Source: Diacronema lutheri
Taxonomy: Eukaryota > Haptophyta > Pavlovophyceae > Pavlovales > Pavlovaceae
DNA: 64,000 nucleotides
Direction of reading: 5' to 3'
Assembly: GCA_019448385.1 (NCBI GenBank)
Contig: JAGTXO010000015.1
Location: 496,001-560,000, forward strand
Below the pieces are notes generated by a model. It ran no database searches and was not told the origin of the DNA. It saw only the letters and a list, made by a program, of their open reading frames with translations. The stretch's first letter is position 1; each line of letters begins with the position of its first letter. Shown one piece after another: positions 1 to 64,000 of the stretch. Both the position numbers and the translations under genes were made by a program.

Positions 1-999
1 GCGACCTACACCGCCTCGTCACGTACACCGAACCCGCGCTCTGGCGCGACGCGATCAAGGACATCTACCGGTGCGCGCAACGCCGTGCGGCGCTCGCGCG
101 CGCGCGCGCTGCGCTGCTGCGGCCGGCGCACGCCGAGGCCTCGGGCCACTGCGGCGCGCGGCCGGCGCGGCGTGCGCAGCGCTCGTTCGGCTCACGCGTC
201 CGGACTTTGCTCGTCCGGCTCCCCTCGCTCGCCGGACTTTGCTCGTCCGGCTCACGCGTCGCCCGCGCACGGCGCGCGCCACGCGCGCCGCCGCAGCACG
301 TATGCAAAGTCCGATTCGACCACCGACAGCCACAGCCACACGGATGCCGATGCGGCGGAGCACGAGATCCACCGGCAGCGCGAGTACATGGAGCGCGCGA
401 TCGATACGCTCAAGGGGCGCGTCTCTCGCTCGGAGGACAAGCGAACGTTTGACCAGAAGCGCAAGGTGGGCGAGAATCAGACGCTGCTGCACGAGGTGAA
501 CGCGCTGCGTGTCGAGAACAAGGACCTCAAGGGGCGCGTGCACTCGCTCAACGCGCAGCTCGAGCTCGCCGACCAGCGCACAAAGCCGCGCGTGGCGGGC
601 GCGCCGCGCATGCCACCGGCCGGCGCGGGCGCTGCGTCCATCTCGCGCCCGCGCACGGGCTCCGCGGGCGGCGCGCGCGCGCCGATCGACCATGCGTCCA
701 CCGAGTCGCTCCCTGCCGTCGGTGACGGCTCGACCAACCGGCTTTCCGCCGCGACGACGAGCATGCGGCCGAGCGCGAGTGTCGGGCAGCTTGCGCGCGG
801 CTCGGCGCTTGCAGGCTCGCGCGAGCGGAGCAAGGTGGCGGAGATGCTCGCGCAGCTCGACGAGAACAATCGCGAGATCGGCGCACAGCGCAACGAGATT
901 CGCCGGCTGCGCGACCAGGTCAGCTCGCTCATGTCCGCGGCGCCGTCAGCGAGCTCGCGCGCGCGCACGCCGTTGCCGCCCTCGCAGCCGCAGCCGTGA
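1..999 (+). CDS. CFAP57: CFAP57 (WDR65) C-terminal part, 5' end outside window
   Basis: C-terminal end of a cilia- and flagella-associated coiled-coil protein of the CFAP57/WDR65 family, which in other protists and animals helps assemble inner-arm dynein on the axoneme. Exon pieces are 1-70 and 297-999, joined across a GT-AG intron (71-296); the split codon CG|C gives Arg and the frame continues. The first exon reads DLHRLVTYTEPALWRD, matching the conserved block that precedes the last coiled coil in CFAP57. The second exon carries HRQREYMERAIDTLKGRVSR and a heptad-rich segment ending in LRVENKDLKGRVHSLNAQLE, followed by a low-complexity tail with a second coiled coil near the C-terminus. The WD40 repeats would lie upstream of the window. 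The tail is Ala/Ser/Arg-rich and poorly conserved. It converges on the glycosyltransferase gene, with 98 bp between stop codons. Confidence 0.72.
   Translation, partial: ATYTASSRTPNPRSGATRSRTSTGARNAVRRSRARALRCCGRRTPRPRATAARGRRGVRSARSAHASGLCSSGSPRSPDFARPAHASPAHGARHARRRSTYAKSDSTTDSHSHTDADAAEHEIHRQREYMERAIDTLKGRVSRSEDKRTFDQKRKVGENQTLLHEVNALRVENKDLKGRVHSLNAQLELADQRTKPRVAGAPRMPPAGAGAASISRPRTGSAGGARAPIDHASTESLPAVGDGSTNRLSAATTSMRPSASVGQLARGSALAGSRERSKVAEMLAQLDENNREIGAQRNEIRRLRDQVSSLMSAAPSASSRARTPLPPSQPQP
181..260 (+). repeat. short tandem duplication in CFAP57 intron
   Basis: A 21-bp block is repeated exactly at 201-221 and 233-253, and a related 20-bp block occurs at 181-200 and 241-260 with one mismatch. 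The duplication lies entirely within the intron of the CFAP57-like gene. It looks like a local slippage duplication; no other copy was noticed in the window. Confidence 0.6.
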
Positions 1000-1097
1000 C
1001 AGCTGCGCGCAACTGTTCCAGGAAACTTGGCCGGAAGGAGTCAGCACAGCTCAACGAGGGGGAAGGGGGGGACCGGTTCCCCTGATGCCGCATCCAT

Positions 1098-2962
1098 TCA
1101 GGTGCTCATGCGCGTCAGCTCTTGAAGCTGACGCCACGCGCGCACGACGATGTCCTCGTGCAGGCGCGCAAACGCGTCGCACCGCGCACCGCGGCGCACC
1201 GCAGTCGCTTGGAGCGTACACGAACGAGCGCGCCGCAGCGTGCAGCGCGCCGCGCATTTGGCTCATTGCGCCCTTGTCGGCCGCGAGCGCGAGCAGAGCG
1301 GCGACCCAGCGACGCGAGGCGCCGCGCGCGAGGCCCATGCGCGCGTCGCCCGCGAGCTGCGACGCCTTGAGCACGACCGAGAAGCGGCTGTAACGCAGCA
1401 GCCCGCGGGCCTCGGGGAGCTCGCTGCCAACCTCATCCACGCCTTCGGGCGCGCGCCACGCCCACCAGGTCGGCTCATCCACATCATAGGCCGTGTGGCC
1501 ACCGTCGATGAGGACGGGCACACAGCCGGCCAGCGCGGCGAGGTAGGTGTGGCTGCGGCCGAACGTGTCGCCGGGCGGCTCGATGCAGAGCGACGAGTGC
1601 ACCGCCTCGGCTAGCATCCCGTCCGCCAAGTGTCGTTTTGACACGCTCTTCGCCGCCGCATTGCGCCCACGGGCCACACCGGCGGCGAGCCGGACGCATG
1701 CATCGCCGCCGCGCGCGCACAGCACGCACAGGTCGCCCCCCGGGCTGCAGTGCGCGCCAGCGTCGCGTAGCGCGGCCACGATGACGCGCCTGATAAATTG
1801 GTGACCGCCAAGCACGCCGTCCGAGCGCTCCTTTGGGTTGGCGTGCCACAGGAGCGCGATCGGCCGCGCGCGCGGCACATATGGCGCGGAGGCGCGGCGC
1901 CAGTCGGGCGCCGCGGTCCATGCCGACGGGCACCGGGATGCTGACGATGAGCGGGCCGCCAAAGTGGAATGGTGGCGGCGTGTGCGCTCGCGCTGCGGCG
2001 ATGAGCAGCCGGGCGCGCCGGCGCAGCTCGAGCTCGCCGCCGCTCTGGATGGTCGTCGCCTCGGGAGGGGCAAGTGTCGAGTTGCGCAGATGCGCGCTCG
2101 TGCGCGGCCGCCAGAAGGGCCTGCGCTGCACGCGCGACAGGTTGGAGTTGTAGCACGCGATCAGAACGCGGCTCGAGAACTCGTCGGGCAGATCGCCAAG
2201 CTCGTCGAGCAGCCAGTGAATGACCGTCGTGTCAAACGTGTGCGACTCGATGATGACAATGAGGGGCCCCGGCCGACGGCCAGGTGTATAGTATCGCCCC
2301 ATAAGCCGCCGCCAGTAATCCTTGACGAGCGAGCGCATCCTCATGCAACGCACCCAGAACCACCCGCGCCGGCCACTGGCGATGATGGAATGAAAGACGA
2401 GCGACGGCACGACGACGACATCCGCGCCGCACGTGTCCGCCACCAGATCCGCCCCGCACGCCTCGTCCGCGGGCCGCGGCTCGCACAGCGGCCAGCGTTG
2501 CAGATAGCGCTGGAGGACGAGCGCTTCGGTGGTAAACTGGTCAAAGAGCAAGGTGCTCAAGCCGCCGAGCACCTGGTGCACGCAAAGGTTGCCGCCGGGC
2601 ACCTCGTGCGACGCGAGACTCAGCCGCGCGCTCGAGCCCGCGCATTCCGTGCGGGTCGGGTTGTAGAGGGACGCCTGCGAAAGCATCGTCGCGTTCAAGT
2701 CGGCGAGGGACGGCAGGCGCGCGCTGGCGGCCTGCTCGCGGCTTAGCCACGGCGCGCGTCTCAGCCGCTCCTTGGCGTCGAGCATCGGGCACGGCGCGTC
2801 CCTGCCCGAGGGCAACCCGGGCACCGGGCACGAGAGGATGTCCCGAAAGAGCTCACCCACGACGACGCGCGGCGCGCGCCAGGGCGGCAGTCGCGTCGAT
2901 GTGGCGATCCCGACGGCGATCACGAATGGTGCCGTCGCCGCCACGACGGTGCGAGTGCGCAT
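1098..2962 (-). CDS. exostosin-like glycosyltransferase (GT47), two frame disruptions
   Basis: Type II membrane glycosyltransferase of the exostosin (GT47) superfamily, expected to act in the Golgi on a polysaccharide or glycoprotein. The ATG at 2962 was chosen because a hydrophobic anchor (VVAATAPFVIAVGIA) follows at once. The luminal part has VVVVPSLVFHS, LIVIIESHTFD and, near the C-terminus, the hallmark block CIEPPGDTFGRSHTYLAALA followed by GCVPVLIDGG, which corresponds to the nucleotide-sugar site of exostosins. About 620 codons in total. The reading frame is broken twice: one extra base near 1905-1918, and a 7-bp tandem duplication (1178-1184 and 1185-1191) whose removal would restore DAFARLHEDIVVRAW up to a stop at 1098. 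These may be assembly indels in GC-rich DNA or a recently decayed allele. Acceptor and linkage cannot be deduced. Confidence 0.68.
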
Positions 2963-3058
2963 GCGTGACTGACGCGCCTTCTGAAGGCGCAAAAGGGCAC
3001 AACATTGTTTATGAGCATAAACGCAAGCATATCGCATCATTCTGTTTTGTGTACTCAT

Positions 3059-3740
3059 ATACTAACGACGCTGACAGGCGGGTCAGCAGGAGGGGCGCGC
3101 ACGGGGCCGAGGCTGGACAAACGGAGCGAGCGAAAGGGCGCACGCAATTATACTCGCCCGTTGAAGTTCGCCGACACGCTTTGGGCGGTGCTGCGCGCGC
3201 AAAAGCAACCGCCCCGTCCGCTCCCGCGCCCGCGCCCGCGGACACGGGCACCTGCCGCCAGCCGCTTGCCGCTGAGTGCCGGCCAACTGCGCATGGCATG
3301 CTAGCGGTTCATTGGTGGGGGATGTGGACTCGCGGCGAGAAGCCACGCGAGCAGCGCTACCAGCGTGACAGTGTTTTTAAAAAAAAATAAAAAAAAATAA
3401 AAAAAACCACGCTCGACCACAAAAAAAAACACCGCGACGGTGCGCGCGCGGCTGCGCGCGGCGGGCGCATCTTTTGTGGCCTCCGAGCGGTCGACTGGTG
3501 GTCGAATCGCCGCTCTTGAGCGCTCCGCATGGAGCTGGGAAGAAGAGCGCGCTCAGCGCGCACCACGCGCGCGCTCGGTTAGCACTCGCCGAGAGGAGCT
3601 TTTTTGGGTCACTTCGAGCGCGCTGTCGCGGCGCAAGAAGAGTTCGGTTGCCGAGGTCGCCAGCGGCATAGTCGGCGGGACGGACGTGCCCAAGCCGTTG
3701 CCAAAAGCGCCTTTGCGCCAATAATTAGCGGTGAAGCGGA
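3059..3740 (-). repeat. R1 interspersed repeat, copy 1
   Basis: A roughly 680-bp block that recurs in the opposite orientation at 7795-8290 with visible similarity through most of its length. Shared strings include CAACGGCTTGGGCACGTCCG, GAGCGCGCTC and GGCACTCAGCGGCA. Its distal end (3059-3160) is also found at 60140-60272. It begins with ATACTAACG, the same 9 bp that ends the Harbinger element at 43949. The interior holds an A-rich tract (3379-3430) and no convincing coding region. It lies directly upstream of the glycosyltransferase start at 2962, so it may now form part of that promoter. Confidence 0.6.
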
Positions 3741-4274
3741 AACGCCGCGCAGCGAGCCGACCGGCGGAGCAGGTCCAACGGCCCCCTCGCGCCTAGCCGC
3801 CGCGCGTCGCACACGCAGAGGCCCGAAGGCGGCGGCCAATGCCGGCCCCCCCCTTCCCCCCCCCTTCCCCCCCCCCCCCCCCCGCGGCGTTGCCGGCCAC
3901 GCCACTGCACCGCCTGCTGCCGCCGAAATGTGAGCCGCGCGCTGAACCGCCGCTCTCCACGCAGCCGTGTAGCCCGACGCCGCCGACGAGCGCCAGCGAG
4001 CCGCCGTCTTTCACGCCGCCCGAACACGCCCCAGCCGCCACCCCGCACCCAGCCAGGCGCCGCCGCGCTGCGCGGCGCCGCCGCGCAGGGCGCCGCGGCC
4101 CGCCGCCAGCGTGCCAACCCCCGCGATGCCGCCAGCGTGCAGCCGCGCGCGCGCGCCTCGCCCCAGGGCGAAAAGAACGTTATTATGAACCAGAGCGCGA
4201 GGGCGCGGCCATCGCGAGCAAAGGAGACATCGGAGAACAGGCCGTGCCGCCGTCGCCCGTGCAGTCGCGCGGCG
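3741..4274. other. intergenic, no gene seen
   Basis: This 534-bp stretch lies between repeat R1 and the 3' end of the M48 protease gene. It contains a C-rich run (about 3846-3883) and low-complexity GC-rich sequence. Open frames on both strands are long only because stop codons are rare at this composition; their translations are Ala/Arg/Pro strings without recognisable domains. Confidence 0.5.
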
Positions 4275-5192
4275 TTAATGTCCTATGGCCGCCGCGCGCC
4301 GCACCGCCTCCCAGTCAAGCTCGCGGAAGCGCATCGCGCCGCCGCTCCACGCGCGCGCGCGCTCGGCGGCCGGCAGCTCGTCCACCTGCGCGCGCAGCGT
4401 GCGGATCCGCTCCGTCGTGGCCGGGTGCGTCGAGAGCCATTCGCGCGAGAGCGCGCTGCTCGGCGCGTCGGCCTCGAGCCGAAGCAGCTCCTCGAAGAAG
4501 GAGACCATTCCGCCGACGCCGATGCCCGCGGCGCGCAGCAGCTTTGAGCCGCGCGCGTCCGCCTCGAACTCGTTGGCGCGCGAGAAGCGCAGCGCGCCGA
4601 GTTGCAGCGCGCCGCGCGCAAGGGTTTCGGCCACGCGCTCGCCAAAGCCCTCTTGCTCGTCGTCGCCGTCCTCGTGCACGAGCGCGCGCAGAAGCGTGCT
4701 GATCAGCCGCTCCTCAATCATCCGCTTCTGCGAGTGGCGGCTCAGCACGTGGCCCATCTCGTGCGCGACCACGCCCGCCACCTCCTCGGGCGTGCGCGTC
4801 GCGCGAAGCAGGCCGCAGTTCAGGAAGACCCAACCGCCCGGTAGGGCGAACGCGTTGACCGAATCGTCGTCGACGACCTGGAACTGCCACGCATACTGCT
4901 CGCGTTCGCGGCGCGAGAGAGCCTGCAGCACGCGCCCCGAGATCGCGCCCACCGCGTCATCGAGCACGCGGTCGCGCAGCACCCTGCGCCGCAAGCCCGA
5001 CATCTCGACGTACGCCTGGCCGATCTCGACGTCGCTCTCGATGGGCATCAGCGCAACAACCACGCTCGTCACGAGCGTCGGTAGCGGCGTGAGCTGCCAC
5101 ATTACGATCGCGGCGCCGAGCAGGCCGTAACGATACACAGCTCCCGGGCTGCGATCTCGATCTCGCCGTCCTCGCCGCGGTCCGGCGTCCAT
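4275..5192 (-). CDS. M48-family metallopeptidase (OMA1/HtpX-like)
   Basis: Single-exon gene of 305 codons for a membrane-bound zinc metallopeptidase. A hydrophobic segment (residues about 20-50) precedes the peptidase domain. The zinc-binding helix is VVAHEMGHVLSRH (HExxH), preceded by NAFALPGGWVFLNCGLL, the standard M48 strand. The third zinc ligand fits NEFEADARGSKLL downstream. The family includes the mitochondrial stress protease OMA1 and the Ste24/HtpX proteases. Length, one N-terminal anchor and the LSTHPATTERIRTL block favour the OMA1/periplasmic-like M48C branch over Ste24. The ATG at 5192 is the first in frame. An AT-rich patch (5209-5225) just upstream may serve the promoter. Confidence 0.85.
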   Translation of the reverse strand: MDAGPRRGRRDRDRSPGAVYRYGLLGAAIVMWQLTPLPTLVTSVVVALMPIESDVEIGQAYVEMSGLRRRVLRDRVLDDAVGAISGRVLQALSRREREQYAWQFQVVDDDSVNAFALPGGWVFLNCGLLRATRTPEEVAGVVAHEMGHVLSRHSQKRMIEERLISTLLRALVHEDGDDEQEGFGERVAETLARGALQLGALRFSRANEFEADARGSKLLRAAGIGVGGMVSFFEELLRLEADAPSSALSREWLSTHPATTERIRTLRAQVDELPAAERARAWSGGAMRFRELDWEAVRRAAAIGH

Positions 5193-5269
5193 CGTCAGCA
5201 GAGCAGATCAATAAAATATTAGGAAAAATGTAAAAGACAAATGATACGTTCCAATATATAAATGTACCC

Positions 5270-5707
5270 ATACTCGCCAACTGTCTCTTCGCGCCTGGCC
5301 GACGGCAGCGTCCCCGACGAGGTTTGCGCGCTCGCTCGCCTTGCGCACGCGACTCTCGGCCCGCAGGCGCCCGTCTTTGCTGGTGGCGGCAGCGGCGGCG
5401 CGCCCCTCACGCAGCTCCTCTTCCGCAGCTCGGAGGGCGTGCAGCAGGGCTCGGGGATGGGGCAGCTACTTCTTCGCGACCTCCATCCAGCCCGCGCTCG
5501 TTGCCCTCGACGCCGAGCTCGCCGCGGTCGGTGGGGCCGCGCGCGCAAGTCATGACGACGCCTATGCCGTCAGCCCGCCCGCTCTCGTCGCCACTGCGCG
5601 CTCGCGCTCCGTGAGCGCGCTGTCCGGCCTCGGCCTCCACGCCAACCTGGCCAAGTCGGCGCGCTGGGTCGACCCGCGCTGCGCCAAAACGCTCGAGGGC
5701 TGCCGGT

Positions 5708-5740
<33 letters not shown>

Positions 5741-6657
5741 GATGCTCGTCTCGGTGGCGGACCCAGCGACTGGTGCCCTCCATGACGGCCTCAACATCTA
5801 CGGCGTGCCGGTGGGCTCGCCAGGCTACGTGGGCACGACCCTCGCGACCAAGACCGACGAGATCGCTGGCATCTCGAACAAGCTGATGACAACGCTTGGC
5901 TCGTCGGCCAAACAGTCGCTGTGGGTCCTCACCCGCTGCTCCACCATCTTCCGCTTCTCCTACTTGCTCTCCCACTCGTACCTGTCGGACTCCCTGCCGG
6001 CCGCGGCTGCCTTCGACGCCATTGTCGCCCGGCAGGCTACCGTCGCTCTCGGCGTCTCCGTCTCGACGGATGCCGTCGCGAGCCGCCGGCTGCCGCTCCC
6101 GATTGCGATGCATGGCACCGGCCTGCGCAAGCAGGTCGACCTCGCGCCCGCCCTGCTCTGCAGCACCGCCTGGCTCGCCCTGCCGCACCTGCTCGACACG
6201 CGCGCCGCGGACGGTTCGGTCTTGGAGGTAAGCGTCCTCGACCGGCCTGCCATCGCGGCGCGCGTCGGGCGCGGCGCCTTCGCTGACATGGGCGCGCCCG
6301 GGTGGCACTCGTTCCTCGCCTCGGGCTCGCGCCTGGAGCGCGAGCTCGCCTCCGCCTGGCACGCCATGCAGGCTGAGCTCGGCGGCCGGCAGGGCGACAC
6401 TGAGGTGTTCGTCCTCCGCCTACCGCCGGGCTCCGTCGCGCCCGCCGCTCCCGCCGCCAACCGCCGGCCTAGCCTATTGGCCGATATCACCGGCGACCGC
6501 GAGCTCTGCCGTTTCGATATGCTCAACGCTGAGCACGCCGCCGTGCCGCCGGGCCCGCGCCCACGCGGCCTATGATTTGGTCTCGGCAAAGAGGGCGGCA
6601 TGTTTCTCGAAGCGCTGCCGCAAGCCTATGCCGCCTTCTCGCCTGCCGAGCCCCCCC

Positions 6658-6693
<36 letters not shown>

Positions 6694-7700
6694 TCCGTGT
6701 GCGCGCAGCTCGCGGCGGCGGGCGCGCGCCTTTCGCGCAGCGGCAGCCAGCGCCCGGTCCCGGTCGATGCGCACGGCGACGCGCTCGCGGCGGCACCGGA
6801 CGTCGCCCACGACCACGTCGCGAAGCTTCGCCACGACCCCGCTATCAACCTGCTCGCCTCGCTCGCTCACGGTTACGCTGGGACGTTCGCGCGGCGCGAG
6901 GACGCGGACGTCTTCGGCTCTGTGCTCGCCGGCGTGCCGCCGGCCGGGCGCGCGGCCCTGCGGCGTCGGCGCGTGCCCACCGTCCATCTCGTCGTCGTGC
7001 TCAACGGTGCGGGCTCGGCCCCTCAGCCCGTGCAGACGCTGTGCGAGCTCAAGTCGATCTCGTACTGCCCCACGCGCTACGGCCAGTCGGACACGCGCCG
7101 CTGCCAGGCCGCTGAGCGGCGGGCGGCGGCTGTCGGCGGCGAGCGGCGGCGCGCGTGCGTCCATCTCGACGAGGAGCTCTTCGGCATGCCGCCGGGCCAG
7201 GTGGGCCCGATGCAGGCGCGCCTCAACTCGTTCCCGCCGATCCGCGCGCTGATTATCGGCTCGTTTGGCGAGTGGCCTTCTCGGCGCGCCCTCGCGTGCC
7301 GTCGCCCGGGCGGCGCTCGAGCGGCACATGCGCCTCCAGCTCGCCGCGTGCGTCGTGCCTGGGCACGCGCAGCTCCTTCTCGCGCGTGCGCAGATGGCGC
7401 GCGGGCAGGCGCCACCGCACGGCCACGGCGTCCAGGCGGATGTGGACGCCTGCGGCGGTGTGGACGGCGTCTGCTTCTGGCGCGGCGACGGCGGCGGCGG
7501 CCGACGGGGGCCGGCGAGTGGTGGCTAGGCGTGTGTGGGTGTCCGCCCGTGCCGCGTCCGGCGTCCGGCCGCGTCCTTGCCGTCCCGGCCGTCCCCGCTG
7601 CCGGCGTACACAGGGTCGTCGCTCAGACTTCGCAACGACTCTCTCGCTCGCTCCGTTCGCGACGCCTCGTCACCCTCGAGGACCCGTACGCGTCGTTACA
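5270..7700 (+). mobile_element. decayed reverse-transcriptase retroelement, probably non-LTR
   Basis: Fossil retroelement. The 5' part holds the second half of a reverse transcriptase domain, with the GVQQG block, a degenerate metal-binding box and the GLHANLAKS block. A conserved downstream region (IYGVPVGSPGYV) leads to a C-terminal region with an HDHVAKLRHDPAIN-like block and LNSFPPIRALIIGSFGEW. No flanking long terminal repeats were seen, and the protein order resembles non-LTR retroelements common in algal genomes, but the exact clade is not assigned. The element is truncated at its 5' end, interrupted by G and C homopolymer runs (about 5706-5738 and 6655-6690), and carries several breaks, so it is old rather than recent. 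Its last ~60 bp (7640-7700) resemble the end of repeat R1. Confidence 0.7.
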
Positions 7701-7794
7701 AATTTATGGGGGGTTCGGCTAGTATTGGCCCACGATAACCGCCAAAACCAGTCGCAACGCCAGCATGGCTGACGCCCGTCCGGCTGGGCGTGAG

Positions 7795-8290
7795 ACCTCG
7801 CGCTTTCGGCAACGGCTTGGGCACGTCCGTCTCGCTAACTTTGCCGCTGGCGAACTCGGCCACCGAGCTCACCTCGCGCCGCGACAGCGCGCCCAAACTG
7901 ACCCAAAAAATCTCCTCTGGGCCAACACTGACCGGGCGCGCGCATGGCGCGCGCTGAGCGCGCTCCTCTTCCCAGCTTCATGCAGAGCGCTCAAGGGCGG
8001 CGACTCGACCACCAATGAACCGCTCGGAGGCCACGCAAGATGCGCCTGCCACGCGCAGCCGCGCGCGCACCGTCGTGGTGGTGGTCGAGCGTGGACACTG
8101 TCACGCGGCGCACGTGAAGTCGTGAACGCGCTGCTTGCGCGTGGCTCCTCGCCGAGTCCACACAGAGCGAACATAGAGTGCTCAAGGACCACGACTCGAC
8201 CACCAATGAGCCGCTAGTATGCCGCGCAACCGCTCATGCGCAGCCGGCCGGCACTCAGCGGCAGGCGGCTGGCGGCAGGTGCCCGTGGCC
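7795..8290 (+). repeat. R1 interspersed repeat, copy 2 (inside TIR element)
   Basis: Inverted relative to copy 1 at 3059-3740. Similarity starts near the string CAACGGCTTGGGCACGTCCGT and continues to GGCACTCAGCGGCAGGCGG and GGCAGGTGCCCGTG, with small insertions and deletions. It lies between the left inverted repeat and the stop codon of the element's gene, so it may serve as that gene's 3' region. It lacks the distal tail seen in the copies at 3.06 and 60.2 kb. Confidence 0.6.
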
Positions 8291-8328
8291 GCGGGCGCGG
8301 TCGCGGCCGCATGCTGATGCAGCCAGAC

Positions 8329-9366
8329 TCAGATTTCAGGCGCGGACTCATCGCCGCTGAGGGCCCCTCCGCACTCGTCGCACCAGATGTGGCCATTCTC
8401 GTCGGGCGCAGGCAGACCCGCGACAAACATCATGTCGCACGACGGGCAGCAGCGCGCGACGACAGAGCTGCCGATTCCGGCGAGCGCGGGCGACACCACC
8501 TCGGGCATGATTGTCGTGTCGTTCGCGCCCAGAGCCGCAATCACCTTGGCGGGCAACTCGCCCTCGTTCTTGACCTTGGCCTTGGAGATGCGCCCGGTGC
8601 GCGAGGTGACGAGCGCCTTTAGCGGCTGCCTTGAGATCGTCCCGTCCGTCAAAGTGCGAGAGGACAGGCGCGGGGCCAGGCACGCGCGGGGCGGCGTCAG
8701 CTGCGGAGGCCGAGGCTGGCGGCGCCGGCGCGGCGCTAGGCGCGGCGAGTGCGAGCGCAACGGGTTCAGCCGCAGCGGGGTCAGTCGCCAGCGCACTTGC
8801 GGGCGCGGCTGCCTGCGTGCACGCGGCCGAGCTGCTCGTGGCGGCCACGTCCGCCGCGCCCGGCGGTGTCGGGAGCAGGCGAGTGAGGTCCCACTGCAGG
8901 TAGTCCTCGGCGTCCTTGAAGTAGCCCACGTCGGCGTTGAGCCTCTCCATCTTGTGCGGCTTGAACAGCCGTGGCTTGCGCGGCTGCAGAGCCCTCCCTG
9001 CCCGCGCGTGTGGCCGGCCGGCGCGGCCGACAGCGCTCTCCGCAAGCGCGCCGAGCGCGCCGCCTCCGCCGTCTTGAGCACGTCGAGCTCTGCCTTGACG
9101 CGGGCGAGCTCTGCCTCGAGCGCCGCCGCCTGCTGCCCGTCGGCGATCGCCCGCTGCATGAAGGCGAACGCGTCCGACGGTGTTAGCGCCGGGCCCGCCG
9201 CCGCCCGCGTCGACTCCGCCGACCCCGCCGAGCCCGTCGAGAGACGCCCTCGCGGTGCTTGGACGACATCGACCCGCACGGCCTTGCTGGCGGCTGCCTT
9301 GTTGCGCGCGGCACTGCCGAGCTGGCCTCCGAGCCGCCCGCTCGAGCCGCCCATGGACTTGGGCAT
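8329..9366 (-). CDS. TIR-element protein with C-terminal zinc-ribbon-like motif
   Basis: Unrecognised protein carried by the TIR element; the ATG at 9366 is only 42 bp inside the right inverted repeat. The N-terminal part has a short coiled coil (ALEAELARVKAELDVLKTAE). The C-terminus is conserved-looking, with TDGTISRQPLKALVTS and then two CxxC pairs (CCPSC and CDEC, separated by DENGHIW), a plausible zinc ribbon. The central stretch (roughly 8660-9000) reads well only in another frame (FKPHKMERLNADVGYFKD, YLQWDLTRLL), so there are either unresolved introns or two frame changes. No transposase catalytic motif was found, so no function is assigned. Confidence 0.45.
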   Translation of the reverse strand: MPKSMGGSSGRLGGQLGSAARNKAAASKAVRVDVVQAPRGRLSTGSAGSAESTRAAAGPALTPSDAFAFMQRAIADGQQAAALEAELARVKAELDVLKTAEAARSARLRRALSAAPAGHTRGQGGLCSRASHGCSSRTRWRGSTPTWATSRTPRTTCSGTSLACSRHRRARRTWPPRAARPRARRQPRPQVRWRLTPLRLNPLRSHSPRLAPRRRRQPRPPQLTPPRACLAPRLSSRTLTDGTISRQPLKALVTSRTGRISKAKVKNEGELPAKVIAALGANDTTIMPEVVSPALAGIGSSVVARCCPSCDMMFVAGLPAPDENGHIWCDECGGALSGDESAPEI

Positions 9367-9517
9367 CTCCCGCGCAAAAAACACGAACGCGGGCCAACGC
9401 TAACGGCGGGCCAATACTAGCCGAACCCCCCATATTATTCCTTCCTTTTTAGTAAAAACCTCTTTGGATCCCGTTTTCTGTTTTTCTCGTTCCTCTTCCC
9501 TTCCGCGTGTTGTCGGC

Positions 9518-10239
9518 ATGCCGCGCAAGTCACAGAGCACACCGCAGAGGGCAAAGGCAGGCGGCGGCGCCGGCAAGGGTGAGCGCCCGCCGCACGTGCT
9601 CGCAATCGCCAGCCTCGTGCCTGTTACCGCTCACATCGCCCGCCGCGCCGCGCCGCGCCGCCACCTCGGCGATGCTGCGCGCGCAGGCCGTGGCGTCGGC
9701 GGAGTCGCGGGCAACCAGCCGACACCAGCGAAGAAGCACAGGTTTCGCCCAGGCACGGTCGCGCTGCGCGAGATCAGGAAATACCAGCGCTCTACCGACC
9801 TCCTGCTCAGGAAGCTGCCGTTTGCACGATTGGTACGCGCACACACGCGCGCGCACGTCCGCACGCGCGGCGCACGAGCTCCGAGCCTCCGCACGAGCCC
9901 GAGCCTCCTCCGACCTCGGCGCTCGTGCGAGTCTCTTTGGTGCATCTTGGGCTCAACGAGCGCGCTTATTGTCGGGTGCGCACGCGCGATGGTGCGCTCG
10001 CGCAGGTGCGCGAGATCACGCAGACGTACAACTCGATGCCATCCGCAGGTGAGAAGCGATGGCAGGCGGAGGCGCTCATGGCGCTGCAGGAGGCGGCGGA
10101 GGAGTACCTGGTGCACCTCTACGAGGATGCCAATCTCTGTGCAATCCACGCGAAGCGCGTCACAATCTTTGTGAAAGACATTCAGCTCGCTCGCCGGATC
10201 CGAGGCACGCACGGCGGCCGGATTGAATCCCTCCGATAG
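9518..10239 (+). CDS. CENH3: centromeric histone H3 variant (CENP-A/CENH3 candidate)
   Basis: Three exons (9518-9578, 9687-9832, 10006-10239) joined by GT-AG introns give 146 residues, the usual size of an H3 variant. The tail starts [13 protein letters not shown]. The histone fold begins [17 protein letters not shown] and ends [19 protein letters not shown]. Features typical of CENP-A rather than canonical H3 are the divergent tail, the WQA-x-AL-x-ALQEAAE start of helix 2 with Trp where H3 has Phe, and a longer loop 1. From REI to this aromatic residue there are 14 residues here, against 9 in H3 and 11 in human CENP-A. Canonical replication-coupled H3 genes are normally intronless, whereas this one is split. 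It would mark centromeric nucleosomes. Confirmation needs localisation or phylogeny. Confidence 0.82.
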
Positions 10240-10358
10240 CTGTTCGCCTGTTCCGAGAGCTGAAGGCCCGCCGCATTTGAGGCTCGAGCACGACGCAAAT
10301 GCTTGTCAACAGGCGCGGTCGATTGCGGCTTTGCCCTCTGCCTCCTCCGCATCGTCAG

Positions 10359-11855
10359 TCAGGCGATGCGGCCTCTGTTGCACCACGGCCGCTCCGCGTA
10401 CTGCGGCGGAAGCGGGCCGCGAATGAACGCGCGGCCGAGCGTCGGCGGCGGGCGCTTCGTGTGCGGGTGCACCTGCTTTGCGATGAAGGCGTGGAACTCG
10501 CCGAAGAGCGCCGCCCAGTCGGGCTGCGCGCACGGGTCGTTGGGGAAGACGCGTCGCATGAAGCCGACGAGGCGCTGCGGGTCGACGCGCGCGCTTACCG
10601 CGTCGGTCGGCTGCTCAGACTGCGGCCCGCCGGCGCGCGGGTACGCGCCGGGCACGCCGTACGGCACGTGCCGCAGCCCCGCCGAGCGCGCGCACGCCTG
10701 CGAGTAGATTGCGGTATCGCCGTACTTGCCGTCGAGTGCGCCGAGCAGCTCGACAACGGTCGAGCCCTCGCGCATGTACCGGCAGTTGTGCAGCGCGCTT
10801 CCCCACAAGCTGATCAGCACACGCGCGTCGGCGAAGGCCGCCACTTCCTCCGCGTACCCCAGCTTGTGCACGTGCTCCGCGACGAAGCGAAGGTACGGGT
10901 GCTCCCGCGCCGCCCACTCGGCGAGCGCGTCGACCACGCGCTCCTCGGCGTGCACGCTCCGGCGCGTCGGCCAGTCGCGCGAGCGCACGTACAGGATTGT
11001 CATCGGCGGCGCGTCGCCGAGGCCGAGCGCGTCGTGCACGCGCGCGCGGAAGAGCACCTGCTTCTCGGGCGTCAGCCGGGGCGGGCCGACGGCAAAGTTT
11101 GAGAGCAGCGCGACGCGCCCGCGCAGCTCGGCCGGCACGCCGCCGTGCGCGTAGCACGCCTTGCTGAGCGAGATGCAAGAAGGCACCCAGGGTGCGCGCT
11201 CGAGCGTGAAGCCAAAGGCGCGCAGCGCGCGCGCCGAGCCGAAGAGGGCGAGCAGCGCGACGTGCTCCTGCGAACACCGCACCTTGCCTGCGGGCACGAA
11301 GACGCGCAGCTCGCGCGCGCGCGCCGTCTCGGCGCGCACGCGCACGACGGCGCAGTAGAAGGCGTAAATGTAGTCCCAGATGTGTCCGTACCGCAGCGCA
11401 TGGTGCCTGTAGCCCATGAAGCCGATCGCCAACATGCCGTGCTCGCCGGCGGCAGCGTCGAGCGTGCCGTTGAGCTGCGCGGACGGCTTAGAGCACGCCT
11501 CCCTGCCAAAGATTGGCCTCGCCTCGACGACGCGCGCGTACTGGGAGGGGTCGATCACGCTCGTCGTACTCGCGCTGCCCGCCGCCGTTGCATCCGCCGT
11601 TATCGGCCACTCCCACGGCGAGCGCGACGCGCTCTCGCTCCACGCGCGCTGCCGGTACTGCGAGTCGACGGGTGACGTCGGCGCGATGTACTGGCAGCCG
11701 ACCCCAGCGGTGGCCGCGGTGCGGCGCGAGATGGCAGGCTCAGCCGCCGTCCCATTGCGCCCGCCTGCCAGTGGTGCCCCCAGAAGGAGCGCGACGCTGA
11801 TGACGCAGCACACCCCACCGTCCGGGTGGGTAGGCTGGCGCCTGCCAGTCCGCAT
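10359..11855 (-). CDS. GT61-like glycosyltransferase (DUF563)
   Basis: Single-exon gene of 498 residues, a type II Golgi/ER membrane protein. An N-terminal hydrophobic stretch (VCCVISVALLLGAPLAG) is followed by a luminal domain. The C-terminal half carries the GT61/DUF563 signature: MTILYVRSRDWPTRRS, then HKLGYAEEVAAFADARVLIS, LWGSALHNCRYM and EGSTVVELLG, which match the family pattern ending in an HGAgLtN-like loop, here WGSALHN. Families of this type include plant xylosyl/arabinosyl transferases and EGF-domain O-GlcNAc transferase. The donor sugar cannot be predicted. It converges on CENH3 with 119 bp between the stops. Confidence 0.7.
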   Translation of the reverse strand: MRTGRRQPTHPDGGVCCVISVALLLGAPLAGGRNGTAAEPAISRRTAATAGVGCQYIAPTSPVDSQYRQRAWSESASRSPWEWPITADATAAGSASTTSVIDPSQYARVVEARPIFGREACSKPSAQLNGTLDAAAGEHGMLAIGFMGYRHHALRYGHIWDYIYAFYCAVVRVRAETARARELRVFVPAGKVRCSQEHVALLALFGSARALRAFGFTLERAPWVPSCISLSKACYAHGGVPAELRGRVALLSNFAVGPPRLTPEKQVLFRARVHDALGLGDAPPMTILYVRSRDWPTRRSVHAEERVVDALAEWAAREHPYLRFVAEHVHKLGYAEEVAAFADARVLISLWGSALHNCRYMREGSTVVELLGALDGKYGDTAIYSQACARSAGLRHVPYGVPGAYPRAGGPQSEQPTDAVSARVDPQRLVGFMRRVFPNDPCAQPDWAALFGEFHAFIAKQVHPHTKRPPPTLGRAFIRGPLPPQYAERPWCNRGRIA

Positions 11856-11963
11856 CGACTCTATCGCGATTCAAACCTGCTGCCGATGGCGCACCTCATG
11901 AGTCATGAGTCAAGTATCAGTAGTCGTCACGCCTGCCAGAGTGCCAGTGCGCCTCACGAGCCA

Positions 11964-12975
11964 TCACCTCTTGCGCTGCTTCGCGCCGGCCGCGTCGCGC
12001 TGCGCCACCTGCGCGACCGCAGCGCCGTCCTCCACGAACATAATCGTGCGCTTCTTGGGCCCCGCAGCCTCCGCAGCCGCCTTGCGCGCGGCCGCCGCCT
12101 TGATGGCCGCGGTTGCAGCGGACGGCCTGCTCGGAGCCGCGGCGGCCGTCGCCGCCACGGGCGCGCGCGGTGGAGGCGGTGGAATAATACTGCCCGGACC
12201 GCCACCGTCCACGTTCGCGAGCGGCCTGGACGGCGCGGCGGAGCGATGCCTGAGCAGTGGATCGACGTAATCCGCACGCACCGCAAAAAGGCCGTGCGGC
12301 GTGCCGTCGCGAGCGGCGCGCGCCGCGGCGTCCGGCGAGAGGGCTTCGCCCGCGCATGCCTCGCTCAGGCTCGGCGCGCGCGCCTCGGGCGGCTCGCCAC
12401 GCACGTCGGGCGGCACCGTGGCGTACGCGTAGGCGCTCGGGAGGCGCAGCTCAGCGCGCTCGGCTTCTGCAAGCAGTGCGGCGCGGAGCTCGAAGCCGTC
12501 GGTGCCCATCGACTGGTCCACGTCAAGTGGGCGGAGCAGCCCGTCCGAAACGAACGTGCGCAATACCGCGCCGAGGATGCGCGTGGACTCGCTCGCGCCA
12601 GGCGCGCGCGCCGCCTCGACGAGCCTCGCCAGCTGCGGTGCCGATGCGACGAATGTCTTGCGCGGCAAGTGGAGGAGGAGGAGGAGCGCACCCTGCGCGG
12701 ACAAGGTGCCGGAGATGGCACGCCGCGCACGGCGATCACAGGCGTGCGCGAGGCGCACAGCCCGCGCCCAGGCGCTTGCGCGCCAGGAGGCGGATGCGCG
12801 CGCGCGCGCGCGCCTGCTGGTAGATGGGGTCGAGCGAGGGAAGCAAATCAGGAAGCATCTTGAGTAGCTGCGGACTCACATGCTGCGCGCCCGTCGCCGC
12901 GGACCACGGCTGCGAGAGGTGCGCCTGTAACCACGCAATCGCCTCCGTCTCCGTGAGCGCCTCCGTCGCCTCCAT
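11964..12975 (-). CDS. NELF-A-like (HDAg domain) transcription elongation factor candidate
   Basis: Two exons (12975-12814 and 12692-11964) give 296 residues. The intron (12693-12813) has GC-AG borders (CAG|GCGCGC), and joining it yields YQQ-GALLLLLHLPRKTF. This resembles the LLLGTLHLPRRT core of NELF-A, a subunit of the negative elongation factor that pauses RNA polymerase II. The following helix (LARLVEAA) and LGAVLRTFVSDGLL also fit. The C-terminal half is Ala/Pro-rich and disordered and ends in a basic KKRTIMFVEDG/KQRKR tail. Animal NELF-A is about 530 residues, so this is a short version and the identification rests on one conserved block. Its ATG is 47 bp from that of the divergent coiled-coil gene. 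Confidence 0.45.
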
Positions 12976-13022
12976 CGCCCAACTTGGACGTTTCAGAGTG
13001 CCTTTCTGGCGCCGCGTCCAGG

Positions 13023-15317
13023 ATGCGGGACGCGCGCCGCGAGGCGTACGGCTCCGACGGCGAGCGCAGCTGCGGGAGCGAGGGGAGCGCACTGGACGGC
13101 TCCGACGTGGACGAGGGCGCACTCAGCGAGCACAATGGTACGTGCGGAAGCCCGCACGAAGATGGTGACGGCGACGGCGCGCGGCCACCCGTGCGTGGCC
13201 GCGTGCCCGTCGTGCGCCTGTTTGCGGACACGCCGTCGCCGCCGGCGGTGTCGTCGCGCGCATCTGCGCGCGCAGAGTTGGCTCGGTGCGCTCCGGTGCA
13301 GCCCCACGGAGCCCTCGCGCGAGCGTCCGGCGCGCACGAACGGACGCCTGATGCCGACGCGCACGCGGACCGCGCGTCCGCAGCCGAGCTCGACCGGCTG
13401 CGCGCCGAGCTGCGCCGAGCGGAGGCTCGGCACGCGCAACTGCTCTCGCGCGTGCGCACGTCTTCGACGGTGCACACTCTCGCGCTCGCCGAGGACGTTC
13501 ACTCGCTCTGGCACGTGACTCGCACGCTCGCGCAGTCGGCCATTGACCGCGCGGCCGCCGACCGCGCGTCGCTCCTGCTGCGCCTTGCGCGCGCGCACAC
13601 GCACGCGCGGCGCGAGATGGCCGCGGACGTGAACGACCTGTACGACGCGATGCGCGTGATGGCAGGCGCGACCGTCAACCGCACGAGCGCCGCCGTCGCA
13701 CGTGTGTCGGCCGAGCGCGACGGCTACCGCGCGCGCGCGGAGGCGGCCGAGGAGGCGAGGGACCGCGCGCGCCAGCTCGCCGACGCGCTCACCGACGAGC
13801 TGCGGATGGCGCGCGGGTACGCAGCGGCCGCGGGTGCCGCCGCTGAAGACGCATTCGTCGCCACGCGCCACGCCGCGCCCGCCGCGCCCGCCGCGCCCGC
13901 CATCGTCGCGGCCGCGCTCGCGCGCCTCGAGCGCCAGCTTGTGGAGGAGGCGGCCGCGCGCGACGCGCTCTCGCGCGCGCTCGCGGCGGCGGAGCGGCGC
14001 GCCGCGCTCGGCGAGGCGAACGGCACGCAGTACGCGCGCGAGGCGGGGCGCGCGGTCGCGTGCTGCCACGCGCTCGTCAAGGCCGCCCGCTCGCTCGAGG
14101 CGACGCTGGGCGACGAGCGAGCGTCGGCGCGCGCGCAGCTCGCTGAGGCGGCGGCTGCGGCGCGCGATGCGCGCGCAGCGGCCAAGCTCTGGCGTTCGAG
14201 GTGCGAGGCGCTCGAGTCCGCGGCCGCGGCCGCTGTCGCCGTCGCCGCGATTGGTGGTGCGCGCAGCGGCGCCACGCTGCGCGCCGCGTCCGCCCATGCC
14301 GCCGCCTCGCCGCCGCGCGCCGGCGCTCGGCGCGCGCCCAACGCGGCGGCGCGCGGCGGTTCGCACCGGCGGCCGGGTTGGGCGGCCGCGGCGTCGCCGC
14401 GCGGCGCGAGTGCCAGCGCGCACGCGCCGAGCGCCGGCCACGCGGGCGGCTTGGCGCGCGCGGCCGAGCTGCAGGTAAGCGTCACGCGCCGGATTGGCGG
14501 GCCGGTGCTGACCGCGCCCGCCGACGCCGTGCTCGAGCAGCTCGTCGCGCAGCTGAGCGAGGCGCGCGCCGAGCTGGCGGGCGCCAAGCGGCTGCGCGCG
14601 CACGAGCGACGGCGTTACGACTTGGCCGCGCACCAGCTGCTCGCGCGCCTCGACGCCGCAAACGACGCGCTGCGCGCGGCGGGCGTCGACCCTGTTGGCG
14701 GCGCGGGCGCGCCACCCACGACTGTGCTGCCAAGCGCGCGCTGGGAGGCGCGTGCCGCCGAGCCGCCGCCGCCACCGCCCGTCCGCCGCACGCTCTCGGC
14801 GAGGCGCGTCGACGGCCGCAACGCGCTGCGCACCTCATCCGACCATACCGCGGCCGACGCGCCGGACGTCGCGGGCGGGCTGTTCGCCTGGGGCACGCGC
14901 GGCGCCATCGTGCGCGGCACGAGCGGCTCAAGCGTGGCGGGCCACTTGGAAAGGCGGGCGCGTGACGGCGAGGAGGAGGCGGGCGACGCCGACGAGGAGG
15001 ACGAGGAGAAGGAGGGGGAGGTTTCCGAGAGACGCTCGTCGCGCTTGTCCGTGCCCAGCGAGGGCAGCGAAAGCAGCGAGGGCAGCGGCGCGGACCGCGA
15101 CTCGCGCGGCTCGCGCGACGAGTCCCGCTCGTACGCGCACACGGACGCACGCTCAGACGTGACGCTGTCCGAGTCGCGATCGCAGTCTGACGAGCCCCCG
15201 CGCGAGACGCGCAAGTCAGGCGGCCGCGCCGACGCCAAGTCGTTGTCGCTGTTTGGATTTGAGGGGCTGCGCGCGTGGGGCGGCGGGAGCAGCAGGGGCG
15301 CCCCTGGAGCGACGTAA
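13023..15317 (+). CDS. Ala/Arg-rich coiled-coil protein, unknown function
   Basis: Single-exon gene of about 764 residues; the first in-frame ATG is at 13023. Residues about 120-400 are long alpha-helical heptad stretches (ELDRLRAELRRAEARHAQLL, later LERQLVEEAAARDALSRAL), followed by a disordered Pro/Ala linker, another short coiled coil (EQLVAQLSEARAELAGAKRL) and an acidic Ser-rich tail (EEEAGDADEEDEEKEGE, then repeated SEGS). No enzymatic domain was recognised. Coiled-coil plus acidic tail would fit a structural, centrosomal or ciliary protein, but this is only a guess. It is divergently paired with the NELF-A-like gene. Confidence 0.6.
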   Translation: MRDARREAYGSDGERSCGSEGSALDGSDVDEGALSEHNGTCGSPHEDGDGDGARPPVRGRVPVVRLFADTPSPPAVSSRASARAELARCAPVQPHGALARASGAHERTPDADAHADRASAAELDRLRAELRRAEARHAQLLSRVRTSSTVHTLALAEDVHSLWHVTRTLAQSAIDRAAADRASLLLRLARAHTHARREMAADVNDLYDAMRVMAGATVNRTSAAVARVSAERDGYRARAEAAEEARDRARQLADALTDELRMARGYAAAAGAAAEDAFVATRHAAPAAPAAPAIVAAALARLERQLVEEAAARDALSRALAAAERRAALGEANGTQYAREAGRAVACCHALVKAARSLEATLGDERASARAQLAEAAAAARDARAAAKLWRSRCEALESAAAAAVAVAAIGGARSGATLRAASAHAAASPPRAGARRAPNAAARGGSHRRPGWAAAASPRGASASAHAPSAGHAGGLARAAELQVSVTRRIGGPVLTAPADAVLEQLVAQLSEARAELAGAKRLRAHERRRYDLAAHQLLARLDAANDALRAAGVDPVGGAGAPPTTVLPSARWEARAAEPPPPPPVRRTLSARRVDGRNALRTSSDHTAADAPDVAGGLFAWGTRGAIVRGTSGSSVAGHLERRARDGEEEAGDADEEDEEKEGEVSERRSSRLSVPSEGSESSEGSGADRDSRGSRDESRSYAHTDARSDVTLSESRSQSDEPPRETRKSGGRADAKSLSLFGFEGLRAWGGGSSRGAPGAT

Positions 15318-15407
15318 AGACGTTCGAACTTCGAACCAGGGCCGTCCCAAAAAGCCGCGCGCTTTTTTTCGTCTTTTGCGGTCGTCTTTATTATTAATTC
15401 GGCCGTC

Positions 15408-16031
15408 ATGCCGGCGCTCGCAAGCTTGTGCACGCTGGCACTCGCCCTCGCCAGGCCACCCAGCGCCCTCGTCGGCCGGCAGCCTCTCGGCACGACGCCC
15501 CGCAGGTCTGGCATGGTTCAGCTTGCCGTCGAATCCATCGCGCGCCGGCCGCTCGTCGCGTCGTTTGCGTGCGCACTCGCGGCGTCGTCGCTGCCGGCGA
15601 CAGCCGCCGTGCAGGTGGATCCGTCGCAGGTGAAGACGACGAAGAGCGGCATCAAGTATGTTGTGGTCAAGCAGGGTAAGTGTCCCACCGCGGACCCGAC
15701 CGGCCTCGCTGGCTCCTGCTACCCGCAGGAGGGCGGCTTTGCGATCGTCGACTACACGGGCTTCCTCCCGTCCGGCCAGGTCTTCGACACGACGGAGAAG
15801 AAGGGCGGAAAGCCCCTCGTCTTCAAGATCGGCGCTAAACAGGTCATCGCAGGGATTGAGGCAATCACGCTGCAGATGCTCCCTGGCGAGGAAGTGCAGG
15901 CCCTCATCCCCGCGGCGCTTGCGTACGGCGAGCGCGGCGTGTGCACCGCCGACGGCGACTGCTTGATCCCACCGAACACGAACCTCAAGTACTTCCTCAG
16001 GCTCAAGAAGGTCGCCATCCTGCCGTCGTAG
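15408..16031 (+). CDS. FKBP-type peptidyl-prolyl isomerase, plastid (thylakoid-lumen type)
   Basis: Single-exon gene of 207 residues. The leader is composite: a hydrophobic signal segment (LASLCTLALALA), an Arg/Ser-rich stretch, then a second hydrophobic segment ending in AASSLPATAA, as expected for passage into a complex plastid and then the lumen. The mature part is an FKBP domain with VDYTGFLPSGQVFDTT, KQVIAGIEAITLQMLPGEE and IPAALAYGERG; the loop Cys residues (GKCP, GSCYP, GVCTADGDC) are typical of lumenal FKBPs. It catalyses proline cis/trans isomerisation and probably helps fold lumenal proteins. The next gene converges with only 13 bp between stop codons. Confidence 0.85.
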   Translation: MPALASLCTLALALARPPSALVGRQPLGTTPRRSGMVQLAVESIARRPLVASFACALAASSLPATAAVQVDPSQVKTTKSGIKYVVVKQGKCPTADPTGLAGSCYPQEGGFAIVDYTGFLPSGQVFDTTEKKGGKPLVFKIGAKQVIAGIEAITLQMLPGEEVQALIPAALAYGERGVCTADGDCLIPPNTNLKYFLRLKKVAILPS

Positions 16032-16044
16032 GGCTGCCACCCCG

Positions 16045-17886
16045 CTAGATTTGTAGCCGGTCGCGGTGCGGCAGCTGGACGTGCAGGTGCGGCGGGCCTG
16101 ACAGCTGGCCGCCCGCCGGCTGGCCGCCTGCGGTGTCGATGCGCAGGTGCGCGTCGGGCTTCGCGGTGGCAAGCGCGACGAGGTACTGCGTGAGGTCGAC
16201 GCCGAGCGCGCCCATCCTCTCGAGCTTGGCCGCGTCCTGCTCCTTGTGCGCGCGCTGCACGGAGAGCTCGAGGTCCGCCTGCTCCTTGGCGTGCCGCAGC
16301 GCCTCGTCGTGCTCGGCGCGGAGCGCGGACAGAGCGAGCTGGCCACGCTCCTGCTCGTACCGGAGCCGCTGCACGTGCTCAGCGTCAGCGAGCGCGCGCT
16401 CCTGCTCCTTCTGCATGGCGAGCACAGCGAGGCGGTGGCGCGTCTCCGCCTCGGCGAGCTCAATCTCCTGCGCCGACCGCTCCTGCCGGCAGCGCAGCTC
16501 CATCGCTCGCTTCTCCTGCTCCTCGCGCGCTTGGTCAGCCTCGAGGCGGATGCGCGTGCGGCGCGTGATCGCCTCGTCGTGCATCTCCTGCAGCTGCGCG
16601 GAGGCGGAGTAGCCTCGGTAGACCACCTTGAGCAGGTCCGTGCCCACCTGCTTCATCCGTGACGACAGGATCGGGAACGAGTCGAGGGACGAGAGCTCGC
16701 ACGTGCGCTGCACGAATTGCTCGTACGTGAGCCCCGACGCGTGCGTCATCACGTCGGCGCTCACCGCGTTGCACAGGTCGCCAATCAGGTCGTTGGTCGA
16801 GTCGAGCATCCGCTCGACGTGGCGCAGCTCGTAGAAGAGCATCAGGTGGACCGTGAGCGACGCGTCGTCGAGCGTGCGCACGTCCCTGACCGAGAAGTAC
16901 ATCTGGTCGGGCATGCAGCGCAGCACGGTGAATGAGAGCGCGTGCGGCACCTTGGTGTCGCCCGCGTAGCCCGTCTTGCTGCCCTTGCCGTCCTTTGCCA
17001 TGGAGCCGTGCCACGAGAAGACGTGCAGCCACTCGTTCGCCTCGGGCATGAAGACGGCCGGCCCATGCACGACGCGCCGCTCGACCTTGAGCGCGCCGCG
17101 CTGCTGCGGCGCGTGGGGCAGCTCGACGAGTGGGAAGTGGTCGGCGCAGGGCGCGGCTTCGACGGCTGAGCCAGCGACGGGCTCCTTGAGCGGCCAGCTT
17201 GCGTCACACGCGCCCCCCGCGCTCTCCGCCGCGAGGCGCTTGTACACGACGAGCGCCTCGTTGGCCGAGAGGCGCACGGCCTCGTGCAGCTCGACGCTCT
17301 CGTGCGCGAGGGGGTGGCGGAGGAGCTCGAACGGGCCGCGCTGGTGCTCCTTTCGGCCGTCGCGGTGCTGCACGACCAAGTACTGCTGCGGGTCGGCCAC
17401 GTACCGCTGGATCGGCATCACCTGGATCTTTTCATGCACGGTCGGGTCGAGGATCATCTCGAGCGGGCCGCGCGTCACGACCGTCTCGCCCGAGCGGCTC
17501 TGCACGAGCATGTGCTGGTTGGCGTCGGCGAGGAAGCGCGGGAGGGGCTTGAGCTCGAGGTGGGCGTGCAAAAACGGATCATGCGTCACGACGCATGGGC
17601 CCACGCGCCGCTCAGTGCGCCCATCCCGGTACGTGACCTGCACGCACTGCGCCTCGTTGGCCACCTTGCGATCGTGCTCGACGAGGTCGATGGACGCGTG
17701 GACGCGGCTGTGGAGGCGGAGGAAGGTGGGGCCCTGAACGGCGGTCGTGCGGCCGTCGAGATAGCGCACGAGCAGGTAGTGCTCCTCGTCCGCGCAGAAC
17801 GGCTCGCCGAGCAGGCAGTTGAGAAGCCGCGACATCACCGTTACGACGGTCGTGGACTCGTCCGCAAGCGCACGCGAAACGTCCAT
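16045..17886 (-). CDS. major-vault-protein-like repeat and shoulder/coiled-coil protein
   Basis: About 613 residues from the ATG at 17886; a second possible start is at 17835. The N-terminal half has four units of about 55 residues with the pattern V-x(3)-DGR...GP...HDP (YLDGRTTAVQGP, YRDGRTERRVGP, SRSGETVVTRGP, HRDGRKEHQRGP), resembling MVP structural repeats. The middle contains a band-7/SPFH-like shoulder (VRDVRTLDDASLTVHLMLFY, AVSADVMTHASGLTYEQF). The C-terminal half is a charged coiled coil (EADQAREEQEKRAMELRC). This order is that of major vault protein, the shell subunit of vault particles, but the protein is about 250 residues shorter than animal MVP. It may therefore be a vault relative with a different assembly. 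Confidence 0.55.
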   Translation of the reverse strand: MDVSRALADESTTVVTVMSRLLNCLLGEPFCADEEHYLLVRYLDGRTTAVQGPTFLRLHSRVHASIDLVEHDRKVANEAQCVQVTYRDGRTERRVGPCVVTHDPFLHAHLELKPLPRFLADANQHMLVQSRSGETVVTRGPLEMILDPTVHEKIQVMPIQRYVADPQQYLVVQHRDGRKEHQRGPFELLRHPLAHESVELHEAVRLSANEALVVYKRLAAESAGGACDASWPLKEPVAGSAVEAAPCADHFPLVELPHAPQQRGALKVERRVVHGPAVFMPEANEWLHVFSWHGSMAKDGKGSKTGYAGDTKVPHALSFTVLRCMPDQMYFSVRDVRTLDDASLTVHLMLFYELRHVERMLDSTNDLIGDLCNAVSADVMTHASGLTYEQFVQRTCELSSLDSFPILSSRMKQVGTDLLKVVYRGYSASAQLQEMHDEAITRRTRIRLEADQAREEQEKRAMELRCRQERSAQEIELAEAETRHRLAVLAMQKEQERALADAEHVQRLRYEQERGQLALSALRAEHDEALRHAKEQADLELSVQRAHKEQDAAKLERMGALGVDLTQYLVALATAKPDAHLRIDTAGGQPAGGQLSGPPHLHVQLPHRDRLQI

Positions 17887-17892
17887 CTCGAG

Positions 17893-18810
17893 ATGGTACT
17901 CGTCGCGCTGCTCGTTCTGGGTGCGCCTGCGCTCGCGGGGTCGGACGTCACGCTGCCACGCCTCGGATTCATCGGCGTGGGCACAATCGCATCGGCGATG
18001 GTGCACGGCCTCTGCTCGGAGGGCGCCGAGCACGCGCCGCCCATTCTCCTCGGCCCACGCAGTGCGCACCGCGCGCGCGCGCTCGCAGCAGCGTTCCCTG
18101 CACGCGTGCGCGTCGCGGCGGACAACCAGGCGGTTGCGGACGGGTGCGACGTGCTCCTGCTGTGCGTACTGCCACAGCAGGCGGCTGATGTGCTCGTCTC
18201 GCTCTGCCTTCGCGACGACCACGTCGTCGTCTCCGTCCTCTCGACCGCGTCTGCGCGCTCCATCGCGAGCCTTGCGAAGCTTGCGCCCTCGCGCGTCGTG
18301 CGCGCGCTGCCGCTGCCGGCGGTCGGCGAGCGGCGCGGCGTCACGCCACTGTGGCCAGCCACGCACACACCCGTCGTCCGCCTCTTCGAGCGCCTGGGCG
18401 GCGTGATCGCCGCTGCGGACGAGCGCGAGCTCCTCACGCTCGCGACGACCACGTGCGTGGTCGGCCAGCTGTACGCACAGATGGGCACGGTGCAGAGCTG
18501 GTTGGTCGAACGCGGGATCGCGAGCGAGCAAGCACGCCGGTACGTGAGCGCCGTGTACGCGGGCGCCCTCTCCAGCGCCGAAGGGGCGGCCGCGCGCGCG
18601 ATGGCGGACGGCGCCCCTGGTTCCGAATCCGCGGCGGCGGCGGACGTGTTTGGCGCGCTCGCCGCAGAGCAGACGGCGGGCGGCATCAACGAGCAGCTGC
18701 TCGGCAATTTGCGTGCAGCGAGTGCCTTCGAGGCGCTCAGCGCTGGTCTGGATGCGGTCCACATTAGATTGCAGGCGGGCCTGGGGGAAGGGGGTGCGAG
18801 CTCGAGGTGA
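17893..18810 (+). CDS. pyrroline-5-carboxylate reductase-like NAD(P) oxidoreductase
   Basis: Single-exon gene of 305 residues. A short hydrophobic leader (MVLVALLVLGAPALAG) is followed by a Rossmann beta-alpha-beta motif, GFIGVGTIASAMVHG, as in ProC-type P5C reductases. ADGCDVLLLCVLPQQAADVL and VVRALPLPAVGERRGVTPLW match family positions, but the canonical C-terminal substrate block is only loosely kept, so substrate specificity is uncertain. P5C reductase makes proline; related enzymes reduce other imines. The ATG is only 6 bp from the start codon of the divergent vault-like gene. The convergent aldo/keto reductase ends 29 bp beyond its stop. Confidence 0.7.
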   Translation: MVLVALLVLGAPALAGSDVTLPRLGFIGVGTIASAMVHGLCSEGAEHAPPILLGPRSAHRARALAAAFPARVRVAADNQAVADGCDVLLLCVLPQQAADVLVSLCLRDDHVVVSVLSTASARSIASLAKLAPSRVVRALPLPAVGERRGVTPLWPATHTPVVRLFERLGGVIAAADERELLTLATTTCVVGQLYAQMGTVQSWLVERGIASEQARRYVSAVYAGALSSAEGAAARAMADGAPGSESAAAADVFGALAAEQTAGGINEQLLGNLRAASAFEALSAGLDAVHIRLQAGLGEGGASSR

Positions 18811-18839
18811 GCCCGCATGAGAGCCGGAGCCGACACGCG

Positions 18840-19898
18840 TCACCCGGCGCCGATGGCGGAGAGCGCGTCCATCTCGGCGGGTGTGAGCTCAAAGGTATCG
18901 AGCTCGAGGTCCTGCCGCGTGAACTCGTGGCTCGCGCCGGGGCTCGTGGCGAGCGGCACGCCCTGCTGGAGGATCCAGCGGAGCGCTATCTGAGCGGCCG
19001 ACTTGCCGTGCGCCTTCGCCACCGCGAGCAGCCGCGCGTCCGAAAGCTGCACGTGCCGGAGCGGCGAGTAGGCTTCGTAAGTGATGCCGAGCCGCCTGCA
19101 CAGCTCGAGCATCGGCTGGTCGCGGTGGCCGATGGACATGGAGCATTGGTTGACGGCGGGGAGCACGCCGCCGAGCGCCTTGGACCCGTCGATCGCCGCG
19201 GCGAGGTCGGCCTGCGCAAAGTTTGAGACGCCGATCGCGCGCGCGAGGCCCCTGCCGAGCGCGAGCTGGAGCGCGCGCCACGAGGCCGCCGTGCCCTCGT
19301 GCGAGGCGCATGGCGAATGCAGCAGCATCAGATCAACGTATCTGCCGGTGCGCGCGATGCGCGGGCGCGCACCGGGCAGGCGACGCGCTGAGCGGGCCGC
19401 GCGGCGCGGCGCACGCTCTACGCGCGGCGCGCGCTCTATTCGCGGCGGCGCGCGGATCGAGCGCGCGGCACCCGCTCGATCCGTGCGCCGCGCGCGCCGC
19501 GCACGCGCGTCGGGCGGCTCGCCACGCGGCTCGCACTTTGTCCGCAGCTGTCGCAGGTCGTCGAGGACGAATGCGAGCGCAATCTCCTCGCGCTCAAAGC
19601 ACGGGATCTTTGTCGTCACAAAGATGCTCTCTCGCGCGCGCTTGGACCGCTCGATGCCCGTCGCGACGAGCGGTTGGTTGTGGTAGTTCCACGCGGTGTC
19701 GAGGCCGACGCCACCCTCACGCAGCCACATCTCGACGTCCGCGGCGGTGGACGAGTTGTCGTCCGGGTGGCCAAGGCTCACGTAAGGCATGAACACGCCC
19801 GGCGCGATCTCCACCGCCCAGCCGTGCGCCGGCGCCGGCGTCGCCGACCCGATCAAGAAAGCACCAAGAAGAGCAGCGCGAAAGAGGCCGGGTGCCAT
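18840..19898 (-). CDS. aldo/keto reductase with signal peptide
   Basis: Two exons (19898-19537 and 19341-18840) joined by a GT-AG intron (19342-19536), giving 287 residues and the clean junction LRQLRTK-YVDLMLLHSP. An N-terminal signal peptide (LFRAALLGAFLIGSATPAPA) precedes a TIM-barrel AKR. The catalytic tetrad is visible: Asp in GLDTAWNYHN, Tyr in the same block, Lys in FVTTKIP and His in LMLLHSP. The IGVSNF strand and the late SPLRHVQLSDARLL block are also present. The protein would reduce aldehydes or ketones with NADPH in the secretory pathway or a plastid. The intron is rich in GCGCGC, so its translation in the same frame is not real coding sequence. Start codons of this gene and its divergent neighbour are 42 bp apart. 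Confidence 0.82.
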   Translation of the reverse strand: MAPGLFRAALLGAFLIGSATPAPAHGWAVEIAPGVFMPYVSLGHPDDNSSTAADVEMWLREGGVGLDTAWNYHNQPLVATGIERSKRARESIFVTTKIPCFEREEIALAFVLDDLRQLRTKCEPRGEPPDARARRARRTDRAGAARSIRAPPRIERAPRVERAPRRAARSARRLPGARPRIARTGRYVDLMLLHSPCASHEGTAASWRALQLALGRGLARAIGVSNFAQADLAAAIDGSKALGGVLPAVNQCSMSIGHRDQPMLELCRRLGITYEAYSPLRHVQLSDARLLAVAKAHGKSAAQIALRWILQQGVPLATSPGASHEFTRQDLELDTFELTPAEMDALSAIGAG

Positions 19899-19940
19899 CG
19901 TTTGCCGGTGAGAGCCGGCCAGAAAGCCGGCGCGCTCGGC

Positions 19941-21188
19941 ATGGGCGCGTCGAGGCGCGCGACGATGGCGGCAGGCGCGGTGTGCGGCGTGTGCGCGTGT
20001 TGTGCGTTGTCGTTCCTCGTGCTCATCAGCTGCTACGCGCTGCAGCCGCTCCCCGACGTGCTGCCCGGTGGCCTGCTGAAACTGTTCGAGGTCGCGACGG
20101 GGTTCAGCTGGGCGGAGAATCTGGTGTGCGTGCGCCGGAACGCGTCGTTCGGCGCGCAGCGCAGCGCATCGCTCTTCGTCACGGACAACCAGCGTGGCGA
20201 GCTGCTGCGCATCGACTGGGTTGGCCATGAGCGGTCAGGCCGATACGCGCGGCCGATCCTCCACCCGGCGTCGCACGACTTTTCGCTCATGGCGGGTGTC
20301 GCGTGGAACGCGCGGACGGGCGAGCTGTTCGTGCTGGCCAACCCGCGGCCGTCGGTGCGCGAGCGCGAGCACTGCGTTGTCATCTCCGTCGATCCGTTCG
20401 CCCAGCCCGACAGCCCGCCTGCGTCGACCTACTCGATCGTCGCGACGCTCGACCGGCGGTGCCTCGGCGACGGGCTCGCCGTGCACGACAGCAGCGGCGA
20501 GCTGTACGTGGCGAACCAGGGCGCGTTCGTCCCACGCAACGGCGTCGTGTACCGCGTCGACCCGCGCACCGGTGCCGTGCGCGCGGTCATCACGGGCGCA
20601 TTTGGGACGGACGGCGCGTTCATCGACCAGAAGCGCGCGCTGCTGTACATCAGCGAATCGCTCTCGCCATCGCACTCGGTGCTGGTGTACGACCTGCGCG
20701 AGAGCCGGCTTGTCGGGCGGATACACCCGCGCGGCGTGACGGCGCTCGACGACTTCACGCTCAGCGCCGACGGCCATTCGATCATCGCTGCGGACTTTCT
20801 GGGCAACTCGGGCGTCGGCTTCTCGACGGGCATCGGGCGCGCGAGCTCGCGGCTGTCGTGGAGCCGCAGCCACGTCGAGCTCGCCTCCGCGATCATCTCG
20901 GGCGTCACCGTGCCGACGAGCATCCGGCGCGGCTGCTCGGCCGACCCGACGAGCGGCTTCAACGAGGAGCTGCTCTTCGTTGCGGAGGGCGGAGGCCTTT
21001 CCGAATTCTCGCACGACCGGCGCGTGCTCGCGTTCGCGCTGCCGCCGGGCGGCCTTGGCTTCCTCATGCGGGAGACCAAGGCGCGCGAGCTCGCCGACAG
21101 GCCGCGAGCGGCGCCAATGCAATGGCCGTCGCTCGGCGCATCGGCGCGGAGAGCCGCCGCTGGCCGCGCCGAACCAGCGGGCACCTGA
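19941..21188 (+). CDS. SMP-30/NHL-like beta-propeller, membrane-anchored
   Basis: Single-exon gene of 415 residues, first ATG at 19941. A signal anchor (CGVCACCALSFLVLISCYALQ) is followed by a six-bladed propeller-type domain of the SMP-30/gluconolactonase kind. Blades are marked by FVTDNQRGELLRID, GVAWNARTGELFVLANP, GDGLAVHDSSGELYVANQG, GAFIDQKRALLYISES and DDFTLSADGHSIIAADF. In the family these loops bind a divalent metal and hydrolyse lactones or phosphotriesters. Similar proteins in diatoms and haptophytes are uncharacterised. The C-terminal 40 residues are basic and probably disordered. Confidence 0.62.
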   Translation: MGASRRATMAAGAVCGVCACCALSFLVLISCYALQPLPDVLPGGLLKLFEVATGFSWAENLVCVRRNASFGAQRSASLFVTDNQRGELLRIDWVGHERSGRYARPILHPASHDFSLMAGVAWNARTGELFVLANPRPSVREREHCVVISVDPFAQPDSPPASTYSIVATLDRRCLGDGLAVHDSSGELYVANQGAFVPRNGVVYRVDPRTGAVRAVITGAFGTDGAFIDQKRALLYISESLSPSHSVLVYDLRESRLVGRIHPRGVTALDDFTLSADGHSIIAADFLGNSGVGFSTGIGRASSRLSWSRSHVELASAIISGVTVPTSIRRGCSADPTSGFNEELLFVAEGGGLSEFSHDRRVLAFALPPGGLGFLMRETKARELADRPRAAPMQWPSLGASARRAAAGRAEPAGT

Positions 21189-21237
21189 CGGCTGCCGCGC
21201 GTGAGTATTGTCATTTGACGGGGCGTGACGCATTGAA

Positions 21238-21699
21238 GCTCCGTGGTGACGTCACGCAACCGCGCTTTCTGCAGCGACGCTCGGCGGGTCAGTGTCCGCT
21301 CGCGTTCGACCCGCTCGCCTACCTCGTGCGCGTTGGCCAGACGTTGGACGCGGCGTCGAAGACGATCATGTCGACGATCGAATGGAAGCCACCGGCAATC
21401 ATCGAGCAGGTGCCGCTCGACCAGCTCCCGTTCTAGATCCCGTACGACATTGCCGCCGAGCGCATCGAGCAGCGCATCGTGCTCAAGGGCACGGCGTCGC
21501 CCATGGCGCCGCGCCGCATTGAGTCATCGGTGAAGGGGCTTGAGCTGGTGCCAACGCGCATCTTCGGGCAGGCGGGCGCGCCGCTTCGGCTCGTTCGACA
21601 TCCGCTACCTCGACAACGACCACGGCGGTCTGGCTGCGCGACGAGCCCGCCGAGATCGCGTCAATGGACGAGGTGCCCGCGGCCGCACTTCTCGCGTAG
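21238..21699 (+). pseudogene. gene remnant, possibly plastid lipid-associated (fibrillin-like)
   Basis: Good coding sequence (ASKTIMSTIEWKPPAIIEQV, then LDQLPF) is followed by an in-frame TAG at 21434-21436. The same frame continues after it with IPYDIAAERIEQRIVLKGT, GLELVPTRIFGQAGAPLR and, after a further frame change, GSFDIRYLDND. The closing TYLD-like block suggests the PAP/fibrillin family of plastid lipid-binding proteins, but this is tentative. No start codon or promoter was found, so this is most likely a decayed 3' fragment of a host gene. A stop read-through or assembly error is the alternative. Confidence 0.4.
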
Positions 21700-21784
21700 G
21701 CCCGCTCCGCGCGGCCTGAACCGCAGCGTGCAGGACGAACAGCACACAGCCGCATGACATCACACACCTCGGACGGCGCGCAGC

Positions 21785-23256
21785 TCAGGCCATTTGCTGG
21801 CGCGTTAGCTTCTTCGCCCCGTAGTCTGCGAGCAGCGCCTTGAGGCTCGCATCGGTCACGTCGTGCGCGTCGCCCACGTAATAGCCACCATCGTCGGGAA
21901 TGTCGAGCAGGAGAAGGGTTGCGTGGCCCTTGGGCGCGCTGGCGGGCTGCCCGGTCAGCTTGCGCACCTGCAGCGTCACGTTTGCGGCTGCGGTCGCGTA
22001 AAAGAAGCAGAACGGCGACTCGTCCTCGCCGGCGGCTCTGCTGCTCTCACGCGTCGCCTTTGCAACACGAATGACGGCGGCGATGGCCTCGCGCTGCGCG
22101 GCCTCGTCGAGACCCTCGAGCAGCGCGACGACCGATGGCGTCTCGTTGAGCCCATCCGGCCCATCCTCCAGGTCCGCCGCGGGCTCGGGCGCCCATGGGA
22201 AGCGTGCGCCGGTCGGGTCAGCCATCACCGCACCGCGCGCGTTCGCGTTGATCGTCGCGCCGCGCTCGTCAAGCATCACAAACGTCGGGATGCCCTCGAC
22301 GCCAAAACGGCGCGAGAGCGCGGCCTTGCGCGGGTCGCCCGGCGGAATGCCGAGCCACGGCTGCGACCCAAAGTACTCTGAAAACTCGTTGGTTGAGCGG
22401 TCGCTCGACACAAAGACGAATTCAAAGTCGTCCCGCCCGCTCTGCTTGAGGGCCTTGTAAACCTCGATCAGTTTGGGCGTGAAGGCCTTGCACGGTGGGC
22501 ACCTGAGCACGGCGGCGGGAGGGCGTGCGCGGCGTGAGCGCGTGCGATTGAGCGCAGGGCACGCGTCGTGAGGCGCGGAAGGGCGCGCGTACCAGTGCGC
22601 GCTGAAATAGACGCCGAGCTTCTTTTTGCCCCACAGCTCGCCTACGCGCACGTCGTCGCCATCGCCGCCCGCGGCGGGCGAGGTGAGCAGCTGCGCGTCA
22701 GCTCCGCCGAGGAGGTCGAGCACGGACTTTTGGGGCCACGGAAAGCCTTCCGCATCGCTGGACAAGACCTCACGGCCGTCAGTGGTGAGCACCTTGCCCG
22801 TCTTGCCATCGAGAAGCACGAGCGTTGGAATGCCTTGCACCTTGTACTTGCGCGAGAGCGCTGCCTTCTCGCCGCGCGCAGCGTAAGGAAGCGCAGGCCA
22901 CGGCTGCTCGCTCCAATACGAGTCGAACGAGCCCTCGTCCCGATCGGACGAGATGAAGACGATCTCGAATGCCTTGCCCGCGCCCATGATCGCGGTGTAC
23001 GTACTGGCCAACTGCGGCGTAAACGCGCGGCACGGGCCACACCTGGCGCAGGCGCGCAGGCCGGACGACGGCGTGAGCGCGCGCGCGCTCTCGAAGTGAA
23101 CCAGGCGCGCGCGCGCGCGCGCTTGACGCGGCAATACCAATGCGCGGAGAAGTACAGGCCGACGACTTCCTTGCCCTCGAGCGCTTCAGCCGTCGGCTTC
23201 ATCAGGCCGGATTTTGTGGCCACGGTAGGGCCGAGGAGGTCGACAAAGTGCGCCAT
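21785..23256 (-). CDS. NXN: nucleoredoxin-like protein with two thioredoxin domains
   Basis: Three exons (23256-23138, 23042-22593, 22502-21785) give about 428 residues. Two tandem thioredoxin-like domains follow the nucleoredoxin pattern: AHWCGPCRAFTPQL and AHWCPPCKAFTPKLIEVY as the redox sites, then IVFISSDRDEGSFDSYW and FVFVSSDRSTNEFSEYF, and GIPTLVLLD and GIPTFVMLD with the cis-proline. Such proteins reduce disulfides on target proteins in the cytosol or nucleus. Both introns (GT-AG, 95 and 90 bp) split the Trp codon of the WCxxC motif in the same phase. The C-terminal region (residues about 300-428) is a partial third, inactive domain, as in other nucleoredoxins. Confidence 0.9.
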
Positions 23257-23373
23257 GGCAGGACTCGACGTCGGCGTTGAAGGTCGGCGACAAGTCGATG
23301 ACACTTCGCGCTCGAAAACCCGGAGACGCTTTTTGGAATTCACACTGGGCGCGAGCGAACGCCATCTTGCCTG

Positions 23374-26240
23374 ATGCGCGGGAACGTCGGCCAGGCGGAG
23401 CGGCGGCACAGCCTGGGCAGCGCGAGGACCGCCTCTGCCACTCGCACGAGCCGCGTCGTCGAGGACGACGACGGCGAGTGTGACGAGCGCACTGCGAGCC
23501 GCGGCAGCGCACGTGCCTCGCGCGTGCGAGACCGCCCGCGAAGTGCGCGGATCGTCGACGAGGACGACGAGGAGGACGACGAGCCGGCGCCAGTGGACGC
23601 GAGCGACGGCACGCCCGCCACGCCACACTCGCGCGCGCGAGTGGCCACACGCGTCAACGGATCCGGCGCATGCGCGGATGCGAGCCAACCCGTCGCGGCG
23701 CGCTCCTCGCCGCGCGGCTCGACGCCGCCCAGGACCGCGAGCCGCGTGGCGCTGCGCCGGCTGGCGGCGTGGGCCGGCGATGCTTCCAGCGCGTGTGATT
23801 CTGACGAGGACGGCGACGCGCGCACGCAGCCGGCCGTAGCCATCGCAGCCAAGGCACCGGCGCGGCACGGCGCTCGCGGGCGAGCGCGGGAGGATCCTGA
23901 GTTCGTGGCCTCGTCCTCGGACGAGGAGGAGGCGGGGGCGGAGGACGACGAGGAGAAGGATGCGGGCGAGGAGGGCGAGGGCGAGGGCGAGAGCGAGGGT
24001 GGGAGCGAGGTCGAGAGCGAGGAGCGGGAGGAGGAGGAGCAGGATGACTGGTGGGATGATGCACAAGAACTGCGCAAGCTTGACGCAAGCAAGCAGGTCG
24101 ACGAGATCACCGTTGAGCCCCTCGACAAGCAGTGCGCGCCGTGCGCACAGCAGCCACGAGCAGCTTCCCGCCCTCCACGGCCCTCCTGCCGACCAACGCG
24201 CGCATCGCCCCCTGACCGTCTCGCCGCTTGCGCCACCCGCGCGCCGTGCATCGCGCAGGTACATTCTGTGGCGCAGCCCGGATGGCTCGACACGCATGCG
24301 CTTCAACTTCTCCACACTCAAGCGCATCGCGCTCCGTTTCGGCGAGTGGAGGCAGCCGCCGCACTTTCGCACCGCAGCGGAGGCGCGGTTGCGCCGGCAG
24401 GTGGCCGCCAAGTTTGGCAGGGACGCGCTGCGTCTGCCCCTTCAAACGGGGGCATCCGCGCGCACCATCGCGCAGGAAGACGAGGAATTCTTCGAGCGGC
24501 TTCGCCACTTCCAGGCGCGCCGCGCCGTCGCGTGCGACGCCCCACACTCGCGGCCAGCGCGGCCGGCGCCGCGGCGCCCGTTCTACGTGCGCGCGCTCAC
24601 GCACTGCGACCCGCCCGCCGCCTGCCCACACCATGCTGCTTCAGGCCGAGCGCCTCCTCTCGTCGTGCACCGACTGCTACGCCTGCCCAATCTGCCTGCT
24701 CTGGCTGCGGCTCGGCGTCGGCGCGCCGCGAGACGCGCACGGCTTGGACGCGCACGGCGCGCGCTCCGCCTCTGACGACGAGAGCGGCGACGTGGACGAC
24801 AACAACGCCGACGTTGACGAGGCGGAGGCAACGGCGGAGGAGGAGCGCGCGCACGAGCTCGCCTCGTTGCCGTGCCAGCCGCTCGCAACACTGTACGGCT
24901 CGCCCGCGATTGTGGGCTGGGTGGCGCGCGAGCGTCGCCGGCTGAGCGAAGGCGGAGGCGGTGCAGGTGGTCGCTTCCTGCGCGCGGAGCACGCAGCGGG
25001 CTGCCTCTGCTTTGCGAGCAAGGCTGAGCTGGTGGCGCATCTGCGCGAGGACCACGCCATCGCCGCCAAGCACATTGACCGCGACGTGCGCGAGATGCTC
25101 GACCGCTGGAGGCTGCGCGGCACCGACGCGCTCGTGCAGTTCTGGGTGTCCAAGCAGCGACGTGCAAATGAGCAGTCAATCCTCGCCTTTTGGAGGGCGC
25201 ATTGGTGGGAGGGCGAGCTGCCGCCCGAGGAGAGCGCGTGGGCCGAGCTCGACCCGGACCTCCTCGATCTGAGCAATGCGCTTCTTTTCGTCATGCTCTT
25301 TGACGAGACGAGACGGCGCACGCGCGGCGCGCGCGATGGCGGTCGCGGCCGCGGCCGCGGCCGCGACGGTCGCGCCGGCGACAGGCGGCGGCCGGGTGGC
25401 TCGCCACGGCGCGGCGGGGGCGCGCGGGGCGCGTCGCGCAGCCGCGGCGCGGCGGCCTTCGAAGCCGAGGCCATCGCTCGCGAGGAGGTGGTTGTGCCGC
25501 CCTCGCACGGCCCGCTTGCGCGCGCGCTGCGCAGCCGCGCGCGCAGCGAAAGCGCGTGGCGCGTGCTCTTTGGCAGCGAGGAGGAGAACGCGGCAGCGCT
25601 TGACGACTTCATTGCGGACGATGATGACGAGAGCGACGAGGAGGGCGAGGGCGAGGGCGAGGGCGAGGGCAAGGGTGACAGTCCGGGTGTCAAGCCAGCC
25701 GACCAGGAGGAGGATGATGATCCCGAGCTGCGCTTCGTCCAGACTCTGCAGCAGCTGAACGCGAAGAATCAGGAGCGCAGCCGAGGCGCATTTGGCGCGT
25801 TTCTGCAGCCGCGCAACAAGGGGCGCAGAGGCAGCGCTGACTACGATGACTCCGATCTCGACGACTTCATCGCGGACGATGAGGACGAGGACGAGGAGGA
25901 TGAGGATGAGGATGAGGATGAGGGCGAGGGCGAGGAGAACGAGGGCGAGAGTGAGGAGGGGCAGGAGCAGGACGGTGAGAGCGCGAGCGGCGAGGACGGC
26001 GACGCCCAGGACGGCGACGTTGCCGGTGGCGGCGTGCGTGACCTCACCTCCGGAACCGTCGTGACGCCGAGCCCAGGATTGAAGGGCAAGCGCGCGTGCC
26101 CGATGAGCGGCGCAGGCGAGGGCGATGCGATCGCGGCCTTCACGCCGGAAGAGATTGCGCGGGCGAAAGAGGCAGAAGAGCGACTCGCGATGCATCGGCG
26201 CAAGGCGGCGCGCATTGTTGAGTCGGACGACGACGACTGA
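23374..26240 (+). CDS. large acidic, probably nuclear protein, unknown function
   Basis: Three exons (23374-24131, 24259-24514, 24645-26240) give about 869 residues. Intron 1 is GT-AG; intron 2 is GC-AG (CAG|GCGCGC). The N-terminal 250 residues are disordered and end in a strongly acidic stretch. The conserved-looking core runs from YILWRSPDGSTRMRFNFSTL through RIALRFGEWRQPPHF to a Cys-rich segment (CTDCYACPICLLWLRLG) and CLCFASKAELVAHLREDH, which may together bind zinc. The C-terminal third contains two DDFIADD motifs within long Asp/Glu runs, a pattern seen in chromatin and transcription elongation factors, and an RGRGRGRDG basic patch. No family was recognised. It is divergent from nucleoredoxin, with 117 bp between starts. 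Confidence 0.6.
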
Positions 26241-26757
26241 CCGGCGCACAGAGCCGCAGAATGGTGAATGGACGCGCGCAGTAGGCGTCGCAGGGCGTCA
26301 CGTCTCGCGTGCGGCACACCTGGCGCGTAAGTGCGGTGGACCAAACGGCGCGCGGCGGTGGTGGTCAGTTGGTGCCGGTTAGGGTCCGAGTCGCGCAGAG
26401 CGGCGAGCGCAGAGTTTGCGTGTGCTCAGGGCCCCAACGAGGAGGCCTGGTATGGTGATTGTCACCGACCTGCGGGTCTGCAACAGAACTGACGATGTTG
26501 TTGTCCTCATTGCACGCGCACGGTGCGACCGCGTCCGGCCGCGCGCTCGGTGCGCGCGGCGACACCCGCACGCAGGCGGCAGCGCTCACCTGCAGCATGA
26601 GATACGCGAACGCTGTGGATAAGCTCACGCCCACGATGCGCACGCTTGCGGCGCCCGCGGCGCCGTCATCGAGCCCGGAGCGCTCGCATACGTTGCGCGC
26701 GCTGAGAAGCGACGTCGCTCACGCCATTTCGACGGTGCACCTTCCTTGAGAAGAATC
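26241..26757. other. intergenic 517 bp, possible antisense exon
   Basis: No complete gene was seen. On the minus strand the segment from about 26690 to 26590 translates to a signal-like hydrophobic stretch (VGVSLSTAFAYLMLQ) followed exactly by a GTGAGC donor, so an unresolved exon of a minus-strand gene is possible. No ATG or partner exon could be placed, and it would be divergent from the DUF1295 gene that starts at 26758. Confidence 0.25.
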
Positions 26758-28099
26758 ATGGCGGACATGGTGAGCCCGCCTGCCTCGATGAAGGCGCACG
26801 GCTGGCGCGGGGACTACCGGCCGCACGGGCACCTCTCCGCGCAGAACGTGCTCAACGCGCTCATTGCCACGGTTTGCATGGCCCCCTCCGTATGGGCTGC
26901 CGTCGAACGTGCGCGCTGCGCTTCGGCCGCTGATCCGAGCCCGGCCGGCGGGGGCGGCGCGTTCAGCGTACACGGCTGGTGCGAGATGGCGTTGCATCGA
27001 CCGCTGCTCTCGGCCAACTGGCTCTTCTTGTGGAACGTGACCGTCGGATTCTGGCTGGTGGGCCTGCTGCAGCGCTCGTTCTGGCTCATCGACCCGTACT
27101 GGACGCTCCTCCCTCCGCTGCTCGGCGCCTTCTACGCGAGCCACCCGCATGCCGACCCGCCATGCGTATCGCGCTTGCGCGCCGCGCTCGCACTCGTCAG
27201 CCTATGGTCGGCGCGGCTGACGCACTCCTACTTCCGGCGGGAGGAATGGAAGTTCGGGCAGCGCGAGGATTGGCGGTACAGCCAGATGGCCGAGCGCAAC
27301 CCGCGCCTCTGGTGGGTTCTCTCGTTCTTTGCGGTCGGCCTCGCGCAGCAGCCAATGCTCGTCGGTGAGCGCGCGCGTGCGCGCCACGCGTGAATCCGCG
27401 CTCGCGTGCGCATGAACCCAGCCACAGAGCGCCTCGTCGCGCAAACGCGCTCACCCGCATCAACGCCGCATGCCGTGGGCAGGCCTGACGCTGCCCCTCT
27501 ACGCTGCGGCGCTCGGACACCGCTCGCTGCCGATGGCGGGCGGCGCGCCGGCGGCGCTCTCGTGGTGTTGGCTCGATAGCTTGGGCTGCGTCGGCTGCGT
27601 GTGTGGGCTGCTCCTCGCCAAGAGCGCGGACGATCAGCTCGCCACTTTCATGGCCGCCAACCAGGCGCGTGTGGCGAGCGGCCAGTCGCGCGTTCGTTTG
27701 CTCGACACAGGCCTCTGGCGGTTCTCGCGGCGTGCGTCGCGCGCTTCGCCCGCACCACTGCACGACGCGCGAGCGGCGCGTTCTGGCCCGCGCGCAACGA
27801 AGGAGCTGACGCGCGCTGTGCCACGCACCGCGCCGCGGCACGCAGACCCAAACTACCTGGGCGAGACGATCTTCTGGGCGTCGCTTGGTCTCTTCGGCTG
27901 CGCCTCCGGCCATTGGTGGGTGCTGTGCGGCGTGGCGTTCAACACGCTAGTCCTCATCTCCGTCACGTTCATGACCGAGCAGCGCATGCTCGCCCGCCCT
28001 GAGCGACGCGAGGACTACATGCGCTACATGCGAACGACGTCAGCTTGGATTCCGCTGCCCAAGTTCCGCGACCGAGCAACCAATAGCAAGAGGGAGTGA
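26758..28099 (+). CDS. DUF1295 / steroid 5-alpha-reductase-like membrane protein
   Basis: Three exons (26758-27364, 27483-27731, 27846-28099) with two GT-AG introns give 369 residues. It is a polytopic membrane protein. Hydrophobic helices around NWLFLWNVTVGFWLVGLL and LWWVLSFFAVGLAQQ precede the DUF1295 signature, here WSARLTHSYFRREEWKFGQ, EDWRYSQM and the C-terminal HPNYLGETIFWASLG. The join CGGC|...AC restores RFSRHPNYLGE, which matches the family exactly. The fold is shared with steroid reductases and isoprenylcysteine methyltransferases, and the conserved His/Asn/Tyr likely bind a cofactor. The true reaction is unknown. The ATG is at 26758; the longer open frame upstream lacks an ATG. 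Confidence 0.8.
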
Positions 28100-28150
28100 G
28101 GAGGGTGGCGTGCGCACGAGTCAGACTCAATTACTCGCACCCTGCGTACC

Positions 28151-29243
28151 TCAGGCACGCCGTGCCGGGGCGCGCGCGGCGCCTCCGCCACCACCGCCAC
28201 CGCCACCCGGGCCCGTGACGCCTGGCCGAGCGCCCGGCGCTCCAGCCTCGGCGGGCGGGTCGCCGCCGCCGAGAAGCATTACGACCATCGCCGGCAGAAT
28301 GTAGTACCAGTAGCGCTGCACAAACGACTTTGGCGGCGCAGCTTCCTCGCCACCGCTCTCACCGCCCTTGCCGCCGCCGCCGCCCTTGCCGGCTGGTCCT
28401 GCGCCCGCGTCTGGCCGGCCGCGGGGCAGCGGTCCGTCGACGGGTGCGTGCACGCTGACGCTCGTGTTGAACGCGAGCGAGCTCGGCATCTGCGCGCGCA
28501 CGCGTGGCCACGCGCGAGAGGGGGAACGCATGGCGAGACCGCCCGCGAAAGGGGGAACGTGCCCCCCGGCGCGGCGAGGCGTAGGGGAGGCGAGCGACGC
28601 AGCGCGCACCTGCCACGTGCCCGGGTCGCAAGGTGCGCCGGCCTCGGGCAGCGCGTAGCCGAGCGCGACGACGGTGCCGGCCGTGTCGATCTGAAGGGTC
28701 AGCAGCTCCGCGCCGTGCGAGCGCAGCAGGCCACACGCGGGCACCGATGCGACGACCGGGCGCGAGGCGGGGTCGTTGAGGACGGACGGGACGCGAATCG
28801 AATAGGCGTTGCCCTCGGTCACCAGCTCGCCAAAGGCGCGCAGCTCCGCCTCGTCCAGCGACGCCGGCGCAAGCCGCACGACCGCGGCCTGGCGCGTGTG
28901 CACCGCGACGTACCGCGGCGCCTCGCGGTACGAAAAGGTCGCGCGCTTCGTCCACACACGCTCGCCGTGCGCACCGTCAGCAAGCGCATGCTCAAGCGTG
29001 AACATGCTCTCGTCCTCGGTGCCAAACACTGCCGCCGGTCGCGCCGATGCCTGAGCGTGGTCCTGCGCGCACGGAAGCGCGCCGCGCGCGAATGCACGAA
29101 TGTGGGCGGGTGCAGCGGCGGCGGACAGCGCGCTAGGAAAACGCGCGCGCGCGTACGCTCGGTTGCGTCTCCACGTCGCCAAAGTCGAAGGCCTTCGACT
29201 GCGCCAAGAACACCGCGGCGAAGGCCGCGAGGCGCGCGGCCAT
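28151..29243 (-). CDS. EMC10: ER membrane protein complex subunit 10
   Basis: Three exons (29243-29157, 29062-28610, 28489-28151) give 292 residues; both introns are GT-AG. The signal peptide (MAARLAAFAAVFLAQSKA) is on its own small exon. The luminal domain follows the EMC10 pattern: FTLEHALADG, AELRAFGELVTEGNAYSIRV, VPACGLLRSHGAELLTLQID and VVALGYALPE. A single C-terminal transmembrane helix (YYILPAMVVMLLGG) is preceded by KSFVQRYW and followed by a Gly-rich cytosolic tail, as in animal EMC10. The complex inserts tail-anchored and multipass membrane proteins into the ER. Start codons of this gene and its divergent neighbour are 78 bp apart. Confidence 0.85.
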
Positions 29244-29321
29244 GGCGGTCAGCAGCCGCGGCAAAAGGCGCTAAAGGGCAAAGCGACATTTCAGCGAAGC
29301 GCGGACCTTTTGAGACCAAAC

Positions 29322-30171
29322 ATGTCCGCCATGTGAGCACCCGGCCGGCAACTCCCGAGAGCCCCCTCGCCCACACCCCCTTCCTCCTCCAGCGCGACGG
29401 CGCTCAGACCCGCGCCAACGCTCCGTGCGCAGGCCGAACGACGCATCCGCCGCAGCCCTCGCGGAGACGCACGCCGAACACATCGACGTGTCGCGCGAGC
29501 CCGACCTGAAGACGCTCCAAGTGCCACCTCCTGTCGACTCGTCCGTCGAGGGCGACGTCGAGGCCCCCATGGACAAGGACGACCTGCCGCCGTACGACGA
29601 GGCCGCGGCCAAGCTTGCTCGCGACCGGCGCATGCTCGGCGCCGCCATCGCCGGTTCGTCCCTCGCCCTGCTCGTGAGCGGCAACTCGATCGTTGCTGCT
29701 GCGGTGGGCGGCGGCGCCGCGTACGCGACGACGCGCGAGGGCAAGCTCGGCGACGCGGCGCGCACGATCGGTGACAAAACGATGGACCTCATCGATCGAG
29801 CGCGCGTCAAGCTCCACGAGCACCGCGTCCCGGAGCGCGCTGCGGCCGCAGCGGCCGCCGTGTCCGCCAAGGCCGCCGAGATTGACCGGCAGTTCCACCT
29901 CACCGAGCGCGGCCGCGTTGCGGCGGCGGACGTCGCGACGAGGCTGCAGGCGCTCGATGCGCGCCATGGCATCGTTGAGCGTGCAACGGCCGCCGCTGCA
30001 TCCGCCACACCTCGCGGCGCTGCGCGCGACGGCGCGGCTGTGCCGTCGGCTGAGCGCACGTCCGAACTCGACGCCGAGGCCGGTGCGACGACGCTTGGCG
30101 TGCCAGTGGACGACGCGGACCAGTTGGCTGACCTGCGTCTGGGCAAGGCATCAAGCCACGCGGCCAATTGA
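29322..30171 (+). CDS. glycine-zipper hydrophobic-hairpin protein, unknown function
   Basis: No in-frame ATG exists in the main exon. An 11-nt coding exon (29322-29332, ATGTCCGCCAT) joined by a GT-AG intron (29333-29432) to 29433-30171 restores ATG-Ser-Ala-Met-Pro-Asn and gives 249 residues. The protein has an acidic N-terminus, a small-residue hydrophobic segment (LGAAIAGSSLALLVSGNSIV, then AAAVGGGAAYATT) that could be a membrane hairpin, and an amphipathic Ala-rich helical region (LIDRARVKLHEHRV, AAAAAAVSAKAAEIDRQF). It resembles lipid-droplet, dehydrin-like or stress-associated proteins only in general character. No family is assigned. Confidence 0.55.
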
Positions 30172-30181
30172 CCACGCCTAC

Positions 30182-30253
30182 CGATGGGGGAAGGGGGCGG
30201 GGGGGTGGGGGGGTGGGGGGGGGATGGGGGGGGTGGGGGGGGGGGGGGGGGGG

Positions 30254-30295
<42 letters not shown>

Positions 30296-30297
30296 CG
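30182..30297 (+). repeat. G-homopolymer tract of about 115 bp
   Basis: Nearly pure G with rare A, T and C interruptions, located 11 bp beyond the stop of the glycine-zipper gene. It could form G-quadruplexes, and its length may be mis-assembled. Similar but shorter tracts occur in RPN1 and phosphate-translocator introns in this window. Confidence 0.85.
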
Positions 30298-30538
30298 CAT
30301 GATAGCGCGCAATCGCCGCAACCGTGACGGCGCCCGATGCGGCGATCTCGTCGCCGTCGAGCAGCAGCCGCATGAATGAGCGGTTCTCACCAAGCGCTGC
30401 GCGCAGCACGCCGCCAGGGTCGGTGACGCGGCTGGGGTGCGAGGGGAGCGAGGGGAGGGTGAGCACGCCGACGAGCGCATGGTCCGACGACCAAGTCGAG
30501 CGCCAAATCCGCGAAAGGAAGTGCGCGCCCGCCGGCAT
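30298..30538 (-). CDS. possible short ORF divergent from the methyltransferase
   Basis: From an ATG at 30538 the minus strand encodes about 80 residues that look like real protein (HFLSRIWRSTWSSDHALVGV, then NRSFMRLLLDGDEIAASGAV) before running into the C-tract as poly-Pro. The downstream end cannot be placed, because the frame then lies antisense to the preceding gene. It may be the first exon of a gene whose remainder is hidden by the homopolymer, or a chance open frame. Its ATG is 30 bp from the methyltransferase start. Confidence 0.25.
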
Positions 30539-30568
30539 GGCATCCGGCCAACGGTGCGCCCACGGGCG

Positions 30569-31507
30569 ATGGGCGATCGGCCGTCGCCGCTCCAGTCGGA
30601 CACATTCGACTGGCTGCTGTCGCTGCGCGCGCACCCCGAGCTGCGCGAATGGCTACTTCCGTCGGCTCACGGCCTCCGCCTGGACGCGCGCGTCCTTGTC
30701 GTGGGCTGCGGCGACTCGACCCTCTCCGAGGACCTCGCCGACTGCGGCTGCACGCGCGTCGTCGGCGTCGACATTGAGGAGCGATGCATTGCGGCGGCGC
30801 GCGCACGCACGGTGGGCAGGCCCAGCCTCTCGTGGGCCGCCCTCGACCTGGCAGCGGCGCACGGCCTGCCCGCTCAGCTCGGCCGCTTTAACCTCGCACT
30901 CGACAAGGGCACGCTCGACGCGATCGTGTGTGCGGGCGACGATGTTGCGTGCCGCGCCGTGTGGAACGTGCGCGCTGTGCTCGAGCCGAACGGCGTGCTC
31001 GTTGTCGTGACTTTGCACCGCGACGGCACCGTGCAGCGCCTCGTCGAGCCGCCCGCGCTCGGCTTCGCCGTGGTCGCGTCGCACGCGCTGCGCGTCGGCC
31101 GCGTATTCGACGGCAAGGTGCTTGTCTGCCGTGCGGGCGGAGGCGGCGGGGGCGGTGGCGTGGGCAGCGAGGCCGGCGCGAGCTTCGCCGAGTACCGCGC
31201 GCAGGTTGCGGCCGCACCGCGGGAGGACGCGACGCCGCTTCTCACGCCCGAGCGCGAGGCCTCGCTGCGGCTCCTATTTGCGATGCGCAAGCACTCGCTC
31301 GACTGCGCCGCGCCCGGCGCGGCGGCGGCCGGCGCGGGAACGGCGTTGGCTGACGTGCACGCGCTCATTTTCTCCGAGGCTGAGAGGAGCGAGTACGCGC
31401 TCGCCGACTTTGCGCAGGACGTGGCCGCATTCGAACCGTCGCTTGCGAGCGACGGCGCTGCGTGGACGGCAGACGATGCGGTGCGCTTCTTGCTCGCAAC
31501 GCAGTAA
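30569..31507 (+). CDS. SAM-dependent methyltransferase (METTL12/EEF1AKMT4-like)
   Basis: Single-exon gene of 312 residues starting MGDRPSPLQSDTFDWLLSL. The SAM-binding motif I is ARVLVVGCGDSTLSEDL, followed by GVDIEERCI (acidic residue for ribose) and NLALDKGTLDAIV, the characteristic post-motif of the CS-methyltransferase/METTL13-like protein-lysine methyltransferases. VLEPNGVLVVVTL is the usual strand 5. A Gly-rich linker (about 31137-31160) separates the catalytic domain from a helical C-terminal part. Likely substrates are translation factor eEF1A or citrate synthase lysines by family analogy, but the target is not shown here. Confidence 0.75.
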   Translation: MGDRPSPLQSDTFDWLLSLRAHPELREWLLPSAHGLRLDARVLVVGCGDSTLSEDLADCGCTRVVGVDIEERCIAAARARTVGRPSLSWAALDLAAAHGLPAQLGRFNLALDKGTLDAIVCAGDDVACRAVWNVRAVLEPNGVLVVVTLHRDGTVQRLVEPPALGFAVVASHALRVGRVFDGKVLVCRAGGGGGGGGVGSEAGASFAEYRAQVAAAPREDATPLLTPEREASLRLLFAMRKHSLDCAAPGAAAAGAGTALADVHALIFSEAERSEYALADFAQDVAAFEPSLASDGAAWTADDAVRFLLATQ

Positions 31508-31862
31508 TTATGCATGCACGGTGCAGTCGCCCTGCCGTCTTCATCCTCGCCGTGCATCATTCCGCTTCTCCCTCCCCCCACGGCGCTACGCGGGGCCCGA
31601 GTGAGCTCCCGCCTCGCGGCACGGGGCCGCAGATGTAATTGCATCGCGACACGGCCCCGCCCGCCCCACATGGCTGGCATGAGGTCAGCGCGCCAGCCTC
31701 CCCGCGGTCCGACAGCGTCGCCACCCTTGGCGAGAGGAGGTGCGTGTCGCAGCACGAGCTGAATCGGGCGCGGGGTGCATGCGTGCTGCCGCTGCGGCAG
31801 CCGTTAAGCGCGCGTGCGGCGCGCACTCGCTGGCGAGCGAGCGAGCGCGCTTCGCGCGGCAA
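31508..31862. other. convergent intergenic region, nothing recognised
   Basis: These 355 bp lie between the stop codons of the methyltransferase and the phosphate translocator. The sequence is GC-rich with no repeat or RNA gene seen. It presumably holds the 3' untranslated regions of both genes. Confidence 0.5.
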
Positions 31863-33417
31863 TTAGGCCGCCTTGGGCTTGGGCTTGTCGTTCGCCTTGG
31901 CGAGCGAGTAGAGCAGCGCGCCGAGGATCGCGATCGTCGAGCCGATCATCGACTGCTTTGACACCGGGTTGCCGAAGACGATGACCGTGGTCGCGATGAT
32001 CGCCACGCGCTTGATCGTGTTGCCTGGCGGGCGGCGCGTGCGTGCGCGCGCGGCACGGCGTGGCAGTTGGCGCGCGTTCAGCGCGCAAGCGCACCGGGCC
32101 GTCGCATGGCCGGCATGCAGCAGGTGTGTGTTTGTGGGGGGGGGGGGGGGGGGGGGGTGCACACCGATCGCATGCGTGATCGGGTTGACCTGCGAGAGCG
32201 TGAAGAACGCGACCTCGTTGTACGCGTAGTAGTAGAGGCCGTCGAGGAAGAGCTGGCGCCACATCCAGAACGAGCCCTTCTTGGCGACAGCCGCTGCCCA
32301 CGCCGCCGGCAGCTGCGGCAGCTCGTAGTAGAGGAAGAAGGGCATGGAGAGGACGAAGGCGATGATCGTGAGGATGCCGTACAGGTTGGCCGCGCCCAGG
32401 TTCTCACCCACCGGCTTGTCCATCTGCGACTTGGAGTAGACCGCACGCGAGGCGAAGGCGATGTTGGACATCATCGCGCCGGCGAGCGCCTGTGCACCGA
32501 CGCAAAAGAGAGTAGCGGGGATGGATGGATGGATGAATGGGCGGGCGAGTAGGCGAAAGGGCGGGCGGGCGCGGGCGGCGCGCGCGCGACGGCAAGAGTC
32601 GCGCGAGGGAGGCGCGCGCCAAGCGGCAAGCGATTGCGCTTCCGCGCTTCGCGCACGCGCGCGCGCGCGGCGCGGTCGCTGGGGGTAGTTGCGGCTGCCG
32701 CGGAGGGGTCGCCCGCCGCACCGTCCACGTGAAAGAAAGCTCCTTGAGCGAGGCAAGGCCGACGCCGCCGATGATCGGGAGGAGCGTCGCGTACACCATT
32801 GGCGAAAAGGTCTGGCCGAGCACGAGGAATGAGAGCAGGCACGTGAAGACCGGCTCGCCCGCCTTGACAATCTGCGCGAACGAGACCGCGCCCGCGCCGA
32901 GGGCAATCACGGCCGACGCGTGGCCGGCGGCGTGGAAGACGCCGATGGGGAAGAGCTTCTTGTAGCCCTCGAACGAGACCTTTGGCGCCTTGCGCAGGCC
33001 CGTCGCCCACATGAAGAGCACGTACGGGATGCCGACGAAGAGCGAGACGACGGTCATCGTCCACGGCATCGGGAAGACATTCTGGCACTTCTTGTTGGTC
33101 AGGTTGTACATCACGTTGAGGAAAAACCACGTGGCGAAGCTGAGGCCAACCTTGGCCGTGTTCATCCACGACATGGGCACCGTCACGCCCATCGGGAGCA
33201 TGCAGACCTCCTCGGGGTCTTCCGAATCGCAGAGCTCGGCGCCCGCGGACGCATCCGCCATGCGCGGGAGCGCGCGCGGCGCGGAGAGCGCCCAGACGCG
33301 CACGACCGACGGAGCGGTCGAGCGGACGAGACGCGCGCGCACCGCCGAGCTGCGGAAGGCGCTCGCGCCCTCGAGCGCGACGGCGAGACCCGCCAGAAGG
33401 GCGTATGATGTGCGCAT
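31863..33417 (-). CDS. plastid triose-phosphate/phosphate translocator family
   Basis: Three exons (33417-32722, 32489-32165, 32023-31863) with GT-AG introns give 393 residues. The N-terminus is a signal peptide ending in GASAF-RSS, the ASA-F type cleavage site of plastid preproteins in algae with red secondary plastids, followed by a Ser/Arg-rich transit stretch. The transporter domain has the TPT family blocks FFLNVMYNLTNKKCQNVFP, LSFTW-TALAGAMMSNIAF with RAVYSK, YYAYNEVAFFTLSQVNPITH and NTIKRVAIIATTVIVFGNPV. It exchanges triose phosphate, 3-phosphoglycerate or phosphoenolpyruvate for phosphate across a plastid membrane. The exact substrate is not deducible. Intron 2 carries a 20-bp G run on the + strand. 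Confidence 0.9.
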
Positions 33418-33772
33418 GGTGGAGCTTCGGCTCTCGGCAGCAGATGCTCACACCGCACGTTCAAGTGTTCGGGTGCGGTTACATCGAGAACTTCGAGCGA
33501 CTTCGCTTGTGCGGATTTTAAAAGGCTGCCACGCGTACGTCACCGGTGTCACCGGCGTCACCGGCGTCACCGGAGGGCGCGGCGCGAGGAGCGGGCCTCG
33601 TCGTCGCCAACGCCGCCGAGCTCGACACGCTCGATGTCGCGATTGAATTCACCGACAATCGCGGCCTGGCGCGCGGGCGTGCCGAGGGCGAGCGTACGTC
33701 CACGGGCGCGAGGGGGGGGAGGAGGGGGGTCACAGTGACACGGCCCGTCAGTGAGAGCTTGGCCGTGTCACG
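33418..33772. other. translocator upstream region with 9-bp tandem repeat
   Basis: The proximal ~130 bp upstream of the translocator start (its promoter side) include TTTTAAAAGG near 33516-33525. Next to it the 9-mer GTCACCGGY is repeated four times in tandem (about 33540-33577). The rest, up to the stop of the coiled-coil gene at 33773, shows short open frames without recognisable domains. Confidence 0.4.
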
Positions 33773-36250
33773 TCACGCAGCGCGACGGCGCGGCGACCTG
33801 CCGGGCGCGCGTGCCGCAGGGAAGCGGCCGCCGCGCGCAGCGCGCACCGCCGTCCTGTTCGCAGCGTCAAAGCGCGCGCGAAGGTCGCGCAGCCGCAGCG
33901 TCGTGTCCCGGTCCGCAGCGCCAGCGTTCTTGTCGGTGGCGAGGCGCGGCGCGTCGCACAAGTGCCAGGGCGCGCGGCCGGGCGAAGAAGTGCCTCGTTC
34001 AGTCAAGCTGCCGAGCTCGTCGCCATCGCCGCCATCGTACCATTCAAAGCTTCTCCCGCCTTCCTCAGCTGAGCGCGCGGCGGCGGCGCGCGCGGCGGCG
34101 AGGTCGGATGCGACGGCCTCGGCGACCGCCGCGCGCGTGGCGAGCCCCGCGGCGGCCGGCGCCGCGCTGCAGCCGCGCGCGCGCACGCTCGCGCCGGTTG
34201 CGTGCGCGTGCGTGCGCTGCCGTGGCTGCTCGCCGCAATGCGCGTGCGGCGCGACGCGGTTGTGAACGCCCGCCGCACGAGGCCGCACCGAGTTGCCACC
34301 CGCCGCGGTGAGCGGCGGCGGGGCGCGCGCGGCCGCGGCGCGTGCGCTAGGCGCGGCGCTTCGGGCACGATCGCCGGCTGGCGCGCGCTCCGCCGCCCAC
34401 CGCCGCCGATCGGCGTGCGTGTGCGCGTCGCTGGGCCCGCACGCCGTTACCGTTTCCGTTACCGTTTCCGCCTCGGCGCGCGCCGCTCGCGAGCGCGCGA
34501 GCGTCTCGGCGCGCGCGAGCTCGACTGCCGCGACCGCGCGCGCCTCGGCGTTGGCGATCGCGGCGCGCGCGACCGCATCCGCTTGCGCGAGCGCGCTCGA
34601 GCGCGCAGGCGCACGTGTGCGCTCGGCGGCGCGCTCGGCCCACTCGGCGCGGCCGTCCTGCCTGCCTGCCGCCGTCGATCGTGGCTCGGCGTCCAATCGC
34701 TCGCGCGCGCGCTCCGCGGCCGCCGCGCGCGCAGACGCGCGCGCAGCCATGTCGGCGGCCGCGTCGCGCGCTCGCGTCAGCGCGCCGCAGCGCAGCTCAA
34801 GCTCAGCACAGCGCTTGCGAATCTCCATGAGTTGCACATCGTCGCGCTCGCGCGCCGCGCCACGCCGCGCCCAGCGCTCCTTCGCGGCCTCAAGCTCGGC
34901 GCGCGCGCCGCGCGCGTCCGCCTCGGCCGCGAGCCGCGCGTCGTGCGCGAGCTCGAGCTGCCGCTCGGCCGAATCCGCGCGAGCGATCGTCGCGCTCGCC
35001 TCGGCCGCCGCGTCGGCGGCTGTCGCAAGCGCGGCCGTCGCGTCCGCGTGGAGCGAGCGCATCGCCTCGGTCGCCTCGCGCTCGCGCTCGTCAAGCGCGC
35101 CGCGCGCGTCGCGCGCGTCCGAGCGCGCCGCGCCCAGGTCGGCGCGCGTAACCGCCGCGTCTGCAGCCGCGTCTGCCGCCTCGGTGCGCAGCGCGTCCGC
35201 CTCGGCGCGCGCCCTGTCCGCCTCGGCGCGCGCGTCAGCGAGCGCGTCGGCCGCGGCGGCGGCGCGCGCGCGCGCCTCTGCCGCCTCAGCGCGCGCGTCG
35301 GCGAGCGCGTCGGCCGCGGCGTTGGCGCGCGCGCGGAAGCTTGCCGCCTCGTCCAACGCTCGGTTGAGCGCGTTGCGCGCCTCGGCCAATTCGGCGCTGG
35401 CTGTGCCGCCCACGAGCTGCAGCTTGTCGAGCTCGGCGCGCGCCGCTGCACGCGCACGTCGCGCCGCGTCCGCCTCAGAGCGCGCCTCGCCCAAGTCGTC
35501 GAGCGCGCGCGCGAGCTGAGCGGCGGCCGACGCCGATGCGGCACTCGCCGCCGCGTGCGCGCGCACAGATGCGTCGAGCTCGGCCTGCGTGCGCGCGAGC
35601 GCGTCGCGCACGTCGCGCAGCTGCGCACCAAGCTGCTCGGAAGCCTCGGCCGCGCCGGCGCGCTCGGCGCCATCTGAGCGCGCGCCGCGATCCGCGCGGC
35701 GTGGGGCAGTGCCGTGCGCCAGCGCCGCAGATCGGCGCCACGCGCCGAGCGCGGCGCGCGCGCGAGAGAGCGCGATCGAACGCGCGAGCGCGCGCTCCAG
35801 AAGGTGAGCGTGCTGCTCTGCCGCGCGCCACCGCTCCTCCGCCGCGACCGCCTCGTCGGCGACGCGGATCGCCTGCTCGCGCTCGACGAGGAGCGTGCGC
35901 TCGAGCCGCTCGCGCTCCGCGTCCAGCGCGAGCAGATCGGCGCGCGCGTTGGCGGCGGCGCGCGCCTGCTCCTCAAGGCGCACACGCGCCTCCACTAACG
36001 CCTCGCGCAGCCGCGCCTTGTCCGCCGCCATCGCCTCGAGCTCCGCATCGAGGCCGGCCGCGCGGCGCGCGACGTCGTACTCGGACGCGCGCGGGCCGCG
36101 CGGCTCTGCCGACGCGTCAAAGGGCGCGGGCGTAAGGGCGGCGGCGAGCTCGGCTGCCCGCTCGTCGCGCGGCCGGCCGACCAGGCCCTTCGCCCGTAGC
36201 AGCAACGCATCGAGCGGCCCGCCGCGCTCCTCCGCCTCCCCGTCGCCCAT
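33773..36250 (-). CDS. Ala-rich long coiled-coil protein, unknown function
   Basis: Single-exon gene of 825 residues from the ATG at 36250. Residues about 60-600 are almost uninterrupted coiled coil of Ala, Glu, Arg and Asp heptads (LREALVEARVRLEEQARAAA, then ADALADARAEADRARAEAD repeated). The C-terminus is basic and disordered, apart from EEGGRSFEWYDGGDGDELG and a final helix with LRLRDLRARFDAANRTA. The composition follows the GC bias, so similarity searches would match coiled coils nonspecifically. The conserved short C-terminal motifs are the best handle. It could be a cytoskeletal or basal-body protein, but no family was recognised. Confidence 0.6.
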   Translation of the reverse strand: MGDGEAEERGGPLDALLLRAKGLVGRPRDERAAELAAALTPAPFDASAEPRGPRASEYDVARRAAGLDAELEAMAADKARLREALVEARVRLEEQARAAANARADLLALDAERERLERTLLVEREQAIRVADEAVAAEERWRAAEQHAHLLERALARSIALSRARAALGAWRRSAALAHGTAPRRADRGARSDGAERAGAAEASEQLGAQLRDVRDALARTQAELDASVRAHAAASAASASAAAQLARALDDLGEARSEADAARRARAAARAELDKLQLVGGTASAELAEARNALNRALDEAASFRARANAAADALADARAEAAEARARAAAAADALADARAEADRARAEADALRTEAADAAADAAVTRADLGAARSDARDARGALDEREREATEAMRSLHADATAALATAADAAAEASATIARADSAERQLELAHDARLAAEADARGARAELEAAKERWARRGAARERDDVQLMEIRKRCAELELRCGALTRARDAAADMAARASARAAAAERARERLDAEPRSTAAGRQDGRAEWAERAAERTRAPARSSALAQADAVARAAIANAEARAVAAVELARAETLARSRAARAEAETVTETVTACGPSDAHTHADRRRWAAERAPAGDRARSAAPSARAAAARAPPPLTAAGGNSVRPRAAGVHNRVAPHAHCGEQPRQRTHAHATGASVRARGCSAAPAAAGLATRAAVAEAVASDLAAARAAAARSAEEGGRSFEWYDGGDGDELGSLTERGTSSPGRAPWHLCDAPRLATDKNAGAADRDTTLRLRDLRARFDAANRTAVRAARGGRFPAARAPGRSPRRRAA

Positions 36251-36481
36251 CCACGTTGAACCGGGACTTCGCGCGCCCGGCTCTTAACGGGCGGTGGCCG
36301 GCTTGGCAAGTTCAGTATGGGGGCCAAGCTGGCCGATCTCGCGCCGGTCGCGTGCAGTCGTGCACCACTCGAAAGATTTCGCGGCCATAAGGTCGACGCC
36401 GGCGCTGCCGGCGCTCCTGCACGCAACGGGCTGCTGCCGCGCTGCTGCCCGCGCACGCGCACGGCTGTCTGACAGGCGGCG

Positions 36482-37197
36482 TCAGATCGGCTTCACTCGG
36501 AAATGCAGGCCGATCAGCGAGAAGACGAGGCATTTGATGTCCTGCACGAGGTAGTAGAAGACGCGCAGGCCCTCCGGGTCCTTGGACTCCTGCACGTCGA
36601 GCAGCGAGCCAATCTTGGTCGTCACGAACGAGATGTGCTCGCCGTTGACGATCGCCTCGAGCTCCTGCCGGCCATTCACGTCAGCGAGAGGCCAGTGGTT
36701 GTCATCCTCGCGCGTGATCTCGGACTCGCCGACGATTCTTCTCAGCTCGTTGACAACGCTCTGCGAGACCCAGGCTGCGCGGAGCACGCCGCGGACGGGC
36801 GCAGCGGCGGTTCGCCGTGAGCGCGCGCGGCCGCCCGCGCGGCCGTGCGCGCGGCGCGCGCACGGGGCGGCGTGCGCGGCAAGCGCTCAGTCGCGCGGAG
36901 AGCTCATCGGCCCGCACCCTCTTTGCGGATCATGACGTCGTTTTTGTAGTTGGAGTTGTTCGCATAGCGCAGCCGCCCGTCCGCGCGGAACTCAAACTCG
37001 AGAAACTCGTGGCCAAACTTGCCCTGGTGGCCGACGCTGCGCGCGGGGGCGCGGCGCGCGCGCGCAGCGCGGCGAGCACGTGGGTCGCGCTGCGTGGCAA
37101 GGTGCGCGTCGGGAGGAGCAAGCGGGGCGTCGGTCACTGCGAGCGCAGCTGCGGCGCACTAGTAGCGCAGGTAAAAGTCCTCGTTCGTCTCGCCCAT
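36482..37197 (-). CDS. MAGO: Mago nashi, exon junction complex core subunit
   Basis: Three exons (37197-37160, 37036-36918, 36774-36482) with GT-AG introns give 149 residues, close to the 146-147 of other MAGO proteins. Sequence is nearly universal: [39 protein letters not shown], then [27 protein letters not shown] and the invariant C-terminus [20 protein letters not shown] to HFRVKPI. It dimerises with Y14/RBM8A and locks eIF4A3 on spliced mRNA, so it acts in the nucleus and in mRNA surveillance. All three exon joins fall at positions that restore conserved residues, which calibrates splice calls in this genome. Start codons of this gene and the divergent CH-LRR gene are 157 bp apart. Confidence 0.96.
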
Positions 37198-37354
37198 GAC
37201 TGCACGCGCACGACGCGCGCGGCCACAATGGCTGCCTTTTTAAAAAGAGGTGGCGCTCAGGGACGCTTCGTCGCTTTTTCCCATACAGCCGCCCTCGCTC
37301 CACCGCCGCGCCGCCGACTGCACCACCGGCCGTACCTCCCCTCCGCCGCCGGCG

Positions 37355-40315
37355 ATGAGCATGCCGCGGCCTAAGGGCAAGGCGCGCCCCGGGGCGAACG
37401 CAGTGGCGGAGAAGACGCTCGCGCTGATGCGTGAAGTAACTGGTCTGCCCATCTTCGGCTCGACGGAGAAGCAGCTGCACAACGCGCTCCGATCGGGCGT
37501 GCTGCTCGTCGCGTACGTCAACAAGCTCTTCCCAAGCCACGGGGTCGACGCGCACCGCGGCGGCATCGAGAACAAGATCCTGGCCAACGACAACATCCAA
37601 AAATTCCTCAAGGCCGCGCGCGCCGCCGGCGTCATCGAGACGCACCTCTTCTCCACCGAGGACATCCACTCGGGCCGCGGGCTCGCGCGCGTGCACGCGT
37701 GCCTTGCGGCGATGCGCTCGCTCGCGAGCGCGCGCAAGCGGCCGCAGGCGGACGGTGACGAGAGCGTGCCGGGGCGGCGGCTGCGTGGGTCGATCACCAC
37801 GCAGGATGGGCTGCCACCGCCGCCGCACGACCTCGTCGAGGACGACGACATTGCGTGGCTGACCGACCGCGGCGCAGGCGCCGAGATTCCGCTCGTCGAG
37901 GCGCGTGCCGTCACGCTCGCGCAGCTCGAGGAGGTGCTCAGCGCGATCCGCGAGCGATGCGCGCGTGGTGGGCAGTGGTGGTGCCTCGAGCAATCCGATG
38001 AGGGCACGCCATCGTGGGAGTCGCGCGCACTCTCCTCATCAGACGTGCACCTTGACCACTTCTTGCACACCGTCGCACGGCCGGCGACGCGCGAGCGCAA
38101 TTGCTCGTTCGTCGAGCTCGTCGCCACGGAGGCGCAGCCGGCGGAGTGGGTGGTGTCGGTGGTATGGGCCGAGCCCGTCGAGACACTCGTCGCCTGCCTC
38201 CGCCGCCACGCCGCCGACCGCGGCTACACGCGCGAGAGCGCCGTGTGGATCGATGCGTTTGCCGGCCGACGAGCCGACTTTGCCGCGCCGCTCCCGCCCG
38301 ACCTGGCCGACGCGCCCTTCTGCCGCGCGGCGGCGGGCGCGCGCGGGATGCTCGTCGTGCTCGACAGCCTCGGCGCGCTCTTTGACCGCGTCGGCTTTGG
38401 CCTCGAGCTCCACGCCGCGCTCACCGCGCCGTCGGACAATTTCTTCACCGATGCGTACGCCGCCTTCGTCGCCGAGCGGCCGCCGAGCGGCGGCGCGGAG
38501 GCGGAGGTGGACGGCGACGGTGGTGGCACCGAGCAGCACAGCGCGCGCGCGGGCGGCGGTGGCGGCGGCGCGACAGAGATGCGCGTTGAGCGGATCACCG
38601 ACGGCGAGCTTGTGTCGGAGGATCTGTACGAGAAGGCGGTGCGCGAGGGCGACTTCTCGCACGACCTCGCCGAGCGCGGCCTGCGCTTTGCGCTCGCGGA
38701 CGCGTCCGCGCTGCCCGCGCGCGCGCGCGACAAGCAGCTGATCCTCGAGCACGTCGCGGCGGGCGTGGGCGCGCACGCGCTCGACGCGACGGTGCGCGCC
38801 ATCTTTTTGCTCGCAAAGCTGCCCGCCATCGCATCGCACGTCGGCGACGACGACGCGCGCGCGACCTTCGACGTGGCGCTGCGCGCGGCGCTTCCGCTCG
38901 CGCGCTGCCGGCGAGTGCGTCTCACGTTTGGCGGCGACGTTGCGGAGGATTGGGTCGCGCAGGTCGTCGTGCCCTCGTTGCCGCCCAGTGTGCGCTCACT
39001 CGCGCTGACTGAGTGTAGCGCACCGTCACTTTGTTCGGCCCTGCGCGCACACCTCCTCGTGCACGGCGCATCGACGCTCACCGCACTCGACCTGTCGTGC
39101 GACGGCATCGGCGCCGACGGCGCCGCGGCGCTCGCCGCGGTGCTTCGGCCCGACTCAGGGAGTGCGCTGCGTACGCTCGAGCTCTTTGGCAACCCGCTCG
39201 GCGACGCCGGCGTCTCGGCGTTGAGCGAGTCGCTTGAGCTTGACCCGCCGCTCCAGTCGTTGGGCCTGCAGGCGGTGGCGATGGCCGACGCGGGCGCGTG
39301 CTCGCTCGCGGCGGCGATCGCGTGCAACACGCAGCTCGTGCAGCTCGTGCTCCGCGGCAACGAGATCGGCGACGAGGGCGCGTACTTCCTCGCCGAGGGG
39401 CTCAAGTGCAACGGCACGCTGCTCGACCTCGACCTGTTCTGCAACGCGATCGAGGAGCGCGGTGCGCAGATGCTCGCGCGCGCGCTGCACGAGCCGACGT
39501 GCGCACTCAACGCGCTCAACCTCGACACGAACGATGTGGGCGATGAGGGCGCGGCCGCGCTCGCCGACGCGCTCAAAGTCAACGCCATGCTGCTCGAGCT
39601 CGACCTCGGCTCGAACCGCGAGCGCAACACGGGCGCGACGTCGCATTTGATCGGTGAGCGCGGTGCCGCGGCCCTCGCCGACGCGCTCGCTTCGAACAGC
39701 ACGCTCACGCGCCTCGACGTCGGTGGCAATGTACTTGGCAACAAGGGGGCGACCTCGCTCTCCGACGCGCTCGGCAGCAACACCGCCCTCCTCTCGCTCG
39801 CGCTCTACTCGAACCGGATTGACGAGCGCGGCGCGAACGCGATCTCGACCGCGCTCACGCTCTCCAAGGCACTGCGCGAGCTGGACATCAACTCGAACCA
39901 GATCGGCGACACGGGCGCGCTGGCCATCGCCGAGGCGCTCGCGACCAACGACGCGCTGCTCAAGCTCAACGTGTCGGGCTGTGCGATCGGAGACGTGGGA
40001 GCTGCCGCCTTCGCGAACGCGCTCAGCGCGAACAGCTGCCTCCTCACGCTCAAGCTCGGGCACAACCACATCGGCGCGGATGGCGCGGCGGCGCTCGCGA
40101 ACGGGCTGCGCATGAACACGACCCTCGTGAAGCTTGGCCTCGGCGAGAACCGTTTTGGCGACGAGGGCGCCGAGGCGCTCGCCGACGCGCTCGAGGCAAA
40201 CACGAGCCTCGCGCGCCTCTTCCTCTGGCACAACGCGCTTTCGGCCGACGCCAAGGAGCGGCTGCGCGCGGCGTGGATGCGCGAGGGCCGTCTGGACGAC
40301 AACTTGGTTGTCTGA
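37355..40315 (+). CDS. calponin-homology plus ribonuclease-inhibitor-type LRR protein
   Basis: Single-exon gene of 986 residues; first in-frame ATG at 37355 (MSMPRPKGKARPGANAV). Residues about 20-125 form a calponin-homology domain (GVLLVAYVNKLFPSHGVD, NDNIQKFLKAARAAGVIETH, LFSTEDIHSGRGLARVHACL). The middle has a region of unknown fold with AVWIDAFAGRRADF and GARGMLVVLDSLGALFDR, resembling signalling modules found beside LRRs in algae. From about residue 560 there are about 13 RI-type LRRs of 28 residues with the pattern L-L-x-L-D-L-x-x-N-x-I-G-D-x-G-A-x-A-L. The protein probably links actin or axonemal structures to a binding scaffold; partners are unknown. Confidence 0.75.
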   Translation: MSMPRPKGKARPGANAVAEKTLALMREVTGLPIFGSTEKQLHNALRSGVLLVAYVNKLFPSHGVDAHRGGIENKILANDNIQKFLKAARAAGVIETHLFSTEDIHSGRGLARVHACLAAMRSLASARKRPQADGDESVPGRRLRGSITTQDGLPPPPHDLVEDDDIAWLTDRGAGAEIPLVEARAVTLAQLEEVLSAIRERCARGGQWWCLEQSDEGTPSWESRALSSSDVHLDHFLHTVARPATRERNCSFVELVATEAQPAEWVVSVVWAEPVETLVACLRRHAADRGYTRESAVWIDAFAGRRADFAAPLPPDLADAPFCRAAAGARGMLVVLDSLGALFDRVGFGLELHAALTAPSDNFFTDAYAAFVAERPPSGGAEAEVDGDGGGTEQHSARAGGGGGGATEMRVERITDGELVSEDLYEKAVREGDFSHDLAERGLRFALADASALPARARDKQLILEHVAAGVGAHALDATVRAIFLLAKLPAIASHVGDDDARATFDVALRAALPLARCRRVRLTFGGDVAEDWVAQVVVPSLPPSVRSLALTECSAPSLCSALRAHLLVHGASTLTALDLSCDGIGADGAAALAAVLRPDSGSALRTLELFGNPLGDAGVSALSESLELDPPLQSLGLQAVAMADAGACSLAAAIACNTQLVQLVLRGNEIGDEGAYFLAEGLKCNGTLLDLDLFCNAIEERGAQMLARALHEPTCALNALNLDTNDVGDEGAAALADALKVNAMLLELDLGSNRERNTGATSHLIGERGAAALADALASNSTLTRLDVGGNVLGNKGATSLSDALGSNTALLSLALYSNRIDERGANAISTALTLSKALRELDINSNQIGDTGALAIAEALATNDALLKLNVSGCAIGDVGAAAFANALSANSCLLTLKLGHNHIGADGAAALANGLRMNTTLVKLGLGENRFGDEGAEALADALEANTSLARLFLWHNALSADAKERLRAAWMREGRLDDNLVV

Positions 40316-40365
40316 GCGGACGGTCGGCGTGAGTGAGTAAAAAAACAGAAACAGCGCTGTCGCTC

Positions 40366-43040
40366 TCACTTGGCGATGCCGTTGGTGTGGCTGCTATCAC
40401 AGCCCTCGCCGCCATGCTCGCGGAGCATGTCGATCGCAAGATCGACCATCGCGTCGAGCAGCCTCAGCTCGTCCGCGCCCTGCGCCTCGTCTCCCCTCGC
40501 ACCCGCGCTCGCATACCCGCGCGCGCTGCGCGTGTGCGAGGGCGCTGCTGCGAACTCGAAGAGTTGCGAGAGGCCGCGGAAGCCGCGCGAGAAATCGCCG
40601 TTTCCCGTGTCGCTCGCGCGCGAGACGCGCTGTTTGCCACCTGCGCCGACGTGTGCCATCTCGGCGGCCGCGCGTGCCGCGACGAGACGCGCCGGCGGGC
40701 GCGGCACGCGCGACGAATCGACCGCAAGATCGCCGTCAGCCGCCACGTCGGCGGCGGCCCGAGCGGCGGCCGCGCGCACCGCGCCGATGCCGAGGGACGG
40801 CATGCCCGCATGGTGCGCGGCGGCAGAGGCGGCGACCGAGCACGCGCGCGCGGCCGCGCCTGCAGGCCCTGCGCTCAGCGCGCCGCCCGGCGCGCGCGCG
40901 CTCGCGCCGGGCGTGCGGGCCCCGATGCCGTCAAGCTGTCCGTCCGAGCCGCTGCCCATGCCGTACCCGCAGCCAAGCGCGCGCGTGCGCTCGGGCGCGT
41001 GCGCCAGCTGCTCGCTGTTGCAACCGCGGTGCCCCCGCGCGTCGTCGCTAAGCGCCTCGGCCTCGATCAGCAGAGCTTCGGCGCCTGCGCCACGCGCGCC
41101 AGCGTGGCCACCGAGCCGCGCGCCGCGTCGCGCGAGCGGGCCGCCGTCCGGCGCTGCTCGCTCCACCATCTCCAGCCTCGCGAGCGTCGGCGGCGTCTGC
41201 ACGCGCGCGATCGCGCGCGTAGGCGCGCGCGCGTCGCGCGCCTCTGCCTGCGCGCCGAGCGCCGCCGGCAGGCGCAGCGCGCTAGCCGGCTGCACGCCAA
41301 GCGCTTCAGCATGGCCGCGCGAATGCGCATTCAATAGCCGCTCGTCAAACGACAGTGCGCTTGGCGGGAACGGAAGCGGCGAACGCGTGCCGACGATGGC
41401 CGCGGAGAGCGGCGCGGGCGGCGGCGGAGCGCCGGGCGCGGGACGGCCGCGCGGCGAGGGTGCACCGCCGGCAGCGTACACGGCGCTTCGGGAGGCGAGC
41501 GACTCGACCGCGCCGCTTGCGAGTGCGCGCGGCGCACCGCTGCACGCGTCCACGTCGGGCGCGCACGCGCGCGGTGGTGCCGCGCGCGTGCGCCGCGTCG
41601 CCGCGGCCGCGGCCGCCGCTGCGGCGGCGGCTGCAGCGGTGGCTGGCGCCGTGTGTGCGGCTGCGTGCGGGAGGAAGTGCGCAGCTCGCGGCGGTGGCAC
41701 GTCGCCCGGCCGCGGCACGCCCGCCGTCCAGCGCGCGCGCTCCGTGCGCTCGAGGTGCTCGAGCCGCTCGCCGCTCAGCTCGGCCGCGCGCGCGCGCGCC
41801 GCACCCGGCGGGCCGTCGCCCGGCGCGCCCGGCGCGAAGGGCGCGGAACGCCCAGGCGCGTGCAGAGGAGCCGCGGGGCGCGAGTGCGCGGCGGCGAGCG
41901 CGGCGAGCGCGGCACGCTCCGCGAACGCGACGGCGACGCTGAGCGGCTGCGAGCGCAGGCCGATTTGAGATGCGGCCGCCTCGACATTTTCATAGACTCC
42001 GCCCAAGGACAGGTCTGCGGGCGCGGACAGCTCGGCTGCGCGGCCCGGGATCTTGCGCGGGATCGGCGGCGCGCGCCGTCTGTCGCTGATTGTGAGCGCA
42101 GGCATTGGCTGCACGGCCTGGAAGACCTGCAGACAGGAGGGAAGGGTTGGTCGGTTGCACACAGCGAGGCGCGAGGCCGGAATGAGTATGCGCAATCGCA
42201 GGACGACGCGCAGCGCATCGCGGCGCGCACCTTCACCCCGTTGACGTAGGCGTGCACCGGCGGCCTGCCCGCACCTGCCGCGGCCGCCTCCGTCGCAACC
42301 AATGCGGCGACGTACGCGTCGGCCTCTGCGCGCAAGTCGATCGGCTCGCCCGCGTAGCCGTGCGTGCTCAGGCCGTTGACGGCGCGCGGCGCACCGACGC
42401 GATCCGCGCCGCCAGCCGCTCGCGACAAGGCGGCAAGGGGCGAGAGCTCAAGTTCGAGGCTGCCGCCGCCGGACGCTCCTGCCGGTGCGAGGCCGGCGAC
42501 GTGGCGCGGTCGCGCGTCGTCCAAGCTGTCGCTGCCGGCCGTCGCGCCGAACGTGCCCAGAGCGCCGGCGGTGAGCATCGCTGCGCGTACCTCGCCTGTC
42601 GACTCCTCGCGGACCGTCGAGAGGAAGGCGAGCGACTGTTCGGCATCGAGCAGGCCGTCGGCGCTGCCCGCGCGCTCGTGCGCGGCCTCCGGTGCGCCGT
42701 CCCAACCCGTGTCCCCGCCGCCGCCCACATCCCCATCGTCGCCGGCGTTCGCGCGATGCGCGTCCGAGGGCAAAGGGGACGCCGACGCATCGACTGACGC
42801 CCGCGCCGACGCCAGCGGCGAGTCGTCCGCCGCGGGCTCCTCGTCCGCGGGCTGAGGGCTCGCGCCGGCGCTGCCGAGCGCGGCGGCGCTCGCGGGGAAA
42901 AATCCGCGCGAGGTGCCGCTGAAGCGCGCCGCAGCGCTAGCGTCGGGGGCGTTGGCCGCGTCGTCCGGCAGTGCGGACGCGTTTCCGCTCGCCGGGTCGT
43001 CGTCGGCGAGCGGCGCCGGCGGCTCCGCGACAGTCGCCAT
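40366..43040 (-). CDS. Ala/Pro-rich disordered protein, unknown function
   Basis: Two exons (43040-42231 and 42126-40366) with a GT-AG intron give 856 residues. The first exon is acidic and disordered, with FLSTVREESTGEVRAAML and a small conserved-looking end, GYAGEPIDLRAEADAYVAAL followed by VHAYVNGVK. The second exon starts VFQAVQPMPALTISDRR and becomes a poly-Ala/Pro low-complexity sequence, ending in a predicted helix, ADELRLLDAMVDLAIDML. No domain was recognised. Its ATG is only 6 bp from that of CCDC103, so the two genes must share a tiny promoter or have transcripts starting inside each other. Confidence 0.55.
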
Positions 43041-43046
43041 CTTTGA

Positions 43047-43955
43047 ATGAACGGAAGAAAGCGTAACGCGCTCCCAACCGCCATGACGCCCGTCGCGGAC
43101 GAGGCCGCGCGCATCCACGAGCTGCACGCGGGGATGGCGGAGGCGCTCGACGCGGACCGCAAGAAGCAGGAGATCAACGATGCGAAAATGCGCGCCGTCG
43201 CCCAGCGCGTCGATTACGACCAGTTCTGCCACCTCGTCGCGGGCGCGCACCTCAAGCCAGTGAAGCCGATCGACAAGGACACGGCTGCGCGCGACTTCAA
43301 CTACTTTGTGATGCCTGCGGCCAGACCCGTGGCGCTGCCCGCAACGGTCGAGACCTCCACCTCGCTCGCGCCCCCTGCCGCCGCCCATGCTCCCGGCAGC
43401 GCGCCAGGCGCGGCCGCGCTGCGCGTGCCCAAGAGCGGGCTCGACTTCCACAAGGCGTGGCGCAGGCAGTGCAAGGCGCAGCCGGCGCGCGTGGCGTACC
43501 TGCGACTGATCGACGCGCAGCTCATCCCGACCTTATTCCAGGCCGAATTTGAGCCCGACATCCTCGACGGCATCGTCGCATCGCTCGACGAGCTGCTCGC
43601 GGCAGTGCCGGACGGCGGCGCCGGTGCGGCCGACGAGCGCGACGCGGCGACGGTGGGCGCCGAGTTTGCGCTGCGCGTCGCCGCGGCGCTCGAGACAGGC
43701 GGCGCCGACGCGGAGCGCCTGGGCGACGAGGTGCATCTCGCCGCCAGCTGGCTGCATGCCCTCCCAGAGGTGAACAAGTTTGGCCTCGCGCGCGAGTTCT
43801 GCGACGAGCGCACGCACGCGGCGCTCGGCCGGATTTTCGCCAGGCTGCGCGCACGTGGTTGCGGCAAGCTCCCGCGTGGCTCCGATCGGCTGCAGCGCGA
43901 GCTGAAGGAGCTGCTCGCACACGGGGCGCTCGACGAAGTGGCGGTGAAATACTAA
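43047..43955 (+). CDS. CCDC103: CCDC103 / DNAAF19 dynein arm assembly and attachment factor
   Basis: Single-exon gene of 302 residues from the ATG at 43047; a second candidate ATG is at 43083. The N-terminal part matches the dynein-attachment domain (KKQEINDAKMRAVAQRVDYD, then FCHLVAGAHLKPVK), and the C-terminal half matches the RPAP3-C domain shared with CCDC103 (LDFHKAWRRQCKAQ, RVAYLRLIDAQLIPTLF). In animals and Chlamydomonas-type flagellates the protein helps anchor outer dynein arms. The last Tyr codon and TAA stop overlap the terminal motif of the Harbinger transposon (43949-43957), so this C-terminus may have been set by the insertion. Confidence 0.82.
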   Translation: MNGRKRNALPTAMTPVADEAARIHELHAGMAEALDADRKKQEINDAKMRAVAQRVDYDQFCHLVAGAHLKPVKPIDKDTAARDFNYFVMPAARPVALPATVETSTSLAPPAAAHAPGSAPGAAALRVPKSGLDFHKAWRRQCKAQPARVAYLRLIDAQLIPTLFQAEFEPDILDGIVASLDELLAAVPDGGAGAADERDAATVGAEFALRVAAALETGGADAERLGDEVHLAASWLHALPEVNKFGLAREFCDERTHAALGRIFARLRARGCGKLPRGSDRLQRELKELLAHGALDEVAVKY

Positions 43956-45657
43956 CGCGACGCGGCAGGAGCAGTTCTTTGCTCGTGCGCGGTCACGTGA
44001 GCGGCGAGCGACAGCCGTGTTACGCGGATGTTGGTCGAGACGCGCGCAGGCGATGTTCGATCGCGACGTTGTGCAGCCGCAGCAGAAAATCTCCCAGCTG
44101 TGCGCGCATCCGAACACCGTTCTCGCGCGCTCTCTCGGTATTCGCGTATGCGTCGTCATCGTACGAAGGCGGAGGCGAGATGTCGTCTTCGAACGGATCG
44201 CGGCTCGCATCTCGAGCGTCAATGCGATTACGTGGACAGAATGCGCCGTGTTGGCCGTATATCACGTGGGCGTGGTCCATGACCGGCTCGTGCTCCTCCA
44301 CAAAGTTGTGCAGCACGCAGCAGGCCATCACGGTGAGCGACAGACGTAGCGGCACGTCGCCCTTGCTGAAATTTAAATACTTGAGCCGCCTGCGCGGCAG
44401 CGGGCGAGCAGGCGGCGAGGACGCGCGGACGGGGAATTCCGATTTTTCTCAATTATTTTTGTTGTCGCGACGCCCCCTGAGACGTGCGGCGCGCGCGACG
44501 GCGTGCACCTCCAGCGGTTCTTGAGCCGGCTGAAGGCGTTCACGATCTTGACGCGGGCCTTGTCGATGGCCGCGTTGGTGAGCCGCTCCATGATGACGGT
44601 GGTCAGACGCTCAAAGCCGACGAGCGTGTGCTCGCGGAGCTCGAACGCAGCGTCGCCAACGATGTGCGTCCGCGGCTGCACGCCGAGGCACTCGCGCTCG
44701 AGAAACTCGTGCATGCCGGTTTTCTGGAATACGTGCGCATCGTTGTTCGCGCCGGGGTATCCGACCTCCACGCGCCGGAACCGGCCGTTGTGGTCGCACA
44801 CCGCGAGAAGGATGATCGTGTTTCGCGCCTTGTAGCAGATGTAGTCCCGAGCGTGATGCTTGGGCGCCTCAATCTCAATGTGGCAGCCATCGACGGCACC
44901 GACGCAGAACGGCAGCCGGCTCACACGCTGGAACTCCTCCATCACTTCAGCGCGCTCCTCCTCCGACGACGGCCACGTGATCATTTCCGTGGCGAGCTCG
45001 GCGACAACGCCCACAAAGCGCCACAGGTACTCGGACACCTGGCTCGGCGGGACGGACCAGATCCAGCCGACACGATCAAATGACTCTTGACCGGAGAGCA
45101 CGTAAAGGCTCACCGCGATCTCCTTCTGCATCGTGCTCTTCAGTCGCGCGCCCCGCTGATGATCGCGCGAGGCGGGCGCGCCGTCGCGGTCGTGGCGATC
45201 ACGGTACTCGTCGGCCGCGAGCCAGCACTTGTCGACGAGGGCATCAAAGGTGGAGCGCCGCATGCGCATGGACTTCACGAAGAGAACCTCGGGGCACCCG
45301 GCCTTCAACACACGGGTGTCCGCATCGAGCTTGTGCTTGCGCAGCTCGCCCCACCGCTCGCGCACCACCCTCGGGATGCTGATGGCATCCGCCGCGGCTC
45401 GGTCATCGAGGCTGCGCTGCTGGTGCACGTGCAGTACAGCGGCGGCGTATACGAAGTCCATCATCATCTCCACGTGCGATTCTTCCTCGTCGACGTGGTC
45501 GATGAGGGCCAACGCGACCCTGATCCTCCGGCGCTTCGCGCACTCCATTGGCGTCGGATCCCACCCCAGGCCCTTTTCCAAATCCCCATAATAATTATTC
45601 ATACGCTGCGCACTTCCTGACCCCATCTGTTGACCCGTCGGAAAGCGTCGTTAGTAT
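43949..45657 (-). mobile_element. PIF/Harbinger DNA transposon
   Basis: The ends carry a short inverted repeat, ATACTAACG at 43949-43957 and CGTTAGTAT at 45649-45657; with a 1-2 nt gap the similarity extends through GACGC. TA next to both motifs is a possible target duplication, while PIF/Harbinger elements usually duplicate 3 bp, so the exact ends are not fixed. The 1.7-kb interior holds one spliced transposase. The usual second gene (Myb/SANT-like) is absent. The same 9-bp end motif occurs at 3059-3067, 60264-60272 and 60324-60332, suggesting related non-autonomous elements. Confidence 0.7.
44020..45626 (-). CDS. PIF/Harbinger transposase (DDE_Tnp_4), spliced
   Basis: Two exons (45626-44509 and 44389-44020) joined by a GT-AG intron of 119 bp give 495 residues and the typical join RLKNRWRRLKYLNFSKGDV. 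N-terminal helices (MRRSTFDALVDKC, then EIAVSLYVLSGQESFDRVG) precede the nuclease core. The first catalytic Asp is in CVGAVDGCHIEI and the second in GYPGANNDAHVF. At the third position (family pattern hE-x-AFGxLK) the sequence is KIVNAFSRLKNRW, with Val where Glu is expected. The C-terminal ACCVLHNFVEEHE block is complete. Without that Glu the enzyme would probably be inactive, although the frame is intact. MNNYYGDLEKG (45602) is an alternative start. Confidence 0.85.
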
Positions 45658-45746
45658 AATTATTCATACTGAGGACAGGAGGGTCTGTAAAGACTAATAA
45701 AGACCGCAAAAAAAGCCGGAGGCGTGCACGCCGAAGCGCGACAGCG

Positions 45747-47441
45747 TTGCAGCGGCAGCACGCGGCTCCTGCCCGCTGGCGGAGCTGCCGCGCGTTCGTG
45801 GCGCTGCTCCTGCCGGTGGCAGTACTGCTGTGCTATTTGCCTGCACGTGCTTCGCGCGTCGCCACAGTCCGGCTCCAGGCCACGCCGTGCTCGAGCGCAC
45901 GCGCGCGCGAGGGTGCGGCGTGCGAGCCTCCGGCAGCGTCGGCCGTCGCGCTCGCGTCAAACGCCGCGCGCGCAGTGCCGGCGCCGGCGGGCAGCGTGCG
46001 CGCGAGGAAGACGGCATCGGCAAATGCCGAAGACGGCGCGCGCGCGCTCTTTGCGGCGAGCGCGAGCGGCGTGGGCGCGTGCCCCCTGCGCGCGCTGCTC
46101 GTGGCGTTCGTGCTCACGAGCAAAGCGCGCAAGGGCTCGTCCATTTTGCGCGGCTACCGTCTCGGCCGCACGCTGGCGGAGCAGCTCGCGCCGCGCTGCG
46201 GCTGGGAGGTCGACTGCGTGCGCGCGTCCGTCCTGCCTGGCGCGGCGCTCACGCTGGACGCGTGCGTGCTCACCAAATACGCCAACGCTGACGCGATCGC
46301 GCTCTGCCGTCGGCTCGGCGCGTGCGTCGTCGCGCTCGACGTGATCGACAACATGGCGCTCGTCGATCACACGCTGCGCGCGGCCGCGGCCGAGGCTGCC
46401 GGCGGCGACACGGCCGCCGTCGCGCGCGCCGAGTACGAGGCGGCGGGCGGCGGCTTCGGCGACCTGAGCAGTGCGCGCGGTGTTGACCTGCTTCTCACGC
46501 AGACGCGCAGCTTTGCGCGCGCTGTCGACTCGCTTGGCGGAGCGCTGTCGCACGTGCGCGGCCGCACGCTCTATCACCAGCTCACAAACCCGGAGGAGGC
46601 GCGCGCATTTAGGTCAGCGCGAGACCCGTCGGCACGTGTGCGTGTTGTGGGCCTTCTCGCGGGCGACCGCGCCAACACGCCGTCAAAGGTGCAGCTGATG
46701 CGCCTCGCGCGCGCCGCGTGCTCGGCGGGCGAGTCGGTCCGCTTGTTCGCTGTGGTCGTGCAGGGCACGACCGACGTGTCGCAGCGCAACGGCACGTTCG
46801 TCTCGCGCAGGCGCGAGTGGACGTGCGTGCGCGAGACGGACGGGCGCGTGCGCGCGCTCGCACCGCCCGCCGAGCCGCGCGTCTTTGCCGCCGCCTCGCG
46901 CCTCGATCAGCGCAACTTTTATGCCGACCCGGCGCTCGACGACGTCGACGTCGCCGTGCTGTGGCCGCGCGAGCAGGGCAAGGCTTCGGTGCGCGAGTGG
47001 CCGCCGACGCGCCTTCTCTTTTGGATGAGCCGCGGCACGCCCGCTGTCTTTTGGCACTACCGCAGCTGCATCGAGCTGGCCGACGATTACGGCTATGCAA
47101 TGCCTGCGCCGGCCGCACGAGCGAGCGGCGAGCCGGTGCGCACGCTCGCGGCCGGGAGCGTGGAGGAGCTCCAGCGCGCGCTCGCGCCGCTCGTTGGCGG
47201 CGGTGCCGACGCGGCGGCCGCGCGTGCGCACCTCCGGCGGCAGGGCCTGCGCATCGCCGCCGAGTTCACCGAGTCTGCGGTCGCGCGGCGGCTCGCCGCG
47301 ATCTTGAGCGCCGAGCACGCGCGCAAGCGGTGCAAACTCGGTCCGCGCCGGCCGCCGCGCGTGGCCGGCCGCGACGGCGTGCTCGGCTTCGACGCGCACC
47401 TGCCGTGGCAGCTCGCAGGCCTCGCCAGGCGCGCGGATTGA
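45747..47441 (+). CDS. membrane-anchored putative glycosyltransferase, start codon not found
   Basis: Open frame of about 560 residues whose first ATG lies deep inside the protein, so the true start is missing or is non-AUG. The N-terminal region has a signal anchor (CRAFVALLLPVAVLLCYLPA). The luminal part reads like a GT-B type transferase: TLDACVLTKYANADAIALC, RLGACVVALDVIDNMALVDH, RVVGLLAGDRANTPSKVQ, PTRLLFWMSRGTPAVFWHYR and a closing VEELQRALAPL helix. Similar strings are present in uncharacterised algal proteins, but no CAZy family can be named with confidence. The upstream flank is the end of the Harbinger transposon (45657), which may have displaced the original 5' exon or start codon. 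Confidence 0.5.
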   Translation: MQRQHAAPARWRSCRAFVALLLPVAVLLCYLPARASRVATVRLQATPCSSARAREGAACEPPAASAVALASNAARAVPAPAGSVRARKTASANAEDGARALFAASASGVGACPLRALLVAFVLTSKARKGSSILRGYRLGRTLAEQLAPRCGWEVDCVRASVLPGAALTLDACVLTKYANADAIALCRRLGACVVALDVIDNMALVDHTLRAAAAEAAGGDTAAVARAEYEAAGGGFGDLSSARGVDLLLTQTRSFARAVDSLGGALSHVRGRTLYHQLTNPEEARAFRSARDPSARVRVVGLLAGDRANTPSKVQLMRLARAACSAGESVRLFAVVVQGTTDVSQRNGTFVSRRREWTCVRETDGRVRALAPPAEPRVFAAASRLDQRNFYADPALDDVDVAVLWPREQGKASVREWPPTRLLFWMSRGTPAVFWHYRSCIELADDYGYAMPAPAARASGEPVRTLAAGSVEELQRALAPLVGGGADAAAARAHLRRQGLRIAAEFTESAVARRLAAILSAEHARKRCKLGPRRPPRVAGRDGVLGFDAHLPWQLAGLARRAD

Positions 47442-47548
47442 GGCCGGGGCCTCGCCGGGCGACGGGCGCACGGATGACGCTTCCAGCCTCGCGCCCGCTC
47501 TCATCCGTGCGCTCGCCGCCCGCTGCCCGGCGAGGCCCAGACCTCAAT
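47437..47548 (+). repeat. large imperfect inverted repeat at the gene's stop codon
   Basis: Sequence 47437-47476 pairs with 47501-47548 (ATTGAGG.CTGGGCCTCGCC and CGCACGGATGA are exactly inverted). This can form a long hairpin with a loop of about 24 nt. The left arm contains the stop codon of the glycosyltransferase-like gene. It may influence transcript 3'-end formation, or be a remnant of a palindromic insertion. Confidence 0.65.
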
Positions 47549-48871
47549 CCGCGCCGCGTTAAGATCCCGCGTTTGCGGTGCGCTCGTTCGTCGCCGAGAG
47601 CGCGCGGCTGTCCGAGGAGATGAAGGAGACGTGGGCGCGACTGGCACAGAAGGAGGAGCCGAATGCGGCGCTGACGTGCTAGCTCGCTGACCTGGACGGG
47701 GGACGCGCCTCCGTCGAGCCGATCCAACCTCCGGTCCAACCTCCTGTCTCTACGTCGATGCGGGCACGTCGCGGCGCGATCGCTCGGTATCGGCGCCGCC
47801 CTGCGTGTGCGCCATTTTCCGGCGCTCACGGGCCCCAAGCGAGGCGGCTGCGTGTCCGTCGTGCTGCGCGCGGCCGACGTCTACTTCCTCGCCTCGGACG
47901 CACAGCTCGCTCATTTTGAACGACATCCGCTACCCGGTGCCGTACGGCACGATGCGCGAGTGGATGAAAGGCGATGACGATGGCATCGCGAAGTGTGTTC
48001 ACGCGAGCGGCAAGAAGCGCCGCACCGAGCTGCCGTGCTCCTCGTCCCTGGCAGAGTCAAAGGCGGTAAGGCGAGGACAGCGAGACGACTGCAGCCGCAA
48101 AGAAGCTCGCGATGAGGTTGCGGTCTGGACCCGGCACAGCGATGCCGTGGTCGGAGCAGAGGCTGCACTCGACGCTGCGCTCGGCGACCATTTCGAGCTG
48201 CGGGTGGGCCAGCTGAAGGGGATCGCGCTCTCGCGCACCGGCCACGTGCCCCCTGCCAAAACGGGAAAGGGCGACGCGCTGATCGCAAAGCCGACGGCTG
48301 CCGTCAGCGAGCGAGCCGCTCCGCGCCAGCCTCGGCTGTCGGCTGCTGGCGGGTGCGCTCTCTATAATTGGTGGCGATGGTGAGGTCCAAGGACAAGGAC
48401 GACGCCAGCAAGACCGCTGCGCTGCTTGAGTTTGCGTCGACGCAGCTCAAGCAGATGTACGTAGGCAAGGCCTCGGCGTCGGACAGCACGGTGCTCTCCC
48501 GCATGCTCGAGGGCCTGGCGTGAAGCGTGCTCGGCGAGCACGTGGCAAACGTCCTTCGGACAGAGGCTCTTCCAGGTTCGCGATCGCAGGATGCGGCCTT
48601 CGAGATGGGGATTCTGCTGATTGCTGTTCTGCGCCACGCGATGAGCCGGTGGCACGCCTGCAAAGCCCGAGGGTGCCACTGCATGGGAGGCCCCATCCTC
48701 CGAAGCACTGGCGCAGAGGCCGTGACCATCGCTGCCTCAGACGTATGCAGTGCTCGGAACCGAAAACGCGGATGGGCAGGCGCGCGGAGAAATCCATCGC
48801 ACTCATCCGCCGCTGACCGCTGTGCCACTGTCGCCGCTCACTGTTGCATATCGCACTCATCCGCCGCATGG
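47549..48871. other. gene-poor stretch with possible decayed gene pieces
   Basis: No complete gene was recognised in these 1.3 kb. Short segments look coding, for example VRSFVAESARLSEEMKETWA near 47580 and CVSVVLRAADVYFLASDAQL near 47850, but each is followed by stops or frame changes and lacks a start. They could be decayed host exons. A direct repeat of about 17 bp (ATCGCACTCATCCGCCG near 48799 and 48848) lies toward the Sel1 gene. Confidence 0.3.
48377..48523 (+). CDS. possible 48-residue protein
   Basis: ATG at 48377 follows a TATAATT-like string by a few bases and opens a 48-codon frame ending in TGA at 48521-48523. The product (MVRSKDKDDASKTAALLEFA, then STQLKQMYVGKASASDSTVL) is hydrophilic with one likely helix. 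It is not recognised and is too short to support a function; it may be a remnant exon. Confidence 0.25.
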   Translation: MVRSKDKDDASKTAALLEFASTQLKQMYVGKASASDSTVLSRMLEGLA

Positions 48872-49912
48872 TCAGCCAACGGCGCGATCTGCCTCCGACC
48901 CACCCTCGCCCGCGCTGGCAGAGGCAGCGTCCTCCGCGGCAAAGCGCCGGCATCCTGCCTTGTGCACGGGCCACATGCGCTGCACGCACTCGGCGCCGCA
49001 AAATTTGGCCACGCGGCATTTGCTGCACACCTTGAGCTTCTTGGTCTGGCCGCAGCCGATGCAGCACGCACGCACAACCTCGCGCTTGCCCGCATTCTCG
49101 ACCAGCAGCGCGAGCGCAGCATCGCTTCTAGCCGTCTCCTCGCGCTGCTGGGCGGCGCGCGCGAGGAGAAGCGCGCCCTCGCGCAGCTGCGTGGGCTCGC
49201 CACCAGCGCCAGAGTCGGTGGTGATGAGCAGATTGCCAAGGAAAACGGTGGCTAGCACGTGCTCTTGAGAGGCGGCAAGGCGGTAGAAGCGCACGGCCTC
49301 CGCCCGGTCTTGCGGCACGCCGTCGCCGCTCTCGTAGCAGACGCCCAGGTTGCACTGCGCGCCGGCATGCTTCTGCTCGGCGGCGAGGCGGAAAAGGCGC
49401 ACGGCCTCCGCCTGGTCCTGCGGCACGCCTGCGCCCCTACGGTAGCAGAGGCCCAGGCTGACCTGCGCGTTGGCATGCTTCTGCTCGGCGGCGAGGCGGT
49501 AGAGGCGCACGGCCTCCGCCTGGTCCTGCGGCATGCCCTCGCCCCTCGCGTAGCAGAGGCCCAGGTTGAACTGCGCGTCGGCACAGTTCTGCTCGGCGGC
49601 GAGGCGAAAGAGGCGCGCAGCCTCCGCCTGGTCCTGCGGCACGCCCTCGCCCCTCTGGTAGCAGATGCCCAGGTAGCACTGCGCGTGCGCATGCTTCTGC
49701 TCGGCGGCGAGGCGGAGGAGGCGCACGGCCTCCGCGTAGTCCTGCGGCACGCCCTCGCCCCTCATGTGGCAGGCGCCTAGGTAGAACTGCGCGAAGGCAC
49801 AATTCTGCTCAACGGCGAGGCGGCAGAGGCGCGCGGCCTCCGCCCTGTCCTGCGGCACGCCCTCGCATCGCAAGGGGCGGTGGAACAGCGCCTCCGATTT
49901 CACCCTCGCCAT
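48872..49912 (-). CDS. Sel1-repeat protein with C-terminal MYND zinc finger
   Basis: 346 residues from the ATG at 49912; the frame is open further upstream but without an ATG. Six or seven Sel1-like repeats of exactly 36 residues (pattern AQCNLGVCYESGDGVPQDRA, EAVRLYRLAAEQKHA) stack into a helical solenoid. After a linker comes a MYND finger with CCIGCGQTKKLKVCSKCRVA, KFCGAECVQRMWPVHKAGC. The repeats are nearly identical at the DNA level (108-bp period), implying recent expansion or homogenisation. Sel1 solenoids with MYND fingers are common in haptophytes and chlorarachniophytes and act as protein-interaction adaptors. Targets are unknown. Confidence 0.8.
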   Translation of the reverse strand: MARVKSEALFHRPLRCEGVPQDRAEAARLCRLAVEQNCAFAQFYLGACHMRGEGVPQDYAEAVRLLRLAAEQKHAHAQCYLGICYQRGEGVPQDQAEAARLFRLAAEQNCADAQFNLGLCYARGEGMPQDQAEAVRLYRLAAEQKHANAQVSLGLCYRRGAGVPQDQAEAVRLFRLAAEQKHAGAQCNLGVCYESGDGVPQDRAEAVRFYRLAASQEHVLATVFLGNLLITTDSGAGGEPTQLREGALLLARAAQQREETARSDAALALLVENAGKREVVRACCIGCGQTKKLKVCSKCRVAKFCGAECVQRMWPVHKAGCRRFAAEDAASASAGEGGSEADRAVG

Positions 49913-50245
49913 CCCATCCCCAGCGTCCGGACCGACGACGTATCCTGGAGAACCCCTCAGCTTTTGAAACAGAGATGATGTGGTGGACACCGAGCCCTGA
50001 GAATGATGCTACAATAATCGAGACGAGTTTCTCAAACGGGTTCGTCACTGTTGAACCGGCCAATCGAACGGCCCCCAACGGGGTCTCAAGCACCCCCAGG
50101 GCAGCGCCCCCTTTTATGCACCCCCTTTTAATTCACTTTTATTGTGAGAGCGACGACGGAATGAGAAGCGCGTTTGAAAAAGGGCGGGGAAGAGAGCACG
50201 AGCTCTCACAAGGCAGTTGCCGCTCTGCCGCGCACTCATGCACGA
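49913..50245. promoter_or_regulatory. divergent promoter region, Sel1-MYND and RecD2-like genes
   Basis: 333 bp between two divergent start codons. It is unusually AT-rich for this genome, with three T-rich strings (CCCTTTTATGC, CCCTTTTAATTC and ACTTTTATTG) between about 50109 and 50150 that could serve core-promoter function. No other feature was seen. Confidence 0.35.
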
Positions 50246-50440
50246 ATGGTCGTGAGAACACCCGGGCGGCTGCTCATGCTGCTCGCGTGCACGACAAGCC
50301 CGCTCGCGGCCGCGGGGCGGCGCGTTGCTTCGCGCGGGCTGGCACGCGTGGCGTCGATTGCCCGCTCCTCGGCGGCCGCGATGACGGAATGCGCATCGCC
50401 GTTTGGTGCGCCGCTGCGCGCGCCGCCGTTGGCTCGCGCG

Positions 50441-50480
<40 letters not shown>

Positions 50481-53400
50481 TGGCGCGTGCGCCGCTTGCT
50501 CTCGCGTTGGCGTCGGCGCAGTTGACGGGTACGTTGACGCGCGCCGTCTTCAGCAGCCCCGGCTTCCACGTTTGCTCGATGCGCACGGCCGAGATAAGCG
50601 GCGAGGTGATGCTCGTCTCCAAGTTTGCGCTGCACGAGGCGCTCGGCGGCACGAGCGCGGCGCTCAGGGTGAGCGGGCGGTGGACGCAGCACGCGCGGTA
50701 TGGCTGGCGCGTCGAGGTCGAACGCGCCGAGCCGACCGCGGACCCCTTTGTCCCCGCCAGCTCGCGCTTGCTCGCGTTCGAGCCGGCGCGCGTGCGTACG
50801 CCGGTGGGCGCTCGCGTGCAGCTTGGCGCGCCGGCAAGCGCCCAGCTCGCACACGCCACACCCACGCGGGCGGCGGGGGCAGCTAAGATGCCGGCGTCGG
50901 CCGACGCGGCGCGCGAGGGCCCGCCGCTCGCCGCTGCCGCGCGCGCCGCGCCCGCAGCGCCGCGCGCGCTCGCCGCACCCGCTGCGGCGGCCGCGCCGGC
51001 GGCCGCGCCGACCGTCGTCGCGCCGCCGCGGCTGGACGCGGTTGAGAAGATCACCGGGCGCATCTCGTCGTTTGCGTTCCGATCGGACGACGGCTTTGTG
51101 ATCGCCAAGCTCATCGTCGACACGCCGCAACGCGGCGCGGACGTGGCCGACGGAGGGGCCGTTTCTCTCGACCGCAAGCGCGCGCGCGCGCGCTCCAAGA
51201 CGGTGGGCGTGCGCAGCGTGAGCGCGCTCGCGCACGCCTCGGTGGGCGACAAGCTGACGCTGAGCGGCCACTGGACGCAGCACCCAAAGTTTGGCCGAAC
51301 CTTCGTCGCGGCCGAGTGCGAAAAGCCGCCAGCACCGACCAGCCAGCAGGAGGTACTTGCGCTGCTCTCCTCCGGGGCGATCCGCGGCGTCGGTCCGGTG
51401 CTTGCGAAGCGGATCGTCGACGAGCTGGGCGACGACGTGGTACGCTTGCTGCATAACGACGCGGACACCATCGCGCGCCTCAAGCAGGTGCGCGGCGTCG
51501 GAGGTGCGGCGACGTTTGCAAAAGTATGCGAGCAGCTGACTGCGCACGCACAGACCGATTCACTCATGGCCTTCTGCACAAGCGTCGGGTTGTCAACGGG
51601 CGCGGCGATGCGGCTGCGTCAGCGGCATGGCGCGATGGCCGAGCAGGCTGTGCGCGACAACCCCTTCCGCCTCTTGACCGAGCTGAGCGACGTCTCGTTC
51701 CAGCGCGCGGACATGGTCGCAGTCCGGCTGAGCGTGCCGCTCGATTCGGACTGCCGGCTGCGCGCCGCGCTCGTGCACGCGCTCGACGTGGCGGCGTCGA
51801 GCGCCGGCCACGTCTTCTTGCACGCGCACTCTCTCTTCGCCGCGGCGCACAGCATCGCCGCCGTGCCCTCCGCGCGCTTCGTGCCAACGCACGCGGCGCT
51901 CGCGTCAGCGCTCGCAGCGCTTGTGCGCGACGGCGATCTGTGCGCAGAGCTGCTGCACGCAGATACAACGAACTCGGTTCCCGCCGAGCAGCTGCTCGAG
52001 CTGCGCGCGCCCGACGCGCGCGGCGCTCGCGCCGGCGCGCCTGACGATGGCGCCGGCGATGCACCCGGCGCAGCTCCGGACGCGGCGCGAGCGGCTGCCG
52101 GTGTCAGCTTGAGCGCCGACGAAGTGGCCGTCTACCTGCCCGAGCACTACGACGACGAGCTGCGGCTCTCGCGCGCGATCCGCGCGAGGCTCACCACGCT
52201 GCAGCGCGGCGCGGGCTTTCTGCGCGCCGCGGCCGTCGGCGCTGAGGCCAAGGCCGGACCGAGTGCGGCCGGACCGAGTGCGGCCGGACCGAGTGCGGCC
52301 GGACCGAGTGCGGCCGGACCGAGTGCGGCCGGACCGAGTGCGGCCGCTGCGACCGCCGCCGCGAGCGCAGCCGCTGACGCGGCAGCGTTGCGGCTGACGG
52401 ACGAGCAGATGCGCGCGGTCCGGCTCGCGACGAGCGGCCGCCGCCTTGTCGTGCTGACCGGCGGCCCCGGCACGGGCAAGACGCGCACGGTACAGCACAT
52501 TGTGGGCGCATGGAAGGCGGCAGGCAAGAAGATTGCCCTCGCCTGCCCAACTGCGCGCGGCGCGGCGGTGCTCACCGAGTTGACGGGGCTGCAGGCGTCG
52601 ACGGTCCACCGCCTCCTCGAATTCCAGCCGACCGAGGCCACCTTCTCACGCACTGCGCTCAACACGATCGACGCCGACACGATCGTCGTCGACGAGGCGT
52701 CGATGCTTGACGCGGCGCTCGCCGCGCGCCTGCTCGACGCGCTGCCGCTCCGCTGCACGCTGCTGCTCGTCGGCGACGCGGATCAGCTTCCGTCCGTTGG
52801 CCCGGGCCAGGTGCTCCGCGATCTGCTCAACTGCGCTGCCGTACAGCGCGTGGAGCTCCGACAGGTCTTCCGCTTCGATGGCTCGGGCGAGATCGCGTTG
52901 AACGCGCAGCTCGTCAACGAGGGCAAGATGATGACGCACCTGCAGTACCTGATGCCCGACGAGCTGCCCGAGCCCGCCGAGATGCGCGGCTGCAAGCTGG
53001 TGATGGCGAGCACCGCTGACGACGCGCGCGCCGCCATTTGCGGACCCGTCCTCGCATGGCTCGAGCGCGCGGGTTACGACCTGCATACTGATTTGCAGGT
53101 GCTCTCACCCACCAAGCAGGGCGAGGCCGGATCGCGCGCGCTCAACCGCGACCTGCAGGCGCTGCTCAACCCGCACGCCGCGCGCCACGCGAGAGCGCGC
53201 GCGCCCGGCGCGCGCCCGCCGCCGCCCGTCTTCGTCGGTGACCGCGTCATCCAGCTCGTGAACGATTACGAGGGCGGCGTCTTCAACGGCGACGTGGGCA
53301 CCGTCGTCGAGGCGTGCGACGTGACGCGCAAATTCAAAGTGGCGTTTCGCAGCACCGACGCCGCGAGCACGGAGGGCAACGTCGGCGCGCCCCGTCAGCT

Positions 53401-53830
53401 CGGCTATCTGTACACGGACCTCGACAAGGCGCTCGCCCTCGCGTACGCGCTCACCGTGCACAAGGCGCAGGGCTCCGAGTACCCGGTCGTGATCGTGCCC
53501 GCGCTGCTCGAGCACTCGGCGATGCTCTACCGCAACCTGCTCTACACCGCCATCTCGCGCGCGAAGACGCTGCTCGTCATCGTCGGCTCGACGCGCGCGC
53601 TCGAGGCGTGCGTCGCCGAGGACTCGCGGCTGCGAAGGCTCACCCGGCTGACGCACCTCATCTCGACGGAGACGAGGGCCGTCCATGAGGTCGACGTCGA
53701 CGCGTACGTGGCCCCCGCAGACTTTCCGCCGCCTCTCGCGAGGCAGCCCAGCAAGCGCGATGCAGACGCGCGTCCCGCCGCAGTCAGGCGCACGGGCCGT
53801 CCAGTCGAGCGCGCCGCGGCGCGCGTGTGA
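50246..53830 (+). CDS. RecD2-like superfamily 1 DNA helicase, probably organellar
   Basis: Single-exon gene of 1194 residues; first in-frame ATG at 50246. The N-terminus (MVVRTPGRLLMLLACTTSPL, Arg/Ser-rich, no acids) suggests an organellar presequence. A poly-Gln run of 12 (CAG repeats, 50443-50478) follows. The C-terminal half has an HhH-like region (IRGVGPVLAKRIVDELGDD), Walker A GGPGTGKTRT near residue 738, Walker B VVDEASMLD near 815, motif III LLVGDADQLPSVGPG, and the late ALTVHKAQGSEYPVV and YTAISRAK blocks, all diagnostic of bacterial RecD2. A 15-bp unit encoding GPSAA is tandemly repeated six times (about 52256-52345) just before the helicase core. Its role would be recombinational repair of plastid or mitochondrial DNA. 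Confidence 0.87.
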
Positions 53831-53995
53831 CTCGCGCGGCCCGTGCGGAGAATACACGTTGTCAAGCGCCCATGCTCCTCGCATTCGGATCTCAAACGAT
53901 TTTTGACCCCTCCCTCATGCGAGCGCTATAGCAAAATGGGCGCGCACGCGCAATTTGCGCGCAATCAGCGCTGGAGCTCTTGAGCAGTCGGCAGC

Positions 53996-55585
53996 TCATT
54001 CCTTGGCGGGCGCCACGTACTCTGGGTTCTTCTTCAAGATGATGAAGCCCTCGAGCGTCGAGTGGAGCGGCAGGTACTCGTCGGTCGCGAGCTCGGCGCG
54101 GTCCTCGTGCCCGAGCAGCACGGGCGTCTGGTGCGTCTGGAAGCCCGTGATCGACTTTGGCTTCCCGGCGAGGCCCACAATGTCGACGGCGGTGCCCACG
54201 CGCACCGAGACGGGCAACGGCTTGAGCTCCTGCCGCACGCGAAGGCGCGAACGAATCGGGCGCGCGCGGCGGGCGGGCGGGTGGGCGGGCGGCGCGCGCG
54301 AGCGATGGGTGCGGCGCGCGCAGCTGCGGGGCCCCAGCCGCGCCCGCCCAACGGCGACGCACCTCGTCGACGGTGATGAGCATTCGTGGGGCGGCTGCTG
54401 CGATGAGCACGTAAAGCAGGTAATGGTGCTTGCCAAGGATGAGACCCTTGAAGTCGAGCAGCACGTGCATCAGCGTGACGAGCGCCGCGCCCGCGTTCGG
54501 GCAGAAGACCGCGCGGCCTGAGTGGTACGCGTTGAAGCCGAGGAGCCCCTTGCCCGCGTGCAGCAAGCCCTGCGCCACCCGGACTGCGAAAAGCAAGCCC
54601 GCCTCTTTTGAATAGTACGACGCGAGCGCGCGCAGGTTGTTCGCGACGCGCGAGTTGTTCGTGCCCGCGCCGACGAGGCCCATCGCAAGGATCGAGTTGG
54701 TCGCCGTCGGCACGTCCGGGTCGTGCGAGAGCTTGCTGAGCAGATCGACCGCCTCCTGCTTGGGCACGGACGCGTGCAGGAGCCCGACCGCGAGCGGGAC
54801 GCCGCGCCGCGCGGACACGTCGCCGTACTGCAGCATGTGGCCAAAGGAGCGGTGCGCCATCTGCGCGCCAAACTCCTCGCCCATCGCCACGAGCGCGATG
54901 CCAAACGTCGCCACCGTCTGCGCGTCGAAGAGCTTGTCCTCCGCCTTCACAGCCGCCGTGCTCGCGCCACCGCCCGCGCTGGCGGCGCCCGCGCCCGCGC
55001 CGGCGGCAGCCGCGCCGGCCGCGGGCGGCGGCGCCGCGGCGGGCGCGCCCTCGGCGGCGCCTTCCACGGCCGTGAGCGGCGCGGGCGCGTCGGGGTGCTC
55101 TCCCGTCATGGCCATGAGCCGCTGCACCTTGAGCACGTTGCCCGAGCCCATGTAGGCGCATGTCTCGAGAGTGCGCTCGCAGTACTCGCCTATGCGGCCG
55201 GGGATCGTCTTGGAGAGCTCGAGGGTCACGTCGACCGCGCTCTGCTTGCCCAGGTAAAGCAATCCGGCGCCCACGCACAAGAAGCGCGCGAGGCTCTGTG
55301 CCTCGAGGGCCGACTGCTCGCGTTCCATCAGCGCGGCCATCACGCACTGGCACACGTCCTCGTGGCACGAGCCGACAAAGACGAGCCCGAGCGCGAGCGC
55401 GGCGAAGCTCGCGACGTCGAGGGGCGCGTCCGTGTCGGCGACGATCGGCAGCAGCATCTCGAGCACCTGCGCACACACGAGCGCGCGGGTGGCGAGGGCG
55501 GCGCGCGCGCTGAGCGTCGGCGCGGCGCGGTGCGGTGCGGCGCACGCGCGCGCGTGGCGGGGGCAGGGGCGCAAGGGGGAGGGCA

Positions 55586-55631
<46 letters not shown>

Positions 55632-56283
55632 AAGACCGCTGCGCGCGCGAATCGATCACTCCATGTGGTGGTGTCGGTACGGGTCCGATATCAGCTTTCG
55701 TTTGTGGTGCTCATCTCGATGGCGCGCACGCGTGGAGCAGCCGCGCGCCGCGCGCAGCACCGCGCGCGGTCCCCGGAGCGCGCGCGCCGCCCACTGCACG
55801 CGGCGCGCGCAGGGCGTTGGCGGCGGCGGCGCGCGCGACACGCCTCCTCCTTCTGCGAGCCGACGTAGGCCATGCCGAGACCAAAGATGGCGGCGATCTT
55901 CATCATCGCGTTGGACGACTCGAGGTGCTCGGCGAGCAAAGCGAGAGCCGGGTCGCACTCGTTGCGCACGCCCGTGTTGAGCAGGCCGACGGCGAGGAGG
56001 GCACCTGCCTTGATGTAGTTGTCCGTCGAGTAGAGGAACTTGTCAATCTGCGCCAAAGGAGCGCAGGTGGTAGGAGGGAGGAGAGGGGGGGGGGTCCGGG
56101 CAGGGGTCCGGCGCTCAGAATGCGCGCTCAACGCGGCTCGCGGCGACGTGTGGCGTGTGACGAGCGCCTGTGACGCGCTCGTGCGGTAGAAGGGTGCAAG
56201 GGGAAACAGCATGGTGCAAGGGGGGGGGCAGAAGGGTGCAAGGGGCAGCGCATGGCGCAGGGGAAACCATGGCGCAAGGGGGG

Positions 56284-56322
<39 letters not shown>

Positions 56323-58746
56323 GGGGCAGGGGGCAGGCGTGGCGTGCACCTGCGTGAGGCCGTTGTCCACGTCCCAGAGGAGGAGAACGCCGAGAGAGGC
56401 CGCGGCGGACATCATGCCGTGCTCCTTGTTCTTGTACAGCCACTTGTTGCCTACACGCGACGCAGCAGGGGGGAAGGTCAGCGAGATGGCGCAATGCGCG
56501 GGTCGGGGCTGAATGAAATGCGGCGGCGATAGGCAACTGTGGGGCAAGCCTGCGTGTCGGATGCACCGAATGGCACAGGGTACGACGCATGTGCAGCGAG
56601 CGGGAAAAAGACACAGCAAGGAACAAGGGGTGGGGGAGGAGGGGGAATGGAGCAGCTGGCGACGCATGTGCAGCGAGCGGGTACGCTGGGCGCGCGTGTG
56701 TCGCGTCGCCCTGCCACCGTCCGCACGCCGCTGCGATCTGGCACCCATGTAAAAGATGACCCACGACGCCACGGCCCTGCTCTTCGTGCGGAGCTGGGCG
56801 GCCAAGGGGAGATACCGGTGGTGCTGCCCCCCCCCCCCCCCTCCCCCCCTCCCCCCGCCCCCGCCCTGCTGCCGAGAACCCGCCCCGCTCCTCTGCGGCT
56901 TTCCCCCCTCCCCCTCCCCTCCCCCCGCCCTGCTGCCGAGAACCCGCCCCGCTCCTCTGCGGCTGTGCCCGCGCGCGGCCGGAGCCGTCAGAAGGCCAAA
57001 AGGGGCGGGCAGACGCCAAAATGGCAGGAAGAAATGCAAAGAGGGCGGGGCACTGCGGTCGTTCAAACGGTCTTTTCGCCGAATGGGGGTCGCAGCCGGC
57101 CCACCGCTCGCCGCAGCGCCACACACCCTCAGTGAGCATCAGCTTGTCGGCACCATAGCCGGCGTTGACAAAGGCGTTGACAAACGTGCTCGCCAGGTTC
57201 TGCCGCGCCGAGTCAAAGTTTGAAAGCGCACCACCCTTGCGTTCGAGGTAGGTTTTAAAAATGTCCTCGGGCAGCTTGGGCTCGACCACGTCCAGCTCGC
57301 GCGCGAGGTTGAGGTAATTCTCCGAGAGGAGGGAGCCGGCGCAGATGTCTGCGAGGCTCTCGTCCTTGAGCTCGGGGCGGACGCCCTGCCGCGAGAGCAA
57401 AAAGGCCGCCTGTTTGCGCAGGCTCCTGCGCGCGGCCGCGTGCGGGGGCCAAGCGTGCGGCGCGGCGCGCACGGCGCGCGGCGCGGCGTGGGGGCGCACG
57501 CGCGCGCCGGACGGCGCACGGGACGTCAGGCGGGGTTGGACGGCGCAACTCTGGTGAGGTACTGCCCTCCCCCCCCCCCCCCCCCCGCCCCCTTCCCCCC
57601 TCTTCCTCACCATCCACGCGCATGGGGTCGGGTGAGCGGCCGACGCACGCCGCACGCGCCCGCCACGCCCGCCCGCCGCCAGCCCCGGCCGTGCCGCAGA
57701 GTCAGCAATCTCGTGTGTGGAAAAACATCTCTCGTGCCTCACGCAAAAGCTCGGCGGAGACGTGCTCGTCAGCCTCTGCGCACGCCAGCCACGCCCCCCC
57801 CCCCCCCCCCCCCCCCCCCCCTGCGCCATCGCAAAGCCCCGCACGCGCGCGCGCGCCGCGTGCGACACGCGCGACGCGCGCGCGCGTACGGGTCGTCGCA
57901 AGAGTTGATGATCTCGACGACGAGATCGATGTCGCCGATGAGCAGCGCGAAGCGCACCGCCTCGGTCACCTTGCCCACCTTGCGCAGGCACGCGATCGCC
58001 GTCGCGATCACCTTGCGGTCGTCGGGCTCTGGAACATACCGCGAGACCTGCTCGAGGTAAAGGCAGATGCGCGTGCAGTTGGCCGGGTCGACGTGGTTGA
58101 TGATCTCGTGCAGGCTCTCGACCTCCATCAGCAGGTCGACCGCCTCGGGCTCCGAGTTGTGCTTCATGAAGAAGGGCACCATCTGCCGAATGAGCAGGAA
58201 GACGCTGCCGAGCGTACCAGACGCGCTGTCCACGTTGACCGCCGCCGCCTTATCTGCGGTCAGCTCCTCGTACTCAGCGGCAATCTCGCCGCTGAGGTTG
58301 CGCACGTACTCGTGCCCCCACGTCCCAATGTCGTCGATCGAGCCCTGCAGCTTGAACTTGAGCGACTCGCGCTCGCCCTCGCCGCCCATCGTCATCGCGA
58401 GCACCGAGAGCACGTCGGCCATCAGCGTCTTGTTGGCCTGGTTGCTGCAGGTAGCGAAGGCGGCCTTGAGCACGGCGTAGTGCGGACGCAAGAACTTGAG
58501 CGGCTTGGGCACCGACGTCATCGACGATGTCGAGCTCCGGATCTCGTTGATCATCGCATCGAGCGCGGCCTTTTGCACGCCCGCATCCGCGTCGAGCGCG
58601 CGCTCGGCGAGCAGGTCGAGGTCGGCCTTGAGCTTGGCGTCCTCAGGGGACAGGTCATCCGCCTCATCCTTCTTCTTCTTCCCGTCCTTCTTGCCCTTGG
58701 CGTCCTTGGCCCCGCCCTTGCCCGCCGCCGCCAGGTCGACGTTCAT
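53996..58746 (-). CDS. RPN1: 26S proteasome regulatory subunit RPN1 (PSMD2)
   Basis: Six exons (58746-57890, 57425-57127, 56450-56350, 56047-55844, 55466-54363, 54229-53996) give 932 residues (human 908). Introns 1, 2, 3 and 5 are GT-AG; intron 4 is GC-AG (GAG|GCGTGT). The N-terminus has a Lys-rich patch, then the conserved [15 protein letters not shown]. Later blocks [52 protein letters not shown] and [36 protein letters not shown] confirm RPN1. The proteasome/cyclosome repeats form the toroid that binds ubiquitin receptors and Ubp6/USP14. An Ala/Gly-rich insertion replaces the Lys-rich linker of animals. Confidence 0.96.
55586..57821. repeat. homopolymer tracts and duplicated blocks in RPN1 introns
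   Basis: All four first introns of RPN1 carry long G or C runs: 55586-55629 and 56285-56319 (C on the sense strand), about 56827-56860, 57569-57586 and 57793-57821 (G on the sense strand). Intron 2 also contains a 20-bp direct repeat (ACGCATGTGCAGCGAGCGGG near 56584 and 56659) and a ~36-bp duplicated block (near 56862 and 56929). Intron 3 has several GGTGCAAGGGG-like units. Run lengths may be imprecise in the assembly. Confidence 0.75.
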
Positions 58747-58788
58747 GGCGAGCGCGCGCCCTTCGCTCGACCCGCGCTCAGTACAGAA

Positions 58789-59985
58789 ATGGTGGCGTCC
58801 GGAGGCGTCTCACAGTCTCACAGTATGGTGGCGTCCGACGACGACGCGTGGACGTCCGGCGCGCTCATCCGCCTCGTCGAGATCGTGTCGATGGCGACGG
58901 GCGCGTGCAAGACATGGGACGAGGATGAGTCCGAGGTCGTCAAGGACAACCTGCCCTCCGTCCGCGAGGCGTGGGCTCTCATCCTCCAGGGCGGGAGCGC
59001 GGCTGGCAGAGGACAGCGCGCCGCGGTCGACCAGAAGCTGCTCACGCCAGAGGAGAAGTGGAAGCCGATCCGCGAGCTGCTGGGCAACCCCAACTTCAAG
59101 CCAGGCGTTCGGACTACATACGCCGCGGCGATTGGCACGTCGGATGCCGATGTCAACGCGGCTCACAACACCAACAGCCTCAAGATTCAGGCGGCGTTCG
59201 CAACGCTGCGCTCAAATGTCTCCACGCTGAAGACGTGCGTGACGCGTCGCCCGCACGCGCCGCGCCCCTCTCGCTGTGCACCGCGCGCGCTGAACGCCGC
59301 ACCTGCGCTCCTCGTCACGCGCGCGCCGCTCGCACCGCCGCGCAGCAACTACACCAAATCGGGCAACAACGACTCGGAGGAAATGCTAAATCAGCAGCTT
59401 AACCAGGCGACGCCCCTCTACCACAAGCCCGTCTTGTACCTCTGGCTGCTGATCCAGGCCGAAATTGTGCCGACCGACTTCTATCACGCCCTCGCCAAGT
59501 CGGTCGATGGCAACGCGGCGTGCGAGTTTGGGATCGGCGTCTACGACGCCGTGGAGATCCCGTCGGGCCCCAAGAAGCGCAAGAAGGACACGTCGGCGGC
59601 GCCCCTGGCTGCCCAGATGGCCGATTTCACGCGCACGTTTGCGGACGTCGGGCGCAGAATGGCGGCAGCTTTGTCGTCCTTGGCGGAGCCGTCCGCGCAG
59701 CGCGCGCGCGCGCCAAACGCTCGGCACGTCGAGCAGATCGTCGCCGACGAGCTCGACGAGAACCTAAGGCAGGCTGCGCTCGCCAGCAGCGCGCTCTCCA
59801 ACGCGATTAAGAACTATGTGGATTCCAAGGCCAGCGGCATCTTCAACGACGCCGACCTCGAAGTCTTTGCGGCTGGCGTCAAGACCAAGCAAAAGGAGGT
59901 GACGCAGCTCAGTCTTGCGCGAGAGGTTCTTCTCTCGCGCCAGCGCGCCGCCGGTGCGGAGCGCGGCAGAGGCCGCGGAGCCTGA
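58789..59985 (+). CDS. basic nuclear-type protein, possibly Myb/SANT-like, unknown
   Basis: Two exons (58789-59234 and 59346-59985) with a GT-AG intron of 111 bp give 361 residues and the join LKTNYTKSGNND. The N-terminal region (DDDAWTSGALIRLVEIVSMA, then WKPIRELLGNPNF) and the NYTKSGNND segment recall the Myb/SANT-like domain that accompanies PIF/Harbinger transposases, but the similarity is weak and several residues are inserted. A nuclear-type basic stretch (GPKKRKKDTS) and a C-terminal helix (VEQIVADELDENLRQAALAS) follow. The first 12 codons contain an in-frame near-duplication (MVASGGVSQSHS, MVASDDDAW), so the start could be 58789 or 58825. Divergent from RPN1, 42 bp between starts. Confidence 0.55.
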   Translation: MVASGGVSQSHSMVASDDDAWTSGALIRLVEIVSMATGACKTWDEDESEVVKDNLPSVREAWALILQGGSAAGRGQRAAVDQKLLTPEEKWKPIRELLGNPNFKPGVRTTYAAAIGTSDADVNAAHNTNSLKIQAAFATLRSNVSTLKTCVTRRPHAPRPSRCAPRALNAAPALLVTRAPLAPPRSNYTKSGNNDSEEMLNQQLNQATPLYHKPVLYLWLLIQAEIVPTDFYHALAKSVDGNAACEFGIGVYDAVEIPSGPKKRKKDTSAAPLAAQMADFTRTFADVGRRMAAALSSLAEPSAQRARAPNARHVEQIVADELDENLRQAALASSALSNAIKNYVDSKASGIFNDADLEVFAAGVKTKQKEVTQLSLAREVLLSRQRAAGAERGRGRGA

Positions 59986-60139
59986 CATGTACCACAGAGC
60001 GAGCTCAGGAGTTGGAAGCGTCGTGCTGAGTGAAGGGAAACGGTCGGCTACGCTGCCGTACAGCAGCGCCGATGCTGCTCAAAAAACCTCCGCCGCGAGC
60101 CCGCCAAGCAGCGCCTTGTCTTGAGACCTGCGCCGAGCC

Positions 60140-60272
60140 TCGTCTGTGAAGCCAGATCTCCGCATGATGCATTCGCGTGCGCTCTTTCGCTCGCTCCGTT
60201 TGTCCAGCCTCGGCCCCGTGCACGCCCCCCCCCCCCCCCCCCTGCTGACCCGCCTGTGAGCGTCGTTAGTAT
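60140..60272 (+). repeat. R1 repeat, 3' fragment
   Basis: The last ~130 bp of R1, with TCGCTCGCTCCGTTTGTCCA, GCCTCGGCCCCGTGC, a C run (60226-60242) and CTGACCCGCCTGTGAGCG, ending in CGTTAGTAT at 60264-60272. The reversed motif ATACTAACG follows at 60324-60332, 30 bp upstream of the ABHD11-like start codon. The region 59986-60361 otherwise shows nothing recognisable. Confidence 0.6.
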
Positions 60273-60361
60273 CTGTATCCCCATAAATTATGTATTCGCG
60301 CTCAAAGTTTTCCTTCCGTCATTATACTAACGGCGCTTACGTCAGGACATTATTGGGCGCG

Positions 60362-61312
60362 ATGCGCCGCGCGGCGCCCACGCGCGCGCTCGCGTTGCTC
60401 TCGCTCGCGAGCCTGGCGCCAGGCGGGCTACACGCCGCTGCGTTCGCTAGCTCGCGCCTCGGCTCGCTGCGCACCGTCGCGCTGCAGACGCTGGAGGTCG
60501 CGTCCGCAGAGGACGCGCCACCGCTTGTGATTGTGCACGGGCTCTTCGGCTCTGCGCGCAACTTTTTGAGCTTCAGCACGATGCTCTCGCAGCAGTTGCG
60601 CGTAAAGCGGCGCATTCTGATGGTGGATTTGCGCAACCACGGGCGCAGCGCCCACGCGCCCACCATGTCGTACGAGGAGATGGCGGCCGACGTGCTCGCT
60701 CTCCTCGACGAGCGCGGCATCCGGCGCGCGGCGGTGATCGGGCACAGCATGGGCGGCAAGGTGTCGGCGGTGATGGCGCTAAACCAGCCGGAGCTCGTCC
60801 AAAGCCTCGGCATCCTCGACATCGCGCCGATCCAGTACACGGCCGCGACGAGCCCCGCGTGGGCGGAGGTCGAGGCCGTCGTGCGCGCGTGCGCGCAGCT
60901 GCCGCTTGACGGCGTGCGCGACAGGCACCAGGCGTCACGCATGCTCGAGGCGTCGATTCCGAACCCGATCATGCGCGCTTTCGTGCTCACCAACCTCACG
61001 CCACGAGCCGGCAACGACGCGAGCGGCTGGGATTGGCGGATCAACGTGCAGGCGATCGCCAGCAGTCTCGCAGAGGTGGAGGATTTTCCATACCCGCCGG
61101 ACGGCAGCCGGCAGTACGCAGGGCAAGCCTTCTTTATCGGCGGCAGTGACTCGACCTTCATCAAGACGAGCCACCTGCCAGCGATCGCGAGCTTCTTCCC
61201 GCAGTATACGGTTGCGAAGATCAAAAATGCCGGCCACTGGATCCACACTGAGCAGCCGGCGCACACGCTCGAACTCGTCTCCCGCTTTCTCGACGAGTCT
61301 GCCGAGCTGTGA
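60362..61312 (+). CDS. alpha/beta hydrolase, ABHD11-like
   Basis: Single-exon gene of 316 residues; ATG at 60362. The leader (ALALLSLASLAPGGLHAAAF-ASS) looks like a signal peptide ending in an AAAF motif, compatible with plastid import in red-lineage algae; mitochondrial targeting is the alternative, since animal ABHD11 is mitochondrial. The hydrolase core has IVHGLFGSARNFLSF (oxyanion region), DLRNHGRSAHAPTMSYEEMA, the nucleophile elbow GHSMGGKVSAVMAL, the acid in FIGGSDSTFI and the catalytic His in NAGHWIHTE. Family members hydrolyse esters or thioesters; the substrate is unknown. Confidence 0.85.
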   Translation: MRRAAPTRALALLSLASLAPGGLHAAAFASSRLGSLRTVALQTLEVASAEDAPPLVIVHGLFGSARNFLSFSTMLSQQLRVKRRILMVDLRNHGRSAHAPTMSYEEMAADVLALLDERGIRRAAVIGHSMGGKVSAVMALNQPELVQSLGILDIAPIQYTAATSPAWAEVEAVVRACAQLPLDGVRDRHQASRMLEASIPNPIMRAFVLTNLTPRAGNDASGWDWRINVQAIASSLAEVEDFPYPPDGSRQYAGQAFFIGGSDSTFIKTSHLPAIASFFPQYTVAKIKNAGHWIHTEQPAHTLELVSRFLDESAEL

Positions 61313-61468
61313 TGCGCTGTTTGGCGGGCACTTTGGCCGTGTGTGTCAGGCGCTAGCGCGGCCCTGCCTATAACGGTTTCAAAAGGGAAAGACGGCCAAG
61401 GCCTCCTTCATTTTGGCTGCGGCCTGAGCAGCAAGCCGGCCGGGCAACGGGCAGCTTGGCGGCGAGCA

Positions 61469-61886
61469 ATGTCGTTAGCTCGCCCGGACACGGACCTGCT
61501 GGACATCCTGAGCGCGACAACGGGCAGCTTCGCCGTGCAAGAGGAGTCCGCACGCGACGACGCGATCCGCTTGAAGACCGAGGCGCTCGAGCGATGGACC
61601 ACGATCGCCGGCAGGCCCCAGGGTGCGGCGCGCGGCGCGCGCGCGAGCGCGCGCGAGGCACATTTTGCTGCGCCCACGCCAGCGCAAAGCGGTGGGTGGC
61701 CGACACCGCCAGCTCGTCTGTTTTTGCGCGGTCGCGGCTAAGGGCGCGCGCCCCGTCCCCGCGTTCGCCACTGCAGTTGCAAACCCGGCGCTCAATGATC
61801 TCGCCTCCCGCATCCAGGAGCTGACGCGCGAGAAGCATCGCCTGTACCAGTCCATCCACACGAGGCAGGCGCTACTCTTTGGCTAG
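61469..61886 (+). CDS. small coiled-coil protein, 87 residues, unknown
   Basis: Two exons (61469-61622 and 61777-61886) with a GT-AG intron of 154 bp (61623-61776). The join GRPQ-VANPALNDLASRIQ gives a compact protein: an N-terminal MSLARPDTDLLDILSATTGS, a helix with a conserved-looking ALERWTTIAG, and a C-terminal coiled coil (LASRIQELTREKHRLYQSIH). No family was recognised. The clean splice and a C-terminus better preserved than the intron support a real gene. Confidence 0.5.
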
Positions 61887-62268
61887 TGAGATGAGGCCGG
61901 GCGCGCTTCGCCGGACGCCCTGTGCGCCGTCGTGACAGGCTGTGCGCCACTCTGCGTTTGGCCCACAGTTGCGCCGACGTCCGGCGGCATCAGCGCGTGA
62001 GCCGTGAAGAACCCATGTCAGAGCCACTCACCCTCGGCCGCTCAGACTACATTCTACGTGTGCACGGCGTGTGCTTCCAATCGTGTGCAGAGCCTGGAAG
62101 GAGGGGCCCTCGGCCAGCGCAACAGCTGCAGATCGTTGGTTCGTCGGGCCGAGCTGGGCACTCGGCGCGCTGATGCGCGCGTGCATGGCACGCCGCACGC
62201 GGCTCGGCATGCGGCCAGATCACAGCGACGCGCTGAGCTGCGCGCGGCCAAAGTACCCGCAGTGCTCA
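61887..62268. other. convergent intergenic region, nothing recognised
   Basis: These 382 bp lie between the stop codons of the small coiled-coil gene and the acyl-CoA dehydrogenase. No open frame with recognisable domains, RNA gene or repeat was seen; the region presumably holds both 3' untranslated regions. Confidence 0.45.
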
Positions 62269-64000
62269 TCACGCAGCGGCGACTGCAACGCGCTCGGCCC
62301 CGCCGTACGGCGAGATGAGCGCGGGCCGCACGTAGTCGGGCTGCGCGGCCTCGCGGCCGAGCTTGTCGAACGAGTCCACCTGCGCACGGCCGGTGGCGGG
62401 TTAGCGTGAGGAGTGTGGCGAGTACGGGCAGCGCGGCGAGTAACGGGCGCACAGAGGCGCGTACGCGCTGCGCTGGCGCAGCGCGATCCGTCGCGTGGCC
62501 GGCGCAGCGCCGTGCCTGAATGATCTCTTCGCGCATCGCCTCGGCCTCGTTGATGACCGCCTGCTCGGCGCTGGTGGGCGCGCGCTTGGCCTTGCGCACG
62601 GCGGCAAGGATCGCGTCCGCCTCGAGGCACTGGACCGCACAAGGGCAGCGGGGCAAAGACCGGCCGCACGCCGGCGCGCGCGGCGGTGAGTCGGGGTCCA
62701 AGTGCGGCAGCGGGCGCCGCGCACGTGCCGCTCGGCAACGGCTGGCGCGCAACGCGCGGATCGGTCCGCGCGACCTCGGGCATATGACGTACCTTTGGGA
62801 GCGCGCGGTTGATGAGCGCGATGCGGTCGTTCGGGTCGTTGCGCGAGATGAAGATGTTGGGCGAGAGGAGCTTGCGCACCTGCGAGTCCGTCGTGATCAG
62901 CGCGCTCACCTGCTGGTTGAGCCGGTCGGATGGCATTGCGTAACTGCCGCCGAGCGGGAAGGTGAGCGCGCGCATGAGCAGCCCGATGCCAGGCACGGGG
63001 AAGTTGGCTTGGATGGCGAAGAGCGACTGCTGCGTCTCGTACAGCAGCTCGCTCATCGCGTGGTCGAGCACCTGGCGCGTGCGGCGCCGTCGGCGAGCGC
63101 GCACGCGCGGGCCGCGTGTGGGCGTGCGCACCAGGGGCACACCCGAGGGGGGCGCACGTGCCGTCCTCGCGGCCGCCGCGCGCGACGCGGCGCGCGCCTT
63201 GTCCGAGTCGGCGCAGTGGTGCGTCTTGTGGTAGTGGAGCATGGCGTAGCCCGAGTACAGGTTGCCGAGCACGTCAGCAAAGCGGCCGGAGAGCATCTCG
63301 GCGAACTTGAGCTTGCCGCCGAGCACGAGCGACAGATCGGCAGAGATGGCAAACGCGCGCGCCAGCCGGCCGAGCTGCACCTCGTGGTATGCGGCCACGT
63401 CGGCGCCCTTGCCAAAGGGGGCGCGCAGCGCGGTGGCGAGCGCGCCGCCCACCGCGCCGACCGCGTTGGTCGCCGCATGCCCGACGAGCCGCGCGAGGTG
63501 CTGGTTGAAGCCACGCATGTCATCGCCCTTGTTGATCGACTCGATCAACCCGAGCAGGTTTGGGTGCGAGCGGTTGAGGCCCTGGCCAAAGACGATGAGG
63601 GAGCGCGTGAGAATGTTCGCGCCTTCGACGGTGATCCCGATCGGGATCTGCTGGTACGAGTTGCCCATGAAGTTGGCCTTGCCCTTGCAGATGCCCGCGC
63701 CGCCAAGGATGTCCATCGCTTGGTTGACCACCGAGCGCATCCGCGCGGTCATCTGGTACTTCATGATCGCGCTGAGGACGGGCGGCTGCTCGTGCGCGTT
63801 GAGGATGCCGTTCATCAGCGCCTGGCACGCGTTCATCCGGTACGTGCTCGATGCGATCGCCGCAAGCTGCTCCTGCACGCCCTCGAGCTCGGCGATGGGC
63901 ACCTTGAACTGCTTGCGCACGCGCGCGTACGCGCCGACGGCGTTGGACGCGGTCTGCGCGGCGCCGACGGAGAGCGCGGGGAGCGAGATCCCGCGACCCT
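62269..64000 (-). CDS. acyl-CoA dehydrogenase, FadE/DUF1974 type, 3' part
   Basis: Partial at the window end. Exons seen are >64000-63198, 63071-62793, 62629-62516 and 62379-62269. Two of the three introns are GC-AG (AAG|GCGCGC and CAG|GCACGG) and one is GT-AG. The protein contains GISLPALSVGAAQTASNAVG, SVVNQAMDILGGAGICKG and IGITVEGANILTRSLIVFGQ, the flavin and active-site region of acyl-CoA dehydrogenases, followed by the DUF1974 domain typical of bacterial FadE (HAMSELLYETQQSLFAIQAN, then GLLMRALTFPLGGSYAMPSD). It catalyses the first step of fatty-acid beta-oxidation, probably in mitochondria or peroxisomes. The bacterial-type architecture in a spliced gene suggests an old transfer. Confidence 0.88.

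Follow-up and report, generated by a model that had tools for sequence, protein, structure and literature searches.

CENP-A targeting in other organisms lies in the loop 1/alpha-2 region. Centromeric H3 variants (CENH3s) have been described as combining an extended loop 1 and a divergent N-terminal tail with the loss of Q, F and T at the sites that appear in print as 69, 85 and 118 (PMC4359364, in the available text). The monophyly of CENH3 is considered uncertain, and the class has been proposed as a functional one (PMC3380720, available text). In other organisms, KNL2 and Mis18 act in CENH3 loading (PMC9210943, available text). In the green alga Picochlorum SENEW3, the putative CENH3 is a single divergent H3 that carries an insertion and key substitutions and whose gene has two introns, a finding of the same kind as the present one; compared by description, the canonical H3 genes of Picochlorum are reported as intronless, while those of the present genome have one intron (PMC11092101, available text). 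For haptophytes, no paper on CENH3 was found among the results listed by searches of the open-licence PubMed Central literature, which is no proof of absence. Neither 'centromer' nor 'histone' occurs in the main text of the Diacronema lutheri genome paper (PMC8379373), and the main text of PMC5579357, taken without its figures and data sets, contains neither 'haptophy' nor 'Emiliania'. H3s of Emiliania and Prymnesium appear in a tree together with some CENH3s in PMC4751559, the available part of which names no haptophyte CENH3.

The window analysed here is a 64,000-nucleotide stretch of the D. lutheri genome, with a GC content of about 70%, and it encodes an H3 variant at 9518-10239 on the forward strand. 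Diacronema is a haptophyte, and the term red lineage applies to its plastid only; the first-pass annotation, which had spoken of a red-lineage alga, was right about the plastid and not about the host. The 146-aa product matches the Pfam Histone family (PF00125) with E = 2.4e-41, far past chance level, and aligns in register with H3s, and an H3-type histone fold is present, as had been claimed. A CENP-T_C match of the same protein, at 24.5 bits below the cut-off of 28.1, was put down to general histone-fold likeness. The gene is very probably the one for the centromeric H3 variant of this cell (CENH3/CENP-A). This identity, proposed in the first-pass annotation and upheld here from sequence comparison, is supported by the length of loop 1, the substitutions Q68A, F84W and T107A, the divergent tail, the side of the tree on which the candidate falls, the presence of partner genes, and the lack of a match to any other divergent H3. 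The features of the gene are as follows.

9518..9578, forward strand: exon 1, start of the N-terminal tail (20 residues), located by a candidate-query match over residues 1-23
9579..9686, forward strand: putative intron 1, GTGAGC...GCAG, 108 nt, with GT-AG ends, in frame and open
9687..9832, forward strand: exon 2, remaining tail, alpha-N and most of alpha-1, ending ...LPFARL, placed by homology
9833..10005, forward strand: intron 2, GTACGC...GCAG, 173 nt, inside the histone fold, with GT-AG ends, needed for the H3 frame
10006..10239, forward strand: exon 3, VREI, the 14-residue extended loop 1, Trp84, alpha-2, alpha-3, a short C-terminal extension and the stop

This three-exon model would give the product of 146 aa, intron 1 being plausible and putative. 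Intron 2 is required by homology because the H3 alignment resumes in register across it (RL followed by VREI) and because its length of 173 nt is not divisible by 3. The 108 nt of intron 1 are a multiple of 3 with zero in-frame stops, a stretch that would be open by chance with a probability of about 0.71 at this base composition; a retained-intron form of 182 aa may therefore exist. Alternative acceptors of intron 1 end at 9704 and 9728 and keep the frame, with exon 2 then running from 9705 or 9729, and the product length by acceptor choice is 132, 140, 146 or 182 aa. In C-over-G skew, intron 1 (0.20) resembles the tail introns of the H3 genes (0.12-0.17) and differs from the exons (-0.12 to 0.01). 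Third-position GC, at 0.78 for intron 1 versus 0.78-0.80 for the exons, does not separate it from them. Modelled by itself with AlphaFold, exon 3 formed a single long helix, which is uninformative.

The first-pass annotation had given the gene two introns and contrasted it in this with replication-coupled H3. The intron within the fold stands, as it is demanded by homology, while the other is plausible only; moreover, all three canonical H3 genes of the genome (L021, L022 and L023) are interrupted after codon 20 by an intron. The possession of introns does not by itself distinguish the candidate, and it is the fold-internal intron that is peculiar to it relative to these canonical genes. Putative intron 1 starts after 61 coding nt and the canonical tail intron after 60. 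This proximity, together with the high identity of the candidate to H3, would fit a protein that is a CENH3 by function, having arisen in the lineage from its own H3, and that is not orthologous to other CENH3s. The two intron phases differ by one, however, and intron 1 is itself putative. Such an origin is very unlikely, and it overlaps with the main reading, as it concerns where the gene came from and not its role.

Between REI and the aromatic residue at position 84, the candidate has 14 residues, compared with 9 in H3s (8/8) and 11 in human CENP-A. Its loop 1 is therefore extended relative to H3, and the earlier counts of five residues more than H3 and three more than human CENP-A proved correct. 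The same interval measures 11 residues in the chicken and maize CENH3s, 10 in rice, 12 in Cse4 and 15 in Cnp1, and 11 in Arabidopsis CENH3 when counted from the printed sequence, where the automatic pattern had matched a wrong start. The candidate loop is long, yet it is no record, that of Cnp1 being longer. In the alignment, the candidate has A, T, W and A where H3 has Q68, A75, F84 and T107, and the Trp reported at the start of helix 2, as in CENP-A, was located at H3 position 84. Only scattered residues of the tail align with the H3 tail, in agreement with its description as divergent, and the length of the tail depends on intron 1.

Printed position 118 was taken as 108, which is T107 with the Met counted, as in the available text of PMC11092101. 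With this numbering the candidate lacks Q, F and T at 68, 84 and 107 (Q68A, F84W, T107A), in line with the diagnostics given in the available text of PMC4359364; taken literally, position 118 is a T kept both in the candidate and in human CENP-A. T107 is kept in two of the seven reference CENH3s, Cnp1 and Cse4. Q76 is changed in 7/7 reference CENH3s by alignment and is kept in the candidate, which consequently lacks the change at site 77 (Q76 if Met is counted), one of three sites in PMC11092101 and, in its available text, not given as a required feature.

These residues were also scored over 68 H3-invariant columns, a CENH3-divergent column being an H3-invariant column that is also divergent in at least 70% of CENH3s. 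The candidate departs from H3 at 7 of 11 CENH3-divergent columns and at 4 of the 57 remaining ones; Fisher's test gives p = 9e-5, on an assumption of column independence that does not hold. It differs at columns 68, 75, 84 and 133, the full set of scored H3-invariant columns at which no reference CENH3 that has a residue keeps the one of H3. Under the same scoring, departures at CENH3-divergent columns number 1/12 in H3.Y, 0/11 in yeast H3 and 1/12 in Tetrahymena H3.

Over the fold, the candidate is 71-74% identical to human H3.1 and H3.3, Arabidopsis and Tetrahymena H3 and the genome's own H3, 65-66% identical to yeast H3 and H3.Y, and 54-67% identical to the CENH3s compared, which is lower than to most H3s. 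That identity is highest to canonical H3 would suit a non-centromeric H3 variant with a longer loop 1, such as a replacement, stress or life-stage form, the true CENH3 being missing from the assembly or lying in an unrecognised gene. The joint occurrence of a loop extension with the loss of Q68, F84 and T107 corresponds, with 118 taken as 108, to the published CENH3 diagnostics (PMC4359364, available text) and argues against such a variant, as does human H3.Y, which is non-centromeric and has a 9-residue loop and no enrichment at CENH3-divergent columns. A non-centromeric role is rated as highly improbable.

Among individual CENH3s, fission yeast Cnp1 (CENP-A; PDB chain 9lrv) shares with the candidate an H3-like fold, Trp84, KYQRSTDLL in alpha-1 and a long loop 1, at 66.7% fold identity; it differs in a loop 1 of 15 versus 14 residues, in keeping T107 and in an unrelated tail. 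Rice CENH3, compared through a provisional sequence, shares REIT where loop 1 starts and RW where it ends, as well as EAL and LQEAAE in alpha-2 (65.3% identity), but its loop 1 has 10 residues versus 14 and its tail is of the plant type. Human CENP-A (PDB chain 3nqu) has Trp84 and WQA.AL.ALQEAAE..LVHL.EDA in alpha-2 in common with the candidate at 60% identity, whereas its loop 1 has 11 residues and its alpha-N region has diverged; the candidate loop 1 is without the RG pair of human CENP-A. A search for relatives by the candidate protein pattern confirmed 0/13 pattern matches in viral_contigs and 0/96 in genome_contigs, a prokaryotic collection, and a CENH3 alignment search of viral_contigs gave 3 distant loci out of 104 pattern matches, at 34-35% identity. 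The candidate is an ordinary member of a family present in most eukaryotes.

A tree was built from 16 sequences and 100 columns, comprising the candidate, 7 CENH3s, none of them from an alga or another haptophyte, and 8 H3s; several reference rows were provisional sequences. The candidate fell on the CENH3 side, apart from the 8 H3s, with support of 89/93, a value that the tree program did not star. On the full columns, a sister relationship to the genome's own H3, which a CENH3 derived within the lineage would predict, was rejected (p = 0.0007), and a constraint that keeps the candidate outside the CENH3s fell short of rejection (p = 0.093). When columns 68, 75 and 84 were removed, the grouping of candidate and CENH3s left the best tree but was not rejected (p = 0.263), and the own H3 as sister was no longer rejected either (p = 0.08). 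Removal of the loop 1 columns 76-84 left the CENH3-side grouping in place at 60/76; the candidate then grouped with CENP-A of the two vertebrates (82/78), and a sister position of the own H3 was not rejected (p = 0.058). The grouping with H3.3-type variants that the first-pass annotation had named as contrary evidence was not seen in this tree. The tree is consistent with CENH3 and mildly supportive of it, short of proof, with moderate support that rests on few diagnostic columns. In trees, some divergent H3s are not clearly set apart from cenH3s (PMC3380720, available text), a point that also leaves some room for a non-centromeric variant.

The rest of the histone complement was searched in 43,492,796 bases on 103 contigs. 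The published assembly of strain NIVA-4/92 has 43,502,671 bp on 103 contigs, a GC content of 73.25% and a BUSCO completeness of 80.8% (PMC8379373, available text), a completeness that would allow a true CENH3 to be missing and in this respect favours a non-centromeric role for the candidate. The Histone-family profile search gave at least 17 matches (20/20 first-look candidates were scored, and counts for large families are lower bounds). With the candidate as query, 9 matches were obtained, namely its own three exons, three canonical H3 genes with E values of about 2e-38, and three weak matches with E values of 0.05 or above. The canonical genes encode one and the same protein, whose fold shows 98% identity with human H3.1. 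No second divergent H3 was found among the Histone-family and candidate-query matches in the genome, though KNL2-like, Mis18-like and Ndc80 genes are present, which again speaks against a non-centromeric variant and for the candidate as the CENH3. Separately, contig C30 has a canonical H3 gene paired with a divergently oriented second core-histone match twice over, at 290.3-291.3 kb and again at 307.8-308.9 kb; these closely similar pairs, about 17.6 kb apart, are probably a duplication.

One SANTA-domain match was found in the genome (E = 1.6e-10, 42.6 bits), and downstream of it in the same open frame lies a Myb match of 24.0 bits, just below the cut-off of 24.4. SANTA with SANT/Myb is the KNL2 architecture in some organisms (PMC9210943, available text). 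Within this KNL2-like gene, at 6791-7841 of L019 (contig C33, about 295.8-296.8 kb), there is a minisatellite in which a 19-bp unit recurs about 57 times with 93% matches; it sits between the SANTA and Myb parts, the frame stays open, and it may be an intron. The single Yippee-Mis18 match, on contig C6 (E = 1.6e-9, 41.6 bits, cut-off 26.6), is taken as Mis18, not Yippee, because of its C-terminal extension. For Ndc80, one match lies above the cut-off (E = 3.2e-37). With these KNL2-like, Mis18-like and Ndc80 genes, the genome can be expected to have a CENH3 system of the conventional kind. In this system, the candidate would pair with H4 and take the place of H3 in centromeric nucleosomes, its loop 1/alpha-2 region would be the part read by the loading machinery, loading would proceed via the KNL2/M18BP1-like and Mis18-like proteins, whose genes lie elsewhere in the genome, and on the nucleosome so marked a kinetochore would be built with Ndc80 at its end. 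Centromere localisation, the loading route and expression of the candidate are points that we infer.

Exon-by-exon searches of the genome gave no match for the CENP-C cupin (controls gave matches in 8/14 genomes, none above the cut-off), for Scm3/HJURP (no match in controls either) or for NASP SHNi-TPR. These results are weak evidence of absence because the families are fast-evolving, the genes are split by introns and the named controls are prokaryotic. It is conceivable, at a low probability, that the haptophyte CENH3 is a lineage-specific H3 derivative whose loop 1 and Trp84 converged on those of CENP-A, and that a KNL2-Mis18 system loads it without a recognisable Scm3/HJURP chaperone. The general picture of CENH3 is unchanged by the candidate. 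A CENH3 gene makes centromeres directly accessible to ChIP-seq mapping in a haptophyte whose genome is compact and contiguous, and would be useful for building artificial chromosomes.

The candidate is flanked in the window by two ORFs, and a RecD2/YrrC-like frame lies further along.

8332-9399, reverse strand: ORF without a Pfam match, left of the candidate
10362-11870, reverse strand: glycosyltransferase-61-like ORF, right of the candidate
50165-53827, forward strand: RecD2/YrrC-like frame with the domains AAA_30, HHH_RecD2, OB_YrrC, SH3_13 and UvrD_C_2

The region between the left-hand ORF and the candidate may be a shared divergent promoter, and neither neighbouring ORF bears on centromeres as far as seen. 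The RecD2/YrrC-like frame is an open frame of 1221 aa with helicase domains of bacterial type in a eukaryotic genome. At 37244-40312 on the forward strand, an open frame of 1023 aa combines a calponin-homology domain match with leucine-rich repeats, and one at 53895-55655 on the reverse strand contains proteasome/cyclosome repeats (PC_rep, E = 1.3e-12). An acyl-CoA dehydrogenase whose C-terminal domain is labelled 'bacterial type' (ACDH_C) lies at the window edge, at 62223-63998 on the reverse strand.
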